Below, in pieces: positions 1-64,000 of a stretch of DNA of 64,000 nt. Position 1 is the first letter of the stretch. The number at the start of each line of letters is the position of its first letter. Both the position numbers and the translations under genes were made by a program. The notes under the pieces were generated by a model. It was given only the letters and a program-made list of their open reading frames with translations. It made no database searches and was not told the DNA's origin. The stretch is from Aureibaculum luteum (GTDB taxonomy: Bacteria; Bacteroidota; Bacteroidia; Flavobacteriales; Flavobacteriaceae), in NCBI RefSeq assembly GCF_003449015.1, contig NZ_QRGD01000007.1, forward strand, positions 62,001 through 126,000. Direction: 5' to 3'.

Positions 1-1
1 A

Positions 2-286
2 TTGACGTCAATAGGTATCCATCCTATTGCTCCAGGCGATAATAAATACCAGATTTCAAGTCCTGTGTTTAATAAAATTGAAATAAATTTAGATGCTAAT
101 TATTATAAAGGGAAAACGTTTACAATTATTGCAAATAATAATTCAAAAGACAATATTTACATACAATCCATAAAGCTAAATGACAAACCATTACAACGTT
201 ATTGGATTTCGCACCAAGAGATTACCCAAGGCGGTGTTTTAGAATTAGAAATGGGCCCAGAACCCTTAATGAATACAAATAAATAA
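2..286 (+). CDS. GH92 family alpha-mannosidase, C-terminal fragment
   Basis: This is the last ~94 residues of a gene whose 5' part lies outside the window; the apparent start is only the window edge. The pattern GIHP-x-APG, then SPVF, then YYKGKTF, an INYIQS-like stretch, a WI-x-H block and a final glycine-rich EMGPEP tail is that of the C-terminal beta-sandwich of GH92 exo-alpha-mannosidases. The catalytic residues are not in view, so linkage specificity cannot be inferred. The fucosidase gene follows 27 bp downstream on the same strand, which suggests one operon for a fucose- and mannose-containing glycan. Confidence 0.8.
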   Translation: MTSIGIHPIAPGDNKYQISSPVFNKIEINLDANYYKGKTFTIIANNNSKDNIYIQSIKLNDKPLQRYWISHQEITQGGVLELEMGPEPLMNTNK

Positions 287-313
287 TAGAACTCAAAAAC
301 TAAAATATATATT

Positions 314-1609
314 ATGAAACAAATTTTTTTAACCTTATTTAGTATCGTTGTATTTACTGTGAGTGCACAGCAATATTCCTATCCAATGCCTGAGTATGTT
401 CCCACCGCCGAAAATTTAAAAGCTCGAAAAGAGTTTCAGGACATGAAATTCGGTATGTTTATCCATTGGGGTGTTTATAGTGTATTAGGAGATGGAGAAT
501 GGGTAATGTATCAACAAAAAATTAAAAAAGACAAGTATGAGTTATTAACAAAAGTTTTTAACCCGCAAGATTTTAATGCAAAGGAATGGGTTCAGATTGC
601 GAAGTCAGCAGGCATGAAGTACATTACGATCACCTCTCGTCATCATGATGGTTTCAGTATGTTTGATTCTAAAGCAACAGATTATGACATTATAGATGCT
701 ACTCGGTTTGGTAGAGATCCCTTAAAAGAATTGGCAGAAGAATGTAAAAAAGAAGGCATACAGTTAAACTTCTATTATTCATTATTAGATTGGGGTAGAG
801 AAGACTACGGTTTTGGTAAAAAAATAGAAGATGTAGATTGGGATAGTTATATCAAATTTATGAAAGCCCAATTAACAGAATTATTGACCAATTATGGAGA
901 AATTGGTTGCATTTGGTTTGATGGACATTGGAATAGAAAAAAAGACAATTGGCATTATGATGAAATTTATTCGTTAATTCATGAATTAAGTCCTAATACA
1001 CTAATAGCCAATAATCATCATATCCAACCAATTCCAGGAGAAGATATTCAAACTTTTGAAAGAGACTTGCCAGGAGAAAACAAAGGTGGATTTAGTCATG
1101 GTGTTGAAGTAAGTCAACTACCACTAGAATCTTGTGCTACAATGGCAAAAACTTGGGGTTTTGATATTAATGATAAAAAATTTAAAACCACAAAACAACT
1201 CATTCATTTTTTAGTAAATGCAGCGGGTAAAAATGGTAATTTATTATTGAATGTTGGTCCAATGCCAAATGGCGAAATTCAACCTGAATTTGTTAATTCA
1301 TTAAAGGAAATGGGTGAATGGACTTCTAAATATGGAGAAAGTATTTATGGTACAAGAGGAGGTGTTATTAAATCACAAGATTGGGGAACTATAACTAAAA
1401 AAGATAAGACTTTATATGTTCATATACTGAACCCAACTTCAGAACCGTATATTTTTATTCCAGATTTAAACGAAAAAATTCGTTCAGCAACTACTTTTGA
1501 TGGTAAAACCAAAGTGAAGTTTAAGCAACTGAAAGAAGGAACGTTTCTTTATGTTCAAGGTAAAGTTGAAGATGACATTGATGGTATTGTTAAACTTATA
1601 ATAAAGTAA
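314..1609 (+). CDS. GH29 family alpha-L-fucosidase
   Basis: It is predicted to release terminal alpha-L-fucose from glycans in the periplasm or at the cell surface. Residues 1-18 form a signal peptide ending SAQQ. The (beta/alpha)8 domain shows the GH29 blocks: KFGMFIHWGVYS at 45-56, SRHHDGF at 108-114, and CIWFDGHW around 199-206, where D203 is the expected nucleophile. A short C-terminal beta domain follows. At 431 residues it is compact for the family and carries no extra binding module. It follows the GH92 gene closely and a shared terminator hairpin lies ~65 bp downstream. The exact fucosyl linkage is unknown. Confidence 0.93.
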   Translation: MKQIFLTLFSIVVFTVSAQQYSYPMPEYVPTAENLKARKEFQDMKFGMFIHWGVYSVLGDGEWVMYQQKIKKDKYELLTKVFNPQDFNAKEWVQIAKSAGMKYITITSRHHDGFSMFDSKATDYDIIDATRFGRDPLKELAEECKKEGIQLNFYYSLLDWGREDYGFGKKIEDVDWDSYIKFMKAQLTELLTNYGEIGCIWFDGHWNRKKDNWHYDEIYSLIHELSPNTLIANNHHIQPIPGEDIQTFERDLPGENKGGFSHGVEVSQLPLESCATMAKTWGFDINDKKFKTTKQLIHFLVNAAGKNGNLLLNVGPMPNGEIQPEFVNSLKEMGEWTSKYGESIYGTRGGVIKSQDWGTITKKDKTLYVHILNPTSEPYIFIPDLNEKIRSATTFDGKTKVKFKQLKEGTFLYVQGKVEDDIDGIVKLIIK

Positions 1610-1674
1610 TTTCTAACCATTATTTTTTAAAAACGTATAAAATCGGTAAGCTTAAGTTTTCAAAAGATAAAAAA

Positions 1675-1700
1675 ACCACCTTAATCAAGGTGGTTTTTTT
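1675..1700. terminator. Bidirectional intrinsic terminator
   Basis: An 8-bp perfect stem (ACCACCTT / AAGGTGGT, loop AATC) is flanked by an A-run on the left and a T-run on the right, so it can act on both strands. It separates the rightward mannosidase/fucosidase genes from the leftward PUL operon that ends at 1798. Confidence 0.85.
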
Positions 1701-1710
1701 TATGTTGTGG

Positions 1711-1796
1711 TAATTATTTATTCTTTACATATTTTCCGAGCACTGGTCTTCCTTTTAAAATAAAACTGTGATGCTACCTTTTGTTTGTTTATCAAG
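1711..1796 (-). pseudogene. Decayed 3' end of an S9 peptidase gene (direct repeat of 16341-16427)
   Basis: Aligned by eye, this stretch matches the last ~85 bp of the intact S9 peptidase gene in the same orientation. About 35 of the first 40 positions agree, and about 70 % overall, with one 1-bp deletion and an in-frame stop. The translated remnant still ends in the same six residues, KYVKNK, followed by a stop. It begins directly after the stop of the small GH16 gene. Similarity ends 5 bp past the peptidase stop codon on one side and at the GH16 stop on the other. The likely meaning is a displaced or duplicated peptidase tail at the far border of the PUL. Confidence 0.6.
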
Positions 1797-1797
1797 T

Positions 1798-2565
1798 TTA
1801 TTTATACACTTTAATATAGTCAATAACAAACTCTTGCGGGAAGATGGCGTCATCTACCTCCGGACCACCGAAACCACCACCAATGGCTAAATTAATTAGC
1901 ATATAAAAGGGTTGGTCAAAGGGCCAAATGTCTTCCGTTTTATTTTCTGGAGAGAAGCTATAGTGCAACTGATTATCCACAAAAAAATTAATATAGTCTT
2001 TAGTCCATTCAATTGCGTAAACATGAAAACCTTTTTCAATTCCTTCAATATGCGTTTTTTTAGTATTTATTGTATTTCCATGACTGTTTTTAGTGTGTAG
2101 TGTGTTGAAAATTTTACTTGGCTCTTTACCTACATATTCTAAGATATCAATCTCACCACATAATGGCCATTTGGCTTTGTCAATATTTGAACCTAACATC
2201 CAAAATGCTGGCCAGAGTCCTTTACCGACTGGAAGTTTAGCTCTTATTTCAATTTTACCATATTGAATTTCAACTTTTTCCTTAGTTGTTATCCTTGTTG
2301 AAGTGTAAATTGAATCTTCTTTTTTTGCTGTTATAATTAAGTAACCATCTTTTATAAGGTGATTGTTTTCGGTATATAATTGTAATTCATTGTTTCCCCA
2401 GCCACATAATTGTGGACAACTATTTCCTAATTCAAAATTCCAAAATTCTTCATTAAGTGAAATTCCTTCAAAATTTTCTTCCCAAATAAGTTCCTTTTTT
2501 TGTGAACAAGAAAAGAAACAGATAACAACAATAAGCAGCAATATTTGAATGTTCAATTTATGCAT
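1798..2565 (-). CDS. GH16 beta-glucanase, small lipoprotein (laminarinase-like)
   Basis: It is predicted to cleave beta-1,3(-1,4)-glucan internally. Residues 1-20 form a lipoprotein signal (CFFSC, acylated Cys20), so it is probably membrane anchored. The remainder is one GH16 jelly roll with the family motif GEIDILE at 137-143: E138 nucleophile, D140 helper, E143 acid/base. The tail IDYIKVYK is the usual final GH16 strand. At 255 residues it is a bare catalytic domain, unlike the multidomain GH16 upstream. It starts 2 bp after the GH3 stop and is the last gene of the PUL operon. Confidence 0.93.
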   Translation of the reverse strand: MHKLNIQILLLIVVICFFSCSQKKELIWEENFEGISLNEEFWNFELGNSCPQLCGWGNNELQLYTENNHLIKDGYLIITAKKEDSIYTSTRITTKEKVEIQYGKIEIRAKLPVGKGLWPAFWMLGSNIDKAKWPLCGEIDILEYVGKEPSKIFNTLHTKNSHGNTINTKKTHIEGIEKGFHVYAIEWTKDYINFFVDNQLHYSFSPENKTEDIWPFDQPFYMLINLAIGGGFGGPEVDDAIFPQEFVIDYIKVYK

Positions 2566-2567
2566 CC

Positions 2568-4847
2568 TTAGTTGTTTAAATTAAACTGAGCATCAATTAC
2601 AGTATTTGAACTTCCGCCTATATAAACATTAAAATCACCTGACTCTATTATAAAATCACCAGTATTGTTATAAAAACCTAACTCTTTTTTAGTTAATGAA
2701 AATTTGAGTTCTTTGGTTTCGTTAGGATTTAATTCAACCATTTGAAACCCTTTTAATTCTTTAACAGGTCTAGTTATACTAGCAAATTTATCCTGAATAT
2801 ATAGTTGAACTACTTCTTTACCTTTTGTCTTTCCTGTATTTGTTAGTTTAACCGAAACTGAAATAGTTCCGTTGGTCTTAAAAGTATCTGTTATATTAAG
2901 ATTTTCATATACAAATGAAGTATAACTTAAACCGTGACCAAACGGATATAATGGTGTGTTTTCTACGTCTGAATAATGTGACCAAAACACTATTCCTGGA
3001 TCAGTTAACACAGGTCTTCCGGTATTCTTATAATTATAATAAATTGGTATTTGCCCTACACTTCTAGGAAAACTCATGGGTAGTTTTCCACTTGGATTAT
3101 AATCACCATAAAGAACTTGTGCGATAGCATTACCAGATTGGGTTCCTAAATGCCATGCTTCAACTATGGCCGGAATGTTTTTATCAGCCCAGTTAATTGT
3201 TAACGGTCTACCATTATTTAATACGAGTACAATATTTTTATTTACCTTAAAAATAGCCTCTAGTAATTCCTGTTGCAGTCCTGGTAAATCTAATACAGCT
3301 CTACTTCTAGCTTCACCACTTTGAAAACCGTGTTCTCCTAATACCATGATTACAACATCTGCATTTTTGGCAACAGTAATTGCTTTACCAAATTCACTTT
3401 TATCGGCTGTGTTAATTTTTAATTCTTTTATAAATTCAGGCTGTTCTAGAGTCAAATCAGTTCCTTTGGCATAGGTTAAGTTGTTTCCATCATATTTTTC
3501 GAGACCTTCCAATACGGATACGGCTGTATTATCATCTGCAGCCAAACGCCAACTACCAAGTGGACTCGTTTTATCTGCAGCTAATGGTCCAATAAGAGCT
3601 ATTTTTTGCCCTTTTTTACTCAAAGGAAGGAGGTTACCTTCATTTTTCAATAGTACAATTGATTTCTTAGCCATATCTAATGAAGCATTATGCATTTTCT
3701 CACTTCCTAAAACATCCTTCTCTCTTGCTTCATCACAATATTTATAGGGATCATCAAATAATCCTAATTCATATTTCACTTTTAAGATTCGCCTGACTGA
3801 ATCATCAATAAATTCTTCTTTAACTTTACCTTCTTTTACTAAATTAGCTAACTCTTCAACATATGCATAAGATTCCATGTCCATATCAGAACCCGCATTA
3901 GCGGCCAATTCAGTAGCATGCTTTTTATCTTTAGCAAATCCATGAGCTTTCATTTCTATAATTGAACCCCAATCTGAAACTACAAAACCATCAAATTTCC
4001 ATTGTTCTTTTAAAATATCGCGTTGTAAATAGGTGTTACCTGTTGCTGGAATTCCATTTAATTCATTAAATGAATTCATAAATGTGCTAACACCCGCTTC
4101 AGATGCAGCTTTAAAGGGTGGAAAAATAGTGTTAAATAGTGTTGATGTGCCAACGTCAACCGTATTATAGTCTCTACCAGATTCAGAAAATCCATAGCCA
4201 GCAAAGTGCTTTGCACAGGCAGCAATGGTATTATGTGCGTTTAAATCTTTTCCTTGAAAGCCATTTACTCTAGCTTCAGCAATTTTACTTCCTAAGAAAG
4301 GATCTTCACCTGCACCTTCCATCACACGCCCCCAGCGTGCATCTCTAGAAATATCAATCATTGGTGCAAAGGTCCAATTTATACCTGCTGCAGAAGCTTC
4401 TTCAGCAGCCATTTCCGCTGATTTTTGTATAGCCTCTAAATCCCAACTAGCTGCTTCAGCTAGTGGAATAGGGCTTAATGTTTTATAACCGTGAATAACG
4501 TCAAACCCAATTATTAAAGGAATGCCTAACCTAGATTCTTCAACGGCAATTTTCTGAACAGCTCTAACATTTTTTACACCGGTTACATTTAACATAGAAC
4601 CTACCCAGCCTTTTTTAAGGTGTTCATATTTTTTTGCCGCGTCACCGCCATCAGGTTTTGGACCAGTTACGTCCCAAAATCCATTATATTGATTCATTTG
4701 ACCTACTTTTTCTTCTAAGGTCATTATCTTCAATAATGAATCAATCTTTTGATCGATTAGATTTTCATTCGAGCTAAATTCCGTTTTGTTTTCGTTGCAA
4801 CTAAATAGTACAACACAAAATGCGAGTGTGATAATTGTTTTTTTCAT
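2568..4847 (-). CDS. bglX: GH3 beta-glucosidase (BglX-like), lipoprotein
   Basis: An exo-acting beta-glucosidase expected to convert laminari-oligosaccharides to glucose. The lipoprotein signal ends at Cys17 (VLFSC). The N-terminal GH3 barrel carries FVVSDWGS with nucleophile D292, plus the KHFAGYG block near 213-219. The second alpha/beta domain begins at KNEGNLLPL (~401) and has the SGEARSR motif with E512 as candidate acid/base. A fibronectin-III-like domain closes the protein (~660-750). The length of 759 is normal for BglX. It lies between two GH16 genes in the PUL operon. A terminator-like hairpin sits just before its start. Confidence 0.93.
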   Translation of the reverse strand: MKKTIITLAFCVVLFSCNENKTEFSSNENLIDQKIDSLLKIMTLEEKVGQMNQYNGFWDVTGPKPDGGDAAKKYEHLKKGWVGSMLNVTGVKNVRAVQKIAVEESRLGIPLIIGFDVIHGYKTLSPIPLAEAASWDLEAIQKSAEMAAEEASAAGINWTFAPMIDISRDARWGRVMEGAGEDPFLGSKIAEARVNGFQGKDLNAHNTIAACAKHFAGYGFSESGRDYNTVDVGTSTLFNTIFPPFKAASEAGVSTFMNSFNELNGIPATGNTYLQRDILKEQWKFDGFVVSDWGSIIEMKAHGFAKDKKHATELAANAGSDMDMESYAYVEELANLVKEGKVKEEFIDDSVRRILKVKYELGLFDDPYKYCDEAREKDVLGSEKMHNASLDMAKKSIVLLKNEGNLLPLSKKGQKIALIGPLAADKTSPLGSWRLAADDNTAVSVLEGLEKYDGNNLTYAKGTDLTLEQPEFIKELKINTADKSEFGKAITVAKNADVVIMVLGEHGFQSGEARSRAVLDLPGLQQELLEAIFKVNKNIVLVLNNGRPLTINWADKNIPAIVEAWHLGTQSGNAIAQVLYGDYNPSGKLPMSFPRSVGQIPIYYNYKNTGRPVLTDPGIVFWSHYSDVENTPLYPFGHGLSYTSFVYENLNITDTFKTNGTISVSVKLTNTGKTKGKEVVQLYIQDKFASITRPVKELKGFQMVELNPNETKELKFSLTKKELGFYNNTGDFIIESGDFNVYIGGSSNTVIDAQFNLNN

Positions 4848-4860
4848 AATAAAATTTAAA

Positions 4861-4891
4861 AAAGGCCGAATGTTTCTTTCATACGACCTTT
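4861..4891 (-). terminator. Intra-operon terminator-like hairpin between GH16 and GH3
   Basis: Read on the minus strand, an 8-bp arm pair (AAAGGTCG / CGGCCTTT, one G-U) with additional inner ATG/CAT pairing is followed by a T-run. It lies in the only sizeable gap (61 bp) of the PUL operon. It could reduce transcription of the GH3 and small GH16 genes relative to susCD, or protect the 3' end of the upstream message. Confidence 0.6.
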
Positions 4892-4908
4892 ATAACTAAC
4901 TTAAATAT

Positions 4909-6504
4909 TTATTGATAAACTCTAACATAATCTATTTCCATTGTATCTTGTGTAAACGCAGCATCTATATCACCACCTAAAGTACCACCCATAGCAATAT
5001 TGAGAATTAAAAAGAAGTCTGCATTGAACGGTAAATCGGCATTATTGGCTAATGTAGTATAAGGAACATTGTCAATTAAAACAATCACTTTATCGGTAGT
5101 CCATTCCAATGAATAGATATGAAAATCTGTGGTAGAAGTATTTTCAGTAGCAGTTTCACCATAAGAGGCATTGGTATTTGTTCCAGAATCTAACCAGTGA
5201 AATGTGCCAAGTATGGAATTTTTATCCCCACCTGTTTGCTCCATTATGTCAATTTCTCCACTTGCGGGCCAACCTATGGTTTCAAAATTTGCACCCAACA
5301 TCCAAATAGCAGGCCAAGTACCGGCAGAAGCAGGTAATTTAGCTCTTACATCTACGCGACCATAAGTGAAATCATACAGACCTTGTGATTTTAATCTTGC
5401 AGAGGTATACATAACTCCATCTTTTATGGCGTTAATTTTAAGAAAACCACCCTCAACAATTGCATTTGCAGATTCGTTGGTATAGGTTTGTACTTCATTA
5501 TTACCCCAGCCACCAGCACCAATATCATACCCCCATTTAGCAGAATCAGGAGATCCATCTGTATCAAATTCATCTGACCATGATAAATTATTAAATTCAG
5601 ACACAAATGCTGTTGGTTCTGACCCATCATCAGATGTTAAAACAAACCACCAATCAAATTCTCCATTACCATCAGTAGTTCTTAAAGTCATTTCACTAGC
5701 TGATCGAGCAAATATTTCGTATTTATGATTTCCTCCGGTGTAATAGCCCATAAAACCTAGACCGGTTAAGCTGAGTGTTTCTATACCTCCTGGTGCATTT
5801 AATGACCATCCTTCTGTATAATCACCATAGGAGTAATTCAAGATATCAGCACCATCAGCAGTTCCATCTCCAGGTCCTCCTATTTCATTTATAAGATTTT
5901 CTCGTCCAAAAACAGTCCCGTTAGTAATGTGTGTAAAAGTTCCATCTGCATTAAAAACATACCTATCGTCATACATACCAGTGCCAGCTTTAGTTTCAGC
6001 TCCTGCCGAAAACCATTCAGCAAATACACCACCTCCAACAGGTCCCAAACCAAAATGTGCACTTTCAGATTTTATTCTCCAAGTTTTGGAAGTATTACCA
6101 ACCAACATATCTAATAAATCAGCTGGAGCTTCGTATAAAGCAAGTACTTCTAATTGTACCGTTTTACTCGTTGAATTTCCACCAGTTCCATATGCAATTA
6201 CGGTTACGGTATACGTTTGTAGACCTGTAATGGCAAAATCATAAGTCATTTCTCCTTGTGGAGCGAGAGTTGTTTCTCCATTATAGACAAAATGGTAAGC
6301 TAAAGCATTGTCAGCATTCACTTTGAAATTAACTGTTCCGCTACCATCTCCGTTTGGATTATTGGCATCTATACCAACAACCTCTGTGGTTATCACAACA
6401 TTTGAAGGAGCAGTAATATCACCTACATCAGCGGTGTCATCTTGACAACTAGTTACTAATAATAAGCCTAAAAGACCTGTTATAAAATATTTAAATGTCT
6501 TCAT
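4909..6504 (-). CDS. Multidomain GH16 endo-beta-1,3-glucanase lipoprotein
   Basis: It is predicted to start laminarin breakdown at the cell surface. Its lipoprotein signal ends at Cys20 (LVTSC). Residues ~30-120 form a PKD/Ig-like domain. Residues ~125-300 form a separate Trp- and Gly-rich domain I cannot name. The GH16 catalytic domain spans ~303-531 with GEIDIME at 416-422 (E417 nucleophile, D419, E422 acid/base). It lies 12 bp after the glycan-binding protein gene, whose N-terminus also carries PKD-like domains. The middle domain could be a glycan-binding module. The substrate assignment rests on family and on the PUL content. Confidence 0.92.
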   Translation of the reverse strand: MKTFKYFITGLLGLLLVTSCQDDTADVGDITAPSNVVITTEVVGIDANNPNGDGSGTVNFKVNADNALAYHFVYNGETTLAPQGEMTYDFAITGLQTYTVTVIAYGTGGNSTSKTVQLEVLALYEAPADLLDMLVGNTSKTWRIKSESAHFGLGPVGGGVFAEWFSAGAETKAGTGMYDDRYVFNADGTFTHITNGTVFGRENLINEIGGPGDGTADGADILNYSYGDYTEGWSLNAPGGIETLSLTGLGFMGYYTGGNHKYEIFARSASEMTLRTTDGNGEFDWWFVLTSDDGSEPTAFVSEFNNLSWSDEFDTDGSPDSAKWGYDIGAGGWGNNEVQTYTNESANAIVEGGFLKINAIKDGVMYTSARLKSQGLYDFTYGRVDVRAKLPASAGTWPAIWMLGANFETIGWPASGEIDIMEQTGGDKNSILGTFHWLDSGTNTNASYGETATENTSTTDFHIYSLEWTTDKVIVLIDNVPYTTLANNADLPFNADFFLILNIAMGGTLGGDIDAAFTQDTMEIDYVRVYQ

Positions 6505-6516
6505 TTTTTTATTTTT

Positions 6517-8583
6517 TTAATTATGAAAATATAAGTTATCAATAAATACAGTTGCACTTGCACCACTAGTATCAAAAAGCAATTGTGTAATTGCAGATCT
6601 ATCAACTGCAAAATTTTCAAGAGGAATAGTTACGCTTACCCAAGTTCCTGTTTTAACAGTAACAAATTTTATATCTTCTGCACTAATTACCGTATTTACT
6701 AATTTTAATCCAAGTGTAGTAGCGTCTGGAGTGAAATAATCAAAATGTACATAAGACATTGAAGATAAATCTGTTGGATTACCATAATCTGTCACAATAC
6801 CTGTGTAATTCAATGATTCATATTTCCAAATAATATTTCCACCGATATTAACATCTGTTAGTGTCGTTGATTGACCCCAATCTGGGTTTAACTCACTTAT
6901 ACCAACACTCGTATATGAATCACTGAATACAGAAATAACATCACTAGAACCAATGTTGGGTGTTGAAGCTTCTACGGTTGGTTGTGTACTATCTGGTTCA
7001 GAATAAAAATACAAATTATCAATATATACTTTTGCACTTCCTCCGTCAGTATCAAATAGAAGTTGTGTTACGGCTGATCTGTCAAATGCATAATTTTCAA
7101 GAGGAATGGTTACACTTACCCAAGTACCTTTTACAATAGTTTCAACAAATTCTATATCTTCGGTACCAGCGACAGTATTTACTAATTTCAATCCTAATTT
7201 TTCAGCATCTGGTGTAAAATAATCAAAATGAACAAAATCACGGCCTGATAGATTGGTTGGATTTCCATAGTCAGTAACGATACCTGTATAATTCAAAGAT
7301 TCATATAACCAAATATCATTTCCACCCACATTAACAGTGGCTATGGTCGTAGTTTGGCCCCAATCGGGGTTTAATTCACTAATACCAATGCTAGTGTAAG
7401 AATCGCTAAAGATAGAGGTAACATCACTGGCATTATAGGTTGGATCTGGAGCTACCACATCTGGTGCAGTTGCTACAACTGGTTGTTTATAAAAGTAAAG
7501 GTTGTCTACAAAAATTGTACCACCTCCAGAGGGTATACCATCAAATTTAAATTGAATAATTTCACTTAAATCTACAAGGGGATTCTGATCTGTAAAGAAT
7601 GATAATGGAATATCAAATGAAGTCCATTGATCTGCAATCAAGTTCAGATCATAAGCTGTTTCATTTGGTCCAGTACTGATTGGAGATAATTTTGCGATAA
7701 AATCACTATCGGCAGTCCAAACATCTATGTGAAGGTACTCCATAGCAGAAGCGTCCAAAGGAACTGAAGAAAAATCAATACCTTGATAGGTTAATCCACC
7801 ATATTGAATCATATTATCACCATCAACATTAATTTGAGTAAATGATGTTGATTGTCCCCAATCTGGATAATAATTAATAGGATCTGGATTATCATAAGCA
7901 TCACTATATATAGAAATAACATCTTCTGGTGATTTAGTTGGGGTAGGTGCCGCAACTAATGGTTGTAAAATCGCAGTAACTACAAATTCTTGTGTAATCT
8001 CAGTAGTTTCGATAGCAGCACCCTTTGCAACAACTTTAATTGTATAAGTACCTGGCTCTTGATAAACGAAAGAAGCCATTTCACCAATATTAGCTGTCAC
8101 GGGATCGTCATTACCTTCTTCACCAAAATAAACATCAAACATAGTAGCGAAATCTGCTGTGGCTGTAACATTTAACTGTTTAGAAATAGCTGGATCATTT
8201 TCAATGAGTACTTCTAGATTTTCAGGAGCTTTAAATGAAACAACTAAATCTTGAGAAGCTTCCGTTTTTAAACCAGTAATACCTATAGCTTCTATTTTTA
8301 TAGTAAAAGAACCTTCGGGGTAAATGTGGGTTGTACTACTTCCTTGTTTAACAAGTATAGGTTGAGTTGTACTGTCTCCTAAATAGATATTATATGTAGT
8401 GGCCCCATCACCATTAGGTGTAATAGTTACTGTGCCCGTATTATCTTGGGTAATATCATATACTGCTGAAACATTAGTTGGAGCAGTTACTTCGTCTAAA
8501 TAGTTGAAGTTATCTTCTTCTTCACATCCCGTAAAAGAAACAAAGAAAATTAATAAACCGATTGTATATTTTATTTTTTGCAT
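6517..8583 (-). CDS. Surface glycan-binding lipoprotein with PKD-like domains and three CBM-like modules
   Basis: This has the position and architecture of a PUL surface glycan-binding protein (SusE/F-like role). The lipoprotein signal ends at Cys20 (FTGC). Two PKD/Ig-like domains occupy ~33-116 and ~117-205. Three repeated ~140-residue modules follow at 221-366, 387-528 and 548-688, each opening with (I/V)FSDSY or IYSDAY, containing PDWGQ(S/T), and ending in a VDNLYF-like strand. Modules 2 and 3 are close to 75 % identical, module 1 is divergent. No catalytic motif is visible. The gene sits 11 bp after susD. Binding to beta-1,3-glucan is inferred from the neighbouring GH16 and GH3 enzymes. 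Confidence 0.85.
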   Translation of the reverse strand: MQKIKYTIGLLIFFVSFTGCEEEDNFNYLDEVTAPTNVSAVYDITQDNTGTVTITPNGDGATTYNIYLGDSTTQPILVKQGSSTTHIYPEGSFTIKIEAIGITGLKTEASQDLVVSFKAPENLEVLIENDPAISKQLNVTATADFATMFDVYFGEEGNDDPVTANIGEMASFVYQEPGTYTIKVVAKGAAIETTEITQEFVVTAILQPLVAAPTPTKSPEDVISIYSDAYDNPDPINYYPDWGQSTSFTQINVDGDNMIQYGGLTYQGIDFSSVPLDASAMEYLHIDVWTADSDFIAKLSPISTGPNETAYDLNLIADQWTSFDIPLSFFTDQNPLVDLSEIIQFKFDGIPSGGGTIFVDNLYFYKQPVVATAPDVVAPDPTYNASDVTSIFSDSYTSIGISELNPDWGQTTTIATVNVGGNDIWLYESLNYTGIVTDYGNPTNLSGRDFVHFDYFTPDAEKLGLKLVNTVAGTEDIEFVETIVKGTWVSVTIPLENYAFDRSAVTQLLFDTDGGSAKVYIDNLYFYSEPDSTQPTVEASTPNIGSSDVISVFSDSYTSVGISELNPDWGQSTTLTDVNIGGNIIWKYESLNYTGIVTDYGNPTDLSSMSYVHFDYFTPDATTLGLKLVNTVISAEDIKFVTVKTGTWVSVTIPLENFAVDRSAITQLLFDTSGASATVFIDNLYFHN
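6520..7425 (-). repeat. Recent tandem duplication of a ~140-codon glycan-binding module
   Basis: Bases 6520-6942 and 7000-7425 encode the last two modules of the surface protein and are still clearly similar at DNA level. Both encode GISELNPDWGQ, LNYTGIVTDYGNPT, VHFDYFTPDA and LGLKLVNTV in the same order. The first module (7486-7923) shares the fold signature only. This points to a recent duplication within the gene. Confidence 0.8.
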
Positions 8584-8594
8584 AAGTTCTAGTA

Positions 8595-10058
8595 TTAATA
8601 TCCTGGGTTTTGAGACCAGATATTACCGGCCAATTCAATTTCTATAGATGGTATTGGAAAAATTTCATGCTTACCAGCAACAAATCCATCAATTTCTTGT
8701 AAAGCTCTGCCCGTTCTAACCAAGTCAAAGAAGTGATGTCCTTCACCAACCAATTCCACTCTACGTTCATGATAAATAGCATCTATTAAATTGGTTCCGC
8801 TAATGGTTACATCAGCTAAACCTGCACGTGTTCTCACTCTATTTAAATATTCTCTAGCCGTACCATCTCCTAATCCACCGCGAGCATAGGCTTCGGCCGA
8901 CATAAGGAGCACGTCAGCAAAACGAATTGCTCTATAATTATTTGGGTTGGTCAGATTTTGATCTCCAGTATTGGCATCACCTTGACGAGAAATATATTTT
9001 CTATTATAATATCCTGTATGTTCAAACCCAGTAACAAAAGTTGCTCCATTGGAATCTGACCAAGCATTTATATCTAAAATGGCCGTTTCTAATCTTCCAT
9101 CACCATCTTCAAATTCGTCAAAAACTTCTTGCGTAGGAACGTTAAAGCTAAAGCCCGACTCAAATATAGGACCATCATAATTACGTATCCCGTTGAAGCC
9201 AACAGCTACATTACCTTCACTACACTGTAAACAGCCAAACCCAGCACCTTCTTCATCTGTGTATTGAATTTCGAAAACGGATTCAATATTATTTTCGTTA
9301 TCATTTTCGAATAGCGTACTATAATCACCAACTAAATCATATGGTCCAGCAATTACTTGTTCTAAAATTGTAGCAGCTTCAGAAAATTTATCTTGAAACA
9401 AATATACTTTACCCAAAAGGGCTTGAGCAGCTCCTTTAGTAACTCTACCAGCCTGTGTTTGTGTAACAGGTAAATTATCAGCTGCAAATTGTAAATCTGA
9501 TTCTATCTGGATATAAACTTGAGCTTTTGGTGTTCTATCAAGACTCGTTTCTTCTCCAAATAATATTCTTTTATCAACTGCTAAGGGCACATCACCAAAC
9601 CATTTTACCAATTCAAAATAATAATAGGCTCTTAAAAATCGAGTTTGTGCTAGAACTTCAGTTTTACCGGAAAAATCAAGATTATCTTGAAATTCCATTA
9701 TAAAATTTGCTCTATTGACTCCTCCGTACATCCAACCCCAAATATCTCTAAGTTGGGCATTCACTGGTGTATGGATCATATCATCTATTTCTTGAATACC
9801 TGGTACATCAGTTGCACTTTCACCACCCGCAAGTGTATTATCAGAAGCTATTTCTCCTAACATTACATTTAGATATGTTGATTGCAAGGGGTCATAAGCG
9901 GCAAGTAATGCACGCTCATAATCTTCACTTGAATTAAAAAAGTTCTCAGAATTTTCACTTTCTGGTTTAACATCAACAAAACTATCACTACACGAAAGTG
10001 ACACAAGCATCAATACAATAATGCTTATATAGTTTATTATTTCTTTTTTGATTTTCAT
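8595..10058 (-). CDS. susD: SusD/RagB family nutrient-binding outer membrane lipoprotein
   Basis: It is the lid subunit that captures oligosaccharide and passes it to the SusC pore. The lipoprotein signal ends at Cys23 (SLSC). SusD features include the early SENFFNSSEDYE-type segment, a TPR-like helical region with RFLRAYYYFELVKWFGDVPL (~130-150), the FADVLLMSAEAYAR block near 390-405, and the C-terminal ERRVELVGEGHHFFDLVRTGR element. The length of 487 is typical. It starts 4 bp after the susC stop, the standard SusC/SusD arrangement. Confidence 0.96.
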   Translation of the reverse strand: MKIKKEIINYISIIVLMLVSLSCSDSFVDVKPESENSENFFNSSEDYERALLAAYDPLQSTYLNVMLGEIASDNTLAGGESATDVPGIQEIDDMIHTPVNAQLRDIWGWMYGGVNRANFIMEFQDNLDFSGKTEVLAQTRFLRAYYYFELVKWFGDVPLAVDKRILFGEETSLDRTPKAQVYIQIESDLQFAADNLPVTQTQAGRVTKGAAQALLGKVYLFQDKFSEAATILEQVIAGPYDLVGDYSTLFENDNENNIESVFEIQYTDEEGAGFGCLQCSEGNVAVGFNGIRNYDGPIFESGFSFNVPTQEVFDEFEDGDGRLETAILDINAWSDSNGATFVTGFEHTGYYNRKYISRQGDANTGDQNLTNPNNYRAIRFADVLLMSAEAYARGGLGDGTAREYLNRVRTRAGLADVTISGTNLIDAIYHERRVELVGEGHHFFDLVRTGRALQEIDGFVAGKHEIFPIPSIEIELAGNIWSQNPGY

Positions 10059-10062
10059 AATC

Positions 10063-13000
10063 TTAAAATTTAATATTTATACCAAACAAATAAGTTCTAG
10101 GAACAGGATAAAATCCAAAGTCAATACCACCTCCAATTGGGTCTCCTGATGATGAAGAAGGGTCAAAACCACGATACTCTGTAAATGTGTATAAGTTATT
10201 TACTGAAGCATAAATTCTAACGTTGTCTATGCCAGTGGCTTCTTTAAATTTCTCTCCGAAGGTATAACCCAATTGTACATTTTGAATTCTAATATATGAG
10301 CCATCTTCTACATAAAAATCTGAGAATAGACTATTAGAGTTTGCACCATTTGTTACCCTATGAAAAGTATTCGTACTACCCTCACCAGTCCATCTATTTA
10401 AAAATTGGATTCCTCTGTTGGTTTGGTTCTGCTGTCTTTCATAATTACGAACAATATCATTACCCACCGAAGCGTATGCGTACGCACCAAAGTCAAAATT
10501 CTTGTAATTGAACCCAATATTTAATCCCATAGTAACATCTGGTATCGGATCTCCTAAATTCGTTCTGTCATCTGAATCTATAGCTCCATCACCATTTATA
10601 TCTAGATATTTTAAATCGCCCGGAGATGCATTTGCTTGAGTGGCATGTGCATCAACCTCTGCTTGATTTTGAAAAACACCATTGGTTTGAAGTCCATAAA
10701 AATAACCTATAGGAAAACCAACTTCCATTCTTGAAGGGGGCTCTTGACCTACGCCAAATTGTCCGCCAGTTAAAAAGTCTGTGTTACTACTAACGGCTAA
10801 AACTTCATTTTTAAGTGTTGTAAAGTTGTAGCTTATGTTAAAATCAAAGTTTTCTGAAAGCTTATCTTTATAGGCTATAGAAAATTCAATTCCCTTATTT
10901 TCTACTGTTCCAGCATTAATTGTTGGAGCAGAAGCACCAGGAGCATAAACTCCTAATATTCCAGAAACAGAGGGTACTAATAGTAAATCTTCTGTTTCTC
11001 TTTTAAAATAATCTAACGTAATATCAATTTTATTGTTTGCAAATTTGGCATCAACACCAATATCTAATGTTTTTTGTTTTTCCCATTTAATTTCAGGGTT
11101 TGATAATGCACTGGCGGCAGCCCCGAATGCTCTTGTTTCATTAAACACATAAACTCCTTCTCCATCTAATAATGAAACATATCTAAAGTCGCCAATTCTA
11201 TCGTTACCGATTATACCGTAACTAGCTCTAAGTTTTAAGAAATTTACAGTATTACCATTGTCAATTAGTATACCACCTATAGATGCAGATGGAAAATAAC
11301 CAAATCTATTATTGGGTGCAAACCTCGTTGAACCATCACGTCTTAGAACACCAGAAAATAAGATTCGACCTTTATAGTCGTACTGAACTCTTGTAAAATA
11401 GGACAATAACCTCTGATCAAACTTTTTGGGCTTTTCAAATAAAAGATCTTCTTTATCTGTGACATTTTCAAGGCTAGCGTTTTCGAAAGAATTATCAGGG
11501 ATATCAAAACCTTTAAAATTAGAGAAAGTTCCTGTGGTTTTAAAAACAGACATGCCCAACAATGCCTTTACGTTATGGTTTTCAGCGATTGTGTTTTCAT
11601 AAGTAATGAAGCTATCCCAAGTATAGTCAGTAAACGTATTTCTTATCTTTTGGAATTCACTTCTATCTTTATTAAATACTTTACCAGAACCATAAAATGC
11701 CTCAGGAGAAAAAATTTCAGTATTTACTAAAGCGTGATTGAATTGATAACGGGTTTCTACAGTGAAATTTTTAAAGAAATTATAATTTAGCCCAGCGACA
11801 AAACTGATTTTATCAGTTTCGTCTCTATCGTATGTGTTTTCAATTTGTGCAAGAGGGTTTATAACTTCGTTTCCAAGACCTTCTGCTAAAGTATATTCAC
11901 CATTCGCATCATATACAGTTAACGTGGGGTCCATGTTTAAGGCATTAAATAAAATTGAACCTAATGCATTTTCAGACAATTTATTTTTATTAGCATCTGT
12001 GTAAATGGTAGAAAAATTAAATTTAAAATTCTTTAAAAAATCTAAATTATAATTAAAACGGGTAGAAAAACGATTGAAGTTTGACTTATCGCCTCCTACA
12101 ATACCATCCTGAGTTAAATAATTGGCTCCATAACTATAAGATGAATTTTCACCACCTCCATTTAAACTTATACTGTAATTAGAAATTGGAGCAGTTTCAA
12201 AAACTTCATCCTGCCAATTAGTACCTGATCCTAACGTTGAAATATCTGTAAACCTAGGTGTCATTCCACCAGCAGCAAAAGCTTCGTTATTAATTATTGC
12301 ATATTCAGTAGCATTTAAAACAGGGATCTTTCTAGTCGTTTCTTGAAAACCTAGATAAGAAGAGAATTCCAATTTTGGTGACATACTCCTTCTACCAGTT
12401 TTTGTGGTTATCAAAATAACACCATTTGCAGCTCTAACCCCATATATACCTGCTGTAGCATCCTTTAATACATTGATGCTCTGTATATCTCCAGGGTTTA
12501 TAGTACTGAGGTCTTCAATTACGTTTCCATCAACTAATATAAGAGGTCTGCTATCTCCATTGGTAGAAATACCCCTAATACTAATATTAGCACCACTACC
12601 AGGGGAACCAGATTGTGTTGTAATATTAACACCAGGCACTTGACCTTGTAACGCTTGTTCTACTCGTGTAGGTTTTAAATTCTCTATAGTTGCAGCACTA
12701 ACGACCGAAACCGCCCCTGTAACTTCTTTTTTACGCTGTGTTCCATAACCCACCACGACAACCTCATCTAATGACTGTGCATCTTCTTGAAGATGAATTG
12801 TTAAAAAGTTGGTTCCAGTTATAGTTACTTCTTGTTCGACAAATCCAATAAATGAGAAAACTAAGATTTCACCAACCTTTCTGTTAGTAATAGTAAAATT
12901 TCCATCGAAATCGGTTGTAACTCCGGTGTTAGTATTCTTTACAATTACATTTACACCAGGTAACGGTGAATTGGTAGATGCCTCAAATACTGATCCTTTT

Positions 13001-13071
13001 ATTTCCAAATCCTGTCCAAAGACGGCGACAGAGAAACATATAAAAATGATTAATGATAAATTTGATTTCAT
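10063..13071 (-). CDS. susC: SusC/RagA family TonB-linked outer membrane transporter
   Basis: It imports oligosaccharides through the outer membrane using TonB energy. After a signal peptide (1-19) comes a carboxypeptidase-regulatory-like domain (~22-100), then the TonB box/plug region with VVVGYGTQRKKEVTGAV, QALQGQVPGVN and ILKDATAGIYGVRAANGVI, then the 22-strand barrel ending YLFGINIKF. The length of 1002 is normal. There is no N-terminal extension of the sigma/anti-sigma type, so regulation probably runs through the adjacent sensor. It is the first gene of the PUL operon, with a 277-bp gap upstream holding a repeated candidate operator. Confidence 0.96.
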   Translation of the reverse strand: MKSNLSLIIFICFSVAVFGQDLEIKGSVFEASTNSPLPGVNVIVKNTNTGVTTDFDGNFTITNRKVGEILVFSFIGFVEQEVTITGTNFLTIHLQEDAQSLDEVVVVGYGTQRKKEVTGAVSVVSAATIENLKPTRVEQALQGQVPGVNITTQSGSPGSGANISIRGISTNGDSRPLILVDGNVIEDLSTINPGDIQSINVLKDATAGIYGVRAANGVILITTKTGRRSMSPKLEFSSYLGFQETTRKIPVLNATEYAIINNEAFAAGGMTPRFTDISTLGSGTNWQDEVFETAPISNYSISLNGGGENSSYSYGANYLTQDGIVGGDKSNFNRFSTRFNYNLDFLKNFKFNFSTIYTDANKNKLSENALGSILFNALNMDPTLTVYDANGEYTLAEGLGNEVINPLAQIENTYDRDETDKISFVAGLNYNFFKNFTVETRYQFNHALVNTEIFSPEAFYGSGKVFNKDRSEFQKIRNTFTDYTWDSFITYENTIAENHNVKALLGMSVFKTTGTFSNFKGFDIPDNSFENASLENVTDKEDLLFEKPKKFDQRLLSYFTRVQYDYKGRILFSGVLRRDGSTRFAPNNRFGYFPSASIGGILIDNGNTVNFLKLRASYGIIGNDRIGDFRYVSLLDGEGVYVFNETRAFGAAASALSNPEIKWEKQKTLDIGVDAKFANNKIDITLDYFKRETEDLLLVPSVSGILGVYAPGASAPTINAGTVENKGIEFSIAYKDKLSENFDFNISYNFTTLKNEVLAVSSNTDFLTGGQFGVGQEPPSRMEVGFPIGYFYGLQTNGVFQNQAEVDAHATQANASPGDLKYLDINGDGAIDSDDRTNLGDPIPDVTMGLNIGFNYKNFDFGAYAYASVGNDIVRNYERQQNQTNRGIQFLNRWTGEGSTNTFHRVTNGANSNSLFSDFYVEDGSYIRIQNVQLGYTFGEKFKEATGIDNVRIYASVNNLYTFTEYRGFDPSSSSGDPIGGGIDFGFYPVPRTYLFGINIKF

Positions 13072-13128
13072 ATATATATTATTTGATATTTTAAAATTAC
13101 GTCATAACATAATACAATGTAGAAAAAG

Positions 13129-13326
13129 CACCTCAACAAAAAATATACGGTATTATAGATGGATGCATATCAATATAGCAAAGAATGGGGGTAATTTAAG
13201 ACACTTTATAGTGTTGATTGGTGATGTAGGATGTATTTGAGGGGTGACCATTAGATGTAAATAAAAATTTACAAAAATGGTCTTAAAATCATAAATACAG
13301 CTGAATGTTGAGGTAATGTTGAGGTG
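13129..13326. promoter_or_regulatory. Candidate operator cluster upstream of susC (GTTGAGGT motif)
   Basis: The motif AATGTTGAGGT occurs twice in direct tandem at 13304-13314 and 13315-13325. Its core recurs inverted as CACCTCAAC at 13129-13137, ~60 bp before the susC start. A looser copy (TTTGAGGGGTG) lies near 13237-13247. A small palindrome, ACACT-TTAT-AGTGT, is at 13201-13214. These lie between the end of the regulator gene and susC, where an activator of the operon should bind. I found no convincing TAnnTTTG promoter here. The operator function is inference. Confidence 0.4.
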
Positions 13327-13348
13327 AATTTATTAAATGTTGTAGCTT

Positions 13349-16138
13349 TTAAATCTCTAAAATGTAGTTTATAAGACCTTTTTCATGTGGAAGATTCATT
13401 TTTTTACGTAATCGATATCTTTTTATCTCAACACTTCTTACTGAAATATTAAGTAATGGAGCTATTTCTTTTGATGATAAATTAAGTCTTAAATAGGCAC
13501 AAAACCTAAGGTCATTTGGTGTTAAATTGGGATGGATATTTTTAATCTTCTTTAGGAAATCTTTATCGGCGTTATTAAAAGCCTTTTCTAAGAACTCCCA
13601 ATCTTTATTGTTATTAATATTACTATCAATAATTTTTATCACTTTTTTGTTAGTATTATCAGAGTTATCAATGATTAACTCCTTTTTTATGCTATTTAAT
13701 ATTTCATTCTTTTTTATAATACTCATTGTTGAAATTGCTAGCTCTCTATTTTTATGGTCAATATCTTTTTGCAATTGCTCTTTTTCAATATTCATAAATT
13801 GTTCTTTGGCTTTTAATTCTTTTAATGCCAAAACACGTTTATTACGTTCTAATAAATGCTGTCTTTGCTTTTTATAATATTTTTTATAATTAATATGGAC
13901 AACATATCCGATAAGCAATAATAAAGTTAAATATGTAATATAGGCTAGTACTGATTGATACCACGGCTTATTGATTGTAAACATGAATTGGGCGACATTA
14001 TTTGATTGGATTTCGCCAACTTTAGCTCTTACTTCAAAAGTGTAATTTCCGTTAGGTAAATTTTGATAGGTGGTTTTATAATTCGTTGACCAATCTGACC
14101 AATGAGTTCCCTGACCCAGCAAGCGGGTTTGATAAAGAACTGGAGACATAGCATTATAATAGATTGCAGCATAACTAATCTCAAAACCATTAGAATTATA
14201 TTTAAACTCTTGATTGTCGGAAATGGAAAGCTTTTTTAAAAAGTTATTTTGCCTACTATAATTAATGATGCCGTTGATTTCGATTTTAAATTCCTTACGG
14301 TTTTCATGATTAACATCCATTAGGGTAAAGCCATTGGATGATCCTATTAAATAGTTATTATCTTCAATTTTAGTTAATTTTTGAAACCCTTTCATTGATG
14401 AGAAAAGCGTAGTTGGAAATGGCACTTTTCTTAACTCCAAATGATTACTGAGTTGACCTTGTTTTAAGTTTATCAATTCATCTTTACCGAACATCCAAAT
14501 ACCATCGTCTGTAATACTCATTCTGCCAGAAACGAAATCATCACCAATATAATTTGAAACAGAATCATTTCTATTAAATTTCAAGGTCTCAGTGTTGTAC
14601 TTGAAAAACCCTTCTTTACTCGCGTAATAAATTTGACCTTTATATTTGTTTAGACCTGAACTTTGATAGGACAGAAAATGTTCTATCTTTTTAACGTTGG
14701 TGAACTCAGTAAAATCTGAGTTGAACTTAAGTTCAAACACCCCCTTATATTCATGATTCAATATAATCTTATCATTTGAAAATTCGAAGAATTGGCTCGA
14801 AAAATCAAACCCTTTAATTTTATGTTGAAATACCCAATTATCATCAACTCGTTTTAGGACATGAATTCCATCGTAATTGCCCTGAAATAATAATTCTGGA
14901 TGATTTGGCACCTCTCTAAAAAGCCAACTTCCAAGTATATCTGCAATTTTTATTGCTTTCTTTTCTTTTATTATAAAAGTTCCTGAATTGTGACCACAAA
15001 ACAGGATACCATCATATTCAAACAATGTCCAAACTTGCCCAGATGTATTAGGTATAATTTTGAATTCATCTGCACTTTTATAGCGTTTATAGAACAACCC
15101 CTGATTACTTCCTAAATAAATGTATTCGTTATGTTTAATAGCATCATATACGGTACCAATTTGACCTTTACGGTCATAAAAAATTTTTAAGGAAGCATCA
15201 ATGTTTACATAATTAATTCCGTAATCTGTACCTAACCAAACCGTATTGTTTTTGTCCTGAAAAAGCGAAAGTACTGTGTTATTGGTTAATCCATTTTCTT
15301 GTTTTATATGATCTTTAATGTTGCCTTCAGAGTCTACAATCATTAAACCATTAGAAACAGTTCCAAGAGCTATACTACCATCATTTAATTGAATGGCAGT
15401 GTAGATTGTTGTGTTTTTAAAAACAGTATTCAGCGTTATATTAATCGGTTCAATAGCATTTTTAACCATTCTAAAAATACCATTATTGGTTACCAATATT
15501 AACGCATTTGAATAATTGAATAGATTAATTACCGTATTATTCTTAACCAATGTATCAACAATAACTAATTTTTCTACGCCTTCTTGTAATGTATAAACAC
15601 CTTCTTTGGATACATGAAAATAGACTTGATTATCAAAAACAGATAAGCTGTTTAGTGTTGTATTAACTGTATGAAATTTATACTTTTTGCTTTTTAGATT
15701 GTAAAAATAAATTCGCTTTTTTGTTCTAAACAATATCCAATCTTTATAATGCTCAATCTGCCAAAACACCTCATCTTCCAAAATATCATTTTGAATTGCA
15801 TCACTTAGTTTTGTAAATTCAAGTTCTCCAAATTCATTTTTTTCATAATAACCAAACTCCATATAAGAACCTACATATATTCGGTTATCTATTACTTTTA
15901 CTGAACGCATAGCCGAAGCATTGGGAGTATTATATAACTTCCATGAGGCACCATTATATACCAATAAACCAGCACTATTTGCAATATAAATTATCCCTGA
16001 TTCATCTTGAGAAATAGACCAGTTTTGATTATCTGCTAAATAATTATTGGGCAAAAAAGATTTTAGAGGCGATATTTCTTGTGAGAAAAGCTCTTGGGTA
16101 AAAAATAAAAAGAGTATAATTACTATCGGTCTAATCAT
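13349..16138 (-). CDS. Membrane-spanning beta-propeller/Y_Y_Y sensor with cytoplasmic LuxR-like HTH
   Basis: A probable one-protein sensor and transcription factor for the PUL. A signal peptide (1-20) leads into ~620 residues of WD/Reg_prop-like propeller repeats (for example LSLFQDKNNTVWLGTDYGI). A Y_Y_Y-type Ig domain (~640-720) follows, then one transmembrane helix near 728-749. After that come a basic coiled coil (~750-830) and a helix-turn-helix at ~872-915 with LSSKEIAPLLNISVRSVE. No histidine kinase or receiver domain is present, unlike hybrid two-component PUL sensors. It is transcribed towards susC from 277 bp upstream. The ligand is presumably a laminarin oligosaccharide, by context only. 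Confidence 0.88.
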   Translation of the reverse strand: MIRPIVIILFLFFTQELFSQEISPLKSFLPNNYLADNQNWSISQDESGIIYIANSAGLLVYNGASWKLYNTPNASAMRSVKVIDNRIYVGSYMEFGYYEKNEFGELEFTKLSDAIQNDILEDEVFWQIEHYKDWILFRTKKRIYFYNLKSKKYKFHTVNTTLNSLSVFDNQVYFHVSKEGVYTLQEGVEKLVIVDTLVKNNTVINLFNYSNALILVTNNGIFRMVKNAIEPINITLNTVFKNTTIYTAIQLNDGSIALGTVSNGLMIVDSEGNIKDHIKQENGLTNNTVLSLFQDKNNTVWLGTDYGINYVNIDASLKIFYDRKGQIGTVYDAIKHNEYIYLGSNQGLFYKRYKSADEFKIIPNTSGQVWTLFEYDGILFCGHNSGTFIIKEKKAIKIADILGSWLFREVPNHPELLFQGNYDGIHVLKRVDDNWVFQHKIKGFDFSSQFFEFSNDKIILNHEYKGVFELKFNSDFTEFTNVKKIEHFLSYQSSGLNKYKGQIYYASKEGFFKYNTETLKFNRNDSVSNYIGDDFVSGRMSITDDGIWMFGKDELINLKQGQLSNHLELRKVPFPTTLFSSMKGFQKLTKIEDNNYLIGSSNGFTLMDVNHENRKEFKIEINGIINYSRQNNFLKKLSISDNQEFKYNSNGFEISYAAIYYNAMSPVLYQTRLLGQGTHWSDWSTNYKTTYQNLPNGNYTFEVRAKVGEIQSNNVAQFMFTINKPWYQSVLAYITYLTLLLLIGYVVHINYKKYYKKQRQHLLERNKRVLALKELKAKEQFMNIEKEQLQKDIDHKNRELAISTMSIIKKNEILNSIKKELIIDNSDNTNKKVIKIIDSNINNNKDWEFLEKAFNNADKDFLKKIKNIHPNLTPNDLRFCAYLRLNLSSKEIAPLLNISVRSVEIKRYRLRKKMNLPHEKGLINYILEI

Positions 16139-16343
16139 AGAATCGAATATTAAATATTAACCTTGTTCTAATTCACAACTATGGAATCTTTAAGGTCTCT
16201 TTACTCAAGTTGTTTTTTAAGATTTTAATTTTTCTGAATTTCAAATGAGGATTTTCAAAATGTACTTATATAATAATTATCATTTTATGGTCAAACTTTA
16301 TTCCCTCCTCTTTTTAAAGAGGGATATCTTATTGGCCAGATAA

Positions 16344-18758
16344 TTATTTATTTTTTACATATTTTTCTAACCATTGGTCTTGTTCCCAAAGCAAATGTAA
16401 GATACTTTCTTTTGCTCTATAACCATGACTTTCTTTTGGAAGCATAACTAACCTTACCGTTGCTCCTAATCCTTTTAGGGCGTTAAAATAACGTTCACTT
16501 TGTAGTGGGTAAGTTCCAGAATTGTTGTCAGCAATACCATGTGTCATCAATAATGGAGTTTTCATTTTATCAGCATGCATAAAGGGCGACATTGTGTAAT
16601 AAACCTCTGGAGCTTCCCAGTAGTTACGTTCTTCACTTTGAAACCCAAAAGGTGTTAATGTTCTATTGTAAGCACCGCTTCTAGCTATACCTGCTGCAAA
16701 TAAATTACAATGTGATAATAAATTGGCCACCATAAATGCACCATAACTATGTCCGCCCACAGCAACACGATTTCTATCTATATAGCCCAAACTATCTACG
16801 GCATCAATAGCGGCTTTGGCATTACCTACCAATTGCGTTCTAAAGGTATCATTTGGTTGGTTATCACCTTCACCTACAATAGGAAATGCCGCGTCATCTA
16901 GCACTACGTAACCTTTATTTACCCAATAGATTGGAGATCCCCAATATGGAGAAATAAACTCATTAGAATTACTTGTATTTTGAGAAGCACTACTTTTATC
17001 TTTATACTCTCTTGGGTACGCCCATAAAATCATTGGCATTTTTTCTTTTTTCTCCATATCATAACCAACTGGAAGATATAATGTGCCAGAAAGATCTAAT
17101 CCATCTTCACGTTTGTAATTAATAACTTCCTTATGAACATTTTGAATAGCCTTAAAGGGATTCTCAAAAGCAGTCAATTGCATTAATTTTTCATTTCGCA
17201 ATTTTCTAAAATAATAATTAGGGTATTCACTTGGTGATTCTATTCGAACCAGTAATTCATTTTTATCTACATCAAAATCATAAATATCTTCTAACTTATC
17301 AGTATATGCAGATTGGTAGACCCGTTCTTTTTTCTTTGTTTTTAAATTTAGTTTATCTACGAACGGAAATTGACCTTTGTCAGAATACCCGTCACCAATT
17401 AAATACGAATTATTATTTTTATCTACAGCTACTATAGATTTTCCCATTTCATTTCTTTTGGTAACAAAACGCCCCGGGTTTGAATAAACATCTTGGTAAT
17501 TTCTGTCCTCAATAATTTCCGATTGTTGAGAAGCATCGGAGGGACTAAAAATGTAGGTCTTGGTGTTTCTAGTATTCCACCAATAATCAAAGGCAATAGC
17601 AACATTGTCATTAGCCCATTGAATACCAGAATAACGATTTATAGTTTTTAAAATACTTTTACCCGCTCCTTTAAACGGAGCTTCTAGTTGAAAAACTTCA
17701 TCTCTAAAATCGACTTTGTTTTCAGGATCGCCTTCGTCTAATGCTTCCGCATAAATCAGAGTTGAAGGTTTGTCAGAACGCCAGCTCATGTTTCTTCTAC
17801 CTTTTTTAACAGCCATAAAACCTTGTGGCAAGTCTTCCAATAATGGAGACTCTAAGACTTGAGCTATTTCCATACCATTTTTAGCATAAATTTTAGTTAT
17901 AGAAGGAAAACGTCCATAAGTAACGAGGTATGAAAATGGTTTTTGAATAGTATTTACCATTACATATTTACCATCAGGAGAAAAAGTAATAGATCCATAC
18001 ATATCAGTTTCTAACCATTTCAGTGTATCTCCATTTAAAGAAATTTTATACAATTCTGACAGTGCCAATTGTTCAAAATTATGTTCATCATTAGGGTTCT
18101 TCAATAAATCTTGATAGGTTCTGTTTTGAGCTTTTTTACCATCATTAACAGAAACTGTTGGACCCGTGGGGATTGCTTCACTCGTATTAATCAGTTCTTT
18201 TCTATCTTCAGAAAGCATTTTTACCAAAATAGATTCACTGTCTTCAAACCAATTGATAACATCTCGCATGTTGGCATTGATTTTTGCATCTGTTAATTTT
18301 CTAGCAGTTGCAGAAGCGATGTCTATAACCCACAATTCAACCCCTTCAGGTGTTGTTTGTGTAAAGGCAATCTTCATTTGATTAGGGCTCCAAGTAAAAT
18401 TGGCAATTCTTGGATTTTCAGGCAAACCCGAAACCTGTATTAATTCTGCATTTTTATTACTTAAGCTTTTCATTTTAATATTGTTATAGTAGTTAGTTCT
18501 ACTACCAATATTAGTTTTAGGATTTATACGTAATCCTCCTAAACGCAGTTCATCTTCAGAAAGTTCAGCAATGGTTTTAAAAGCATCTCTGTATAAAAAA
18601 ACCATAATCGATTTATTAGCATCCATTATAACTGATGGAGCTAAAGGCACATCAACTAAATCTAATATTTCTTTTGAAGGTTTCTGATAGGTAACATTTA
18701 CTTGAGCATCTAATTTTACTATAAATAATAAAAGAAATGCATAAAATACAGTTTTCAT
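16344..18758 (-). CDS. S9 family serine peptidase (prolyl oligopeptidase / glutamyl endopeptidase type)
   Basis: It is a secreted or periplasmic peptidase with a signal peptide (1-18). An N-terminal beta-propeller (~40-560) precedes an alpha/beta hydrolase domain. Catalytic residues are visible as GGHSYGAF with S671, D744 in HGIADNNSG, and H778 in KESHGYRA. The arrangement and length (804) resemble bacterial relatives of plant glutamyl endopeptidase. It is not an obvious PUL function. A weak hairpin without a T-run lies downstream (16307-16322). Its last ~85 bp are repeated in decayed form at 1711-1796, on the other side of the PUL. Confidence 0.9.
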   Translation of the reverse strand: MKTVFYAFLLLFIVKLDAQVNVTYQKPSKEILDLVDVPLAPSVIMDANKSIMVFLYRDAFKTIAELSEDELRLGGLRINPKTNIGSRTNYYNNIKMKSLSNKNAELIQVSGLPENPRIANFTWSPNQMKIAFTQTTPEGVELWVIDIASATARKLTDAKINANMRDVINWFEDSESILVKMLSEDRKELINTSEAIPTGPTVSVNDGKKAQNRTYQDLLKNPNDEHNFEQLALSELYKISLNGDTLKWLETDMYGSITFSPDGKYVMVNTIQKPFSYLVTYGRFPSITKIYAKNGMEIAQVLESPLLEDLPQGFMAVKKGRRNMSWRSDKPSTLIYAEALDEGDPENKVDFRDEVFQLEAPFKGAGKSILKTINRYSGIQWANDNVAIAFDYWWNTRNTKTYIFSPSDASQQSEIIEDRNYQDVYSNPGRFVTKRNEMGKSIVAVDKNNNSYLIGDGYSDKGQFPFVDKLNLKTKKKERVYQSAYTDKLEDIYDFDVDKNELLVRIESPSEYPNYYFRKLRNEKLMQLTAFENPFKAIQNVHKEVINYKREDGLDLSGTLYLPVGYDMEKKEKMPMILWAYPREYKDKSSASQNTSNSNEFISPYWGSPIYWVNKGYVVLDDAAFPIVGEGDNQPNDTFRTQLVGNAKAAIDAVDSLGYIDRNRVAVGGHSYGAFMVANLLSHCNLFAAGIARSGAYNRTLTPFGFQSEERNYWEAPEVYYTMSPFMHADKMKTPLLMTHGIADNNSGTYPLQSERYFNALKGLGATVRLVMLPKESHGYRAKESILHLLWEQDQWLEKYVKNK

Positions 18759-18961
18759 GATGGGAAGAAATGTGAGTTAGACAAAAAATAATCAATGTTT
18801 AGCAATTTAAGAAGAAATAATTGATTTTTTAATACATAATAGCGTGGTTGTACTACTAATTAAAAAAATCTACTTTGAAAAAATAAATGAAATTGAAAAA
18901 AAGCTGTTATATTGGATTAATTTAAAATTAATTGTATATCCGTTTTTTGTCATATGGTTTC

Positions 18962-19060
18962 CACGTCACCCTGAATTTATTTCAGGGTCTCATCTTATGA
19001 GTTTGATTTACAGCATTATGAGATTCTGAAACTCCCGAGGCTTCGGGACAGAATGACGTC
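18962..19060. repeat. MITE/REP-like palindromic element
   Basis: The ~99-bp element is bounded by inverted ACGTCA (18963-18968) and TGACGT (19054-19059) and has GTCTCAT / ATGAGATTC arms inside. Two smaller hairpins sit within it: CCCTGAA-TTTAT-TTCAGGG and TCCCGA-ggct-TCGGGA. Its composition and shape resemble dispersed non-coding repeats common in Bacteroidota chromosomes. It fills the middle of the 343-bp gap between the divergent peptidase and sialidase genes. I see nothing definite in the rest of that gap. Confidence 0.65.
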
Positions 19061-19101
19061 CCTTGTTACTTTATGTTACTTTACGGTTAATCAAAAAAAT
19101 A

Positions 19102-20220
19102 ATGAAAAAAATAATTCTAATTTTAATAACGATAACAAGTACAATCGCTTTTGGTCAAAATAAAGATACTAAAGTAGCAGAAGGTATAATTGAATATGAA
19201 GATTTATTTAATAATGCTATGGCTGATAGTGTTAGTTGTTACCGTATACCTTCCTTAGTTACTGCTCCAAACGGAGACCTAATTGCCGCTATTGACGAGC
19301 GTGTACCTTCTTGTGGTGATTTAAAATGGAGTAAGGAAATTAATATCGTTATTAGGCGTAGCTCAGACAACGGCAAAACTTGGTCAGCTATTGAACGTGT
19401 AGTCGATTTTCCATATGGACAATCAGCCTCAGATCCTTCTATGATTGTGGATATTAAAACCAATGAAATTTTTATGTTCTATAATTATATGGATTTGGAC
19501 AAGGAGTTAAATGTTTATTATTTACATGTTGCCAAAAGCTCTGATAATGGGCTAACATGGAGTAAACCTGAAGATATTACCTCCCAAATTGCAAAACCAG
19601 AATGGCATAACGATTTTAAATTTATAACCTCAGGGAGAGGTATACAAACTAAAGACGGACGATTACTGCATTGCATGGTTAACTTAGAAAGCGGCATGCA
19701 TGTTTTCGGCAGTAACGATCATGGTAAGTCATGGTTTTTTATAGATAGTCCCTTAAAACCAGCAGATGAATCTAAAATAATTGAATTGTTTGACGGAACA
19801 TTAATGATTAATGCTCGCGTCAGTAAAGCGGGAATGCGTTATATCCATACTTCTAAAGACAATGGTAAAACGTGGAAAACCAAACCACAACCCGAGTTGA
19901 TTGACCCTGCTTGTAATGCCAGTATAATAAGATATACTTCCATTGAAGATGGTTATAAAAAGAATAGATTGCTTTTTTCTAACGCCAATAGTAAAGACCA
20001 AAGAGAAAATCTCACTGTAAAAATTAGTTATGACGAAGGTAAAACCTGGTCAAAAGGGAAAACTGTGTATAGTGGAAGTTCTGCATATTCTTCTTTAACC
20101 ATTCTTAAAAATGGCGATATTGGTTTGTTTTTTGAAAAGGATAATTATACTGAAAATCCTTTTGTAAGCTTTTCATTGGAATGGTTAACTGATGGTAAGG
20201 ATAGGTTGGAGAAGAGGTAA
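19102..20220 (+). CDS. Sialidase/neuraminidase-like BNR-repeat glycosidase (GH33 type)
   Basis: A secreted six-bladed propeller enzyme predicted to release sialic acid or a related sugar. I chose the ATG at 19102, not the upstream in-frame ATG at 19063, because it starts a clean signal peptide (MKKIILILIT... to FGQN, ~19). The N-terminal arginine motif is YRIP (R48). Five Asp-boxes of the S-x-D-x-G-x-T/S-W type lie near 87-94, 146-153, 204-211, 251-258 and 309-316. R277 and R289 are candidates for the other two triad arginines. It may act with the sulfatase nearby. Some GH33-like proteins act on other acidic sugars. Confidence 0.82.
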   Translation: MKKIILILITITSTIAFGQNKDTKVAEGIIEYEDLFNNAMADSVSCYRIPSLVTAPNGDLIAAIDERVPSCGDLKWSKEINIVIRRSSDNGKTWSAIERVVDFPYGQSASDPSMIVDIKTNEIFMFYNYMDLDKELNVYYLHVAKSSDNGLTWSKPEDITSQIAKPEWHNDFKFITSGRGIQTKDGRLLHCMVNLESGMHVFGSNDHGKSWFFIDSPLKPADESKIIELFDGTLMINARVSKAGMRYIHTSKDNGKTWKTKPQPELIDPACNASIIRYTSIEDGYKKNRLLFSNANSKDQRENLTVKISYDEGKTWSKGKTVYSGSSAYSSLTILKNGDIGLFFEKDNYTENPFVSFSLEWLTDGKDRLEKR

Positions 20221-20239
20221 GGTCTAAAAAAACCACCAT

Positions 20240-20617
20240 TTACAAACTCGCGAGAACAGGGGGGATAATAAGAACTAATAGAAAAGAGGCTAACATATAG
20301 CTTAAAGTGATTTTCCAGTTCATTTTATGCTCTTCATCTGAGAAATCTTCATATTTATTTATAATGTCCTTATACCAACTCTTATAATAAATGATTGCTA
20401 AATTTAAAATTAATAAAAGAATAAATATAAAAACAAACAATAGTTTTCCTAACTTTTCGTACACATTATAATCCAATATTTTTTTAATAAAACTAAAAAT
20501 GACCAAAATATTGAAACCTTCTATTGTCGCAAAAACCATCGCTGCAGTTGATTTATCATTTTTTCTTATTGATCTATATACATAATAATATATAAAAGAG
20601 TAAACTTTTTTAATCAT
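20240..20617 (-). CDS. Small membrane protein of unknown function
   Basis: A 125-residue protein with three hydrophobic segments (~28-47, ~58-77, ~104-122) separated by charged loops (SWYKDIINKYEDFSDEEHK). No family is recognised. It lies between the convergent sialidase gene and the sulfatase gene, 43 bp downstream of the sulfatase stop region on the opposite side. Many flavobacterial genomes carry small proteins of this type. The function cannot be inferred. Confidence 0.6.
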   Translation of the reverse strand: MIKKVYSFIYYYVYRSIRKNDKSTAAMVFATIEGFNILVIFSFIKKILDYNVYEKLGKLLFVFIFILLLILNLAIIYYKSWYKDIINKYEDFSDEEHKMNWKITLSYMLASFLLVLIIPPVLASL

Positions 20618-20660
20618 TATTAACTTTATTCCTAGCTCCAGTAAGTTTTACTATTATAAA

Positions 20661-22286
20661 CTAATGTCTTTTCAAATCCTTATACAATTCAATATATTGA
20701 TTATCCAACGTTTCAGAATCTTTATATTTTTCTCGAGTTTCTTTTAACTTTTGTTTCATTTCAGCAATTTCATCAGCATAGTTTTTATCATTGATAAGGT
20801 TATTCATTTCTTGTGGGTCTTTTTTACGGTCATAAAATTCCCATGTATCTATATCATGATAAAAATGTATGATTTTAAATTCTTTAGTAGCAATACCATA
20901 ATGGCGTTTTACAGCGTGTTCTGCAGGGTATTCATAATAATGATAATACACAGCATCTCTGTCCCATTTTTCTTTTTGACCTTTTAAAAGAGGCACTAGG
21001 CTTTCACCTTGCATATCATCAGGTGCTTTAACACCAGCTATTTCAAGAAAGGTTTGAGCAAAATCAAGGTTTTGCACCATTTCATCTTCTGTGGTGCCCG
21101 CTGTAATTTTGTTGGGCCATTTTATCAATAAAGGTGTTTTAAAAGACTCATCATACATAAAACGTTTATCAAACCAACCATGTTCACCAAGATAGAAACC
21201 TTGGTCTGATGTATAAATAATAACTGTATTATCTGATAATTTTTCTTCATCTAAATAATCTAACATTCTACCCACATTATCATCAACTGAAGCAATAGTG
21301 CCTAAATAATCTTGTAAATAACGTTGGTATTTCCATTCCATTAGTTGTTTATCGTCCATCGTAGGGTATCGCTTTTCGAAATCGGCAATAATAGGATTGT
21401 AAACACTATCCCAACTACTACGTTGTTCAGGAGTCATACGTTTTGTTTCAGACCTTCCCATTCGATCAAAAATGTTTAATTTTTTTAGAACTTCCTGATC
21501 AATTTTGTTATCATATGCCAAATGCATATGCTTTAAAATATTCATTTCAGCAGTTTTTGCAGCCACTCTACCTTCATAATTATCGAATAAAGTTTCTGGT
21601 AATGGAAATGTCTTTTTGGTATATTCTTTATAATATTTTTCAGTTGGGTACCAAGCTCTATGTGGTGCTTTGTGCAAATACATTAATAAAAAAGGTTTTT
21701 CAGTATCTCTTCTGTTTTTTAACCAATCAAGAGCTAAGTCCGTGGTAATGTCGGTTACATAACCATTTATCGTGGTATCACCTTTTTGAGTTATAAACTT
21801 TGGGTTATAATAATTTCCTTGTCCTGGTAAGATTTTAAATTCATCAAAACCTTTCGGATTGTTACCAAAATGTAATTTACCAAACATGGCCGTTTGGTAA
21901 CCCGCATTTTGCAACAATTGTGGAAAAGTGACATTGGTGGTATCAAAGGCACTCAAATTATCAATCTTTCCATTTAAATGGCTGTGTTTTCCTGTTAATA
22001 TAACTGCCCTTGAAGGTGCACAAATAGAGTTGGTAACGCTAGCATTGTTAAAAAGCATACCTTCATTGGCAAGCCTATCAATATTTGGAGTTTTTATTAA
22101 CTTATCAGAATAGGCACTTATGGCTTGATAAGCATGATCGTCTGACATAATAAAAACAATATTGGGTTTTTTATTTTCTTCCGTTGGTGTTTTGTCGTTT
22201 TTTTGTTCAGTTTTACATGATGTCATAAATAACAAAATGCTGGTTAATACTGCAAACTTGAATGTGCTGATTGGGTTGATGGTCAT
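20661..22286 (-). CDS. Sulfatase (type I, formylglycine-dependent), lipoprotein
   Basis: It hydrolyses sulfate esters, probably from a sulfated glycan. The lipoprotein signal ends at Cys24 (MTSC). Metal-binding aspartates are in MSDDHAY (D49, D50). The C-x-P-S-R motif CAPSRAVLTG-like segment has Cys89, to be converted to formylglycine, and R93. A second metal site is YTSDQGF with GEHGWFDKR near 360-375. The tail WEFYDRKKDPQEMNNL is typical of the S1 family. The overall form resembles N-acetylglucosamine-6-sulfatase-like members, but the substrate is uncertain. Formylglycine maturation needs an enzyme encoded elsewhere. Confidence 0.92.
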   Translation of the reverse strand: MTINPISTFKFAVLTSILLFMTSCKTEQKNDKTPTEENKKPNIVFIMSDDHAYQAISAYSDKLIKTPNIDRLANEGMLFNNASVTNSICAPSRAVILTGKHSHLNGKIDNLSAFDTTNVTFPQLLQNAGYQTAMFGKLHFGNNPKGFDEFKILPGQGNYYNPKFITQKGDTTINGYVTDITTDLALDWLKNRRDTEKPFLLMYLHKAPHRAWYPTEKYYKEYTKKTFPLPETLFDNYEGRVAAKTAEMNILKHMHLAYDNKIDQEVLKKLNIFDRMGRSETKRMTPEQRSSWDSVYNPIIADFEKRYPTMDDKQLMEWKYQRYLQDYLGTIASVDDNVGRMLDYLDEEKLSDNTVIIYTSDQGFYLGEHGWFDKRFMYDESFKTPLLIKWPNKITAGTTEDEMVQNLDFAQTFLEIAGVKAPDDMQGESLVPLLKGQKEKWDRDAVYYHYYEYPAEHAVKRHYGIATKEFKIIHFYHDIDTWEFYDRKKDPQEMNNLINDKNYADEIAEMKQKLKETREKYKDSETLDNQYIELYKDLKRH

Positions 22287-22482
22287 TTTAAAAAAGATTA
22301 TTGCTTATTGTGTAAAGTTAAACTTATTAATTCTTTTTTTGCTAAAGTTGCTTTTTTATAATAAACGAGAAAATAACTTTTACTAAAATTTAGGCTGAGG
22401 GCATCTTTTAGTCTTTTATTAAAAATGAAAGTTAGGTATTATTGAAAATTCAATAAAAAAGAGTATATATCACTAAAAATAA

Positions 22483-22513
22483 TTTGTTTATTAAATTTTT
22501 AATAATAGATTTG
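22483..22513 (+). promoter_or_regulatory. Promoter of the aromatic amino acid operon (TTTG-N19-TAGATTTG)
   Basis: A -33 box TTTG (22483-22486) and a -7 box TAGATTTG (22506-22513) are separated by 19 bp, an exact match to the Bacteroidota housekeeping consensus TTTG-N19-21-TAnnTTTG. Transcription would start near 22518, just ahead of the leader peptide start at 22532. The bases 22287-22482 back to the divergent sulfatase gene show no other clear signal. Confidence 0.75.
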
Positions 22514-22531
22514 TCTTTTCAAACAGAGAAA

Positions 22532-22621
22532 ATGAATTTATTTAACACTTGGCAAGCTTATTTCTACTTCTTTTATTTTTATAAGATGGAGCGAGGCTTT
22601 GTTGGTGTTTTAGAACAATAA
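22532..22621 (+). CDS. Aromatic leader peptide (29 aa) of an attenuator
   Basis: This short reading frame has 6 Phe, 4 Tyr and 1 Trp among 29 codons. Residues 10-17 are YFYFFYFY, an uninterrupted run of eight regulatory codons at 22559-22582, and Trp is at residue 7. The start lies ~14 bp after the predicted transcription start. A ribosome stalled in the run leaves 22592-22599 free. One that reaches the stop codon at 22619 covers or disrupts it. This is the layout of a pheL-type leader peptide, and the operon it precedes makes Phe and Tyr. Confidence 0.87.
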   Translation: MNLFNTWQAYFYFFYFYKMERGFVGVLEQ

Positions 22622-22650
22622 TTTATAAACACAATCATATATAAGCCTCG
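22592..22650 (+). promoter_or_regulatory. Antiterminator pairing of the attenuator
   Basis: CGAGGCTT at 22592-22599, inside the leader peptide frame, is complementary to AAGCCTCG at 22643-22650, which is also the 5' arm of the terminator. Eight base pairs plus a flanking G-U can form, so this pairing and the terminator exclude each other. Charged-tRNA shortage should favour this structure and read-through into pheA. Confidence 0.78.
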
Positions 22651-22669
22651 TTAATTCGAGGCTTTTTTT
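22643..22669 (+). terminator. Attenuator terminator upstream of pheA
   Basis: A perfect 8-bp stem AAGCCTCG / CGAGGCTT with loop TTAATT is followed by a run of T. It sits 21 bp after the leader peptide stop and 67 bp before the pheA start, with no complete gene needing a terminator there. Its 3' arm (22657-22664) is identical to the antiterminator segment at 22592-22599. Confidence 0.88.
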
Positions 22670-22735
22670 ATGAATTGATTTAAACTTTTTAAGGATAGAT
22701 TAAGTTTTAACCAATTCAATTGTAAATTTTTAAAC

Positions 22736-23572
22736 ATGAATATTGCTATTCAAGGTATTTTAGGCTCATTTCACCACATCGTGGCTCATCAATATTTTGG
22801 TGAAGATGTTAATTTAACAGAGTGCTTATCTTTTGATGTAATGCCTCAACTAATGAATTCAAATAAAGTAGACGGAGCGGTTATGGCCATTGAAAATACG
22901 TTAGCAGGTTCTATTTTATCAAATTATGCTTTGATTGATGAATTCGATTTAAGAATACATGGTGAAGTACATTTACCTATTCATCATAATTTAATGGCAT
23001 TAGAAGGGCAGTCATTATCAGACATAAAAGAAGTATGGTCGCACCCTATGGCTATATTACAATGTAGAAAATACTTTAGAGATTATCCAAATATTAAATT
23101 GGTTGAAGAAAGTGATACGGCTGAGGTTGCAAAACAAATACAAGATAAAAAGTTGATGGGTATTGCTGCTATTGCGAGTAATATGGCTGCTGAAATATAT
23201 AATTTGAATATCATTGAAAGTGAAATACAGACAAGGAAGCTAAACTATACCCGCTTTTTTATATTAAAGAAAAGCAATGGTAATATTCATACAACAAACG
23301 AAGTTAATAAAGCATCGTTACGCTTTGTAACACACCATCATACAGGAAGTTTGTCTGAGGTATTGCGTATTTTTGCAAACTTTAATATGAACCTGTCCAA
23401 AATACAATCGTTACCAATTATTGATAACCCTTGGAATTATTCTTTTTTTGCAGATGTTGTTTTTGATGATTATGAACAATTTCAGAAGGCAATTATAGAA
23501 GTTAAAAATAAAGTGAGTGATTTAAAAGTAATAGGAGAATACCAACAAAGTAAACGTAAGCATGACAGCTAA
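22736..23572 (+). CDS. pheA: Prephenate dehydratase
   Basis: It converts prephenate to phenylpyruvate, the committed step to phenylalanine. The catalytic domain (~1-180) has GAVMAIENTLAGSI near 38-50 and a TRFFILKK segment near 170. The ACT domain (~195-272) has HHTGSLSEVLRIFANFNMNLSKIQS, where phenylalanine would bind for feedback inhibition. It is a stand-alone dehydratase without a fused chorismate mutase; that activity is instead fused to the DAHP synthase three genes down. Its 3' end overlaps the aminotransferase start by 11 bp. An attenuator controls its 5' side. Confidence 0.94.
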   Translation: MNIAIQGILGSFHHIVAHQYFGEDVNLTECLSFDVMPQLMNSNKVDGAVMAIENTLAGSILSNYALIDEFDLRIHGEVHLPIHHNLMALEGQSLSDIKEVWSHPMAILQCRKYFRDYPNIKLVEESDTAEVAKQIQDKKLMGIAAIASNMAAEIYNLNIIESEIQTRKLNYTRFFILKKSNGNIHTTNEVNKASLRFVTHHHTGSLSEVLRIFANFNMNLSKIQSLPIIDNPWNYSFFADVVFDDYEQFQKAIIEVKNKVSDLKVIGEYQQSKRKHDS

Positions 23573-24716
23573 AGCCAACAGATTAAATAGCGTAAAGGAG
23601 TACTATTTTTCTCGTAAATTAAGGGAAGTTCGTCAGCTTAAGGCAGCTGGCAAACCTATAATTAATATTGGTATTGGGAGTCCTGATCTGGATCCACCAA
23701 TTACTGTAAGTAGAGCAATGCAGAATGCGTTGGAACAAAATAATATTCACGGTTACCAAAGTTATCAAGGTTTACCAGAGTTTAGAGCTGCCATTTCTAA
23801 TTTCTATAATAAATATTACGATGTTGATATAAACCCAGAGAATGAAATTTTGCCTTTAATGGGTTCCAAAGAAGGCATAATGCACATTTCGATGGCATTT
23901 TTAAATGTAGGTGATGAAGTTTTAATTCCAAATCCTGGTTATCCAACATATACTTCAGTTACTAATTTATTAGAAGCTAAACCTGTGTATTACGATTTGG
24001 TGGATGAAAACAATTGGTTACCTGATTTAGAAACCTTAGAAAAATCTGATTTGTCTAAAGTTAAGTTAATGTGGGTAAATTATCCTCATATGCCAACAGG
24101 TAAAAAGCCAACAAAAGAGTTGTTTAAAAACCTGATTGCCTTTGCGAAAAAGTATGATATTATTTTAATAAATGACAATCCATATAGTTTTATCTTAAAT
24201 GATAATCCGCTTAGTATTCTAAATATAGATGGAGCAAAAGAGGTGGCGTTAGAGCTAAATTCACTCAGTAAAACTTTTAATATGGCAGGTTGGCGTGTAG
24301 GTATGTTATTGGGTTCTGCTGAGCATATGAATACGGTTTTACAGGTAAAAAGTAATATGGATTCAGGAATGTTTTATGGCATTCAACAGGGAGCAATTGC
24401 AGCCTTACAATCGGATAATAGTTGGTTTAATAACCTAAATATTATTTATGAAAAACGTAGAAATATAGCTTGGAAGATTGCCGATGCGTTAGGTTGTACA
24501 TATGACAAGGATGCCTCTGGTTTGTTTGTTTGGGCAAAATTACCAATTGGATTAACAGCAGTGCAAACAGCAGATGATTTATTATATACCTATGATGTGT
24601 TTTTAGCTCCAGGTACTATTTTTGGAACTAATGGAGAAGGCTATATAAGACTTTCATTATGTGTTACAGAAGAAGTTTTAAGCGAAGTATTAAGTCGAAT
24701 ATTGAGAGCTAATTAA
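23562..24716 (+). CDS. Class I/II PLP aminotransferase (aromatic)
   Basis: It is predicted to transaminate phenylpyruvate and hydroxyphenylpyruvate, closing Phe and Tyr synthesis. The PLP lysine is in SLSKTFNMAGWRVG, with the preceding NDNPYSF (aspartate contacting the PLP ring nitrogen) and NPGYPTY blocks typical of fold type I. The length of 384 fits LL-DAP/aspartate-like aminotransferases. It starts inside the pheA 3' end and is followed directly by tyrA, so translation is probably coupled. Aromatic specificity comes from context, not from a diagnostic residue. Confidence 0.9.
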   Translation: MTAKANRLNSVKEYYFSRKLREVRQLKAAGKPIINIGIGSPDLDPPITVSRAMQNALEQNNIHGYQSYQGLPEFRAAISNFYNKYYDVDINPENEILPLMGSKEGIMHISMAFLNVGDEVLIPNPGYPTYTSVTNLLEAKPVYYDLVDENNWLPDLETLEKSDLSKVKLMWVNYPHMPTGKKPTKELFKNLIAFAKKYDIILINDNPYSFILNDNPLSILNIDGAKEVALELNSLSKTFNMAGWRVGMLLGSAEHMNTVLQVKSNMDSGMFYGIQQGAIAALQSDNSWFNNLNIIYEKRRNIAWKIADALGCTYDKDASGLFVWAKLPIGLTAVQTADDLLYTYDVFLAPGTIFGTNGEGYIRLSLCVTEEVLSEVLSRILRAN

Positions 24717-25568
24717 ATGGAAAAAGTAGTTGTTATCGGTTTAGGGTTAATAGGAGGTTCAATGGCAATTGACCTCAAGAAATATGGTAATTATCATATT
24801 ATTGGAATTGATAGAAATGTAAATCACACTAGTAAAGCGTTGGAATTGGGTATAATAGATGAAATTGGTACGGATTCAACTCTAGCTGAAGCAGATGTTG
24901 TAATTGTTGCTGTTCCTGCCGATGCTATACCGCCAGTTACAAAATCAGTTTTAGACCAAATTAATGAAAACACATTAGTTTTTGATGTTGGGTCAGTGAA
25001 AGGACAAGTTTGTAATCAGGTCAAAGAACATCCCAATAGAAAGAATTATGTCGCAGCCCACCCTATTGCTGGTACTGAGTTTTCAGGTCCAGAAGCAGCA
25101 TTTAGTGGTTTGTTTACCAATAAGATTAATATAATTTGTGAAAAAAAGTTATCCGATAAAAAAATATTAGAAAAAGCATTACAAATTTTTGATAAATTAG
25201 AAATGCGAACCACTTTTATGAAAGCTGACGAGCATGATAAACACATTGCTTATGTTTCGCATTTATCGCATATAAGTTCATTTATGTTGGGTAAAACGGT
25301 ACTAGAAATTGAGCCAAATGAAAAGAATATTTTTAATATGGCAGGGAGTGGATTTAGATCAACGGTTCGTTTGGCAAAAAGTTCACCCGCAATGTGGACA
25401 CCTATTTTCTTGCAAAACAAAGAGAACGTTTTAAAATCATTAACCGAGTATATTAAAAACCTAGAAACCTTTAAAAATAAGATTGAAGAGGGCTCAAATG
25501 AGGAGGTTTTTAATATTATGGAGAACACAAACAGAATTAAAAACATACTAGATGGTATTGTTAAGTAA
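24717..25568 (+). CDS. tyrA: Prephenate dehydrogenase
   Basis: It oxidises prephenate to 4-hydroxyphenylpyruvate for tyrosine. The N-terminal Rossmann motif is VVIGLGLIGGSMA (4-16). VFDVGSVKG (~88-96), the AAHPIAGTE block (~112-120) and the helical HLSHISSF dimerisation region follow. At 283 residues it is the short form without ACT or chorismate mutase domains, so feedback control may lie elsewhere. The ATG directly abuts the aminotransferase TAA. Confidence 0.94.
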   Translation: MEKVVVIGLGLIGGSMAIDLKKYGNYHIIGIDRNVNHTSKALELGIIDEIGTDSTLAEADVVIVAVPADAIPPVTKSVLDQINENTLVFDVGSVKGQVCNQVKEHPNRKNYVAAHPIAGTEFSGPEAAFSGLFTNKINIICEKKLSDKKILEKALQIFDKLEMRTTFMKADEHDKHIAYVSHLSHISSFMLGKTVLEIEPNEKNIFNMAGSGFRSTVRLAKSSPAMWTPIFLQNKENVLKSLTEYIKNLETFKNKIEEGSNEEVFNIMENTNRIKNILDGIVK

Positions 25569-25652
25569 TTAAGCATCTAGAAATCAATACGTAAAAAACA
25601 ATTAATAATAAATATAATACGCAGTAGTATTTAATCGCAAACAGAAGAAATT

Positions 25653-26732
25653 ATGGAATCAGTAGACTTTTCAACATGGTTAAAGAAGATGGAGTTAAAC
25701 CATCCTTTAGTAATTGCCGGCCCATGTAGTGCAGAAACGGAAGAGCAAGTTTTAAAAATAGCTCATCAACTAAAAGAAACGGATGCTACTGTTTTTAGAG
25801 CAGGTATTTGGAAACCAAGAACACGTCCTGGAAATTTTGAAGGCAATGGTGTAAAAGCATTACCATGGATGGCCAAAGTAAAGGAAGAAACAGGAATGTT
25901 AACTACCGTTGAGGTGGCTAATGCAGAGCATGCTAAGTTAGCTTTAGAATTTGATATTGATATCATTTGGATTGGTGCAAGAACAACTGTAAATCCTTTT
26001 GCTGTACAAGAAATTGCAGATGCATTGGCAGGTACTGATAAAATAGTGTTGGTAAAAAATCCTATAAATCCTGATTTAGAATTGTGGATTGGTGCTATTG
26101 AGCGTTTACATACTATGGGAATTAAAAATTTAGGAGCTATTCATAGAGGTTTTTCTTCTTTTAAAAAGACGAAATATAGAAATACTCCACAATGGCAAAT
26201 TCCTATTGCATTAAAACAAAGATTTCCAACATTACCAATAATTAATGATCCTTCTCACATTTGTGGTGAGCGTGAAGGTATATTTGATGTATGTCAGACT
26301 TCTTTAGATTTAAAATTTGAAGGCTTAATGATAGAAACGCATTTTGACCCTGATAATGCTTGGAGTGATGCTAAACAACAAATTACACCAGCTAGATTAA
26401 ATGAAATTACTGAAGAGCTTAAAGTTCGTAAAGGGAGAGTCGAAGAAAAAGATTCTTTAGATAAATTAAATAATTTGAGAGCTCAAATCAATGTGTTAGA
26501 CAAACAATTAATTGATTTATTAGCCGATAGAATGGATGTTGTTGAAAACATTGGTAAAGTGAAAAAAGAAAGTAATGTTGCTATTTTACAACGTAGTCGA
26601 TGGTCAGAAGTTATGCAGGGAATGGTTAATGAAGGTAAACAAAACGGGCTTAGTGAAGATTTTATAGAAAAAATATTCAAATCTATCCATCAAGAGTCTA
26701 TCGAACATCAAGAGAAAATTGTAAATAGTTAG
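25653..26732 (+). CDS. aroG: Bifunctional DAHP synthase / chorismate mutase
   Basis: It joins the first shikimate reaction (PEP + erythrose-4-phosphate to DAHP) to chorismate mutase. Residues ~1-255 are a type I-beta DAHP synthase with VIAGPCSAET (19-28), RAGIWKPRTRPGNFEG (~48-63), and NDPSHICGE. Residues ~270-350 are an AroQ-type mutase: LRAQINVLDKQLIDLLADRM and a QRSRW stretch. In such fusions the mutase domain often serves as the allosteric prephenate sensor. It is the last gene of the operon, 84 bp after tyrA, and is followed by a strong terminator. Confidence 0.94.
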   Translation: MESVDFSTWLKKMELNHPLVIAGPCSAETEEQVLKIAHQLKETDATVFRAGIWKPRTRPGNFEGNGVKALPWMAKVKEETGMLTTVEVANAEHAKLALEFDIDIIWIGARTTVNPFAVQEIADALAGTDKIVLVKNPINPDLELWIGAIERLHTMGIKNLGAIHRGFSSFKKTKYRNTPQWQIPIALKQRFPTLPIINDPSHICGEREGIFDVCQTSLDLKFEGLMIETHFDPDNAWSDAKQQITPARLNEITEELKVRKGRVEEKDSLDKLNNLRAQINVLDKQLIDLLADRMDVVENIGKVKKESNVAILQRSRWSEVMQGMVNEGKQNGLSEDFIEKIFKSIHQESIEHQEKIVNS

Positions 26733-26765
26733 TATTCAATTTTTGAAATATAATTAAAGATTACG

Positions 26766-26801
26766 TCCTACATGGTTTTCAAAACTATGTGGGATTTTTT
26801 T
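26766..26801 (+). terminator. Terminator of the aromatic operon
   Basis: Arms TCCTACAT (26766-26773) and ATGTGGGA (26787-26794) pair with one G-U. The inner GTTTT/AAAAC extends the stem, and a run of T follows. It lies 33 bp after the aroG stop. Confidence 0.8.
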
Positions 26802-26841
26802 ATATTGGAGGGGTTATTTTTAGTATTTTTATTCGAAATTT

Positions 26842-27873
26842 ATGGACTCTAAATTATCACATATATTAGTTATTCGTCTCTCTGCAATGGGTGATGTAGC
26901 TATGGTTGTTCCTGTTTTAAGGGCGTTAGTAAAAAGGCATCCTGAAGTAAAAATCACCATGATATCTAGGGCTTTTCTCAAACCTTTGTTTGATGATATT
27001 CCTAATGTGCACTTTTACGCGGCAGATGTAAAAGGAACACATAAGGGTCTTATGGGTTTGTATAAGTTGAGCAAAGAATTGAAACCATTGAAGTTCAATG
27101 CAATAGCCGATTTACATAATGTGTTACGATCAAAAATTTTACAATTTTTTCTTTTTGGAATAAAAAAGGCAGTAATTGATAAGGGTAGAGCAGAAAAAAA
27201 AGCATTAGTACGTGTTGAAAATAAGATATTTAAACAGCTAAAAACTTCGCAGCAACGTTACGCAGATGTATTTAGAAAGTTAGGATATGAATTTGATTTA
27301 ATAAACCCTGTTTTTCCGGAAAAGTCAATATTATCAGAAAAAATAAATGATTTAGTGGGCTTAGATCATAAAAAATGGATTGGTATTGCTCCTTTTGCAC
27401 AACATCAAGGAAAAATGTATCCACTAGATTTAATAGAAAAGGTAATTGATAAACTATCGGCGTCTAACAATTATAAAATAATACTATTTGGAGGTGGTGA
27501 TAAAGAAATAAAGGCCTTAAACGATTTAGAAAAGCGTTTTATAAATACTCTTACTGTAGCCGGAAAGTTAAATTTTAAAGAAGAATTGTCGCTGATTTCA
27601 AATTTAGATGGTATGCTTAGTATGGATTCTGCTAACGGGCACTTATCAGCTATGCAAGGGGTTAAAACTTTAACTATTTGGGGTGTAACACATCCGTTTG
27701 CGGGGTTTGCCCCTTTTAATCAACCCCATAACCGTCAAATTTTACCAGATTTAGAGAAATATCCTAAGTTACCATGTTCCATTTATGGTAATAAAGTCTT
27801 TGAAGGTTATGAAGACGTAATGCGTAATATTGATCCACAAATGGTAGTCGATAAAATTGAGGAGATCATTTAA
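26842..27873 (+). CDS. GT9 family glycosyltransferase (heptosyltransferase-like)
   Basis: It probably adds a sugar to the lipopolysaccharide or lipooligosaccharide core from the cytoplasmic face. The N-terminal ILVIRLSAMGDVAMVVPVLRAL (~8-29) and the later GIAPFAQHQGKMYP, ILFGGGDKE and MDSANGHLSAMQGVKTLTIWG blocks are GT9 hallmarks, the last one binding the nucleotide sugar. The length of 343 is normal. The sugar donor is not predictable. The following lipoprotein gene begins 46 bp downstream. Confidence 0.9.
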   Translation: MDSKLSHILVIRLSAMGDVAMVVPVLRALVKRHPEVKITMISRAFLKPLFDDIPNVHFYAADVKGTHKGLMGLYKLSKELKPLKFNAIADLHNVLRSKILQFFLFGIKKAVIDKGRAEKKALVRVENKIFKQLKTSQQRYADVFRKLGYEFDLINPVFPEKSILSEKINDLVGLDHKKWIGIAPFAQHQGKMYPLDLIEKVIDKLSASNNYKIILFGGGDKEIKALNDLEKRFINTLTVAGKLNFKEELSLISNLDGMLSMDSANGHLSAMQGVKTLTIWGVTHPFAGFAPFNQPHNRQILPDLEKYPKLPCSIYGNKVFEGYEDVMRNIDPQMVVDKIEEII

Positions 27874-27919
27874 TTGGCTTTGTAAACTTGTATGGAATAA
27901 TAGTTGATAGTCTAATCTC

Positions 27920-28783
27920 ATGATCAAAAAAGTTACAAGTATTGTTTTGTTAATTATACTTTTTTCCTGTAAAAAGGAAGGTGTATCAAAAAATTCCTTG
28001 AGTATCGCTATTGTTCCAACGGTACAGCAGCGTCTAATAAATTCTGACGGAAATACCTTAAAAACTAGAATTCATCCGCCGAAAGGCTATAAAAGGGATT
28101 CGCTTCAAAAAAAATCTTTCGGTTATTTTTTACAAAACCATCCTTTAAAAGAACATGGCAAGCAAGTTCAGCTTTATAATGGTAATTTAAAGAACCGTCA
28201 AGACGTGCATGCTGCTATTTTTGATGTCAGCGTTGGTAAGCGTGATTTGCAGCAATGTGCAGATGCCACAATGCGTTTACGAGCCGATTATCTCTTTCAG
28301 CAAAAGAAATATGATAGCATTCATTTTAATTTCACCAATGGTTTTAACGCGAAGTATAATAAATGGCGAAACGGACAACGTATTTCTGTAAAAGGGAATA
28401 AAGTAAGTTGGTATAATGGAGGTGCAAAGAGTGACTCAAGAACGAGTTTCGATAAATACTTAACTATGGTTTTTAGTTATGCAGGAACCTTGTCATTAGA
28501 GAAAGAGATGAAAAAAATTAATGTCGATGAAATACAAATAGGCGATGTTTTTATTCAAGGAGGTAGTCCGGGTCATGCTGTAATTGTAGTAGATGTTGCT
28601 AAAAACAAAGAGGGTAAAAAGCTGTTTTTATTGGCTCAGAGTTATATGCCTGCACAAGAAATACATGTTTTAAAGAACTTTAAGAATACGAACATTTCAC
28701 CTTGGTATGATGCTGAAAATTTGCAATACTTATATACTCCAGAGTGGAATTTCACTAAAAATAATTTAAGAAGATTCAATTAA
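27920..28783 (+). CDS. DUF4846-type lipoprotein
   Basis: The protein starts with a lipoprotein signal (IILFSCKK, Cys17). The rest is one domain that I recognise as DUF4846-like: WNNGG-type loops, CADATMRLRADY near 115-126, WRNGQRISVKG, and GGSPGHAVIVVDVA near 216-230. A conserved Cys and a later His in these two blocks are reminiscent of NlpC/CHAP-like cysteine enzymes, but a catalytic role is only a possibility. It follows the GT9 gene on the same strand, suggesting an envelope role. Confidence 0.75.
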   Translation: MIKKVTSIVLLIILFSCKKEGVSKNSLSIAIVPTVQQRLINSDGNTLKTRIHPPKGYKRDSLQKKSFGYFLQNHPLKEHGKQVQLYNGNLKNRQDVHAAIFDVSVGKRDLQQCADATMRLRADYLFQQKKYDSIHFNFTNGFNAKYNKWRNGQRISVKGNKVSWYNGGAKSDSRTSFDKYLTMVFSYAGTLSLEKEMKKINVDEIQIGDVFIQGGSPGHAVIVVDVAKNKEGKKLFLLAQSYMPAQEIHVLKNFKNTNISPWYDAENLQYLYTPEWNFTKNNLRRFN

Positions 28784-28876
28784 ACACCGCTCTTATTGAA
28801 TTATTTTGATAATTTATTTTACTTCAGGCAACTATTTTTAATTTCACTGCGTCTATATAAATAGAAAACAAAACAA

Positions 28877-29437
28877 TTGAAAATTATACCATTTTATAAT
28901 AACGAAAAGCAATTGATTAAAAAGGCTGCTGCTGAAAACAGGCAAGCACAGCAGGCGTTGTACGAAAAACATGCACCAAAAATGTTAAGTGTTTGTAGAC
29001 AGTATATTAATGATTTGCATTTTGCAGAAGATGTTATGGTTGATGGGTTTGTAAAAGTTTTTAAGCATTTAAGTTCTTTTAAACACCAAGGAAGTTTTGA
29101 AGGTTGGATACGGAAAATTATGGTAAGGGAATCTATTTCACACCTTAGAAAACAACAGTTTGTGGTTTATGACGACGATATTATTGAAAGAAATAAGGAT
29201 GTTGACACGTATACTTCTGAACTAGACGTTGCTCATATTCAGTTGTTAATTGATGCGTTGCCAACAGGCTATAAAGCAGTATTTATATTAAATACAGTTG
29301 AGGGTTACAAACATCAAGAAATTGCCGAAATGCTAGGTATTACAGAAAGCACATCGAAATCGCAATTGTTTAAAGCACGAAAAATGCTTCAAGAAAAATT
29401 AAAGCAGCAGAAAATTATAGGTTATGGCACAAAATAA
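28877..29437 (+). CDS. ECF-type RNA polymerase sigma factor
   Basis: Region 2 is at ~20-90 (YEKHAPKMLSVCRQYI, then DVMVDGFVKVFKHLSSF) and region 4 at ~125-180 (PTGYKAVFILNTVEGYKHQEIAEMLGITESTSKSQLFKARKML). A TTG at 28877 is the only start giving the full N-terminus; the first ATG lies inside region 2. The length of 186 fits. Its stop overlaps the next gene by 14 bp, the usual coupling of sigma and anti-sigma genes. Confidence 0.92.
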   Translation: MKIIPFYNNEKQLIKKAAAENRQAQQALYEKHAPKMLSVCRQYINDLHFAEDVMVDGFVKVFKHLSSFKHQGSFEGWIRKIMVRESISHLRKQQFVVYDDDIIERNKDVDTYTSELDVAHIQLLIDALPTGYKAVFILNTVEGYKHQEIAEMLGITESTSKSQLFKARKMLQEKLKQQKIIGYGTK

Positions 29438-30185
29438 ATTTGAACAACATATAAAAGAGGAGCTAAATAGACGAGAAATTCAACCAGCTGATAATGCATG
29501 GAACAAAATTTCTAATAAGTTAGAACCACCTCAAAATGAAAAGAAAACTCGCTATATATGGTTAGGTGTTGCGGCAAGTTTTGCAGGATTACTCATTATT
29601 TCTACAATATATTTCAATTATGATAAAACTGATAGTAATGATAGTGATACTGTGGTTGACACTAATAAAGAAAATCTTGAAATTATAGAAAAGGATTCAA
29701 ATTCATTAGCAAAAGAAGTTGAAGAAAATCAAATTGCAAATACAGAGGTTGTAACGCCAACTAATACTAAAGAAGTTTATAAAAAAGAAAAAGTTGACAG
29801 GTTAGAAAAAGAAATTAAAAAACCAATAATAAATGAAGGTAATGCGATTGCCATAGTTCAACCTCAACAGAAAGTTAAAAATGACAAAGTTGTGTTTAGT
29901 CAAGAAGAAATAATACAACAAAAAATTGCTGAAGTAGCAGCTAAGGTTGATAAACTTGAACAAAATGAGAACATCTTAACAGATATGGAGGTTGATTCTT
30001 TAATACTACAAGCCCAAAAGGAAATACTTCAAAATAAAATATTTCGCCAAGACGGTTCTGTTGATGCAATGACATTACTGAACGAGGTGGAAGGAGAGTT
30101 AGAGAAGCCTTTAAAAGACAAGCTTTTCGACTTGCTTAAAAAAGGAATATTAGAAACAAAAAATGCCCTTGCCGATTCAAATTAA
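29424..30185 (+). CDS. Probable anti-sigma factor, single-pass membrane protein
   Basis: The N-terminal cytoplasmic part (1-43) contains a PADNAWNKISNKLEP segment seen in flavobacterial proteins paired with ECF sigma factors. One transmembrane helix (~45-66, YIWLGVAASFAGLLIISTIYF) is followed by a long charged, Lys/Glu-rich extracytoplasmic region with coiled-coil character (~67-253). There is no zinc-binding HxxxCxxC motif, so it is not a ZAS-type anti-sigma. The role is inferred mainly from the overlap with the sigma gene. Confidence 0.75.
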   Translation: MAQNKFEQHIKEELNRREIQPADNAWNKISNKLEPPQNEKKTRYIWLGVAASFAGLLIISTIYFNYDKTDSNDSDTVVDTNKENLEIIEKDSNSLAKEVEENQIANTEVVTPTNTKEVYKKEKVDRLEKEIKKPIINEGNAIAIVQPQQKVKNDKVVFSQEEIIQQKIAEVAAKVDKLEQNENILTDMEVDSLILQAQKEILQNKIFRQDGSVDAMTLLNEVEGELEKPLKDKLFDLLKKGILETKNALADSN

Positions 30186-30206
30186 TATTTAAAAAAAATT
30201 AACAAA

Positions 30207-31292
30207 ATGAACAAAAGTATCTATGTAATAGGTTTGCTAATGTTATTTAGCACCCTAAATTTAACCGCACAAGAGAAAAGTAATTCTAAAATTGATAGCC
30301 TAAAAAATGAGAAAGGTCAGGTTGTTTTAGAAGAGAAAGCTATTCTTAAAAGAAAGGTTGAAAATATTAATAAAGTTTTAAAAAGTAAAGAAATTAGCCT
30401 TGAAGAAGCAAATATTTTAAAGGAGAATGCTGCGAAAATTCATGCAATAAACATAGAGCATAAAATTGCTTTGATTGATAATAAAATAGATCTTTTACAA
30501 CGAAATAATGGTAAAAGTAAAATGGTTGAAAGCATAATTGATCCTAAGCCTGGAGGTGTAACAGCCGTAATTGGGTTTGGTGATAAAGATAAAAATAATA
30601 ACACCCTTTTTGGAGTAAGTATTAATGATAGAAGCCCTAAAAAAGTGAAATATGATAATAGAACGACTTCAGCTTTAATTTTAGCTGTGGGTTTAAATAA
30701 CGCTTTGATTGAAAATGAGTCCTTAGATGACTCTCCATATAAAGTGGGAGGGAGTCGCTTTTTTGAATTAGGATGGGAGTGGCAAACACGTGTATTTAAA
30801 AATTCCAACTTTTTAAGATTGAATTACGGGCTTTCGTTTCAGTTTAATGGCTTAAAACCTAAAGATAATCAATACTTTGTAAGTAACGATGGTCAAACAG
30901 AATTACAAGAGTTTCAATATGATCTAAAAAAATCAAAATTACGTATGGATAATTTGGTATTTCCCGTTCATTTTGAGTTTGGTCCTTCAAACGTTAAAAA
31001 AACAGAGCAAAGTATCAGATATTCCACATATAAAAAGTTCAAATTTGGAATTGGTGGCTATGGTGGTTTTAACTTAGGTACACGTCAAAAATTAAAATAT
31101 GAAATAGATGGCGATAAAGTTAAAGACAAGATAAAGAGAGATTACAACACCCCGAATTTTATATACGGATTAAGTACTTATGTTGGTTTTGGAGATACAA
31201 CAATCTATTTAAAGTATGACTTAAATCCAATTTTTAAAGATGCACTAGTGGAACAACATAATATTTCATTAGGGCTTCGTTTTCATTTATAG
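30207..31292 (+). CDS. Outer membrane beta-barrel protein with helical N-terminal region
   Basis: A signal peptide (1-21, LNLTAQ) is followed by a helical, coiled-coil-prone stretch (~22-110, rich in Lys/Glu). The remaining ~230 residues show alternating strands with aromatic ends (FFELGWEWQTRVF, GIGGYGGFNLGTRQ) and a terminal LGLRFHL strand typical of barrel proteins. It sits 21 bp after the anti-sigma gene. It may be the envelope component sensed or controlled by this sigma system. No named family is recognised. Confidence 0.75.
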   Translation: MNKSIYVIGLLMLFSTLNLTAQEKSNSKIDSLKNEKGQVVLEEKAILKRKVENINKVLKSKEISLEEANILKENAAKIHAINIEHKIALIDNKIDLLQRNNGKSKMVESIIDPKPGGVTAVIGFGDKDKNNNTLFGVSINDRSPKKVKYDNRTTSALILAVGLNNALIENESLDDSPYKVGGSRFFELGWEWQTRVFKNSNFLRLNYGLSFQFNGLKPKDNQYFVSNDGQTELQEFQYDLKKSKLRMDNLVFPVHFEFGPSNVKKTEQSIRYSTYKKFKFGIGGYGGFNLGTRQKLKYEIDGDKVKDKIKRDYNTPNFIYGLSTYVGFGDTTIYLKYDLNPIFKDALVEQHNISLGLRFHL

Positions 31293-31470
31293 ATACATAC
31301 CAAATAGTCATTAAAATACTCGATTAAATTCGTTTCTATTACCTTTATATTTCAACATAAAATATAACCATAGTCAAAACTATGCTTATATTTTCTATTT
31401 CATCTAAATGAAATATAACTCAAATTTATTATCAATTATTTTAAAGTCCATATGGTATTATTTGAAACTA

Positions 31471-31497
31471 AAAAAACCTCCAATTTGGAGGTTTTTT
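31471..31497. terminator. Bidirectional terminator
   Basis: Stem CCTCC (31477-31481) / GGAGG (31487-31491) is extended by A-run/T-run pairing on both sides. It separates the rightward sigma operon from the leftward kbp gene. The rest of the 226-bp gap (31293-31518) shows nothing else clear. Confidence 0.85.
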
Positions 31498-31518
31498 GAT
31501 ATCATAACTTGTGTTATT

Positions 31519-32004
31519 TTAGTCCAAAGCTGGAATACGTAACATTTGTCCTGGATAAATCTTATCAGGATCTGATAACATAGGTTTGTTAGCTTCAAAT
31601 ATTACAGGATACTTCATAGCGTTTCCGTAATATGTTTTTGCAATTTTACCAAGCGTATCCCCACTAACAACAGTGTGAAATTGAGCTTCAGGTTCTTGAA
31701 TAGCAGTTGTCATTCTGTCGTCAACACTTGCAATACCTTCTGTGTTACCTACAACTAAAACTATTTTTTCACGAGTAGCTTGATTTTCAGCTTCACCGTA
31801 AACAAGTGCTAAATCACCATCAACAGATATGTCTAAATCGGTTACACCAAAGCCTAAAGCTTCAACAGCATTAACCAATTTACTTGCTTTTACACGAGCT
31901 AATTCAGTTGCTTTCGCTGCATCTTCTAATGCCTCTTCTTCTGTAGTTTTGCCAATGCCAAATACTTTTGCACCAGCGTTTTTAATAAATGAAAATAATC
32001 CCAT
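31519..32004 (-). CDS. kbp: LysM/BON domain protein, Kbp (YgaU)-like
   Basis: A BON domain (~35-100) is followed by a LysM domain (109-158: TVVSGDTLGKIAKTYYGN, FEANKPMLSDPDKIYPGQMLRIP). The order, the MGLFSFIKNAG start and the length of 161 match the E. coli cytoplasmic K+-binding protein Kbp. There is no signal peptide. The potassium-binding role is carried over from the E. coli protein. A small membrane protein gene lies 105 bp upstream on the same strand. Confidence 0.88.
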   Translation of the reverse strand: MGLFSFIKNAGAKVFGIGKTTEEEALEDAAKATELARVKASKLVNAVEALGFGVTDLDISVDGDLALVYGEAENQATREKIVLVVGNTEGIASVDDRMTTAIQEPEAQFHTVVSGDTLGKIAKTYYGNAMKYPVIFEANKPMLSDPDKIYPGQMLRIPALD

Positions 32005-32109
32005 AGTTTAATTTTTAGTTTTTTATGTTTAAGGCTGTTAATATACGACAATTTTAAAAAATTATCATTGTTTTAAAAAATAGGATATCCATTAATTATG
32101 AACTGAAAT

Positions 32110-32376
32110 TTACGTTGGATATAAACTCGGGTTATACGTAAAAAAGCCATACAAACAAATAAGAACTCCAATAAGCATAATTAAACCATATATTATGCGA
32201 ACCGTTTTACGTCCAAACATTTGAATAAAGGAGGCAATATTAATATAGCCTCCGCCAGGTTCTACAACCCAATCCCAATCAAGTATTAAGCCTATTATTA
32301 TCAGCAGAAATCCTGCGACTCCAAGTAAATAACCATACTCTGGGTTTGCTGACATAAAATCTGTAAATACTTCCAT
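32110..32376 (-). CDS. Small two-helix membrane protein (possibly Imm17-like)
   Basis: This 88-residue protein has helices at ~14-33 and ~58-79, with a DWDW-x(5)-GGG loop between them and an FGRKTVRIIYG motif at the start of the second helix. That arrangement reminds me of the Imm17 immunity family, but no toxin gene lies nearby, so an immunity role is not supported here. It may simply be a housekeeping membrane protein. Confidence 0.6.
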   Translation of the reverse strand: MEVFTDFMSANPEYGYLLGVAGFLLIIIGLILDWDWVVEPGGGYINIASFIQMFGRKTVRIIYGLIMLIGVLICLYGFFTYNPSLYPT

Positions 32377-32507
32377 GTTTTAATCTCTTATGGGTAAAGA
32401 ACGTTTTTAAGTCTTTGATTATTTTACTTCCACTTATGTATGTTTCAAAAGGTATTTAATATATGGTGAATTGAGATAATATAACAAAAAAGTGAATTAT
32501 AAAATTG

Positions 32508-32515
32508 TATTTTTG
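32508..32515 (+). promoter_or_regulatory. -7 box TATTTTTG for upp
   Basis: An exact TAnnTTTG match 18 bp before the upp start. No good -33 TTTG at the expected distance was found, so this is a partial promoter call. Confidence 0.45.
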
Positions 32516-32532
32516 TACAAAGCCTAATTTTT

Positions 32533-33186
32533 ATGATACTCCACAATTTTGAAGAACAAAATTCAATTTTAAGCCAGTTTATTTCGGAACTAAGAGCTAC
32601 TGACATTCAAAAAGATAGTATGCGTTTTAGAAGAAACATTGAGCGTGTTGGCGAAATTCTTTCTTATGAATTAAGTAAAACCTTAGATTTTGAGTCAAAA
32701 AACATACAAACTCCATTGGGTGATAAGAAGGTTTCAGTATTGCAAGATGATTTAGTATTATGTTCTATTTTACGAGCAGGTTTTCCTTTACATCAAGGAT
32801 TGTTAAATTATTTTGACAATGCAGAAAATGCTTTTGTTTCTGCGTACAGGCATCATCCAGATGGTAAGGATGATTTTGAAGTCATTGTTAATTATTTGGC
32901 TTCACCATCTTTAAATAATAAAATTTTACTGTTAGCAGATCCTATGTTAGCAACAGGTAAAACCTTAGAAAATGTACTAAAAGGATTTAAAGATCATGGT
33001 ACACCAAAACAAATTCATATTGTTTCTGTTATTGGATCAACTGAAGGTATAAATTATGTAGAAAAAGTTTTTCCAGAAAATACACATTTATGGATAGCCA
33101 CTATTGATAATCAATTAAATTCTAGAGGATACATTGTACCAGGTTTAGGCGATGCTGGTGATTTATGTTATGGTGAAAAACTTTAG
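32533..33186 (+). CDS. upp: Uracil phosphoribosyltransferase
   Basis: It salvages uracil to UMP using PRPP. The PRPP loop is LLADPMLATGKTL (~137-149). The C-terminal uracil site includes YIVPGLGDAGDLCYG (~201-215). The N-terminal RRNIERVGEILSYELSKTL is as in Bacteroidota Upp. At 217 residues the length is normal. It is a single gene converging on the DUF6427-like gene with a 4-bp gap between stops. Confidence 0.95.
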   Translation: MILHNFEEQNSILSQFISELRATDIQKDSMRFRRNIERVGEILSYELSKTLDFESKNIQTPLGDKKVSVLQDDLVLCSILRAGFPLHQGLLNYFDNAENAFVSAYRHHPDGKDDFEVIVNYLASPSLNNKILLLADPMLATGKTLENVLKGFKDHGTPKQIHIVSVIGSTEGINYVEKVFPENTHLWIATIDNQLNSRGYIVPGLGDAGDLCYGEKL

Positions 33187-33190
33187 AAAC

Positions 33191-34108
33191 TTATAGAAAT
33201 ATTGAAACTATAGCGGCCGCAACAAATAAATACAAAAACACATCTTTAAACCATTTTTCCTTAACCATTTGCAAATAATTTGTAAAAAGAACGGCGGTTG
33301 GAAAGAATAGAAATAAAAATTCTGAACCATTTTTTACAGGTGCAGGTATAATTATCAAAATACTTACTATTAAATGAACTGTTAATACAAACCAAGCATT
33401 TTTAAGATCACTATTAATTGATATTATTTTTAAAGTAGTTGGAAAAATCACCCAAATTATGAATCCTAACAATAAGGTCAATGGAATTAGTAATTTTAAT
33501 GAATTGTAATTCGTAAAGACGAAGTTTGTTGTAAAATCCATCTCATAAGTATCGAACTTGTCAAGTAACATTAAGTAAGATGCATAAATAATAAAAGGTG
33601 TTATAAGTCCTACAAAAGGTATTAGTACATTTCTAATGGTACGCTTGTTAAAATTAATAATGGCAGCATAAGGTAGCACCATAAATAAAATACACCAAGG
33701 ATATATTATTGTTGCTATACCAATATAAAAAGAACAGTCAAATAATTTTTCTTTTGGATTTTTAACTGTTCTTAAGCTATAAATTCTCCTAAAAGCTAAT
33801 AATAGTACTATGTGTGCTCCTAATAATTTAAATTCACTTATTACACTAGGAAACATGGCAATAAAAAGTACCATTAAAAGTAAATCAAAGGCATTGTCTT
33901 TAATTAATCCATTTTTTTTAGTAATAAATTGAACTAATAACAAAGTAATCATTAAAAAAGACAGTACTGCTAATTTTTTTAAAAAGAATGTAAAGCTAAA
34001 ATCAATGGCAGCTGTAGAGAATATTGAAACAAAAATCACCAATGTTATTAAAATAAAAATGGTAAAAGTGGTTACAGGTGTTGATTTATTAAAAAAATTG
34101 GCAATCAT
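33191..34108 (-). CDS. Multi-pass membrane protein (DUF6427-like)
   Basis: About ten hydrophobic segments cover the 305 residues, with a short cytoplasmic RRIYSLRTVKNPKEKLFD loop near 107-124. It resembles a family restricted to Flavobacteriia (DUF6427 by memory) that is often found beside upp and trmB-type genes. No catalytic motif is visible. It is transcribed divergently from the small membrane protein gene at 34151. Confidence 0.75.
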   Translation of the reverse strand: MIANFFNKSTPVTTFTIFILITLVIFVSIFSTAAIDFSFTFFLKKLAVLSFLMITLLLVQFITKKNGLIKDNAFDLLLMVLFIAMFPSVISEFKLLGAHIVLLLAFRRIYSLRTVKNPKEKLFDCSFYIGIATIIYPWCILFMVLPYAAIINFNKRTIRNVLIPFVGLITPFIIYASYLMLLDKFDTYEMDFTTNFVFTNYNSLKLLIPLTLLLGFIIWVIFPTTLKIISINSDLKNAWFVLTVHLIVSILIIIPAPVKNGSEFLFLFFPTAVLFTNYLQMVKEKWFKDVFLYLFVAAAIVSIFL

Positions 34109-34129
34109 TGGTAATATTTCATATTTTTG
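34098..34129 (+). promoter_or_regulatory. Promoter for the 34151-trmB-ATL gene group
   Basis: -33 ATTG core TTG (34098-34100), a 21-bp spacer, and a -7 box TATTTTTG (34122-34129). This gives a start near 34135, close to the ATG at 34151. Confidence 0.5.
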
Positions 34130-34150
34130 CCCTGTAAATATACTTAAGAT

Positions 34151-34348
34151 ATGATTGCAAACAATATTTTTAGAGCTTTAGGCGATTTTTTCACAAATGT
34201 TTTATTTGTGCCGTATGATTATTTTAGATCAATACATGGTTGGTGGTCATCAAATATTTTAAACACTATTATTGTTATCATAGGTTTTATGGCAGCATTT
34301 TATTGGTTGAGTAAAATGTTTAAACACGAAAGAGAAAATAGTCTTTAA
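34151..34348 (+). CDS. Small single-helix membrane protein (DUF6341-like)
   Basis: This 65-residue protein has an amphipathic N-terminus (IFRALGDFFTNVLFVPYDYFR), a W-W dipeptide, and one transmembrane helix at ~36-55. It resembles a small flavobacterial family (DUF6341 by memory). The trmB TTG start follows 11 bp downstream, so the two are likely co-transcribed. Confidence 0.7.
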   Translation: MIANNIFRALGDFFTNVLFVPYDYFRSIHGWWSSNILNTIIVIIGFMAAFYWLSKMFKHERENSL

Positions 34349-34359
34349 TAAAGTAAATT

Positions 34360-35034
34360 TTGGGAAGTAAAAATAAATTAAAACGCTTTCGCGAGAATGA
34401 AACGTTTGTAAATGTTGTACAGCCTTCTCGAAAAGAAATTTTAGAGGGATTTCATTTAAAATCTAAATGGAATACTTTTTTTAAAAATGATAATCCAATT
34501 ATTTTAGAGCTTGGTTGCGGCAAGGGTGAATATACTGTTGCTTTAGCAAAGCGAAATCCAAATGTAAATTATATTGGCATTGATATTAAGGGTTCACGTT
34601 TTTGGCGTGGAGCTAAAACAGCATTAGATGATAAACTTGATAATGTTGCCTTTTTACGTACTCAAATTGAGTTAATTGATATGTGCTTTGGTGTTAATGA
34701 GGTTAGTGAAATTTGGATTACTTTTCCAGATCCTCAGATAAAGTATAAGAGGATGAAGCATAGGTTGACAAATCCTGAGTTTCTTAAAAAATATCAGCAA
34801 ATCCTTACTGATGAAGGTGTTATGCACCTAAAAACGGATAGTGAGTTTTTACATGGTTATACGTTAGGTTTGTTACAAGAAGGGAATCATGAAATTATAT
34901 ATGCACATCATAACATTTATATTAACAGTTATAGCCCTCTAGAAGCAACAGAGATTAAAACTTTTTATGAAAATCAGTTTTTAGAACAAAATAAAGCCAT
35001 AACTTATATAAAATTTAGGACGCTTTATAAGTAA
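34360..35034 (+). CDS. trmB: tRNA (guanine-N7-)-methyltransferase
   Basis: It methylates G46 in the tRNA variable loop using SAM. The SAM motif is LELGCGKGEYTVALA (~49-63), followed by YIGIDIKGSRFWRG. The catalytic and recognition block is WITFPDPQIKYKRMKHRL (~119-136). Translation begins at TTG (34360); no ATG would keep the conserved N-terminal region. The length of 224 is typical of Bacteroidota TrmB. Confidence 0.94.
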   Translation: MGSKNKLKRFRENETFVNVVQPSRKEILEGFHLKSKWNTFFKNDNPIILELGCGKGEYTVALAKRNPNVNYIGIDIKGSRFWRGAKTALDDKLDNVAFLRTQIELIDMCFGVNEVSEIWITFPDPQIKYKRMKHRLTNPEFLKKYQQILTDEGVMHLKTDSEFLHGYTLGLLQEGNHEIIYAHHNIYINSYSPLEATEIKTFYENQFLEQNKAITYIKFRTLYK

Positions 35035-35052
35035 TAATAGTCTTTTTAACTT

Positions 35053-35373
35053 ATGTCAGAAGATGGTTTTTTTGAAAAAGTATATAAAATAGCTCGAAAG
35101 ATACCTTATGGTAGAGTAACGTCATACGGAGCAATAGCTAAATATTTGGGAGCTGCCAAATCGGCCAGAATGGTAGGTTGGGCCATGAATGCTAGCCATC
35201 TAGATGATACCATACCGGCTCATCGGGTTGTGAATAGAAATGGTATTTTAACTGGGAAGCATCATTTTGATGGAATTAATCTAATGCAGCAACTATTAGA
35301 AAATGAAGGAGTTGAAGTTATAGACGCCAAAATCTCGAATTTTGAGGCTGTTTTTTGGAATCCAAAGGATTAA
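35053..35373 (+). CDS. Alkyltransferase-like (ATL) DNA repair protein
   Basis: It has the MGMT/Ogt C-terminal fold but no alkyl-accepting cysteine: the PCHR motif reads PAHRV, with Ala56 in place of Cys. The DNA-recognition helix SYGAIAKYLGAAKSARMVGWAM (with the Arg finger in ARMVG) is intact. Such proteins bind O6-alkylguanine and flag it for nucleotide excision repair. At 106 residues it is a bare domain. It follows trmB by 18 bp. Confidence 0.88.
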   Translation: MSEDGFFEKVYKIARKIPYGRVTSYGAIAKYLGAAKSARMVGWAMNASHLDDTIPAHRVVNRNGILTGKHHFDGINLMQQLLENEGVEVIDAKISNFEAVFWNPKD

Positions 35374-35479
35374 ATGTTAAAAAAGAAACAATATTTTTAA
35401 TAAAATTAAGTTTTAATACTGTTTTTAAATAATGCCATTGCATAATTTTTACTAAATTGCGACCCAAAAGGGAGAGTAC

Positions 35480-36280
35480 ATGAGACTACATTATAAATTA
35501 CTTACATTGATCATACTATTTTCGATGACTAAAACTTTTGCTCAGCTTGAGTTAAGTCACGAATTTGGTATAACAACAGGGCCCGTTACCATGCAGACTG
35601 ATTATGGTGAAAGACATCATTTACCTAGTAGTACGGCTACTAGTTTTGGTATTGCTGCGGTACATTATTTAAGTTTTTACGGGAGTAATTATAACTGGAG
35701 AAATGGAGCAAGTTATTTTTCTGACCATTTTAAACTGAAAACAGAAGTGTCTTACTATTTTAATAATAGTTTAGAGCACAAAGGTCAGTATGTAGACGAT
35801 GGGGCTTCAAATCCGATAGTTAACGAGTTGAGAGCCATGCATGGTAAAACTAAATCTCTTAACTTTGGTACAGCTCTAGAGTATTATTTTAAAAATTTAG
35901 AAGATTATGGTCTTTTATTTAATGATGATGACAGATTTGCACCTTATGTAAGTGCTGGACTTCAGTATAATATGTTTACGCCAGAACTTACTTCTGATTT
36001 AGGAGATTGGACTACTAATCCTTCCGTTTTACCTGAAAAATGGCAAGACCAAGTATATGTAGGTAAGCAAAATGCATTTTCTATGACTATGAGTGCTGGT
36101 ACTCGTTATAAATTTGACAATTTTGATTTAGTTTTAGATGCTAGATGGCAATACTTCTTTACAGATAAATTTGATGGTTTAGATTCTAAAAAAGATGAAT
36201 CCAGTAAATTTAATGATACCTTAATTTATTTTAGTGTGGGTGTTGTTATTGATATGGATACATTTGCTAGAAATTATTAA
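35480..36280 (+). CDS. Predicted outer membrane beta-barrel protein (THC0290_0291-like)
   Basis: A signal peptide (1-21, TFAQ) precedes a ~245-residue region of alternating hydrophobic strands: LELSHEFGITTGPV at the start, APYVSAGLQYNMFTPEL in the middle, and a final FSVGVVIDMDTFARNY. It resembles a Flavobacteriaceae family I recall as THC0290_0291. The role is unknown. Its stop overlaps that of the convergent cystathionine enzyme gene by 4 bp. Confidence 0.7.
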   Translation: MRLHYKLLTLIILFSMTKTFAQLELSHEFGITTGPVTMQTDYGERHHLPSSTATSFGIAAVHYLSFYGSNYNWRNGASYFSDHFKLKTEVSYYFNNSLEHKGQYVDDGASNPIVNELRAMHGKTKSLNFGTALEYYFKNLEDYGLLFNDDDRFAPYVSAGLQYNMFTPELTSDLGDWTTNPSVLPEKWQDQVYVGKQNAFSMTMSAGTRYKFDNFDLVLDARWQYFFTDKFDGLDSKKDESSKFNDTLIYFSVGVVIDMDTFARNY

Positions 36281-37422
36281 TCTAGAGCATTTTTTAAATC
36301 AATTAATAAATCATCAATATCTTCAATACCAACACTTAATCGTATGAGGTTGGTAGTTATACCCATTTTTTCTCTTTCTTTTATCGGAATAGAAGCATGT
36401 GTCATTGTCTCAGGATGATTTACTAGACTTTCTACACCTCCCAGAGATTCTGCTAAAGTAAATAGTTTAAAGCTCTCAAGTACTTTAAAAGTAGCTTCTT
36501 GGCTTTCATCTTTTAATTTAAACGAAACCATTCCGCCATAGTTTTTCATTTGTTTTTTAGCAATATTATAATTTTTACTATTCGCTAATCCAGGATAGTA
36601 AACTTCACTAACTTTTGGATGTGTACTTAAATACTTTGCAATAGCTAATCCATTTTCACTATGACGTTGTACTCTTAAATGTAAGGTTTTTATACCACGT
36701 AATGCTAAAAAACTGTCTTGTGGTCCAGCAATAGCTCCACCTGCAAACTGTATGAAATGAATTTCCTTAGCTAATTTCTCTTCCTTCACCATTAAAGCAC
36801 CCATAACAAGGTCAGAATGACCACCAAGATACTTAGTAGCAGAATGCATTACAATATCAGCTCCTAACTCTAATGGCTGTTGTAAATATGGTGTGGCAAA
36901 TGTATTGTCAACTGCAATTAGTATAGTATCATCAACTGCTTTTACATTTTGAGAAATTTGTTCTATATCAGCTATCTTCATTAACGGATTTGTTGGTGTT
37001 TCTATCCAAATCAGCTTAGTGTTTTTATTAATAAATTTTTCGATATTAGAGGCATCTTCCATATTTACAAAATGGAATTTTAATCCATATTTTTGAAATA
37101 ACTTTGTAAACATTCTATAAGAACCGCCGTATAAATCGTCACCAGTTATTATTTCATCTCCTGGGTTTAATAGTTTTAATACACAATCAATAGCTGCCAA
37201 ACCTGACGAAAAAGCAAATCCATGTGTGCCATTTTCTATGGCAGCAAAATTATTCTCTAAAGCGGTACGAGTAGGGTTTGCTGTTCTAGAATATGCATAT
37301 CCTTTATGTTTGCCTGGACTATTTTGTGCATAGGTAGAAGTTTGATAAATGGGAGGCATTACAGCTCCTGTAGCTGGGTCGTGTTGTTGACCGCCATGTA
37401 TAGTTTTTGTATTAAATTTCAT
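36277..37422 (-). CDS. metB: Trans-sulfuration PLP enzyme (cystathionine gamma-synthase/lyase)
   Basis: The family motifs are YSRTANPTRTALE (~44-56), GDDLYGGSYRMF, and the PLP-lysine site HSATKYLGGHSDLVMGA (~191-207). A C-terminal LAESLGGVESLVNHPETMTHA block completes it. At 381 residues it could be a cystathionine gamma-synthase or a gamma-lyase, which sequence motifs alone do not separate. It starts 11 bp inside the antiporter gene's 3' end. Confidence 0.9.
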   Translation of the reverse strand: MKFNTKTIHGGQQHDPATGAVMPPIYQTSTYAQNSPGKHKGYAYSRTANPTRTALENNFAAIENGTHGFAFSSGLAAIDCVLKLLNPGDEIITGDDLYGGSYRMFTKLFQKYGLKFHFVNMEDASNIEKFINKNTKLIWIETPTNPLMKIADIEQISQNVKAVDDTILIAVDNTFATPYLQQPLELGADIVMHSATKYLGGHSDLVMGALMVKEEKLAKEIHFIQFAGGAIAGPQDSFLALRGIKTLHLRVQRHSENGLAIAKYLSTHPKVSEVYYPGLANSKNYNIAKKQMKNYGGMVSFKLKDESQEATFKVLESFKLFTLAESLGGVESLVNHPETMTHASIPIKEREKMGITTNLIRLSVGIEDIDDLLIDLKNALD

Positions 37423-38659
37423 CTTTATCAGTTATTTTTTTTATCAATGGCCCTACAGTTAAACCTTGAACTATTATTGAAAACACAACAATTACATAGG
37501 TAATTACTAAGAATAAATCACGTTCCATAGTTTGTGTTAAACTTAATGCTAAAGCTATTGAGATTCCACCACGTAAACCGCCCCATGTCATGATTAAATT
37601 TGTTTTACGTACAAAATTTAGTTTTTTAGCATAAATTTTAATGGGTAGTAATAGCGATATGTATCTGGCTAATAGCAAAATAGGAATCGTTAAAAATCCT
37701 GCTAAAACATATTCGACTTTAAAAGTTAACACCAACATTTCCATACCAATCATTACAAATAAAATGGTGTTTAATAAAATATCAATCAACTCCCAAAATT
37801 TGTCCACATATTGCTCTGTAAGCTCACTCATTGACGATTGTCTAATTGTATCATTTCCTACTAATAAACCAGCTGTAACCATCGCTAATGGAGCTGATAA
37901 ATGAAAGTGTTGAGCGATTAGTGTACCACCCATTACAGCAGCTAAAGTCAAAATTACTTCGATGGCGTAATCATCAATGCTTTTTAATAGTCTATAAGTT
38001 AACCAACCAATAGCTAAACCAAGTCCAATACCACCACCTACTTCTACTAAAAATAATTTAGAAACATTAATAATTGAAATTTCTTGCCCTCCTTTAGCAA
38101 TTTGATAAATAGTTAAAAAGATAACAACACCTACACCATCATTAAAAAGAGATTCTCCAACAATTTTGGTTTCTAATTGTTTCGGAGCTCCAACTTTTTT
38201 CATAATTCCTAATACAGCAATGGGGTCAGTTGGAGAAATGAGAGAGCCAAAGAGCAAACAATAAATAAAATCAACATTAAAACTTAACACTTTCAACAAG
38301 TAATAAACTATTATTCCCGTTAAAAACGTAGATATAAAAGTACCTAATGTGGCAAAGATTAAAATGGGTTTTCGCTGTACTTTTAATTGCTGAAAATTGG
38401 TGTGTAAAGCACCTGCAAACAACAGAAAACTCAGCATAATATCCAATAAAACGGTTTCAAAATTTATTTGAGAAATAAATTCTTTTTCCTTTAAAAGTAA
38501 AGTGTCATCAAAAAAACTTAATCCTAAAATTGCCAAGGTGAATAGAATGGTAATTAGCATTAACCCAATAGCATCAGGAAGTTTAATAAATTTTATGTTT
38601 AAATATCCAAAAAAAGCAGATAATACTATAAGAACGGTTGCTATACTAAAATAATCCAT
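37412..38659 (-). CDS. Cation:proton antiporter, CPA1 family (Na+/H+ exchanger)
   Basis: It exchanges Na+ (or K+) for H+ across the inner membrane. About 12 transmembrane segments are present. The CPA1 core has GSLISPTDPIAVLGIMKKVGAP and GESLFNDGVGVVIF, whose ND dipeptide carries the ion-binding aspartate, and TWGGLRGGISIALALSL near 355-371. There is no C-terminal regulatory tail, so 415 residues is a compact form. It lies 2 bp downstream of the DinB gene and overlaps metB by 11 bp, which is unusual company for sulfur metabolism. Confidence 0.92.
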   Translation of the reverse strand: MDYFSIATVLIVLSAFFGYLNIKFIKLPDAIGLMLITILFTLAILGLSFFDDTLLLKEKEFISQINFETVLLDIMLSFLLFAGALHTNFQQLKVQRKPILIFATLGTFISTFLTGIIVYYLLKVLSFNVDFIYCLLFGSLISPTDPIAVLGIMKKVGAPKQLETKIVGESLFNDGVGVVIFLTIYQIAKGGQEISIINVSKLFLVEVGGGIGLGLAIGWLTYRLLKSIDDYAIEVILTLAAVMGGTLIAQHFHLSAPLAMVTAGLLVGNDTIRQSSMSELTEQYVDKFWELIDILLNTILFVMIGMEMLVLTFKVEYVLAGFLTIPILLLARYISLLLPIKIYAKKLNFVRKTNLIMTWGGLRGGISIALALSLTQTMERDLFLVITYVIVVFSIIVQGLTVGPLIKKITDKDEI

Positions 38660-38661
38660 GT

Positions 38662-39117
38662 TTAAAGATTGTTTTTTATAGCTAAAATATAACCATAATG
38701 AATACCTTCATGAAAGTTATTAAATTCAATGGCATCTGATATTGAATTTAGAGTTACGTTAGCACTTGTGGTATATGAAGTAAAAGATTTAAACATACCG
38801 CTTTTATAATCAGTTTCAAATTGATCTACTAACTGAAGTAATTGCGATTTTATAAATTCTAATTCTTGTGCTGTCATATCATTTTCAGGTACCGTACCCT
38901 TACGATATTTCTCAATAATTTTATCAGAAATATACATTGGTAATCCAGAAAATTTATAACAGAGTATCTGTTGTGTAACTAATAAATGACCAATATTCCA
39001 AGCTATATTATTATTAAACCCTGCGTGTATTTTATTGAGTTGTTCCAATGAGTAATTATCAATTAATTTTAAAATTAATAATCTATTTGCCTTTAAAATA
39101 TCAAATTGTTTCTCCAT
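38662..39117 (-). CDS. DinB-like (DfsB) four-helix protein
   Basis: A 151-residue four-helix bundle with the metal-site pattern of the DinB superfamily: His in WNIGHLLVTQQ (~41-51) and two His in NFHEGIHYGYILAIK near the C-terminus. Members include thiol-dependent S-transferases and many of unknown activity. It is first in a leftward group with the antiporter and cystathionine enzyme. The specific reaction is unknown. Confidence 0.82.
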   Translation of the reverse strand: MEKQFDILKANRLLILKLIDNYSLEQLNKIHAGFNNNIAWNIGHLLVTQQILCYKFSGLPMYISDKIIEKYRKGTVPENDMTAQELEFIKSQLLQLVDQFETDYKSGMFKSFTSYTTSANVTLNSISDAIEFNNFHEGIHYGYILAIKNNL

Positions 39118-39167
39118 ATTTTTTAATTTAGCGTGAAATTAAAGTTTTAAATTTTAAATCTGATAGA

Positions 39168-39515
39168 ATGAAAAAAATATATTTTTTAAAAACTTGTGAT
39201 ACCTGCAGAAGAATTTTGAAAGAAATTAATACTGATGATTTTATGCTTCAAGAAATTAAGACAACACCAGTAATTGTTAGTCAATTGGAAGAAATGTATG
39301 TTATGACTAATAGTTATGAAGCACTATTTAATAAGCGGGCAAAAAAATATACAGCAATGGATTTAAAAAACCAAAGCTTGACTGAGGAAGACTATAAACA
39401 ACTTATTTTAGAGGAGTATACCTTTTTAAAACGCCCCGTTATTATTGTAGGCGATAAAATTTTTGTTGGAAATGCAAAAAAAACAATTGCAGCATTAAAA
39501 GCATTGTTAGGTTAG
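39168..39515 (+). CDS. ArsC/Spx-family thioredoxin-fold protein
   Basis: The CDTC motif (C10, C13) at the end of strand 1 and the RPVIIVGDKIFVG segment near 93-105 with a preceding LKRP cis-proline are ArsC-family features. The length of 115 fits YffB/ArsC-like reductases. The arsenate-binding arginines are not clearly conserved, so general reductase activity is as likely as arsenate reduction. It is transcribed divergently from the DinB gene. Confidence 0.8.
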   Translation: MKKIYFLKTCDTCRRILKEINTDDFMLQEIKTTPVIVSQLEEMYVMTNSYEALFNKRAKKYTAMDLKNQSLTEEDYKQLILEEYTFLKRPVIIVGDKIFVGNAKKTIAALKALLG

Positions 39516-39620
39516 TTTTTCACATACTAATAGAAACGTTAAAAGGAAGGGAAAATAAATATATTAAAGAAATTTTGAATAACTTAGGAGTGAAATTTGG
39601 GGTACATAACTTCTTAGGAG

Positions 39621-40088
39621 ATGAAAATTTACATTTTAATTCTATTTTCTTTAGTTCTTAGTATTTCTTATGCTCAAAAAGAGAAGAATTCAGATATAAA
39701 AGTTGGCGACGGTATTTTTAATGCTAATTTCATTTCAACCACAAAAATTACGGACCAATTATTTATAGAAAATGGCATTAGTGTTGGGTATAATTTTGAC
39801 GCCATGAGCTTTGAGTTACCCGTCCATTTTAAGTATAAAATCAATCAAAAATTAAGTGTTTTTGCAGGGCCAAGCGTTTATGCTACACGTAATATTTACC
39901 GTTATGGTAACTTATTAAATTCGACTGGTCTTGGATCTTCTGCAGAAATAGGTTTACAATATGATTTTACCGAAAATGCATATGCTAATTTTTTTTATAG
40001 ACATAATTTTAACGCAGCGGAAAATAGCAATTTAGGCCTTAACAATATGATTAACAGTGTCAATTTTAAATTTGGCTATCGATTTTGA
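39621..40088 (+). CDS. Small outer membrane beta-barrel-like protein
   Basis: A signal peptide (1-18, ISYAQ) precedes ~135 residues of short amphipathic strands: FELPVHFKYKINQKLSVFAGPSVY-type pairs and a final VNFKFGYRF ending in an aromatic residue. This suggests an eight-stranded OmpX/OprF-like barrel. No named family is recognised. It converges on the DUF4254 gene. Confidence 0.65.
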   Translation: MKIYILILFSLVLSISYAQKEKNSDIKVGDGIFNANFISTTKITDQLFIENGISVGYNFDAMSFELPVHFKYKINQKLSVFAGPSVYATRNIYRYGNLLNSTGLGSSAEIGLQYDFTENAYANFFYRHNFNAAENSNLGLNNMINSVNFKFGYRF

Positions 40089-40125
40089 TGAGATATTAAT
40101 CTAATTTCAATCTCTACTAATTATT

Positions 40126-40728
40126 CTATTTTTTTGCGTACAACATAGGATTTAAATCATCGTCATTGTACATTTTCATCTGTTTGTAGACTTTCATGTA
40201 TTTTTTTCCTAGTGATATATCATTCAGTAACTCGTCAATTGCAGTGGTTAAATCAACGCGTTGTTCCGAAAGAATATCTAACTTTAATTGACAATTTACT
40301 CTATGTTCTTCAGAAGCAGAGGCTCTATTCGCTTCTTCTTGCATGTGATAAATTTTTAATGCTAATATCGATAACCTATCGATTGCCCAAGCCGGACTTT
40401 CTGTGTTAATGGTTGCTTGTGGTTCAATTGTAATATTTTTAAATTTATCAAAGTAATAACCATCAATATATTCAACCATATTGGTTCTATCTTGATTTGA
40501 AGCATCAATTTTTCGTTTCAAAGTCAATGCTTCTTCAGGATTAATATCTGGTAAACGTATTATATCTTCATAATGCCATTGTACCGTGTCAATCCAACAT
40601 TTTCTATACAGTAAATGTTCTAAAGTATTTTTATTAAAGGGGTTTTCAAAAGATTGATCAACGGAATCTTTTAAGTGATATTTTTTAATAACACTGTCAA
40701 ATAAATTGTTAAATTTTGATGCTTGCAT
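40126..40728 (-). CDS. DUF4254 family protein
   Basis: A largely helical 200-residue cytoplasmic protein with NTLEHLLYRKCWIDTVQWHYEDIIRLPDI (~33-61) and a long basic C-terminal helix. This is a conserved Bacteroidota family of unknown function often placed near envelope glycosyltransferase genes. Its start lies 3 bp after the stop of the upstream unknown gene, so they are co-transcribed. Confidence 0.82.
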   Translation of the reverse strand: MQASKFNNLFDSVIKKYHLKDSVDQSFENPFNKNTLEHLLYRKCWIDTVQWHYEDIIRLPDINPEEALTLKRKIDASNQDRTNMVEYIDGYYFDKFKNITIEPQATINTESPAWAIDRLSILALKIYHMQEEANRASASEEHRVNCQLKLDILSEQRVDLTTAIDELLNDISLGKKYMKVYKQMKMYNDDDLNPMLYAKK

Positions 40729-40731
40729 TTT

Positions 40732-41442
40732 TTACGAAAATTTTCTTTCAATAATATTAATTAATCTCGCTTCATACTCTTCCTTTCCAGCCCAATTATA
40801 ATCTGGTTTAATTTGATTATAAATAAAATCTTTGGCCTCTTTTTCAGTCTTTAAGGTATTTAACTGAGATAAAACTCTATTAAAATCGGCTTGACTAAAA
40901 TTAAATAAATTCTTTACAAAAGCGATTCTATCATTTAAACCTATCTGGATGGTCTGATTAAACATCTTATCATTCAATGTTTTTTTCTCGGCAGGTCTGT
41001 CATCGTCGTCAAAAAGTGTAGATGTTTTGTCTGCAGAAATAGAATCTCTAAACTCTTCTTTCGAACTTATTTGATTAGCTTTTAATTCTCTAATGTCAAT
41101 TCTAACCTTGTCAAATGTAGGTTCAAACATGCTTTTTTCTTCAACCTCTCTTTTTGGAGTAACTGGTTTCTCTTTTATTTTTACAGATGTTTCAACTTTA
41201 TGAACTACTGGAGTTATAATCCTTTGATTTTCAATTTTAGTCTGAACTTCTTTAATTAGTTCTTCTTTTGTTTTTTTAAGATTTGGAGTTGTAACAATGT
41301 AATCATCTACAAATGATAATACACAAAGTTTTTCATAAACTAATCTTGCCTTCTCTTTTAAAGCCAAAACATCATCTTTATTTTTCATTTGTAAAATACT
41401 ATGAGCTAGGCTCACTAGCTCCGCTTCCAGTTTTTTGTGCAT
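40732..41442 (-). CDS. Conserved hypothetical protein with disordered linker
   Basis: I do not recognise this 236-residue protein. The N-terminal ~55 residues and the C-terminal ~85 residues (LNDRIAFVKNLFNFSQADFNRVLSQLNTL) look helical and ordered. The middle (~60-140) is Lys/Glu/Pro-rich and probably disordered. There is no signal peptide or membrane segment. Pairing with the DUF4254 gene suggests a shared process. Confidence 0.7.
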   Translation of the reverse strand: MHKKLEAELVSLAHSILQMKNKDDVLALKEKARLVYEKLCVLSFVDDYIVTTPNLKKTKEELIKEVQTKIENQRIITPVVHKVETSVKIKEKPVTPKREVEEKSMFEPTFDKVRIDIRELKANQISSKEEFRDSISADKTSTLFDDDDRPAEKKTLNDKMFNQTIQIGLNDRIAFVKNLFNFSQADFNRVLSQLNTLKTEKEAKDFIYNQIKPDYNWAGKEEYEARLINIIERKFS

Positions 41443-41482
41443 AAAATGATAATTTTATTTATGTTGTAGGACTAATTTTTAA

Positions 41483-41490
41483 TAGATTTG
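41483..41490 (+). promoter_or_regulatory. -7 box TAGATTTG for tdk-alr
   Basis: An exact TAnnTTTG match 57 bp before the tdk start, in the gap between divergent genes. The only TTG upstream (41464-41466) is 16 bp away, shorter than the usual spacer. Confidence 0.4.
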
Positions 41491-41547
41491 TTATGATTCT
41501 ATAATCACAAAACATATTACTAATATTACAACGCTTAAAATTACAAA

Positions 41548-42186
41548 ATGTTTCTCGAAAATACAGTAAATCAGGCAGAACAATTTGGTTGGATAGAGGT
41601 AATCTGCGGTTCAATGTTTTCTGGTAAAACGGAAGAATTAATACGTCGACTAAAAAGAGCTCAATTTGCGAAACAAAAAGTTGAGATCTTTAAGCCAGAA
41701 ATTGATACACGTTATGATGATGAAAATGTTGTTTCTCATGATGCTAATGAATTCCGTTCCACCCCAGTACCAGCAGCAGCAAACATAAGAATTTTAGCGA
41801 ATGATGTCGATGTAGTAGGTATAGATGAAGCCCAGTTTTTTGATGATGAAATTGTAGCTGTTTGTAATGACTTGGCAAACAGAGGTGTTAGAGTTATAGT
41901 AGCAGGGTTAGATATGGATTTTAAAGGGAATCCGTTTGGACCCATGCCCGCATTGATGGCTACTGCTGAATATGTTACTAAAGTACATGCCGTTTGCACT
42001 AAAACTGGAAATTTAGCACATTATAGTCATAGAAAAATAAAGAATGATAATTTGGTGTTTCTAGGTGAAACGGAAGAGTATGAACCCTTAAGTAGAGCTG
42101 CCTATTATAAAGAAATATTGCGAGAAAAATTAAAGCATGTAGAGGTTAAAGATGCTGAAAAAATTACACCTAAATCAAAATTGTAA
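41548..42186 (+). CDS. tdk: Thymidine kinase
   Basis: It phosphorylates thymidine to dTMP. The P-loop is [15 protein letters not shown] (~22-36), followed by [12 protein letters not shown] (~90-101) and [15 protein letters not shown]. The C-terminal lasso region normally carries four zinc-binding cysteines. Here it reads VCTKTGN and [10 protein letters not shown], so only one cysteine remains and zinc is probably not bound. The length of 212 is normal. The alr ATG follows the TAA directly. Confidence 0.94.
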
Positions 42187-43290
42187 ATGACTAAAACGGC
42201 CGAAACGGTTTTAGAAATTGATCTAAATGCACTTCAGCATAATTTTGAATACATAAAGTCAAAATTAAAGGCTAATACAAAAACTTTAGCGGTTGTAAAG
42301 GCTTATGGATATGGATCAGACGCATGTGTCATTGCGAAACATTTAGAAAAACTAAATGTAGATTACTTTGCGGTAGCTTATGTTGATGAAGGCGTTGCAT
42401 TACGTGAAGCTGGTGTTAAAACTCCAATTTTAGTTTTGCATCCGCAAATTGTTCATTTTAACCTTTTAATTGAGCATTGCTTAGAACCTAATTTATATAG
42501 TGAAAGGGTATTAAAAGCTTTTATTGACTTGACGGAATCTGAAAATCAAAAAGAGTATCCCATACACCTTAAATTTAATACCGGTTTAAATAGATTGGGT
42601 TTTAAAATAGAAGATGTTGATACAATTGATGATTATTTAAAAAAAACAAAATCAATAAAAATAGCATCTATATTCTCCCATCTTGTAGCCAGTGAAGATT
42701 TAAATGAAAGAGAATTTTCAGAGAACCAAATTAATAGTTTTAACAAAATTATTGATAAATTTAAATCAAAACTAAACTATCAACCCATATATCATATGGC
42801 TAATACTTCAGGGATATTAAATTATCCCAATGCTCATTTTGATATGGTTAGGATAGGAATCAGCCTTTATGGATTTGGTAATGACCAAAAATATACGGAA
42901 CAATTAAGGAATGTAGCTTCATTAAAATCTATCATATCTCAGATTTATACTATTAACAAAGGAGAATCGGTCGGGTATAATAGAGGTTTTACTGCTGATA
43001 AAAAAATTATAACAGCAACCATACCCATAGGCCATGCTGACGGTATCCATAGATCTTTCGGTAAAGGCAAAGGGTATGTAACTATAAACGGATCTAAGGC
43101 TCCCATAGTTGGTAATGTTTGTATGGATATGGTAATGGTTGATGTTACGGATATTAATTGTAAAGAAGGAGATGAGGTGATTGTTTTTAATAATCAACAG
43201 ACAATAATTGATTTAGCATCCGCTATTGATACAATTCCTTATGAAATTATAACAGCAATTTCACAACGTATAAAAAGAATTGTTAAGTAA
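42187..43290 (+). CDS. alr: Alanine racemase
   Basis: It makes D-alanine for peptidoglycan. The PLP lysine is K38 in AVVKAYGYGSD. GLNRLGF, HMANTSG and the C-terminal GESVGYNRGF (catalytic tyrosine region) and CMDMVMVDVTD blocks are present. At 367 residues it is a stand-alone enzyme, not the MurF-Alr fusion found in Bacteroidales. It is directly joined to tdk without a gap. Confidence 0.95.
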   Translation: MTKTAETVLEIDLNALQHNFEYIKSKLKANTKTLAVVKAYGYGSDACVIAKHLEKLNVDYFAVAYVDEGVALREAGVKTPILVLHPQIVHFNLLIEHCLEPNLYSERVLKAFIDLTESENQKEYPIHLKFNTGLNRLGFKIEDVDTIDDYLKKTKSIKIASIFSHLVASEDLNEREFSENQINSFNKIIDKFKSKLNYQPIYHMANTSGILNYPNAHFDMVRIGISLYGFGNDQKYTEQLRNVASLKSIISQIYTINKGESVGYNRGFTADKKIITATIPIGHADGIHRSFGKGKGYVTINGSKAPIVGNVCMDMVMVDVTDINCKEGDEVIVFNNQQTIIDLASAIDTIPYEIITAISQRIKRIVK

Positions 43291-43342
43291 ATGTTAAATT
43301 TTTGTATATTTACGACCTATTAACCTATTAAATAAAACTAAA

Positions 43343-43744
43343 ATGTTAAAAGAATTTAAGAATTTTATTATGTCAGGCAATGTTATAGACTTTGCCGTTG
43401 CTGTTATTTTGGCTGGTGCCGTTGGTCTTATGGTAAACGGATTTGTCAATGATATTGTTATGCCTGTTGTTGGCCATTTTGCTGGAGGTATGGACTTTGC
43501 TAGTTTGAAATACGTACTATCTCCTGCAGAATTAGCTGCGGATGGTGCTGTCGTAAAAGCTGAAAATGCTGTACGATGGGGAGCATGGATCAATACTATT
43601 ATTAATTTAATTATTGTTGGTTTTGTATTGTTCATGATAGTAAAAGCTTACAATAAAACTAAGAAACCAGTTGAAGCTGCTGCACCAGCAGGACCTTCTC
43701 AAGAAGATTTATTAGCTGAAATTAGAGATTTATTGAAAAAATAA
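43343..43744 (+). CDS. mscL: Large-conductance mechanosensitive channel
   Basis: It is a pressure-release channel of the inner membrane. The N-terminal helix and TM1 read KEFKNFIMSGNVIDFAVAVILAGAVG. TM2 (~71-95) and a short C-terminal helix (EDLLAEIRDLLKK) complete the family layout. The length of 133 is normal. It has its own gap after alr and ends at a bidirectional terminator. Confidence 0.95.
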   Translation: MLKEFKNFIMSGNVIDFAVAVILAGAVGLMVNGFVNDIVMPVVGHFAGGMDFASLKYVLSPAELAADGAVVKAENAVRWGAWINTIINLIIVGFVLFMIVKAYNKTKKPVEAAAPAGPSQEDLLAEIRDLLKK

Positions 43745-43771
43745 TTTTCGAAAACCAAAATCAATTGACCT

Positions 43772-43805
43772 AAAAAACCCGAGTTGAAAAACTCGGGTTT
43801 TTTGT
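43772..43805. terminator. Bidirectional terminator between mscL and the MOSC gene
   Basis: A 10-bp perfect stem AACCCGAGTT (43776-43785) / AACTCGGGTT (43790-43799) with loop GAAA is flanked by an A-run and a T-run. Confidence 0.92.
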
Positions 43806-43824
43806 TTTTTAGAAATAAAACGAT

Positions 43825-44376
43825 TTATTGTTTATGTTTCTTTGAGTGATACACTTCTGCAATTGTAGGATTCTCATATGCTGTTTCAAGTAATATCAGT
43901 TCATCATCAACAGTTACATTACCTTTTTTTAGTACTTTAAAATAGACACCACATTTAGTAGAATTCCAGAACTGTTTAACAATTGATTGGTCATTAAATC
44001 GAATACCTAACTTATAACATGGCTCTCTAGGTTTGGTAACTTGAATTTTGACCTCACCTAATTGATAAATTTCACCCACATGTATTTTGGTTTCTTCTAA
44101 CTGATTGAATGTTATGTTTTCGCCAAAAATGCCGTATTGCCAATCTAAATTAGGGTGTAGTTCTTTAAAATAATGATAATGATTTTCTCCATAGGCATAA
44201 ACCGCCTTATCAATACCGCCATGGTGTTTCCTGTCTACAATAGCATCATTTTTTACAAACTCTGTATCTAAATAAATTGCTTCTTGCACAGGTGACTTAA
44301 AGATGCCCGTTTCAACAATTTTATTTCGCCATTGAATAGTTCTTTTTTCACCGATATTAAGAGATATAATTTTCAT
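43825..44376 (-). CDS. MOSC domain protein (YiiM-like)
   Basis: A stand-alone MOSC domain, a fold that carries sulfur or binds molybdopterin. HHGGIDKAVYAYGENHYHYF (~56-75), YGIFGENITF, and PREPCYKLGIRF with the conserved cysteine are the family landmarks. The length of 183 is close to the YiiM class, which reduces N-hydroxylated compounds in E. coli. The exact substrate is unknown here. It lies alone between a terminator and the GH3-auxin-family gene. Confidence 0.9.
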   Translation of the reverse strand: MKIISLNIGEKRTIQWRNKIVETGIFKSPVQEAIYLDTEFVKNDAIVDRKHHGGIDKAVYAYGENHYHYFKELHPNLDWQYGIFGENITFNQLEETKIHVGEIYQLGEVKIQVTKPREPCYKLGIRFNDQSIVKQFWNSTKCGVYFKVLKKGNVTVDDELILLETAYENPTIAEVYHSKKHKQ

Positions 44377-44443
44377 TGATTTTAAGTATTAGTGTGTTAA
44401 TGAAAAATAAGTGAAAGAGTGATTTTTTTTGTGTTTAGGAGCT

Positions 44444-45943
44444 TTAAGATTGTACTCTTTTTGCTGTTAACTTATCTGCTATTTTTCGGTCATTTGATAA
44501 TCTTGGTATTTTATTTTGTCCACCTAATTTACCTATAGATTTCATATAATCTTGAAAACCGTCTTTTTTTATTTTGGTTACTTTAAGTGTCTGTAGAATA
44601 TTTCCGACAATTAAATCGTAATAATACGAGTTTTGTTCTTGCATTTCACGGTCGATTTTACTGATAAAATCGGTCATATCAGCGGGCTCTTTTTCAAATT
44701 CAATAAACCATTCGTGATAAGGTAGTCCACTATCTGGATTGGTTTGTGGAGCAACGGTAAATTCGTTTACTGATATGCCTGTTCCTTCTGTAGCCGCTTT
44801 TAAAGCATGTTCAACCTCCTTTGCAATAACATGCTCACCAAATGCAGAAATAAAGTGTTTTATTCTTCCAGAAACTATAATTCTGTATGGTTTTAACGAG
44901 GTAAATTGAACGGTATCTCCAATATTGTATGCCCAAAGACCGGCGTTAGTTGAAATTATCATTACATAATTTACTCCCAGTTCTACATCAGAGACAGTAA
45001 TTCTCTCCGGGTTTTCATCAAAGAAATCATCTGTTTTTATAAACTCATAGAAAATGCCACCGTTCAATAGGAGTAGCATTCCCTTTTCATTTTGTTTGTC
45101 TTGATAGGCAAAAAAACCTTCTGAAGCAGGGAAAAGTTCAATAGAATCAACTTTTTTACCTATCATTTTCTCAAACTTATTCCGATAGGGCTCATAATTT
45201 ACACCACCATAAACGAATAAATTAAAATTTGGGAAAATTTCGCTAATACTTTTACCTGATTTTGCTGTTAATTTTTCAAAATACATCTGTACCCAAGAAG
45301 GAATTCCACTAATTAAAGTCATATCTTCTTGTATTGTTTCTTCAACGATGGCATCTACCTTAGTCTCCCAGTCATCAATACAGTTGGTTTCCCAACTTGG
45401 CATTCTGTTTTTTTGTAAGTAATTAGGCACAAAATGTGCAACAATGCCTGATAGTCGACCTGTTTTTATACTTTTTTTTTCATCAATTATGGGGCTGCCT
45501 TGAAGAAATATCATTTTACCATTAACAAAATCAGCATTACCAGTGTCAGCGATATACATTAATAAAGCATTGCGGGCCGCTTTTATATGAAAAGGCATTG
45601 ATTCTTTGGTGAGAGGAATGTATTTAGCACCAGAGGTAGTTCCAGAAGTTTTCGCAAAATAGAGTGGTTTACCCCGCCATAATACATCAGATTTACCTTG
45701 TAGAATTTGTTCAACATATGGTTTTAAATCTTCATAATCTCTAATGGGAACATTCGCTTTAAAATCTTGATAAGAATTAATATTCTCAAAGTTATGATCT
45801 TTACCAAATGCGGTGTTTTTTGCTTGAGCAATTAGTTTTTTAAAGACTTTTTCTTGCGTCTTTTTGGGTTTTGCAGCCCATTTGTAGACCCGATTTTGGA
45901 TCCGTTTAGCAATAGGTTTCGCTAAAATAGATTTGACATTCAT
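44444..45943 (-). CDS. GH3 auxin-responsive family acyl-adenylate enzyme
   Basis: This belongs to the ANL-type family of plant GH3 acyl-acid amido synthetases. The ATP loop TSGTTSGAKYIPLT (~102-115), VYGGVNYEPYR, ELFPASEGFFAYQD and a C-terminal GEHV-containing SAFGEHV-x-EVEHAL block are visible. The length of 499 is typical of bacterial members. The bacterial substrate is unknown. Its ATG overlaps the stop of the M23 peptidase gene by one base, so the two are translationally coupled. Confidence 0.88.
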   Translation of the reverse strand: MNVKSILAKPIAKRIQNRVYKWAAKPKKTQEKVFKKLIAQAKNTAFGKDHNFENINSYQDFKANVPIRDYEDLKPYVEQILQGKSDVLWRGKPLYFAKTSGTTSGAKYIPLTKESMPFHIKAARNALLMYIADTGNADFVNGKMIFLQGSPIIDEKKSIKTGRLSGIVAHFVPNYLQKNRMPSWETNCIDDWETKVDAIVEETIQEDMTLISGIPSWVQMYFEKLTAKSGKSISEIFPNFNLFVYGGVNYEPYRNKFEKMIGKKVDSIELFPASEGFFAYQDKQNEKGMLLLLNGGIFYEFIKTDDFFDENPERITVSDVELGVNYVMIISTNAGLWAYNIGDTVQFTSLKPYRIIVSGRIKHFISAFGEHVIAKEVEHALKAATEGTGISVNEFTVAPQTNPDSGLPYHEWFIEFEKEPADMTDFISKIDREMQEQNSYYYDLIVGNILQTLKVTKIKKDGFQDYMKSIGKLGGQNKIPRLSNDRKIADKLTAKRVQS

Positions 45944-46812
45944 TATTTAAAATCTATAAAGTTTAGGGGATTTACAGGAAAACCATCATTCCATAGCTCA
46001 AAATGTAGGTGAGGGCCAGTTGAAAGCTCGCCAGTTGAACCTGCATTAGCAATTGCTTCACCGGTCTTTACAATATCACCTTGCTCTTTATGTATAGATG
46101 AATTGTGTTTGTATACAGATAAAAATCCCTTTGCATGTTCTAAAATAATAACAAACCCAGTTTCTGCTGTAAACCCAGTAAAAATTACGGTGCCATCAGC
46201 CACAGCTTTTACCGGAGAATCTTTTTCTACGGCAATATCTATTGCATAATGTTTTTCTTTGGGATTAAAAACATCCGTTATTTTACCTGAAATAGGAGCA
46301 AAGAATACCAAATCTGTTTTTTTGGTAGCTTTTTCAAAAACACTAAACCGATCTTCACGTTCAACTTCTTCTCTAAATATAGAATCTAAAGGTGAAATTT
46401 TGGAATCTAAATTAACATCTTCAATACGAAGTTGTTCTTCAATAGAATCTCTATTTACAGCAATATCTTTAACTTTACCAGTGAGTACTTGTTGAATATT
46501 GTGTAAATACAAATCATTTACGGCTAGTTTTTGCTGTAAAGAATCCACTTTATAAACCAAATCAGTTGCTTTTCTTTTTAAAGCTGTAGAAGAATAACCA
46601 GGAATGTATTCTTTTAGCGGAGTAAAGGCAATTAAAAAAATGGTAGAACCAATTAAAATAACTGAAAATAAAGAGCTTAATATTAAAACATTAAGCCTGT
46701 TGAGTTTAAAAGAAAAACGTTCTTCAAAAGTATCTTCATTTAATACCACAAAACGGTATTTAAACGTAAGTTTCTCTTTAATTTTTGCTTTATTTTCCTT
46801 TTTTTTTGCCAT
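45943..46812 (-). CDS. M23 family metallopeptidase, membrane anchored
   Basis: Probably a peptidoglycan hydrolase or its activator. A basic N-terminus, one transmembrane helix (~39-63) and a coiled coil (~78-135) lead to the M23 domain (~165-285). The zinc ligands are visible: H188 and D192 in HYAIDIAVE and H270 in GPHLHFELW, with H268. The complete ligand set favours a real enzyme over an EnvC/NlpD-like inactive activator. It lies upstream of and coupled to the GH3-auxin-family gene. Confidence 0.92.
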   Translation of the reverse strand: MAKKKENKAKIKEKLTFKYRFVVLNEDTFEERFSFKLNRLNVLILSSLFSVILIGSTIFLIAFTPLKEYIPGYSSTALKRKATDLVYKVDSLQQKLAVNDLYLHNIQQVLTGKVKDIAVNRDSIEEQLRIEDVNLDSKISPLDSIFREEVEREDRFSVFEKATKKTDLVFFAPISGKITDVFNPKEKHYAIDIAVEKDSPVKAVADGTVIFTGFTAETGFVIILEHAKGFLSVYKHNSSIHKEQGDIVKTGEAIANAGSTGELSTGPHLHFELWNDGFPVNPLNFIDFK

Positions 46813-46899
46813 TAGTTAGTAACAAATATACAACGGTTTTTTGATTTTAAAATGGTTTATAAAACCGCAAAATTATATATTTTCATAATTCATCTAGTA

Positions 46900-47481
46900 T
46901 TACTTGTAAAAGTTCATTTCATCAATATACTGCCAAACTTTACAAGGTAATAGCGGTTGTATATTTTTCTGATTGGCAATAGCTTTACGAATAAACGTAG
47001 AGGATATTTCCATAATCGGAGCATCTACAGGATGAATCTTTGGGTGATTATCAAATCTAGTTATAGGTTTTTCACCAGAATAAATTCTAGGGTATACGTA
47101 AATATTGTATCCTTCTAGAATTACCTCATAATTTTTCCATTTATGGAAAGAAGCCAAATTATCTTCACCCATAATCAAGTTAAACTGATGTTGCGGGTGT
47201 TTTTCTGCCAAATAAACAAGCGTATTGATGGTGTAATTGGGCTGAGGTAAGTCAAACTCAATCTTTGAAGGTCTCAATTTTGGATAGTCTTCCGTAGCAA
47301 GGTTTACCAATTGATACCGATGGTTATCTGACAATAAGGTCGATTTTTTTTTAAATGGAGAATGTGGTGTTATCACCATCCAAATTTCGTCTAATTCAGA
47401 AAACTCAACCATATGGTTGGCAATGGCCAAATGTCCTACATGAATAGGGTTAAAAGTCCCAAAGTACAAGCCAATTTTCAT
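46900..47481 (-). CDS. nadD: Nicotinate-nucleotide adenylyltransferase
   Basis: It converts nicotinate mononucleotide to NaAD in NAD synthesis. The N-terminal GTFNPIHVGHLAIANHM (~8-24) holds the (T/H)xGH motif, and the C-terminal ISSTFIRKAI (~160-169) is the ISxxxxR motif. At 193 residues it is full length. Its start overlaps the gmk stop by 4 bp. The order gmk-nadD after yicC is common in this group. Confidence 0.95.
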   Translation of the reverse strand: MKIGLYFGTFNPIHVGHLAIANHMVEFSELDEIWMVITPHSPFKKKSTLLSDNHRYQLVNLATEDYPKLRPSKIEFDLPQPNYTINTLVYLAEKHPQHQFNLIMGEDNLASFHKWKNYEVILEGYNIYVYPRIYSGEKPITRFDNHPKIHPVDAPIMEISSTFIRKAIANQKNIQPLLPCKVWQYIDEMNFYK

Positions 47482-48089
47482 TTAATTACATTTTTAGCTC
47501 CCACAAATTCAGCAACCAACTCTTCGGCTTCATTTAAGGCAACTGCTAAATCGTAATTTTTTATAATTTTATCAAATTGTGGAGCAGTAGCCAGTTCAAC
47601 TGAAGCTTTTGCAATACGCATATTAATGCGATCTTCACTTTCCGTTTTCCGTTTTTTTAATCTAATTTTCAATTCGTCAACACTTGGTGGTTTTACAAAA
47701 ACGGCCAACGTTTCTTTAGGAAATTTCTTTTTTATCCTTAATCCACCAGCAACATCAATATCGAAAATTACATGTTTTCCTAATGCCCAAATTCGTTCTA
47801 CCTCACTTTTTAATGTACCATAAAAATTATCTCTATAGACTTCTTCCCATTCTAAAAAGTCATCATTTTTAATATGATTTTTAAAACCTTTTGTACTAAT
47901 AAAATAATAATCAGAACCATTAATTTCTTCACCACGAGGTTCACGGGAAGTAGCCGAAATAGAAAATTCTAAATTCAGGTTTTTTAGCCCCAACAAATGT
48001 CTTACAATTGTAGTTTTTCCCGATCCTGATGGTGCAGAAAACACAATGAGTTTACCTTTTTGTTGATTAGATATTTTACTTGAAGACAT
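47478..48089 (-). CDS. gmk: Guanylate kinase
   Basis: It phosphorylates GMP to GDP. The P-loop is FSAPSGSGKTTIVRHL (~17-32). The GMP-binding SATSREPRGEEINGSDYYFIS and DIDVAGGLRIKKKFP segments follow. The length of 203 is standard. The gene is second in the yicC-gmk-nadD group, with a 136-bp gap after yicC that shows no clear signal. Confidence 0.96.
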   Translation of the reverse strand: MSSSKISNQQKGKLIVFSAPSGSGKTTIVRHLLGLKNLNLEFSISATSREPRGEEINGSDYYFISTKGFKNHIKNDDFLEWEEVYRDNFYGTLKSEVERIWALGKHVIFDIDVAGGLRIKKKFPKETLAVFVKPPSVDELKIRLKKRKTESEDRINMRIAKASVELATAPQFDKIIKNYDLAVALNEAEELVAEFVGAKNVIK

Positions 48090-48225
48090 ATATTTCTTTA
48101 CCTTTTTAGAAACACTAATAAATACTTAGCAGTGTTTAATTATTTAATTGAGTTAATAATTAGCGTTAACTACCAGTCTGTTATGTTAAAATAATACTGA
48201 TTGGTATGTATTTTATAGCGTTTGA

Positions 48226-49083
48226 TTATAAAACATTTAGTAACTGTTCCTTTATTTTTTCTAATTCATCCTTCATTTGTACCACAACTTTTTGCATTGG
48301 AGCAAAATTAGATTTAGAACCTGTTGTGTTTATTTCTCTACCAATTTCTTGGCAAATAAAACCTAGCTTTTTACCATTAGATTCTTCACTAAGTAATGCT
48401 TGTAAAAAATAATCTAAGTGATTTTTTAAACGAACTTTTTCTTCTGTAATATCTAATTTTTCTAGATAATAAATTAGTTCTTGTTCAAACCTGTTTTCGT
48501 CTACATTTTGCACTAAATCAGACACTGCTTTTTCAATACGTTCTCGAACTTGAGCCAAGCGTTGAATATCTAAATCAACAACTTCGGCAGATAGTTTTTG
48601 AATGTTTTTTATACGTGTAGTAAAATCATGTGCTAAGACAGCACCTTCATCGGCTCTATAAACCAATACCTCATCAATGGCTTCATCAATGGTTTTTTCA
48701 ATCTCTGTCCACTCTGTTTCATCAAACTCTTCACGGTTTGTTTTTAATACATCGGGTAATCGCATAGCTATTTCTAATAAACTTTCAGAAGCCACTTCTG
48801 TAATACTTCTTAATTGGTCTATATAGCTGTTAACAACTTCTTGGTTAATTGTTGAGGTTGTTTCGCTACCCGTACTTTCAATATAAATTGAAAAATCTAC
48901 TTTACCTCTAAATAATTGTTGTGAAAGTTTACTTCTAATTTCGAGTTCTTTTTCTCGGTACATTGACGGTACTCTAACGTTTAAATCTAAGTTTTTGCTA
49001 TTTAACGTTTTAATTTCAACGGTAACTTTTTTTTGAGATAGTTCAGTTACGGCTTTACCGTATCCTGTCATAGATTGTATCAT
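48226..49083 (-). CDS. yicC: YicC family endoribonuclease-like protein
   Basis: I place the start at 49083 because the family begins with the invariant MIQSMTGYGKA; an in-frame ATG eight codons earlier adds unrelated residues. The C-terminal DUF1732 block (NHLDYFLQALLSEESNGKKLGFICQEIGREINTTGSKSN region, ~220-260) ends with the conserved KIKEQLLNVL tail. YicC proteins act as RNases or stress adaptors in E. coli. The mature length is 285 residues. Confidence 0.93.
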   Translation of the reverse strand: MIQSMTGYGKAVTELSQKKVTVEIKTLNSKNLDLNVRVPSMYREKELEIRSKLSQQLFRGKVDFSIYIESTGSETTSTINQEVVNSYIDQLRSITEVASESLLEIAMRLPDVLKTNREEFDETEWTEIEKTIDEAIDEVLVYRADEGAVLAHDFTTRIKNIQKLSAEVVDLDIQRLAQVRERIEKAVSDLVQNVDENRFEQELIYYLEKLDITEEKVRLKNHLDYFLQALLSEESNGKKLGFICQEIGREINTTGSKSNFAPMQKVVVQMKDELEKIKEQLLNVL

Positions 49084-49134
49084 ATAATATGGGTAAGTTT
49101 CACGCAAATTTACGTAAAATATGTTAACAGGCTT

Positions 49135-50037
49135 CTATTGTTTAGCTCTGTTAACTGAGGTTACCATATAAACTCCCACAAAAATTAAAAGGGTTGCTAA
49201 AATTTTAACGCTGCTTAGCGTATCACTTTTAGTAAGAAGGGCGTAAGCAGTTGCTATTACAGGTTGTAAATAAACGAAGGCACTTAATGTTGTGGGTTTT
49301 AACTTGGTTAACGCAAATAAGTTTATCAAATAAGCAAAGAAGGTGGTAAAAACAATTACAAAACCAATATTGTAATATATTGATGTTGGAATATTATTCC
49401 ATTGTATGTCTATCACTTCGCTAATTCCGAAAGGAATAACTAAGAGAAGACCAAAGAGATATAGCCATTTTATAAAAGTTAAAGGATTGTATTTAACAGT
49501 GAGTTTTTTAACAATTATTAGATATAAACCGTACGAAGATGCGTTTATAAAAATGAAAAGATTACCTAAAATTGGATGATCACCAGGTACAGCACTTTTA
49601 CCATAAACTATTAAAATAATTGCTCCCGTTAAACCTATTAGAATACCAACAACTTTTGGAATAGTTATTTTTTCTTTTAAAATAATTGCTGAAAGTAGTA
49701 ATACTATAATGGGTGTAGAAACCATGATAGCCGATGCATTTATTGGACTAGTCATACTTAAACCTTTAAAAAAAGCAAGCATATTGATACAGACTCCAAA
49801 TAGTGCAGCCAAAAATATTCTCAAAAAATCAGCCTTGTCTATTCTTTCGCTAGTGGTAAACAAACTTAAAATCCAAAATAGTATTGTAGCACCTAATACA
49901 CGTATTACAATAAAACCAAATGGTTTTATGTACATTGGCATAACATCTTTTGCTACCGTATAATTTATACCATAAATTAGAGCAACAATAAAAGCGGCAA
50001 TATAAGCTCTTGTTTTATTATGCATAGCTTCATTCAA
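49135..50037 (-). CDS. EamA/DMT family transporter
   Basis: Ten hydrophobic segments form two EamA repeats (~10-140 and ~155-292), with AIILKEKITIPKVVGILIGLTGAIIL in the first repeat. Family members export amino acids or metabolites, and the substrate here is unknown. It lies downstream of the sodA gene but is separated from it by a terminator. Confidence 0.88.
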   Translation of the reverse strand: MNEAMHNKTRAYIAAFIVALIYGINYTVAKDVMPMYIKPFGFIVIRVLGATILFWILSLFTTSERIDKADFLRIFLAALFGVCINMLAFFKGLSMTSPINASAIMVSTPIIVLLLSAIILKEKITIPKVVGILIGLTGAIILIVYGKSAVPGDHPILGNLFIFINASSYGLYLIIVKKLTVKYNPLTFIKWLYLFGLLLVIPFGISEVIDIQWNNIPTSIYYNIGFVIVFTTFFAYLINLFALTKLKPTTLSAFVYLQPVIATAYALLTKSDTLSSVKILATLLIFVGVYMVTSVNRAKQ

Positions 50038-50043
50038 AAAAGA

Positions 50044-50080
50044 AAAAGTAACGATTTGAATTTCTCAAATCATTACTTTT
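50044..50080 (-). terminator. Terminator of sodA
   Basis: A 16-bp stem (50044-50059 with 50065-50080) has a single C/A mismatch and a 5-base loop and ends in T-rich sequence on the minus strand. It lies between the sodA stop and the EamA start. Confidence 0.8.
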
Positions 50081-50110
50081 TAATACAATTAATTTATTTT
50101 TATTTACTAA

Positions 50111-50719
50111 TTATTTAGCAGCATCGTAACGTCTTTCAACTTCATTCCAGTTGATTACATTAAAAAATGCATTGATATAATCAGGTCTTCTGTTTTGATA
50201 GTTTAAGTAATAAGCATGTTCCCAAACATCGAGACCTAAAATAGGTGTACCTCCACAACTTACATCTGGCATCAATGGGTTATCTTGATTTGGTGTTGAA
50301 CAGATTTCAACCTTACCACCTTTATGAACACATAGCCAAGCCCATCCTGAACCAAACCGTGTTGCAGCAGCTTTTGCAAAAGCATCTTTAAAAGCATCAA
50401 CAGTTCCATATGCAGATTCGATAGCTTCTTTTAATGGACCTGATAAACGTCCTTTACCTTCAGGATTCATAACCTCCCAGAATAAACTGTGGTTATAAAA
50501 CCCACCGCCATTATTTCTAACAGCTGCATTACTCATATCTAAATTTGTTAAAATATCTTCAATAGATTTTCCGTCTAAGTCAGTGCCTTTAATTGCATTG
50601 TTTAGATTGTTTGTATATCCTGCATGATGCTTGGTGTAATGTATTTCCATAGTACGTGCATCAATATTTGGTTCTAACGCATCATATGCGTATGGTAATT
50701 TTGGTAATTCAAAAGCCAT
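50111..50719 (-). CDS. sodA: Superoxide dismutase, Mn type
   Basis: It dismutates superoxide in the cytoplasm. The start is the ATG at 50719 ([17 protein letters not shown]), the normal SOD N-terminus; the longer frame upstream is spurious. Metal ligands lie in [18 protein letters not shown] and [25 protein letters not shown] and TPNQDNPL are the features of Mn-dependent rather than Fe-dependent enzymes, though cambialistic activity cannot be excluded. The length of 202 is standard. Confidence 0.95.
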
Positions 50720-50863
50720 GATTTTATATTTTTTTATGATTAAACTCTTTTTGTGAATTGAATTTTCAATTCTGAATTTCAAATATAAAAATTTTGAGAC
50801 TAATAGTCGGTTGAATCGTATAGAATGTTTTTATTTAACGATAGATTAAGATTATGTTGATTA

Positions 50864-52135
50864 CTACCGAACTCTTAATTGTTGTAGTGCTTTATTCACT
50901 GAGTTGTAAGTAATATGTTGGTTGTTTAATGAGTTTACAAGCATCATTTTCTCATCTTTGGTTGCCTCCAATTGATTTAAAATATTATTCAAGTGCATTT
51001 TCATGTGACCTTTCTGAATGCCAGTAGTGGTTAAGGCTTTTAAGGCTGCAAAATTTTGAGCCAATCCTGCAACGGCAATAATCATCATCAATTCTTTAGC
51101 GGAAGGGTTTTGCAGTAAGTTTAAAGATAGTTTTGATAACGGATGTAAATTAGTTAACCCACCAACGGTACCTAATGCTAATGGAATTTCTATCCAAAAT
51201 TTAAAAACACCATCATTGATTGTACATTGACTTAGGCTTTTATATTTACCACTTTTTGCTGCATAAGCATGCACACCTGCTTCAACAGCTCTAAAGTCAT
51301 TTCCAGTAGCGATAACAACGGCATCAATACCATTCATAATTCCTTTGTTATGTGTAACTGCTCTATAAGGTTCAACTTGGGCAATTTGTAATGCCTGATA
51401 GAATTTTTTGGCAAACTCCATCCCGTTTTCACCTAAATCGTCAATGTCACAGCTTACTTCAGCTTTGACCAAACAATCTGGAATATAATTTGACAAAATA
51501 CTCATCACTATTTCTACATCATCTTTTCTGAAAGTATTGGCAATCGTTTCTAAGCAAGAATTAATAAAATTGGCTCCCATACTATCTTTTGTTTCGAAAG
51601 TAACATGGAGTTGGTAGTAATTATCTAAATCAGATGTTTTATCTCTAAGTTCAATATCTAAAATTCCACCACCGCGTTTACGCATGTTTTTTGTGATGGA
51701 TTCCGTAGCTTTTAACAACGTTGGTTTTATAGCATTGAAATATGTTTCTAAATTTAGATACGCACCAGCATACATAAAATGTACTTGGCCGATTTTTGTG
51801 GTTGACAAAACTTCAGCTTTAAACCCACCTCTTTTACTCCAAAACTTTGCCACTAATGATGCTGCTGCTACAACTGAGCTCTCTTCAATGACCATAGGTA
51901 TAACATAGGCCTTATTGTTTATTGTAAAATTGGGGGCTACGGCGAAGGGTAAATAGTAATTTGAGATGGAATTCTCAATGAATTCATCATGTAATTGTTG
52001 TAATTTTTTATTTGGATTGAGGTATTGGTTTAAAACAGAATGTGACTCTGGAAAGTCAGATAAAAAATTATTTATAAGCCAGGTTGTTTTTTCTTCTTTA
52101 TCGAGTTTAGAAAACCCCGTTATAGTCTTAGACAT
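50864..52135 (-). CDS. mvaA: Hydroxymethylglutaryl-CoA reductase, class II (degradative type)
   Basis: It interconverts HMG-CoA and mevalonate. Class II signatures are a DSMGANFINSC block (~188-198, Ser replacing the common Ala), GNDFRAVEAGVHAYA (~276-290) and GTVGGLTNLHPLSKL (~322-336). At 423 residues it lacks the membrane domain of class I enzymes. In flavobacteria this enzyme likely serves the mevalonate route to isoprenoids despite the 'degradative' class label. Other mevalonate genes are not in the window. Confidence 0.94.
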   Translation of the reverse strand: MSKTITGFSKLDKEEKTTWLINNFLSDFPESHSVLNQYLNPNKKLQQLHDEFIENSISNYYLPFAVAPNFTINNKAYVIPMVIEESSVVAAASLVAKFWSKRGGFKAEVLSTTKIGQVHFMYAGAYLNLETYFNAIKPTLLKATESITKNMRKRGGGILDIELRDKTSDLDNYYQLHVTFETKDSMGANFINSCLETIANTFRKDDVEIVMSILSNYIPDCLVKAEVSCDIDDLGENGMEFAKKFYQALQIAQVEPYRAVTHNKGIMNGIDAVVIATGNDFRAVEAGVHAYAAKSGKYKSLSQCTINDGVFKFWIEIPLALGTVGGLTNLHPLSKLSLNLLQNPSAKELMMIIAVAGLAQNFAALKALTTTGIQKGHMKMHLNNILNQLEATKDEKMMLVNSLNNQHITYNSVNKALQQLRVR

Positions 52136-52283
52136 CTATAATTTGCATTTAGTTCTGTGGTAAAGATACTATTCAAACTTAAATTATCAGTTTTTTACAC
52201 CAATTTTCGACTTAATTTCCGTAAACTTGAAACACTTTTTAAAATGTCTATTTAATCAATATTTAAAGTAAACCCAATTAATT

Positions 52284-53819
52284 ATGTCAGATATTAGCAA
52301 TGAACCCTTTGAAAAACAAACGTTAGGTCATCCTACAGGGTTATTTTATTTATTTTTTGCCGAAATGTGGGAGCGTTTTAGTTTCTATGGAATGAGGGCA
52401 TTGTTAATGCTCTATATGACGAAAGAAATATTTAAAGCATTATCCGAAAAAGATATAGCAGCAGCGGCCGTTTATGCTTCTTATGGTTCATTAGTTTACG
52501 CGTCAACAGTAATTGGAGGTAGAGTTTCTGATAAAATATTAGGAATGCGAAGTTCTATTTTTTTAGGCGGAATTTTAATGTCAATTGGCCATTTTGTATT
52601 GGCCATAGAAAATGATGTTGCCTTCTTTTTAGCATTGGCATTTATAGTTGTTGGTAATGGGTTTTTTAAACCAAATATTTCCACCTTCGTAGGTTCCTTA
52701 TACAAGGATGGTGACAGAAGAAAAGATTCTGGATTTACTATCTTTTATATGGGAATAAATATTGGAGGTTTTGCAGCTCCTTTAATTTGTGGATGGTTAG
52801 CTGTAAAATATGGTTGGCATTATGGATTTGGATTAGCTGGTATAGGAATGTTAACTGGTTTAGTTTTCTTTTGGAGTGGTATAAAAAAGAATGTATTTGG
52901 AGATAAAGGATTGCCTCCAAGTAAGGAAATTTATGAAAAGCCTATTTTAAGTATACCACAAAAAATATTCGTACCAATTGTTGCTGTTTTATTTGTTCCT
53001 GTAATAGCTTCATTATTGGCTTCTTATCAATCTCTTGGAGTAAAAGGAACCTTTTTAGGAGATAAGAATTATGTAAATATTCTTTTCTATTTAATTGGCA
53101 TTGGTGTCGTTATTTTCTTAACAAAAATAATTTTTGAGTCAAAACCTGAAGATCGTAAAAAGCTTTTTATGGCTGTGTTGATAACATTTTTTATGACTTT
53201 GTTTTGGGGTTTTCATGAATTGTCAGGTAGTGTAATTACCTTGTTTGCTGATAGAAATGTAAACTTGGATGGTATTATGAATCCTGCTCAAACAAACTCA
53301 CTAAATTCATTAGTAATAATTGTATTGTCTATACCTATTTCATTACTCTGGGCTTATTTATCTAAACGTAATTTAAATCCGAGAACACCTTATAAATTTG
53401 GACTAGGGCTTGTTTTGGCTGGCTTGAGTTTTTATATTTTATCATTAAGTAAAGGAAGTGCTGACGAAAATGGAATGGTGCCTTTTGCTTTTCTTTTTAT
53501 TATGTATTTTATTTTGTCGATAGGTGAGCTCTTTATGTCACCTGTGGGTTTATCAAAAATAACTGATTTATCTCCGAAAAGAATTGTTGCTTTTATGATG
53601 GGAATTTGGTTTTTGTCATCAGCCTATGCCTTTCAAATAGTAGGTTTTATATCTAAGCAACTTGCTATTGAAAGTACTGACGTTAACGTAGGTGGTTTAG
53701 AAACATTAAGCGTTTATACAGATGGATTTGCATTAATTTCTCAATATGCTCTTGGTGCAGGCGTAGTTGTATTACTTTTTTCTCCATTAATGAAGAAATT
53801 AATGGGTAATGTGCATTAA
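52284..53819 (+). CDS. POT family proton-coupled di-/tripeptide transporter
   Basis: It imports small peptides with protons. The N-terminal signature is FAEMWERFSFYGMRALLMLYM (ExxERF, ~25-45), and the second PTR2 signature region is FTIFYMGINIGGFAAPLICG. About 12-14 transmembrane segments span the 511 residues. A second POT gene follows 45 bp downstream. The two are diverged paralogues, sharing the ends more than the middle. Confidence 0.93.
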   Translation: MSDISNEPFEKQTLGHPTGLFYLFFAEMWERFSFYGMRALLMLYMTKEIFKALSEKDIAAAAVYASYGSLVYASTVIGGRVSDKILGMRSSIFLGGILMSIGHFVLAIENDVAFFLALAFIVVGNGFFKPNISTFVGSLYKDGDRRKDSGFTIFYMGINIGGFAAPLICGWLAVKYGWHYGFGLAGIGMLTGLVFFWSGIKKNVFGDKGLPPSKEIYEKPILSIPQKIFVPIVAVLFVPVIASLLASYQSLGVKGTFLGDKNYVNILFYLIGIGVVIFLTKIIFESKPEDRKKLFMAVLITFFMTLFWGFHELSGSVITLFADRNVNLDGIMNPAQTNSLNSLVIIVLSIPISLLWAYLSKRNLNPRTPYKFGLGLVLAGLSFYILSLSKGSADENGMVPFAFLFIMYFILSIGELFMSPVGLSKITDLSPKRIVAFMMGIWFLSSAYAFQIVGFISKQLAIESTDVNVGGLETLSVYTDGFALISQYALGAGVVVLLFSPLMKKLMGNVH

Positions 53820-53838
53820 CAATAAAAAGAATTTCCTT

Positions 53839-53846
53839 TATTTTTG
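53839..53846 (+). promoter_or_regulatory. -7 box TATTTTTG before the second POT gene
   Basis: An exact TAnnTTTG match 18 bp before the ATG at 53865, in the 45-bp gap. No -33 box is evident, since that position falls at the end of the preceding gene. It would allow separate expression of the second transporter. Confidence 0.4.
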
Positions 53847-53864
53847 TATTAAAATAATACTACC

Positions 53865-55649
53865 ATGAACACCGATATTGAAAACCTATTTAAAGACAAA
53901 GTTATTGGCCAACCGGCTGGACTATTTGTAATATTTTTTACAGAAATGTGGGAACGCTTTTCTTTCTATGGTATGAAAATATTATTGATATTATTTTTAA
54001 CGGCTCCTTTATTAAGTGACCATCCTGGATGGGAATGGTCAAGAGAAAATTCACTATCACTAATAGGAACTTACGCATCATTATTATACTTAACTCCAAT
54101 TCTTGGAGGATGGATAGCAGATAAAATAACTGGTTACAAATGGGCAGTAATCATTGGCTGTTTTATTATGATGCTTGGTCATGCTTTTATGGTTTTTGAG
54201 ACCACTTGGTCATTATATTTGGGTTTAGCCTTGTTAGTCATTGGTACTGGTTTTTTTAAGCCTAATATGACTTCAATGATATCTGAAATGTATAAAGGAA
54301 AGGAATCCAAAAAAGATGGAGCTTATACAATATATTACATGGGTGTAAACGCTGGTGCATTCTTTGGAATGATGTTATGTGGGTATTTAGCTGAGAACCT
54401 TGGCTGGAGTTATGGATTTGGATTGGCGGGAATTTTTATGCTGGGTGGGCTAATACAATTTTGGTTAGCCAAAGATTTGTTCGGTATGATAGGTGAACGA
54501 CCTTCAAAAATTCACGAAGTAGAATTGCCTCAAAATATTAATGAAGAAGGTCCAAAGGAACATGATTTAACTGAGGTTGTAGAAAAGTTGAATCCTTTTA
54601 CTTTAATAGATAAAATATTGATTATTTTGTCTACAATTGGAGGAGTTCTTTATCTGTTCAATGACCCCATGTCAAAAATTGGAAATATTAATTTATTAAA
54701 CTTTAATGTAGGTAGTTTAGATGGTTCTAACTTTACTATTATATTGGCATTAGTATTATTTTTATTTTTAATTACAACACGAATTTTAAGGTATAATTCA
54801 ATAGTAAGAGATAAAATTATTGCGGTGTCTATTTTTGGAATTTTTACGGTATTTTTCTTTGCCGCTTTTGAACAGTCTTTAGGGTCTATGACATTATTTG
54901 CTAGAGATTACACAGATAGAGTTTTAGTAGGCTCGGCTGCAACGATATTTAAAGTTATAGATACAATTCTTACTATTGTACCATTAGCTATTATCACTTG
55001 GGTATTGTATTTATTATTTAAAAAGACATTTTCAAAAATTCCATATTCCAATATAATTTTAGGTCTCACTTTTGCATTTCTTTGGTACGTTGTTTATTAT
55101 AAAGTTAGTAATGAATTTAGTAAAGATGTAACTGAAGTTGGAGCTTCTTGGTTTGGAATTTTGAATTCATTTTTTATAATAACTTTAGCTCCTCTTTTTT
55201 CAAAATGGTGGGAAAGTAAATACAACCCGAGTGTCGCAATGAAATATGGAATTGGACTGGTTTTACTTGGTTTAGGATTTGGTATTTTGGTGTTTGGTAC
55301 CATGGGAATACCACAAGGTGCCAAAACAGCATCAGTAAGCATGGTGTTTTTAATTTTAGCGTTCTTATTCCATACTATGGGTGAACTTTGTATCTCACCA
55401 GTAGGTCTTTCTTATTTGAGTAAATTGGTTCCAGGACGTATGATTGGATTTATGTTTGGTATTTGGTACTTAGCGATTGCCATTGGTAATAAAGCAGCTG
55501 GTTCAATGGGAGGAATGATTGATAAAATTACGGCAGAATATTCATTAAGTACATTCTTTTTAATATTTACACTTATCCCTGTCGGAATAGGTCTCATTTC
55601 AATGCTATTAAACCCGGTGCTTAAAAAATTAATGCACGGAGTCAAATAA
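53865..55649 (+). CDS. POT family peptide transporter, second copy
   Basis: TEMWERFSFYGMKILLILF (~26-44) holds the ExxERF motif, and YTIYYMGVNAGAFFGMMLCG is the second signature. It is ~80 residues longer than the upstream copy, mainly through a charged cytoplasmic loop (~215-245: IHEVELPQNINEEGPKEHDL) and extra hydrophobic segments in the middle. The different loop suggests a different substrate range. Confidence 0.92.
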   Translation: MNTDIENLFKDKVIGQPAGLFVIFFTEMWERFSFYGMKILLILFLTAPLLSDHPGWEWSRENSLSLIGTYASLLYLTPILGGWIADKITGYKWAVIIGCFIMMLGHAFMVFETTWSLYLGLALLVIGTGFFKPNMTSMISEMYKGKESKKDGAYTIYYMGVNAGAFFGMMLCGYLAENLGWSYGFGLAGIFMLGGLIQFWLAKDLFGMIGERPSKIHEVELPQNINEEGPKEHDLTEVVEKLNPFTLIDKILIILSTIGGVLYLFNDPMSKIGNINLLNFNVGSLDGSNFTIILALVLFLFLITTRILRYNSIVRDKIIAVSIFGIFTVFFFAAFEQSLGSMTLFARDYTDRVLVGSAATIFKVIDTILTIVPLAIITWVLYLLFKKTFSKIPYSNIILGLTFAFLWYVVYYKVSNEFSKDVTEVGASWFGILNSFFIITLAPLFSKWWESKYNPSVAMKYGIGLVLLGLGFGILVFGTMGIPQGAKTASVSMVFLILAFLFHTMGELCISPVGLSYLSKLVPGRMIGFMFGIWYLAIAIGNKAAGSMGGMIDKITAEYSLSTFFLIFTLIPVGIGLISMLLNPVLKKLMHGVK

Positions 55650-55726
55650 AATAAAGTATTGAATACACCGTTTTGTAATTTAGGCATATTGTTTGCGTCT
55701 TATTTATCAAAATATAAAACATCAGC

Positions 55727-56281
55727 ATGAAAAAACTTGTATTACTATTAGCAATTTTATCGTACTCCTTTAATGGAATGGCACAAGAAAAAGGTGAAAT
55801 TAATTGGATGACTATTGAAGAAGCTGTTGCCGCTCAAGAAAAAGAACCACGTAAAATTATGATGGATATGTACACTACATGGTGTGGTCCTTGTAAAATG
55901 TTAGATAAAAATACGTTTCAAAATAAAGATGTTGCCGCTTATGTTAATGAAAACTATTATGCTGTAAAATTTAATGCTGAAGGTGGTGAAACAATTAATT
56001 TTAAAGATAAAGAATACGGAAATCCCGCATACAATGCCTCTAAAAAAGGAAGAAACAGTCAACATCAATTTGCACAGCACTTAAGGGTTCAAGCCTATCC
56101 AACAATAGTTTTTTTAGATGAAAAAGCCGAGTTAATAGCTCCAGTTACAGGTTATCACGCACCAAATCAGTTAGAAATTTTCTTAAAATTGTTTGCCACT
56201 GATAAACATAAAGATGTAACTACAAAAGAGCAGTGGGAAGCGTATCAAAAAGACTTTAACGCTGAGTTTAAGGTAGAATAA
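55727..56281 (+). CDS. Exported thioredoxin-family protein
   Basis: A signal peptide (1-19, GMAQ) precedes a thioredoxin fold with the active site TTWCGPCKML (WCGPC, ~47-51). The cis-proline lies in QAYPTIVFLD (~124-133). A ~25-residue insertion rich in Gly/Asn (INFKDKEYGNPAYN) follows the second strand, and a helical tail ends the protein (184 residues). It is likely a periplasmic disulfide reductase. Its partner is not apparent in the neighbourhood. Confidence 0.88.
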   Translation: MKKLVLLLAILSYSFNGMAQEKGEINWMTIEEAVAAQEKEPRKIMMDMYTTWCGPCKMLDKNTFQNKDVAAYVNENYYAVKFNAEGGETINFKDKEYGNPAYNASKKGRNSQHQFAQHLRVQAYPTIVFLDEKAELIAPVTGYHAPNQLEIFLKLFATDKHKDVTTKEQWEAYQKDFNAEFKVE

Positions 56282-56361
56282 CCTTACATTTCTTAAACAA
56301 ATACGAATACCTTTCGGGGTAAGAAAACTTTGCTTACTTTGCAACACCTTAAAAAAGTGAT

Positions 56362-58242
56362 GTGAACTACCTATCTGTTGAAAATATTTCTAAATCTTAC
56401 GGTGAGCGAGTGCTCTTTGAAGATGTTTCTTTTGGTATTAATAAAGACCAAAAAATTGCCTTTGTTGCCAAAAATGGTACAGGTAAAACTTCCATTTTAA
56501 ATATTATAACAGGTAATGATACTCCTGACACTGGTCAAGTAGTCTCTAGAAAAGATTTACGAATTGCCTATTTATCTCAAACTGATGAACTCAATGATGA
56601 GCAAACTATAGAAGAGGCTATTTTTAGTTCTGATAACCCTATTTTAAAGGTAATTCACGAATATGAAAATGCATTGAAGAATCCCGATGATTCGGAAGCA
56701 TATCAAAAAGCATTTGACTTGATGGAACAACATCAAGCATGGGATTTTGAAACCCAATACAATCAAATATTATTCAAATTAAAGCTAGAAGATTTAAGTA
56801 TAAAAGTCAGTAATTTATCGGGTGGACAAAGAAAAAGACTTTCATTAGCGATAATATTGATTAGTAAGCCTGATTTATTAATCTTAGATGAGCCTACAAA
56901 CCATTTAGACTTGGAGATGATAGAGTGGTTAGAAAACTACTTTAAAAAGGAAAAAATCACCTTATTTATGGTAACGCATGATAGGTATTTTCTAGAACGC
57001 GTTTGTAATGAAATTATAGAGTTAGACGAAGGTCAACTTTACACATATAAAGGTAATTATTCTTATTATTTAGAAAAAAAAGAAGAACGTATTGCTATTG
57101 AGCAAACTACCGTTGGTAAAGCCAAAAACCTGTTTAAAAAGGAATTAGACTGGATGCGTCGTCAACCTAAGGCAAGAACAACCAAGTCTAAATCAAGAAT
57201 TGACGACTTTTATCAAATAAAAGAAAAAGCCAGTCAACGACGAAATGATCACAAAGTCCAGTTGGAAATCAGCATGGAGCGTTTAGGGAGTAAGATTTTG
57301 GAATTACATAATATTTCTAAAGCTTTTGATGACAAAGTTGTTTTAGACAAGTTTGAATATGTTTTTAAGCGAGGAGAACGCATTGGTATTATTGGAAAGA
57401 ATGGTACTGGTAAATCTACCTTTTTAAATATGATAACTGGTAAAATGCCAGTAGATTCTGGTAAAGTTATTCTAGGTGAAACTGTAAAATTTGGCTACTA
57501 TACCCAATCGGGAATTCATGTTAAAGAAGGCCAAAAAGTAATTGAGGTCATTAAAGAATTTGGTGAATACATTCCGCTTGCAAAAGGACAGAAAATATCT
57601 GCTGGTGGTCTATTAGAACGTTTTTTATTCGACAGAAAGAAACAATACGATTTTGTTGAAAAACTATCTGGAGGAGAGTTAAAAAGACTTTACTTGTGTA
57701 CTGTTTTAATTCAAAATCCTAATTTTTTAATTTTAGATGAACCTACCAATGATTTAGATGTATTAACTCTAAATGTCTTAGAAAGCTTTTTATTAGATTA
57801 TCCTGGAAATTTATTAGTGGTTTCACACGATAGGTATTTTATGGATAAAATAGTAGATCACTTATTTGTTTTCGAAGAGGATGGTTTAATTACTGATTTT
57901 CCGGGTAATTATTCTGACTATAGAACATATGAAGATTCACAACCAAATACTGCTTCGGCGGTTGTAGTTACGGATAAAAGTACTTCGGCTAATGATAATA
58001 TAAAGGCCACGTCAACTAGTAAGGAAACGTTATCGTATAACGAAAAACAAGAATTTCGAAAATTAGAAAAGGATATTTCAAAATTAGAAAAACAAAAAGA
58101 GGCGATTGAATTACAATTTTTGAACAATGAGGTAGAAAGTGATAAAATTGATGAAGTTTCTCAACAATTACAGCAAATTATTGACAGTATAGCTTCTAAA
58201 GAAGAACGTTGGTTAGAGATTTCTATGAAGATGGAATCGTAA
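56362..58242 (+). CDS. ABC-F family ATPase (Uup-like)
   Basis: Two ABC domains without membrane segments: Walker A AKNGTGKTS (~35-43) and GKNGTGKST (~348-356), signatures LSGGQRKR and LSGGELKR, Walker B LLILDEPTNHLD and FLILDEPTNDLD. The C-terminal ~80 residues form a coiled coil (KQEFRKLEKDISKLEKQKEAI), as in Uup, suggesting binding to ribosomes or branched DNA. Translation begins at GTG (56362). The 3' end overlaps the convergent exonuclease gene by 20 bp. It could act as a translation factor or in antibiotic tolerance. Confidence 0.92.
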   Translation: MNYLSVENISKSYGERVLFEDVSFGINKDQKIAFVAKNGTGKTSILNIITGNDTPDTGQVVSRKDLRIAYLSQTDELNDEQTIEEAIFSSDNPILKVIHEYENALKNPDDSEAYQKAFDLMEQHQAWDFETQYNQILFKLKLEDLSIKVSNLSGGQRKRLSLAIILISKPDLLILDEPTNHLDLEMIEWLENYFKKEKITLFMVTHDRYFLERVCNEIIELDEGQLYTYKGNYSYYLEKKEERIAIEQTTVGKAKNLFKKELDWMRRQPKARTTKSKSRIDDFYQIKEKASQRRNDHKVQLEISMERLGSKILELHNISKAFDDKVVLDKFEYVFKRGERIGIIGKNGTGKSTFLNMITGKMPVDSGKVILGETVKFGYYTQSGIHVKEGQKVIEVIKEFGEYIPLAKGQKISAGGLLERFLFDRKKQYDFVEKLSGGELKRLYLCTVLIQNPNFLILDEPTNDLDVLTLNVLESFLLDYPGNLLVVSHDRYFMDKIVDHLFVFEEDGLITDFPGNYSDYRTYEDSQPNTASAVVVTDKSTSANDNIKATSTSKETLSYNEKQEFRKLEKDISKLEKQKEAIELQFLNNEVESDKIDEVSQQLQQIIDSIASKEERWLEISMKMES

Positions 58243-58945
58243 CAATCTCATCCTCTTGTAGTAATTCTAAATTGTTAAAACGTAATAATAATTGGGCTAC
58301 GGCGAGCGTATCTCGCTCGCAATATTTAACAATCCGATCTAAATCATGTTCCTCATAAAAAACGTTAGCTACTTGGCTGCCGTCAATATCTTGCTTTGGT
58401 GATGGAATTCCTAAAATATTAGTTAATAAATTTAATGAAGTATAGTGTTTGTAATCGCCAAACTTCCATAATTCCAAAGTGTCTAAATGTGCAACTTCCC
58501 ATGGCTTTTTACCAAATAAATTTAGCTTTGAAGGTAGAGGCACACTGTTGATAATCATACGACGTGCTATGTATGGAAAGTCAAATTCTTTTCCATTATG
58601 TGCACACAGTAAATGATGATCTTTATTGAAATGGTTATCTAGTAGCTGTTTAAAATCAATTAAGAGTTGTTTTTCATCTCCTGAAAAAGAAGTAAGTCTA
58701 AAGTTTCTATTTCCGTCTAAATCGACAAAATACCCAACAGAAATGCAGATTATTTTTCCAAATTCGGCCCAAATTCCTGCCCGGTCGTAAAAGTCTTCAA
58801 CAGAAATTTCATTTTTACGCTGATATTCTGTCTTTTTAGCAAATAATTCTTTTTTTAAATCAGAAAGCTCGGCAAAAGTAGCTACTTCTGGAACCGTTTC
58901 TATATCCAGGAATAAGATATTCTCTAATTTTATTTTATTGAGCAT
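58223..58945 (-). CDS. DEDDy 3'-5' exonuclease (PolB-exonuclease-like, PF10108 type)
   Basis: It is a stand-alone proofreading-type exonuclease fold. Exo I is FLDIETVPEV (D14 and E16 by position), Exo II is LCAHNGKEFDFPYIARRM (~118-135), and Exo III is YCERDTLAVAQLLLRF (~210-225). The length of 240 fits predicted PolB-associated exonucleases found without a polymerase domain in Bacteroidota. The substrate is unknown. Confidence 0.87.
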   Translation of the reverse strand: MLNKIKLENILFLDIETVPEVATFAELSDLKKELFAKKTEYQRKNEISVEDFYDRAGIWAEFGKIICISVGYFVDLDGNRNFRLTSFSGDEKQLLIDFKQLLDNHFNKDHHLLCAHNGKEFDFPYIARRMIINSVPLPSKLNLFGKKPWEVAHLDTLELWKFGDYKHYTSLNLLTNILGIPSPKQDIDGSQVANVFYEEHDLDRIVKYCERDTLAVAQLLLRFNNLELLQEDEIVTIPSS

Positions 58946-58995
58946 TTTTTAGAATTGACAACTAACATTCATAAATATAGTCAATTTAAAGCAAA

Positions 58996-59023
58996 AAAAG
59001 TGAACTAATTAAAGTTCACTTTT
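58996..59023 (-). terminator. Terminator of the T9SS sorting-domain gene
   Basis: On the minus strand an 11-bp stem AAAAGTGAACT / AGTTCACTTTT with a 6-base loop (TTAATT) is followed by T residues. It lies 24 bp after the stop at 59047. The stem is symmetric and may also act on the plus strand. Confidence 0.8.
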
Positions 59024-59046
59024 AAAAATCAGGTTGTTGGGTTGCG

Positions 59047-59391
59047 TTATTTGACAACCAATTTGCGAATTGAAGTACTTCCTTTTTCAAATACTTTAAG
59101 AATATAAACACCAGAATCAAATTTAGAAACATTCAATTCTTTACCTCTTAGGGTAATATTTAACACTTCTTTACCTAAGATATTAAAAAGTTGGACTTTT
59201 TTGTCGGCATTATTAAAAGTGTGTATATATAATTTTCCATTAACAACAGGGTTAGGGAAAATTTTGAAATCCTTAATTTCTTTTGTTTTTTGAACAGCAT
59301 TGTTTTGTGATGATTCGTTGTCATCTGCAATTTGCCCATAGAAACAAGTAGTTACCAATAATAATATTAAAAAAAAGTAATTTTTTTTCAT
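59047..59391 (-). CDS. Small secreted protein consisting mainly of a T9SS type A sorting domain
   Basis: A signal peptide (1-20, CFYGQ) and a short Asn/Gln-rich stretch (~21-40) precede a type A sorting domain (~42-114): FKIFPNPVVNGKLYIH at the start and SGVYILKVFEKGSTSIRKLVVK at the end. Normally such a domain is the tail of a large cargo protein. Here it makes up almost the whole 114-residue product. No cargo domain is present and there is no upstream frame that could supply one. Confidence 0.88.
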   Translation of the reverse strand: MKKNYFFLILLLVTTCFYGQIADDNESSQNNAVQKTKEIKDFKIFPNPVVNGKLYIHTFNNADKKVQLFNILGKEVLNITLRGKELNVSKFDSGVYILKVFEKGSTSIRKLVVK

Positions 59392-59662
59392 ACGTATTTA
59401 ATTATTTTCGGCAAATTTGGTTGATTGCACTTAAATTGAATTAAGTGATTCAAAATTAGATAAATATTGTGTACATTTAAGTAAAATAAAACAATTGTGA
59501 ATAACTTTTATGGTTGAAGTAAAAACGATCTGCTATAATTTGTGCTAATTATATCTATAACGCTCACAAATACAAGGTGTTAATATTCTTTTCAAAGCTT
59601 AATGTTAACTTAATATTACCAAGTTAAAAGATTGTTAAGTTTATAAAATTATTTTTAATCCT

Positions 59663-59670
59663 TAATTTTG
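59663..59670 (+). promoter_or_regulatory. -7 box TAATTTTG for the two-component operon
   Basis: An exact TAnnTTTG match 20 bp before the response regulator ATG. A correctly spaced -33 TTTG is not clear; the nearest TTG is 59632-59634. The remainder of the 298-bp gap (59392-59662) shows no other feature. Confidence 0.45.
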
Positions 59671-59689
59671 AGGGAATTTAAAGTGTAAA

Positions 59690-60379
59690 ATGAAGAAAAA
59701 AAATATAAAAGTACTATTGGTTGATGACGAACCTGATGTATTAGAGATAGTAGGTTATAATTTGAAAAATGAAGGTTATCAAATATTTACAGCGACCAAC
59801 GGGCTGGAAGCCATAGAAAAAGCAAGAGAGATTATTCCACATTTAATTCTATTAGATGTTATGATGCCAAAAATGGATGGTGTTGAGGCTTGTCAAAAAA
59901 TTAGAAAAATAGATAAACTACAAGACGTTATTGTTGCTTTTTTTACAGCAAGAGGTGAAGATTACTCGCAACTTGCAGGTTTCGATGCAGGTGCCGATGA
60001 CTACATTACCAAACCCGTAAAACCAAAAGTTTTGGTGAGCAAGGTAAATTCTCTTTTAAGACGTGTAAGGCATAACGAAGAAGGAGTAAACACTATAATG
60101 ACAATTGGAGACATTATCATTAATCGTGAAGAGTATTTTGTTCAAAAAGATAATACTAAAATAATACTGCCACGTAAAGAGTTTGAATTGATGGCATTAT
60201 TGGCTTCTAAACCAAATAAGGTTTTTGAACGCGATGTTATTTTGAAAAACGTTTGGGGTAATGATGTAATTGTTGGAGGTAGAACTATAGATGTTCATAT
60301 TAGAAGACTCAGAGAAAAAGTAGGTGAAAAGTATTTTAAAACGGTAAAAGGTGTTGGTTATAAATTTTCTACAAATTGA
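59690..60379 (+). CDS. OmpR/PhoB-family response regulator
   Basis: The receiver domain (1-120) has acidic residues D12 and D13, the phosphorylation site D56 in LLDVMMPKMDG, T86 and K108. The winged-helix DNA-binding domain (~130-229) ends with GRTIDVHIRRLREKVGEKYFKTVKGVGYKF. The length of 229 is normal. The kinase gene's TTG start overlaps its stop by 4 bp (TTGA). The regulated genes are not evident. Confidence 0.95.
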   Translation: MKKKNIKVLLVDDEPDVLEIVGYNLKNEGYQIFTATNGLEAIEKAREIIPHLILLDVMMPKMDGVEACQKIRKIDKLQDVIVAFFTARGEDYSQLAGFDAGADDYITKPVKPKVLVSKVNSLLRRVRHNEEGVNTIMTIGDIIINREEYFVQKDNTKIILPRKEFELMALLASKPNKVFERDVILKNVWGNDVIVGGRTIDVHIRRLREKVGEKYFKTVKGVGYKFSTN

Positions 60380-61416
60380 AGTTGAAAAAAACATATAAAT
60401 TCGCTTTCAAATCTTCATTATACATTACCATTTTTGCATTTTCGGTGGCATTAATACTTACGTATGTATTAACACATCATGTTAATTATAATCTCGCGTT
60501 ATTAACCGCACTTTCTATTTTTATTTTTTCGTTTGTTGTAATTCAATATAGGGTAGAGTATTTCATTTATAATAGAATTAAAAACATTTATGATGATGTT
60601 TCTGTGTCTAAAATTGAAAATTTAGATAGAGGAAGTGTTACTACCAATATGGAAACACTTTCTAAACAGGTAAAAAAGTTTGCAGAAGATAAACTCTTAG
60701 AAATTGAAATGCTTCAGATAAGAGAAGAATATAGACGAGAGTTTTTAGGTAATGTATCACATGAATTAAAAACACCCTTATTTACTGTGCAAGGCTATCT
60801 GTTAACCTTATCAGGTGGTGCTATAAACGATAAATTAATTCGAGATAAATATTTAAATAGAGCTAATATTGGATTAGAAAGATTGGTGAGCATAGTTGAG
60901 GATTTAGATATGATAAATCAACTAGAATCTGGTAATCTAAATCTATCTTTAAAGCAGTTCGATATAGTCAAATTAATTCGAAATGTGTTTGAATTACTAG
61001 ATTTTCAGGCTAAAAAACGCAATATTTCTTTACAATTTGATAAAGTTTATGATACCCCTATTTTAATACAGGGAGATAGAAAAAGAATAGAACAAGTAGT
61101 CATAAATCTAATTGAAAATTCCATTAAATATGGTAAGATGAAGAGTCAAAATACAGTAAGTATTAAAAATTATTCCGATTCGCAATTTATTATCCATATA
61201 AAAGATGAAGGAGAAGGCATTCCTGAACGTAATCTATCAAGAATATTTGAACGTTTTTATAGAATTGAACAAAGTAGATCTAGAGAACAAGGTGGTTCTG
61301 GATTAGGTTTGTCTATCGTAAAACATATTATTGAAGCACATCATCAAAAAGTATTTGCAAAAAGTGAAGTAGGTAAAGGTTCCACCTTTTCATTTACTCT
61401 CGAAAAGTTTAAATAA
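60376..61416 (+). CDS. Sensor histidine kinase (PhoR/WalK-like), no large sensor domain
   Basis: Two closely spaced transmembrane helices (~12-31 and ~38-57) leave only a ~6-residue loop outside, so the signal is probably sensed in the membrane or inside the cell. HisKA has the phosphorylated H129 in GNVSHELKTPLFTVQGYL. HATPase_c shows the N-box NLIENSIKYG, the G-boxes KDEGEGIPE and GGSGLGLSIVKHII. It starts at TTG overlapping the regulator stop. Its 3' end overlaps the convergent glycosyltransferase gene by 27 bp. Confidence 0.94.
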   Translation: MKLKKTYKFAFKSSLYITIFAFSVALILTYVLTHHVNYNLALLTALSIFIFSFVVIQYRVEYFIYNRIKNIYDDVSVSKIENLDRGSVTTNMETLSKQVKKFAEDKLLEIEMLQIREEYRREFLGNVSHELKTPLFTVQGYLLTLSGGAINDKLIRDKYLNRANIGLERLVSIVEDLDMINQLESGNLNLSLKQFDIVKLIRNVFELLDFQAKKRNISLQFDKVYDTPILIQGDRKRIEQVVINLIENSIKYGKMKSQNTVSIKNYSDSQFIIHIKDEGEGIPERNLSRIFERFYRIEQSRSREQGGSGLGLSIVKHIIEAHHQKVFAKSEVGKGSTFSFTLEKFK

Positions 61417-62454
61417 AGCGGAAGGTATTGTTTCAGCTTCAGAAATATCTTTGAGTCCACTAAAATCAGTGACTTTATTAAGCATTTCGATTTTAAAATC
61501 GTCTTGTTTTGTATAGGGAGCTAAATTTAATTCAGCCATTCTTTCGGCTAAGTATTCTTGTTCATGTTGCCCTGGGGTAGGAATAAAAAAGGCCTTCTTA
61601 TCTAATTTTGTTAAATCTAGGATAGTAGTATATCCTGATCTTGCCAAAACCACTTCACTTTCGTTTATAGCCTGCTGTAATTCGTTGCTGAGCATAAAGT
61701 TAACCATAGTTATGTTTTCTGCAATTTGCGGCAATTCAACAGTGTTAAAAACACCTCTAACAAGCAATACTTTTTTCGGATAGTTTTTTAGTTCAGAGAT
61801 TAGAAGTTTTTCTAAGATGCTTCGTTGTGGTTCAGCCCCAGATAAAACAATCAATACATCATATTTTTTAGGAGATGAATTCTTTTCTAACCTACTTATC
61901 GGACCAATAAATTTGATATTTAATTTACTATTTTTTGTTGAAGATAATTTACCTGAAAGATTTGATTTAACATGGTCAGGAACCCAACATTCATCAAACT
62001 TGGCTATAATATTTTGATGTACTTTGGAAGTTATTAAAGTGGTGCTACCTGAAAGTACATTAATTTGATGTGTAATATAAATAGATGGTATTTCTGATAA
62101 ACGAACTCCAAATCTATTGTCAGAAATAATACCAGATAACTCTTCCTTTTTATGAATTTTTTGAGTTGCTTTTTGTTCAGATAAACTCGCTTTTATAACA
62201 CTGGGACTTCCTAACAGTAGTTGTAGTTTTTGAGTATTCCTTTTGCTGTATGTAATATTATAACTTGGTAATTCGTAAAATTTTAATTCGGGATATTCCT
62301 TTTGAAGCAATGTTAAAGCTGCACCATCACTGGCAATGATAGGTGTGAAATTTCTTTCAATTAAAGCATTAATAATTGGAATACAGCGACTTGCATGACC
62401 TAAGCCCCAATTTAAGGGTGCAACCAAAATTTTTTTTGAATGTTTTAGTGGCAT
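61390..62454 (-). CDS. MurG-like GT-B glycosyltransferase
   Basis: The N-terminal ILVAPLNWGLGHASRCIPIINAL (~9-31) is the glycine-rich loop of UDP-sugar GT-B enzymes. The C-terminal VVLARSGYTTILDLTKLDKKAFFIPTPGQHEQEYLAERM (~270-308) is the UDP-binding and PGQxEQ region seen in MurG-like transferases. It is not MurG itself: the cell-wall-specific motifs and the gene neighbourhood are absent. The acceptor is unknown. Confidence 0.85.
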   Translation of the reverse strand: MPLKHSKKILVAPLNWGLGHASRCIPIINALIERNFTPIIASDGAALTLLQKEYPELKFYELPSYNITYSKRNTQKLQLLLGSPSVIKASLSEQKATQKIHKKEELSGIISDNRFGVRLSEIPSIYITHQINVLSGSTTLITSKVHQNIIAKFDECWVPDHVKSNLSGKLSSTKNSKLNIKFIGPISRLEKNSSPKKYDVLIVLSGAEPQRSILEKLLISELKNYPKKVLLVRGVFNTVELPQIAENITMVNFMLSNELQQAINESEVVLARSGYTTILDLTKLDKKAFFIPTPGQHEQEYLAERMAELNLAPYTKQDDFKIEMLNKVTDFSGLKDISEAETIPSALFKLFESK

Positions 62455-62602
62455 AGGGTATAAGCTGATTATAGATAATTCAATAAAATAGAAATGTCAC
62501 TATGAACATATTCTTAGAGTCTTATCCAATAAAAGACAGATGTTAAACAAAAATAAAATTTCTAATAAAAAATGAATTTATCGTGATTTTGATTTTAAAT
62601 AA

Positions 62603-63877
62603 TTAAATCAAGTCGAACCCAATATCTTTTCTATAATTCATGTCTTTAAAATGAATCTTATTTATACTATCGTATGATTTTTTTAGAGTTTCTTCAATTG
62701 TATCTCCCAAAGATGTTACAGCCATAACTCTTCCACCATTGGTAATGGTTTTACCATTTTTAGTTGTTGTACCCGCATGAAATACAATAGATTCAGTTAC
62801 GTTTTCTAACCCAGTAATTTCTTTGCCTTTTTCATAGGCTTCAGGATAACCACCTGCAACTAACATTACTGTTGTTGCTGTTTGTGATTTTAAAGAAAAT
62901 GTTTTTTCGTGCAAATTTTGGTTTGCTACACCTTCAAATAATTCTAAAAGATCAGATTCTAACCTTGGTAAAACGACTTCTGTTTCTGGATCACCCATTC
63001 TAACATTATATTCAACCACAAAAGGATCACCTTTAATATTCATTAAACCGATAAATATGAAACCGCGATAATCAATTCCGTCTTTTTGTAGTCCATTTAT
63101 AGTAGGTTTCACAACGCGTTCTTCAACTTTATTTAAAAAGTCGTCACTTGCAAAAGGAACTGGTGAAATAGCACCCATACCACCAGTATTTAAACCTGTG
63201 TCTCCTTCTCCAATTCGTTTATAATCTTTAGCTGAGGGCAACACTTTATAACTTTTTCCGTCAGTCAATACAAAAACAGATAATTCTATTCCGTCTAAAA
63301 ATTCCTCAATAACAACTGTATTAGAGGCTTCACCAAACTTTTGATTGGTTAGCATATCATCAAGTTCAGACTTTGCTTCTTCTAATGAATTTAAAATTAG
63401 TACACCTTTACCGCCGGCAAGTCCATCTGCTTTTAAAACGTATGGAGGACTTAAAGTTTCTAAGAAACATTTACCATCTTCTAAATTATCTTTGGTGAAA
63501 GATTGATATTTAGCAGTAGGAATACCGTGTTTTTCCATGAATATTTTAGAAAAGTCTTTACTTCCTTCAAGCATAGCCCCGTCCTTTTTAGGACCAATTA
63601 CAGGTATATCTTTTAAGTCAACATCAGCTAAGAAAAAATCGTGAACTCCAGCGACTAAAGGAGCTTCTGGACCTACAATTACCATATGAATAGCTTCGGC
63701 TAAAACCAATGTTTTTACAGCATTAAAATCGGTCGGATCTATAGCAATATTTTTTGCGATAGAGTCAGTACCCGCATTACCTGGTGCAACAAAAAGCTTA
63801 TTTATTTTTTTACTCTCTGAAAGTTTTAAGGCAAAAGCATGTTCTCTTCCGCCGGAACCTAAAATTAAAATATTCAT
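62603..63877 (-). CDS. purD: Phosphoribosylamine--glycine ligase
   Basis: It joins glycine to phosphoribosylamine in purine synthesis. The N-terminal NILILGSGGREHAFALKL (2-19), ATP-grasp region with VLKADGLAGGKGVLI (~140-154), GDTGLNTGGMGAISP and EYNVRMGDPETEVVLPRL near 285-305 are all conserved. The length of 424 is standard. It starts 8 bp after the stop of a gene that enters from the right edge. The 148 bp between it and the glycosyltransferase show nothing certain. Confidence 0.97.
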   Translation of the reverse strand: MNILILGSGGREHAFALKLSESKKINKLFVAPGNAGTDSIAKNIAIDPTDFNAVKTLVLAEAIHMVIVGPEAPLVAGVHDFFLADVDLKDIPVIGPKKDGAMLEGSKDFSKIFMEKHGIPTAKYQSFTKDNLEDGKCFLETLSPPYVLKADGLAGGKGVLILNSLEEAKSELDDMLTNQKFGEASNTVVIEEFLDGIELSVFVLTDGKSYKVLPSAKDYKRIGEGDTGLNTGGMGAISPVPFASDDFLNKVEERVVKPTINGLQKDGIDYRGFIFIGLMNIKGDPFVVEYNVRMGDPETEVVLPRLESDLLELFEGVANQNLHEKTFSLKSQTATTVMLVAGGYPEAYEKGKEITGLENVTESIVFHAGTTTKNGKTITNGGRVMAVTSLGDTIEETLKKSYDSINKIHFKDMNYRKDIGFDLI

Positions 63878-63885
63878 TTTTTTTA

Positions 63886-64000
63886 TTATTTTTTAATATG
63901 CCATTTGTAAAAGTACTGAAATACTGAAATAGTATGATAGGTAAACAGCTTAAAGTTTTTTAAAGATTTCTTTTTTAATACGTGAACAATCTCTACATCA
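63886..64000 (-). CDS. C-terminal end of an unidentified gene upstream of purD
   Basis: On the minus strand one frame stays open from the right edge to a TAA at 63886-63888, giving 37 residues rich in Lys, Phe and Tyr (ending FYKWHIKK). The 8-bp gap to the purD start suggests it is a real gene in the same operon, but the piece is too short to name. Confidence 0.5.
   Translation of the reverse strand, partial: DVEIVHVLKKKSLKNFKLFTYHTISVFQYFYKWHIKK

Follow-up and report, generated by a model that had tools for sequence, protein, structure and literature searches.

Does the short reading frame in front of the aromatic amino acid operon of Aureibaculum luteum belong to a transcription attenuator, in which a translating ribosome decides whether the operon is read? 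The locus lies in a 64-kb window (assembly GCF_003449015.1, contig NZ_QRGD01000007.1, positions 62,001-126,000 of the forward strand), which is the whole stretch of DNA analysed here, and its features are collected in Table 1. We combined an inspection of this locus with a survey of pheA upstream regions in relatives, an analysis of arm pairing and covariation, and folding predictions for different positions of the ribosome.

Elements of the leader and the operon behind it

The first-pass annotation had described a promoter, a leader ORF with eight aromatic codons, an 8-bp terminator and a second copy of one terminator arm, and a script run on the window found each of these to be correct to the base. 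The copied arm, CGAGGCTT, occurs at 22592-22599 inside the ORF and again at 22657-22664 as the 3' arm of the terminator. Of 200 dinucleotide shuffles of the leader, 198 fold less well than the native sequence (z -3.72). Among the other ATG frames of at most 54 codons in the 64-kb window, a single one has a Phe/Tyr run of at least five (at 6495, a run of five), and no terminator was found at that frame.

Table 1. Features of the A. luteum pheA leader and operon (positions within the 64-kb window)
Feature	Position	Strand	Basis
Bacteroidetes-type promoter, TTTG-N19-TAGATTTG	22483-22513	+	exact match (script)
Leader ORF, 29 codons plus TAA, MNLFNTWQAYFYFFYFYKMERGFVGVLEQ	22532-22621	+	script
Control codons TATTTCTACTTCTTTTATTTTTAT (YFYFFYFY), eight consecutive Phe/Tyr	22559-22582	+	script
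Segment 2 (antiterminator 5' arm), within the ORF, able to pair with 22643-22652	22590-22599	+	duplex -15.8 kcal/mol
Segment 3, AAGCCTCG, terminator 5' arm; partner for segment 2 or segment 4	22643-22650	+	
Segment 4: terminator 3' arm (22657-22664) and T-run (22663-22669)	22657-22669	+	
pheA, prephenate dehydratase with ACT domain	22736-23572	+	PF00800, PF01842
Class I/II aminotransferase, overlapping pheA by 11 nt	23562-24716	+	PF00155
tyrA, prephenate dehydrogenase	24717-25568	+	PF02153, PF20463; NF006307 above cut-off
DAHP synthase fused to chorismate mutase	25653-26732	+	PF00793, PF01817
Terminator-like hairpin with T-run, downstream of the operon's last gene	26766-26802	+	script

Pfam matches confirmed that the genes behind the leader are those of aromatic biosynthesis, as had been claimed. 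The class I/II aminotransferase is probably the aromatic one, a substrate that we assign from its context; its best NCBIfam matches, which fall below cut-off, are to LL-diaminopimelate aminotransferases.

The leader is very probably a ribosome-mediated attenuator of transcription, with charged tRNA-Phe and tRNA-Tyr as the signals that it senses. Transcription would start a few bases past 22513, and a ribosome would begin to translate the leader ORF. If Phe or Tyr were short, this ribosome would stall in the eight-codon run and segment 2, just beyond it, would stay free to pair with the emerging segment 3, so that no terminator would form and the operon would be read. If both amino acids were plentiful, the ribosome would pass through segment 2 to the stop codon. 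There it would either hold segment 2 or occupy the stretch between segments 2 and 3 during synthesis of segments 3 and 4, which would then fold into the terminator and end transcription.

Conservation of the leader and terminator before pheA

Alignment of the pheA leaders of relatives had been set as a test of this reading. It showed that both the run of aromatic codons and the copied arm are conserved within the genus, within the family and in many families of the class, and that the three arms change in coordination. A similar leader is present in 17 of 17 genomes of the genus. When all pheA loci were gathered, an aromatic leader (an ATG frame in which some stretch of nine residues has six or more aromatics, in upstreams of up to 300 nt) was found in 239 of 273 distinct pheA upstreams and in 17 of 1365 shuffled ones, counts that are not independent because the loci are related. 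Under a relaxed filter, a terminator follows 236 of these 239 leaders, compared with 21/1195 in shuffled sequences. The arrangement of leader and terminator before pheA is far beyond chance.

The first rules and loci gave an aromatic leader in 164/196 upstreams, 22/1960 shuffled sequences and 2/196 upstreams read on the reverse strand, and a stricter terminator rule was passed by 149 of the 164 leaders and by 1/820 shuffles. The first terminator filter demanded at least four GC pairs, and its misses fell mainly in the genus Flavobacterium, where the hairpin AATCCTGAT/ATCAGGATT has three; the relaxed filter was adopted after inspection of six loci. In other genera of the family, all 80 further fetched loci have an aromatic leader under a looser rule (a run of at least four within 500 nt of pheA), the loci having been hand-picked from the list. 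A set of 80 named records, the best of 585 matches and biased to close kin, includes Flavobacterium, Maribacter, Arenibacter, Aquimarina, Polaribacter, Tenacibaculum, Winogradskyella and Kordia. The leader lies at most 300 nt from pheA in 78 of these 80 records and further upstream in the remaining two. Only 57 of the 78 pass the stricter terminator rule, owing to the Flavobacterium hairpin with its three GC pairs. The promoter is kept less widely: a search of the 90 nt before the leader ATG found TTTG-N17-22-TAnnTTTG in 33/149 leaders and 13/2980 shuffles, so most relatives are without the full motif.

Across relatives the aromatic run is kept and the remainder of the peptide is variable, as expected if sensing acts on the codons and not on the peptide. 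The distance from run to terminator is near-constant at 57 nt (5-95% range 49-71). Residues beside the run are also conserved in the genus (NTW before it, often KxKRGFVGV after it), which is what one would look for if the leader peptide arrested the ribosome via the exit tunnel, as TnaC or Erm leaders do, and sensed free Phe/Tyr or another ligand. However, these flanking residues vary across the family and class, where mainly the aromatic content is kept, and base pairing can account for those after the run, whose codons overlap segment 2. Leaders for His, Trp and Ile/Val, moreover, precede their cognate operons in the same genome. We therefore consider arrest by the peptide very unlikely.

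Spread beyond the order and loci without a leader

Outside the order, 37 of the sampled genomes of the class have a PheA match, and the leader was found by the same rule at 22 of the 33 loci examined, in 13 families (hand-counted from tables). Our PheA query matched 43/149 genomes of the class overall, and absence elsewhere is therefore uninformative. By the rule, 34 of the 273 upstreams lack a leader, and seven of these 34 show one further upstream or below threshold. No leader was found at 6/6 fetched loci of group f2, whose PheA is 29-34% identical, or at 5/5 loci of group f12. Group f74, with genomes of 0.6 Mb, has kept pheA; a leader was not found at four of its five fetched loci (L190, L193-L195) and is doubtful at the fifth (L191). 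Loci L169 and L170 have a short aromatic run only.

Within the genus, a leader was not found at any of four second or tandem pheA copies (L021, L022, L025 and L028), and the three tandem upstream copies tested among them (L021, L022 and L028) showed none before them. Extra pheA paralogues stand in tandem upstream of the leader-controlled pheA at L321 (genome G015) and likewise in G014 and G016, and one extra copy is present in G006, G007 and G012. A second pheA at L320 (G001:C1, ~2.21 Mb), 82% identical, has its own leader and terminator; its frame continues past about residue 238 into unrelated sequence, for 580 codons in total.

Antiterminator pairing and covariation

The segment 2:3 duplex is better than the mean of shuffled spacers in 235/236 leaders (mean z -3.05; z <= -1.5 in 199). 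When arms were exchanged for those of leaders that differ in arm sequence, the native arms paired better than the median of these substitutes in 140/149 cases; the result is weaker with one leader per arm type, where the native partner is in the best tenth for only 16 of 27. Segments 2, 3 and 4 change together, as seen in the triplets CGAGGCTT/AAGCCTCG/CGAGGCTT, CGGGACT/AGTCCCG/CGGGACT, CAGGACT/AGTCCTG/CAGGACT and GGCGGGA/TCCCGCC/GGCGGGA.

We also aligned ten leaders of the genus, nine of them distinct. The terminator is 100% paired in this alignment, with one pair changed on both sides and a covariation score reached by 4/500 shuffles. The 8-bp core of the antiterminator is paired in 97.2% of cells, again with one pair changed on both sides, and column 115 varies in step with both of its partners. 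The antiterminator covariation score was reached by 46/500 shuffles, however, so the genus alone says little for this helix. Family-wide, the sequences argue strongly for an antiterminator that shares the 5' arm of the terminator and is conserved by compensatory change, whereas those of the genus by themselves argue for it weakly.

A structured leader region such as this one could also be a translation-independent RNA switch (a riboswitch, a T-box or a protein-bound attenuator) with an incidental ORF. No Rfam family, T-box and riboswitches included, matched anywhere in the window at gathering threshold, a search that covers known families. The best match at a relaxed threshold was Phe_leader (RF01859) at 22619-22671, the terminator part, with 25.6 bits against a cut-off of 55, so that by score the leader is not a member of that family. 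The sole further pairing tested, between segments 1 and 2, has no excess over shuffles (mean z 0.06; 61/149 below zero, 12 at z <= -1.5) and a slight one for native over swapped partners (89/149). We regard a switch of this kind as extremely improbable. A 1:2 protector helix was rejected, on the comparison with shuffles, as a general part of the attenuator; the MFE structure of the A. luteum leader does contain a helix of the 1:2 type.

Ribosome position and predicted folding

We assumed a ribosome footprint of about 30 nt, with 16 nt on the upstream side of the first A-site base and 14 nt on the downstream side. On this assumption, a ribosome stalled in the middle of the run leaves segment 2 free, the segment starting a median of 9 nt past the ribosome edge and 4 nt past it in A. 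luteum. Once the ribosome has reached the stop codon, the share of segment 2 that it covers has a median of 88% across 149 leaders (quartiles 60-100%). In A. luteum the same footprint, placed on the stop codon (22619), spans ~22603-22632 and hence 0% of 22592-22599, and the value is 0% throughout loci L001-L004. The first-pass annotation had proposed both that a stalled ribosome leaves 22592-22599 free and that one at the stop codon reaches it; for a footprint of ~30 nt, the first part holds and the second does not. With 18 nt separating segment 2 from the A. luteum stop codon, the stopped ribosome would instead stand between segments 2 and 3. This spacing is the exception in an attenuator interpretation that is otherwise supported, both proposed conservation tests having come out in its favour.

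Before segment 4 is made, the predicted probability of the antiterminator is 0.77 with a stalled ribosome, 0.64 in free RNA and 0 with the ribosome at the stop codon (medians, 149 leaders); the corresponding values for A. luteum are 0.99, 0.99 and 0. For full-length RNA at equilibrium, the terminator is predicted with a median probability of 0.93 with a stalled ribosome (quartiles 0.56-0.98), 0.97 in free RNA and 0.97 with the ribosome at the stop codon, and in A. luteum with 0.54 stalled versus 0.96 free. Since the terminator is favoured at equilibrium even when the ribosome is stalled, a switch of the proposed kind must be kinetic. That the terminator is, by median, thermodynamically favoured in every modelled state would also suit a terminator that is constitutive and leaky, with no regulation and an ORF that goes unused. 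Such a terminator, however, fails to account for aromatic leaders in 239/273 upstreams and for a leader arm that changes in step with the terminator, and we give it hardly any credence.

Relation to known attenuators

The proteobacterial pheA attenuator combines a leader peptide rich in codons for the product with alternative antiterminator and terminator structures, and the enterobacterial trp, his and ilv leader attenuators have runs of cognate codons and terminators. A 1:2 protector helix characterizes the trp type and is not universal among ribosome-mediated attenuators. The A. luteum leader resembles the proteobacterial pheA attenuator (RF01859) in its product-codon peptide, its alternative structures and its target gene. 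It differs in that its run mixes Phe and Tyr codons, before an operon that makes both amino acids, and in that the leaders described here have no general 1:2 helix and place segment 2 within the ORF, with the A. luteum stop codon beyond it. The enterobacterial trp, his and ilv attenuators have counterparts in the A. luteum genome; the in-ORF segment 2 and the absence of a general 1:2 helix, which differ from the enterobacterial design, come from tests on the pheA leaders.

In Bacteroidota, a 2021 transcriptome paper on Flavobacterium psychrophilum presents strong indications that leader-peptide attenuation operates in front of operons for amino acids, and describes 5' elements upstream of pheA and hisG that are conserved in other genera and without Rfam hits (PMC9723704). 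Its pheA element agrees with ours in family, gene, proposed attenuation, conservation in other genera and lack of an Rfam hit, whereas the passages of that paper considered here give neither a leader sequence nor pairing arms and mention no covariation and no occurrence outside the family, points that its supplement may cover. Short ORFs resembling leaders of this type are mentioned in Bacteroides thetaiotaomicron (PMC7366714), leader genes across many phyla are treated in PMC4833913, which cites a 2010 comparative study (Lopatovskaya 2010), and the available sections of PMC8305728 discuss his attenuation for enterobacteria only. None of the titles and passages that we surveyed in the open-access literature reports an experimental test of leader-peptide attenuation in Bacteroidota. 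The kind of system is known, and the pheA case was foreshadowed by the F. psychrophilum paper, which limits its novelty; what is added here to the literature surveyed is the extent of the system, the covariation of its arms and its in-ORF geometry.

Classical attenuation works only with the ribosome close behind RNA polymerase. Conserved in the family and in many families of a class described as being without Shine-Dalgarno sequences (PMC6847099), the leader could serve as a native reporter for transcription-translation coupling in Bacteroidota. The survey also provides about 240 candidate leader peptides, together with an element that may control aromatic amino acid operons across this phylum.

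Other amino acid leaders

The A. luteum genome has a His leader, MTLNHIHHHFHTGFQAR, before hisG (L222), a Trp leader, MNTILNHTWWWNSRNTNS, before trpE (L240) and an Ile/Val-rich leader, MKTRNLINNTILNVVIIQWQ, before ilvD (L315), each followed by a terminator. In relatives, candidate leaders were found at 16/20 his loci, 21/21 scanned trp loci and, with a stricter threshold, 7/18 scanned ilv loci, all of them raw counts. The region before thrA, inspected in three genomes, showed no threonine leader, and 21 homoserine dehydrogenase loci gave one unconvincing match, with gene starts that may fall outside the scanned flank.

It is possible, if rather doubtful, that the Bacteroidia have an ancient and general set of attenuators of their own (for Phe/Tyr, Trp, His and Ile/Val) with a reduced design, in which segment 2 lies in the leader ORF, a general 1:2 helix is absent and the moving ribosome alone decides. 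Such a design would invert the default, an untranslated leader reading through instead of terminating, in keeping with the free-RNA antiterminator median given above. It would also imply tight coupling of transcription and translation in a phylum whose messages are without Shine-Dalgarno sequences.

Some loci have tandem attenuator-like units, each with a cognate-codon ORF and a terminator: L294, L295 and L309 (ilvD), L251 (trpE), and L165 and L212 (pheA). The units are arranged as if read in series, and their 2:3 pairing ranges from strong to weak (z -6.9 to -0.1).
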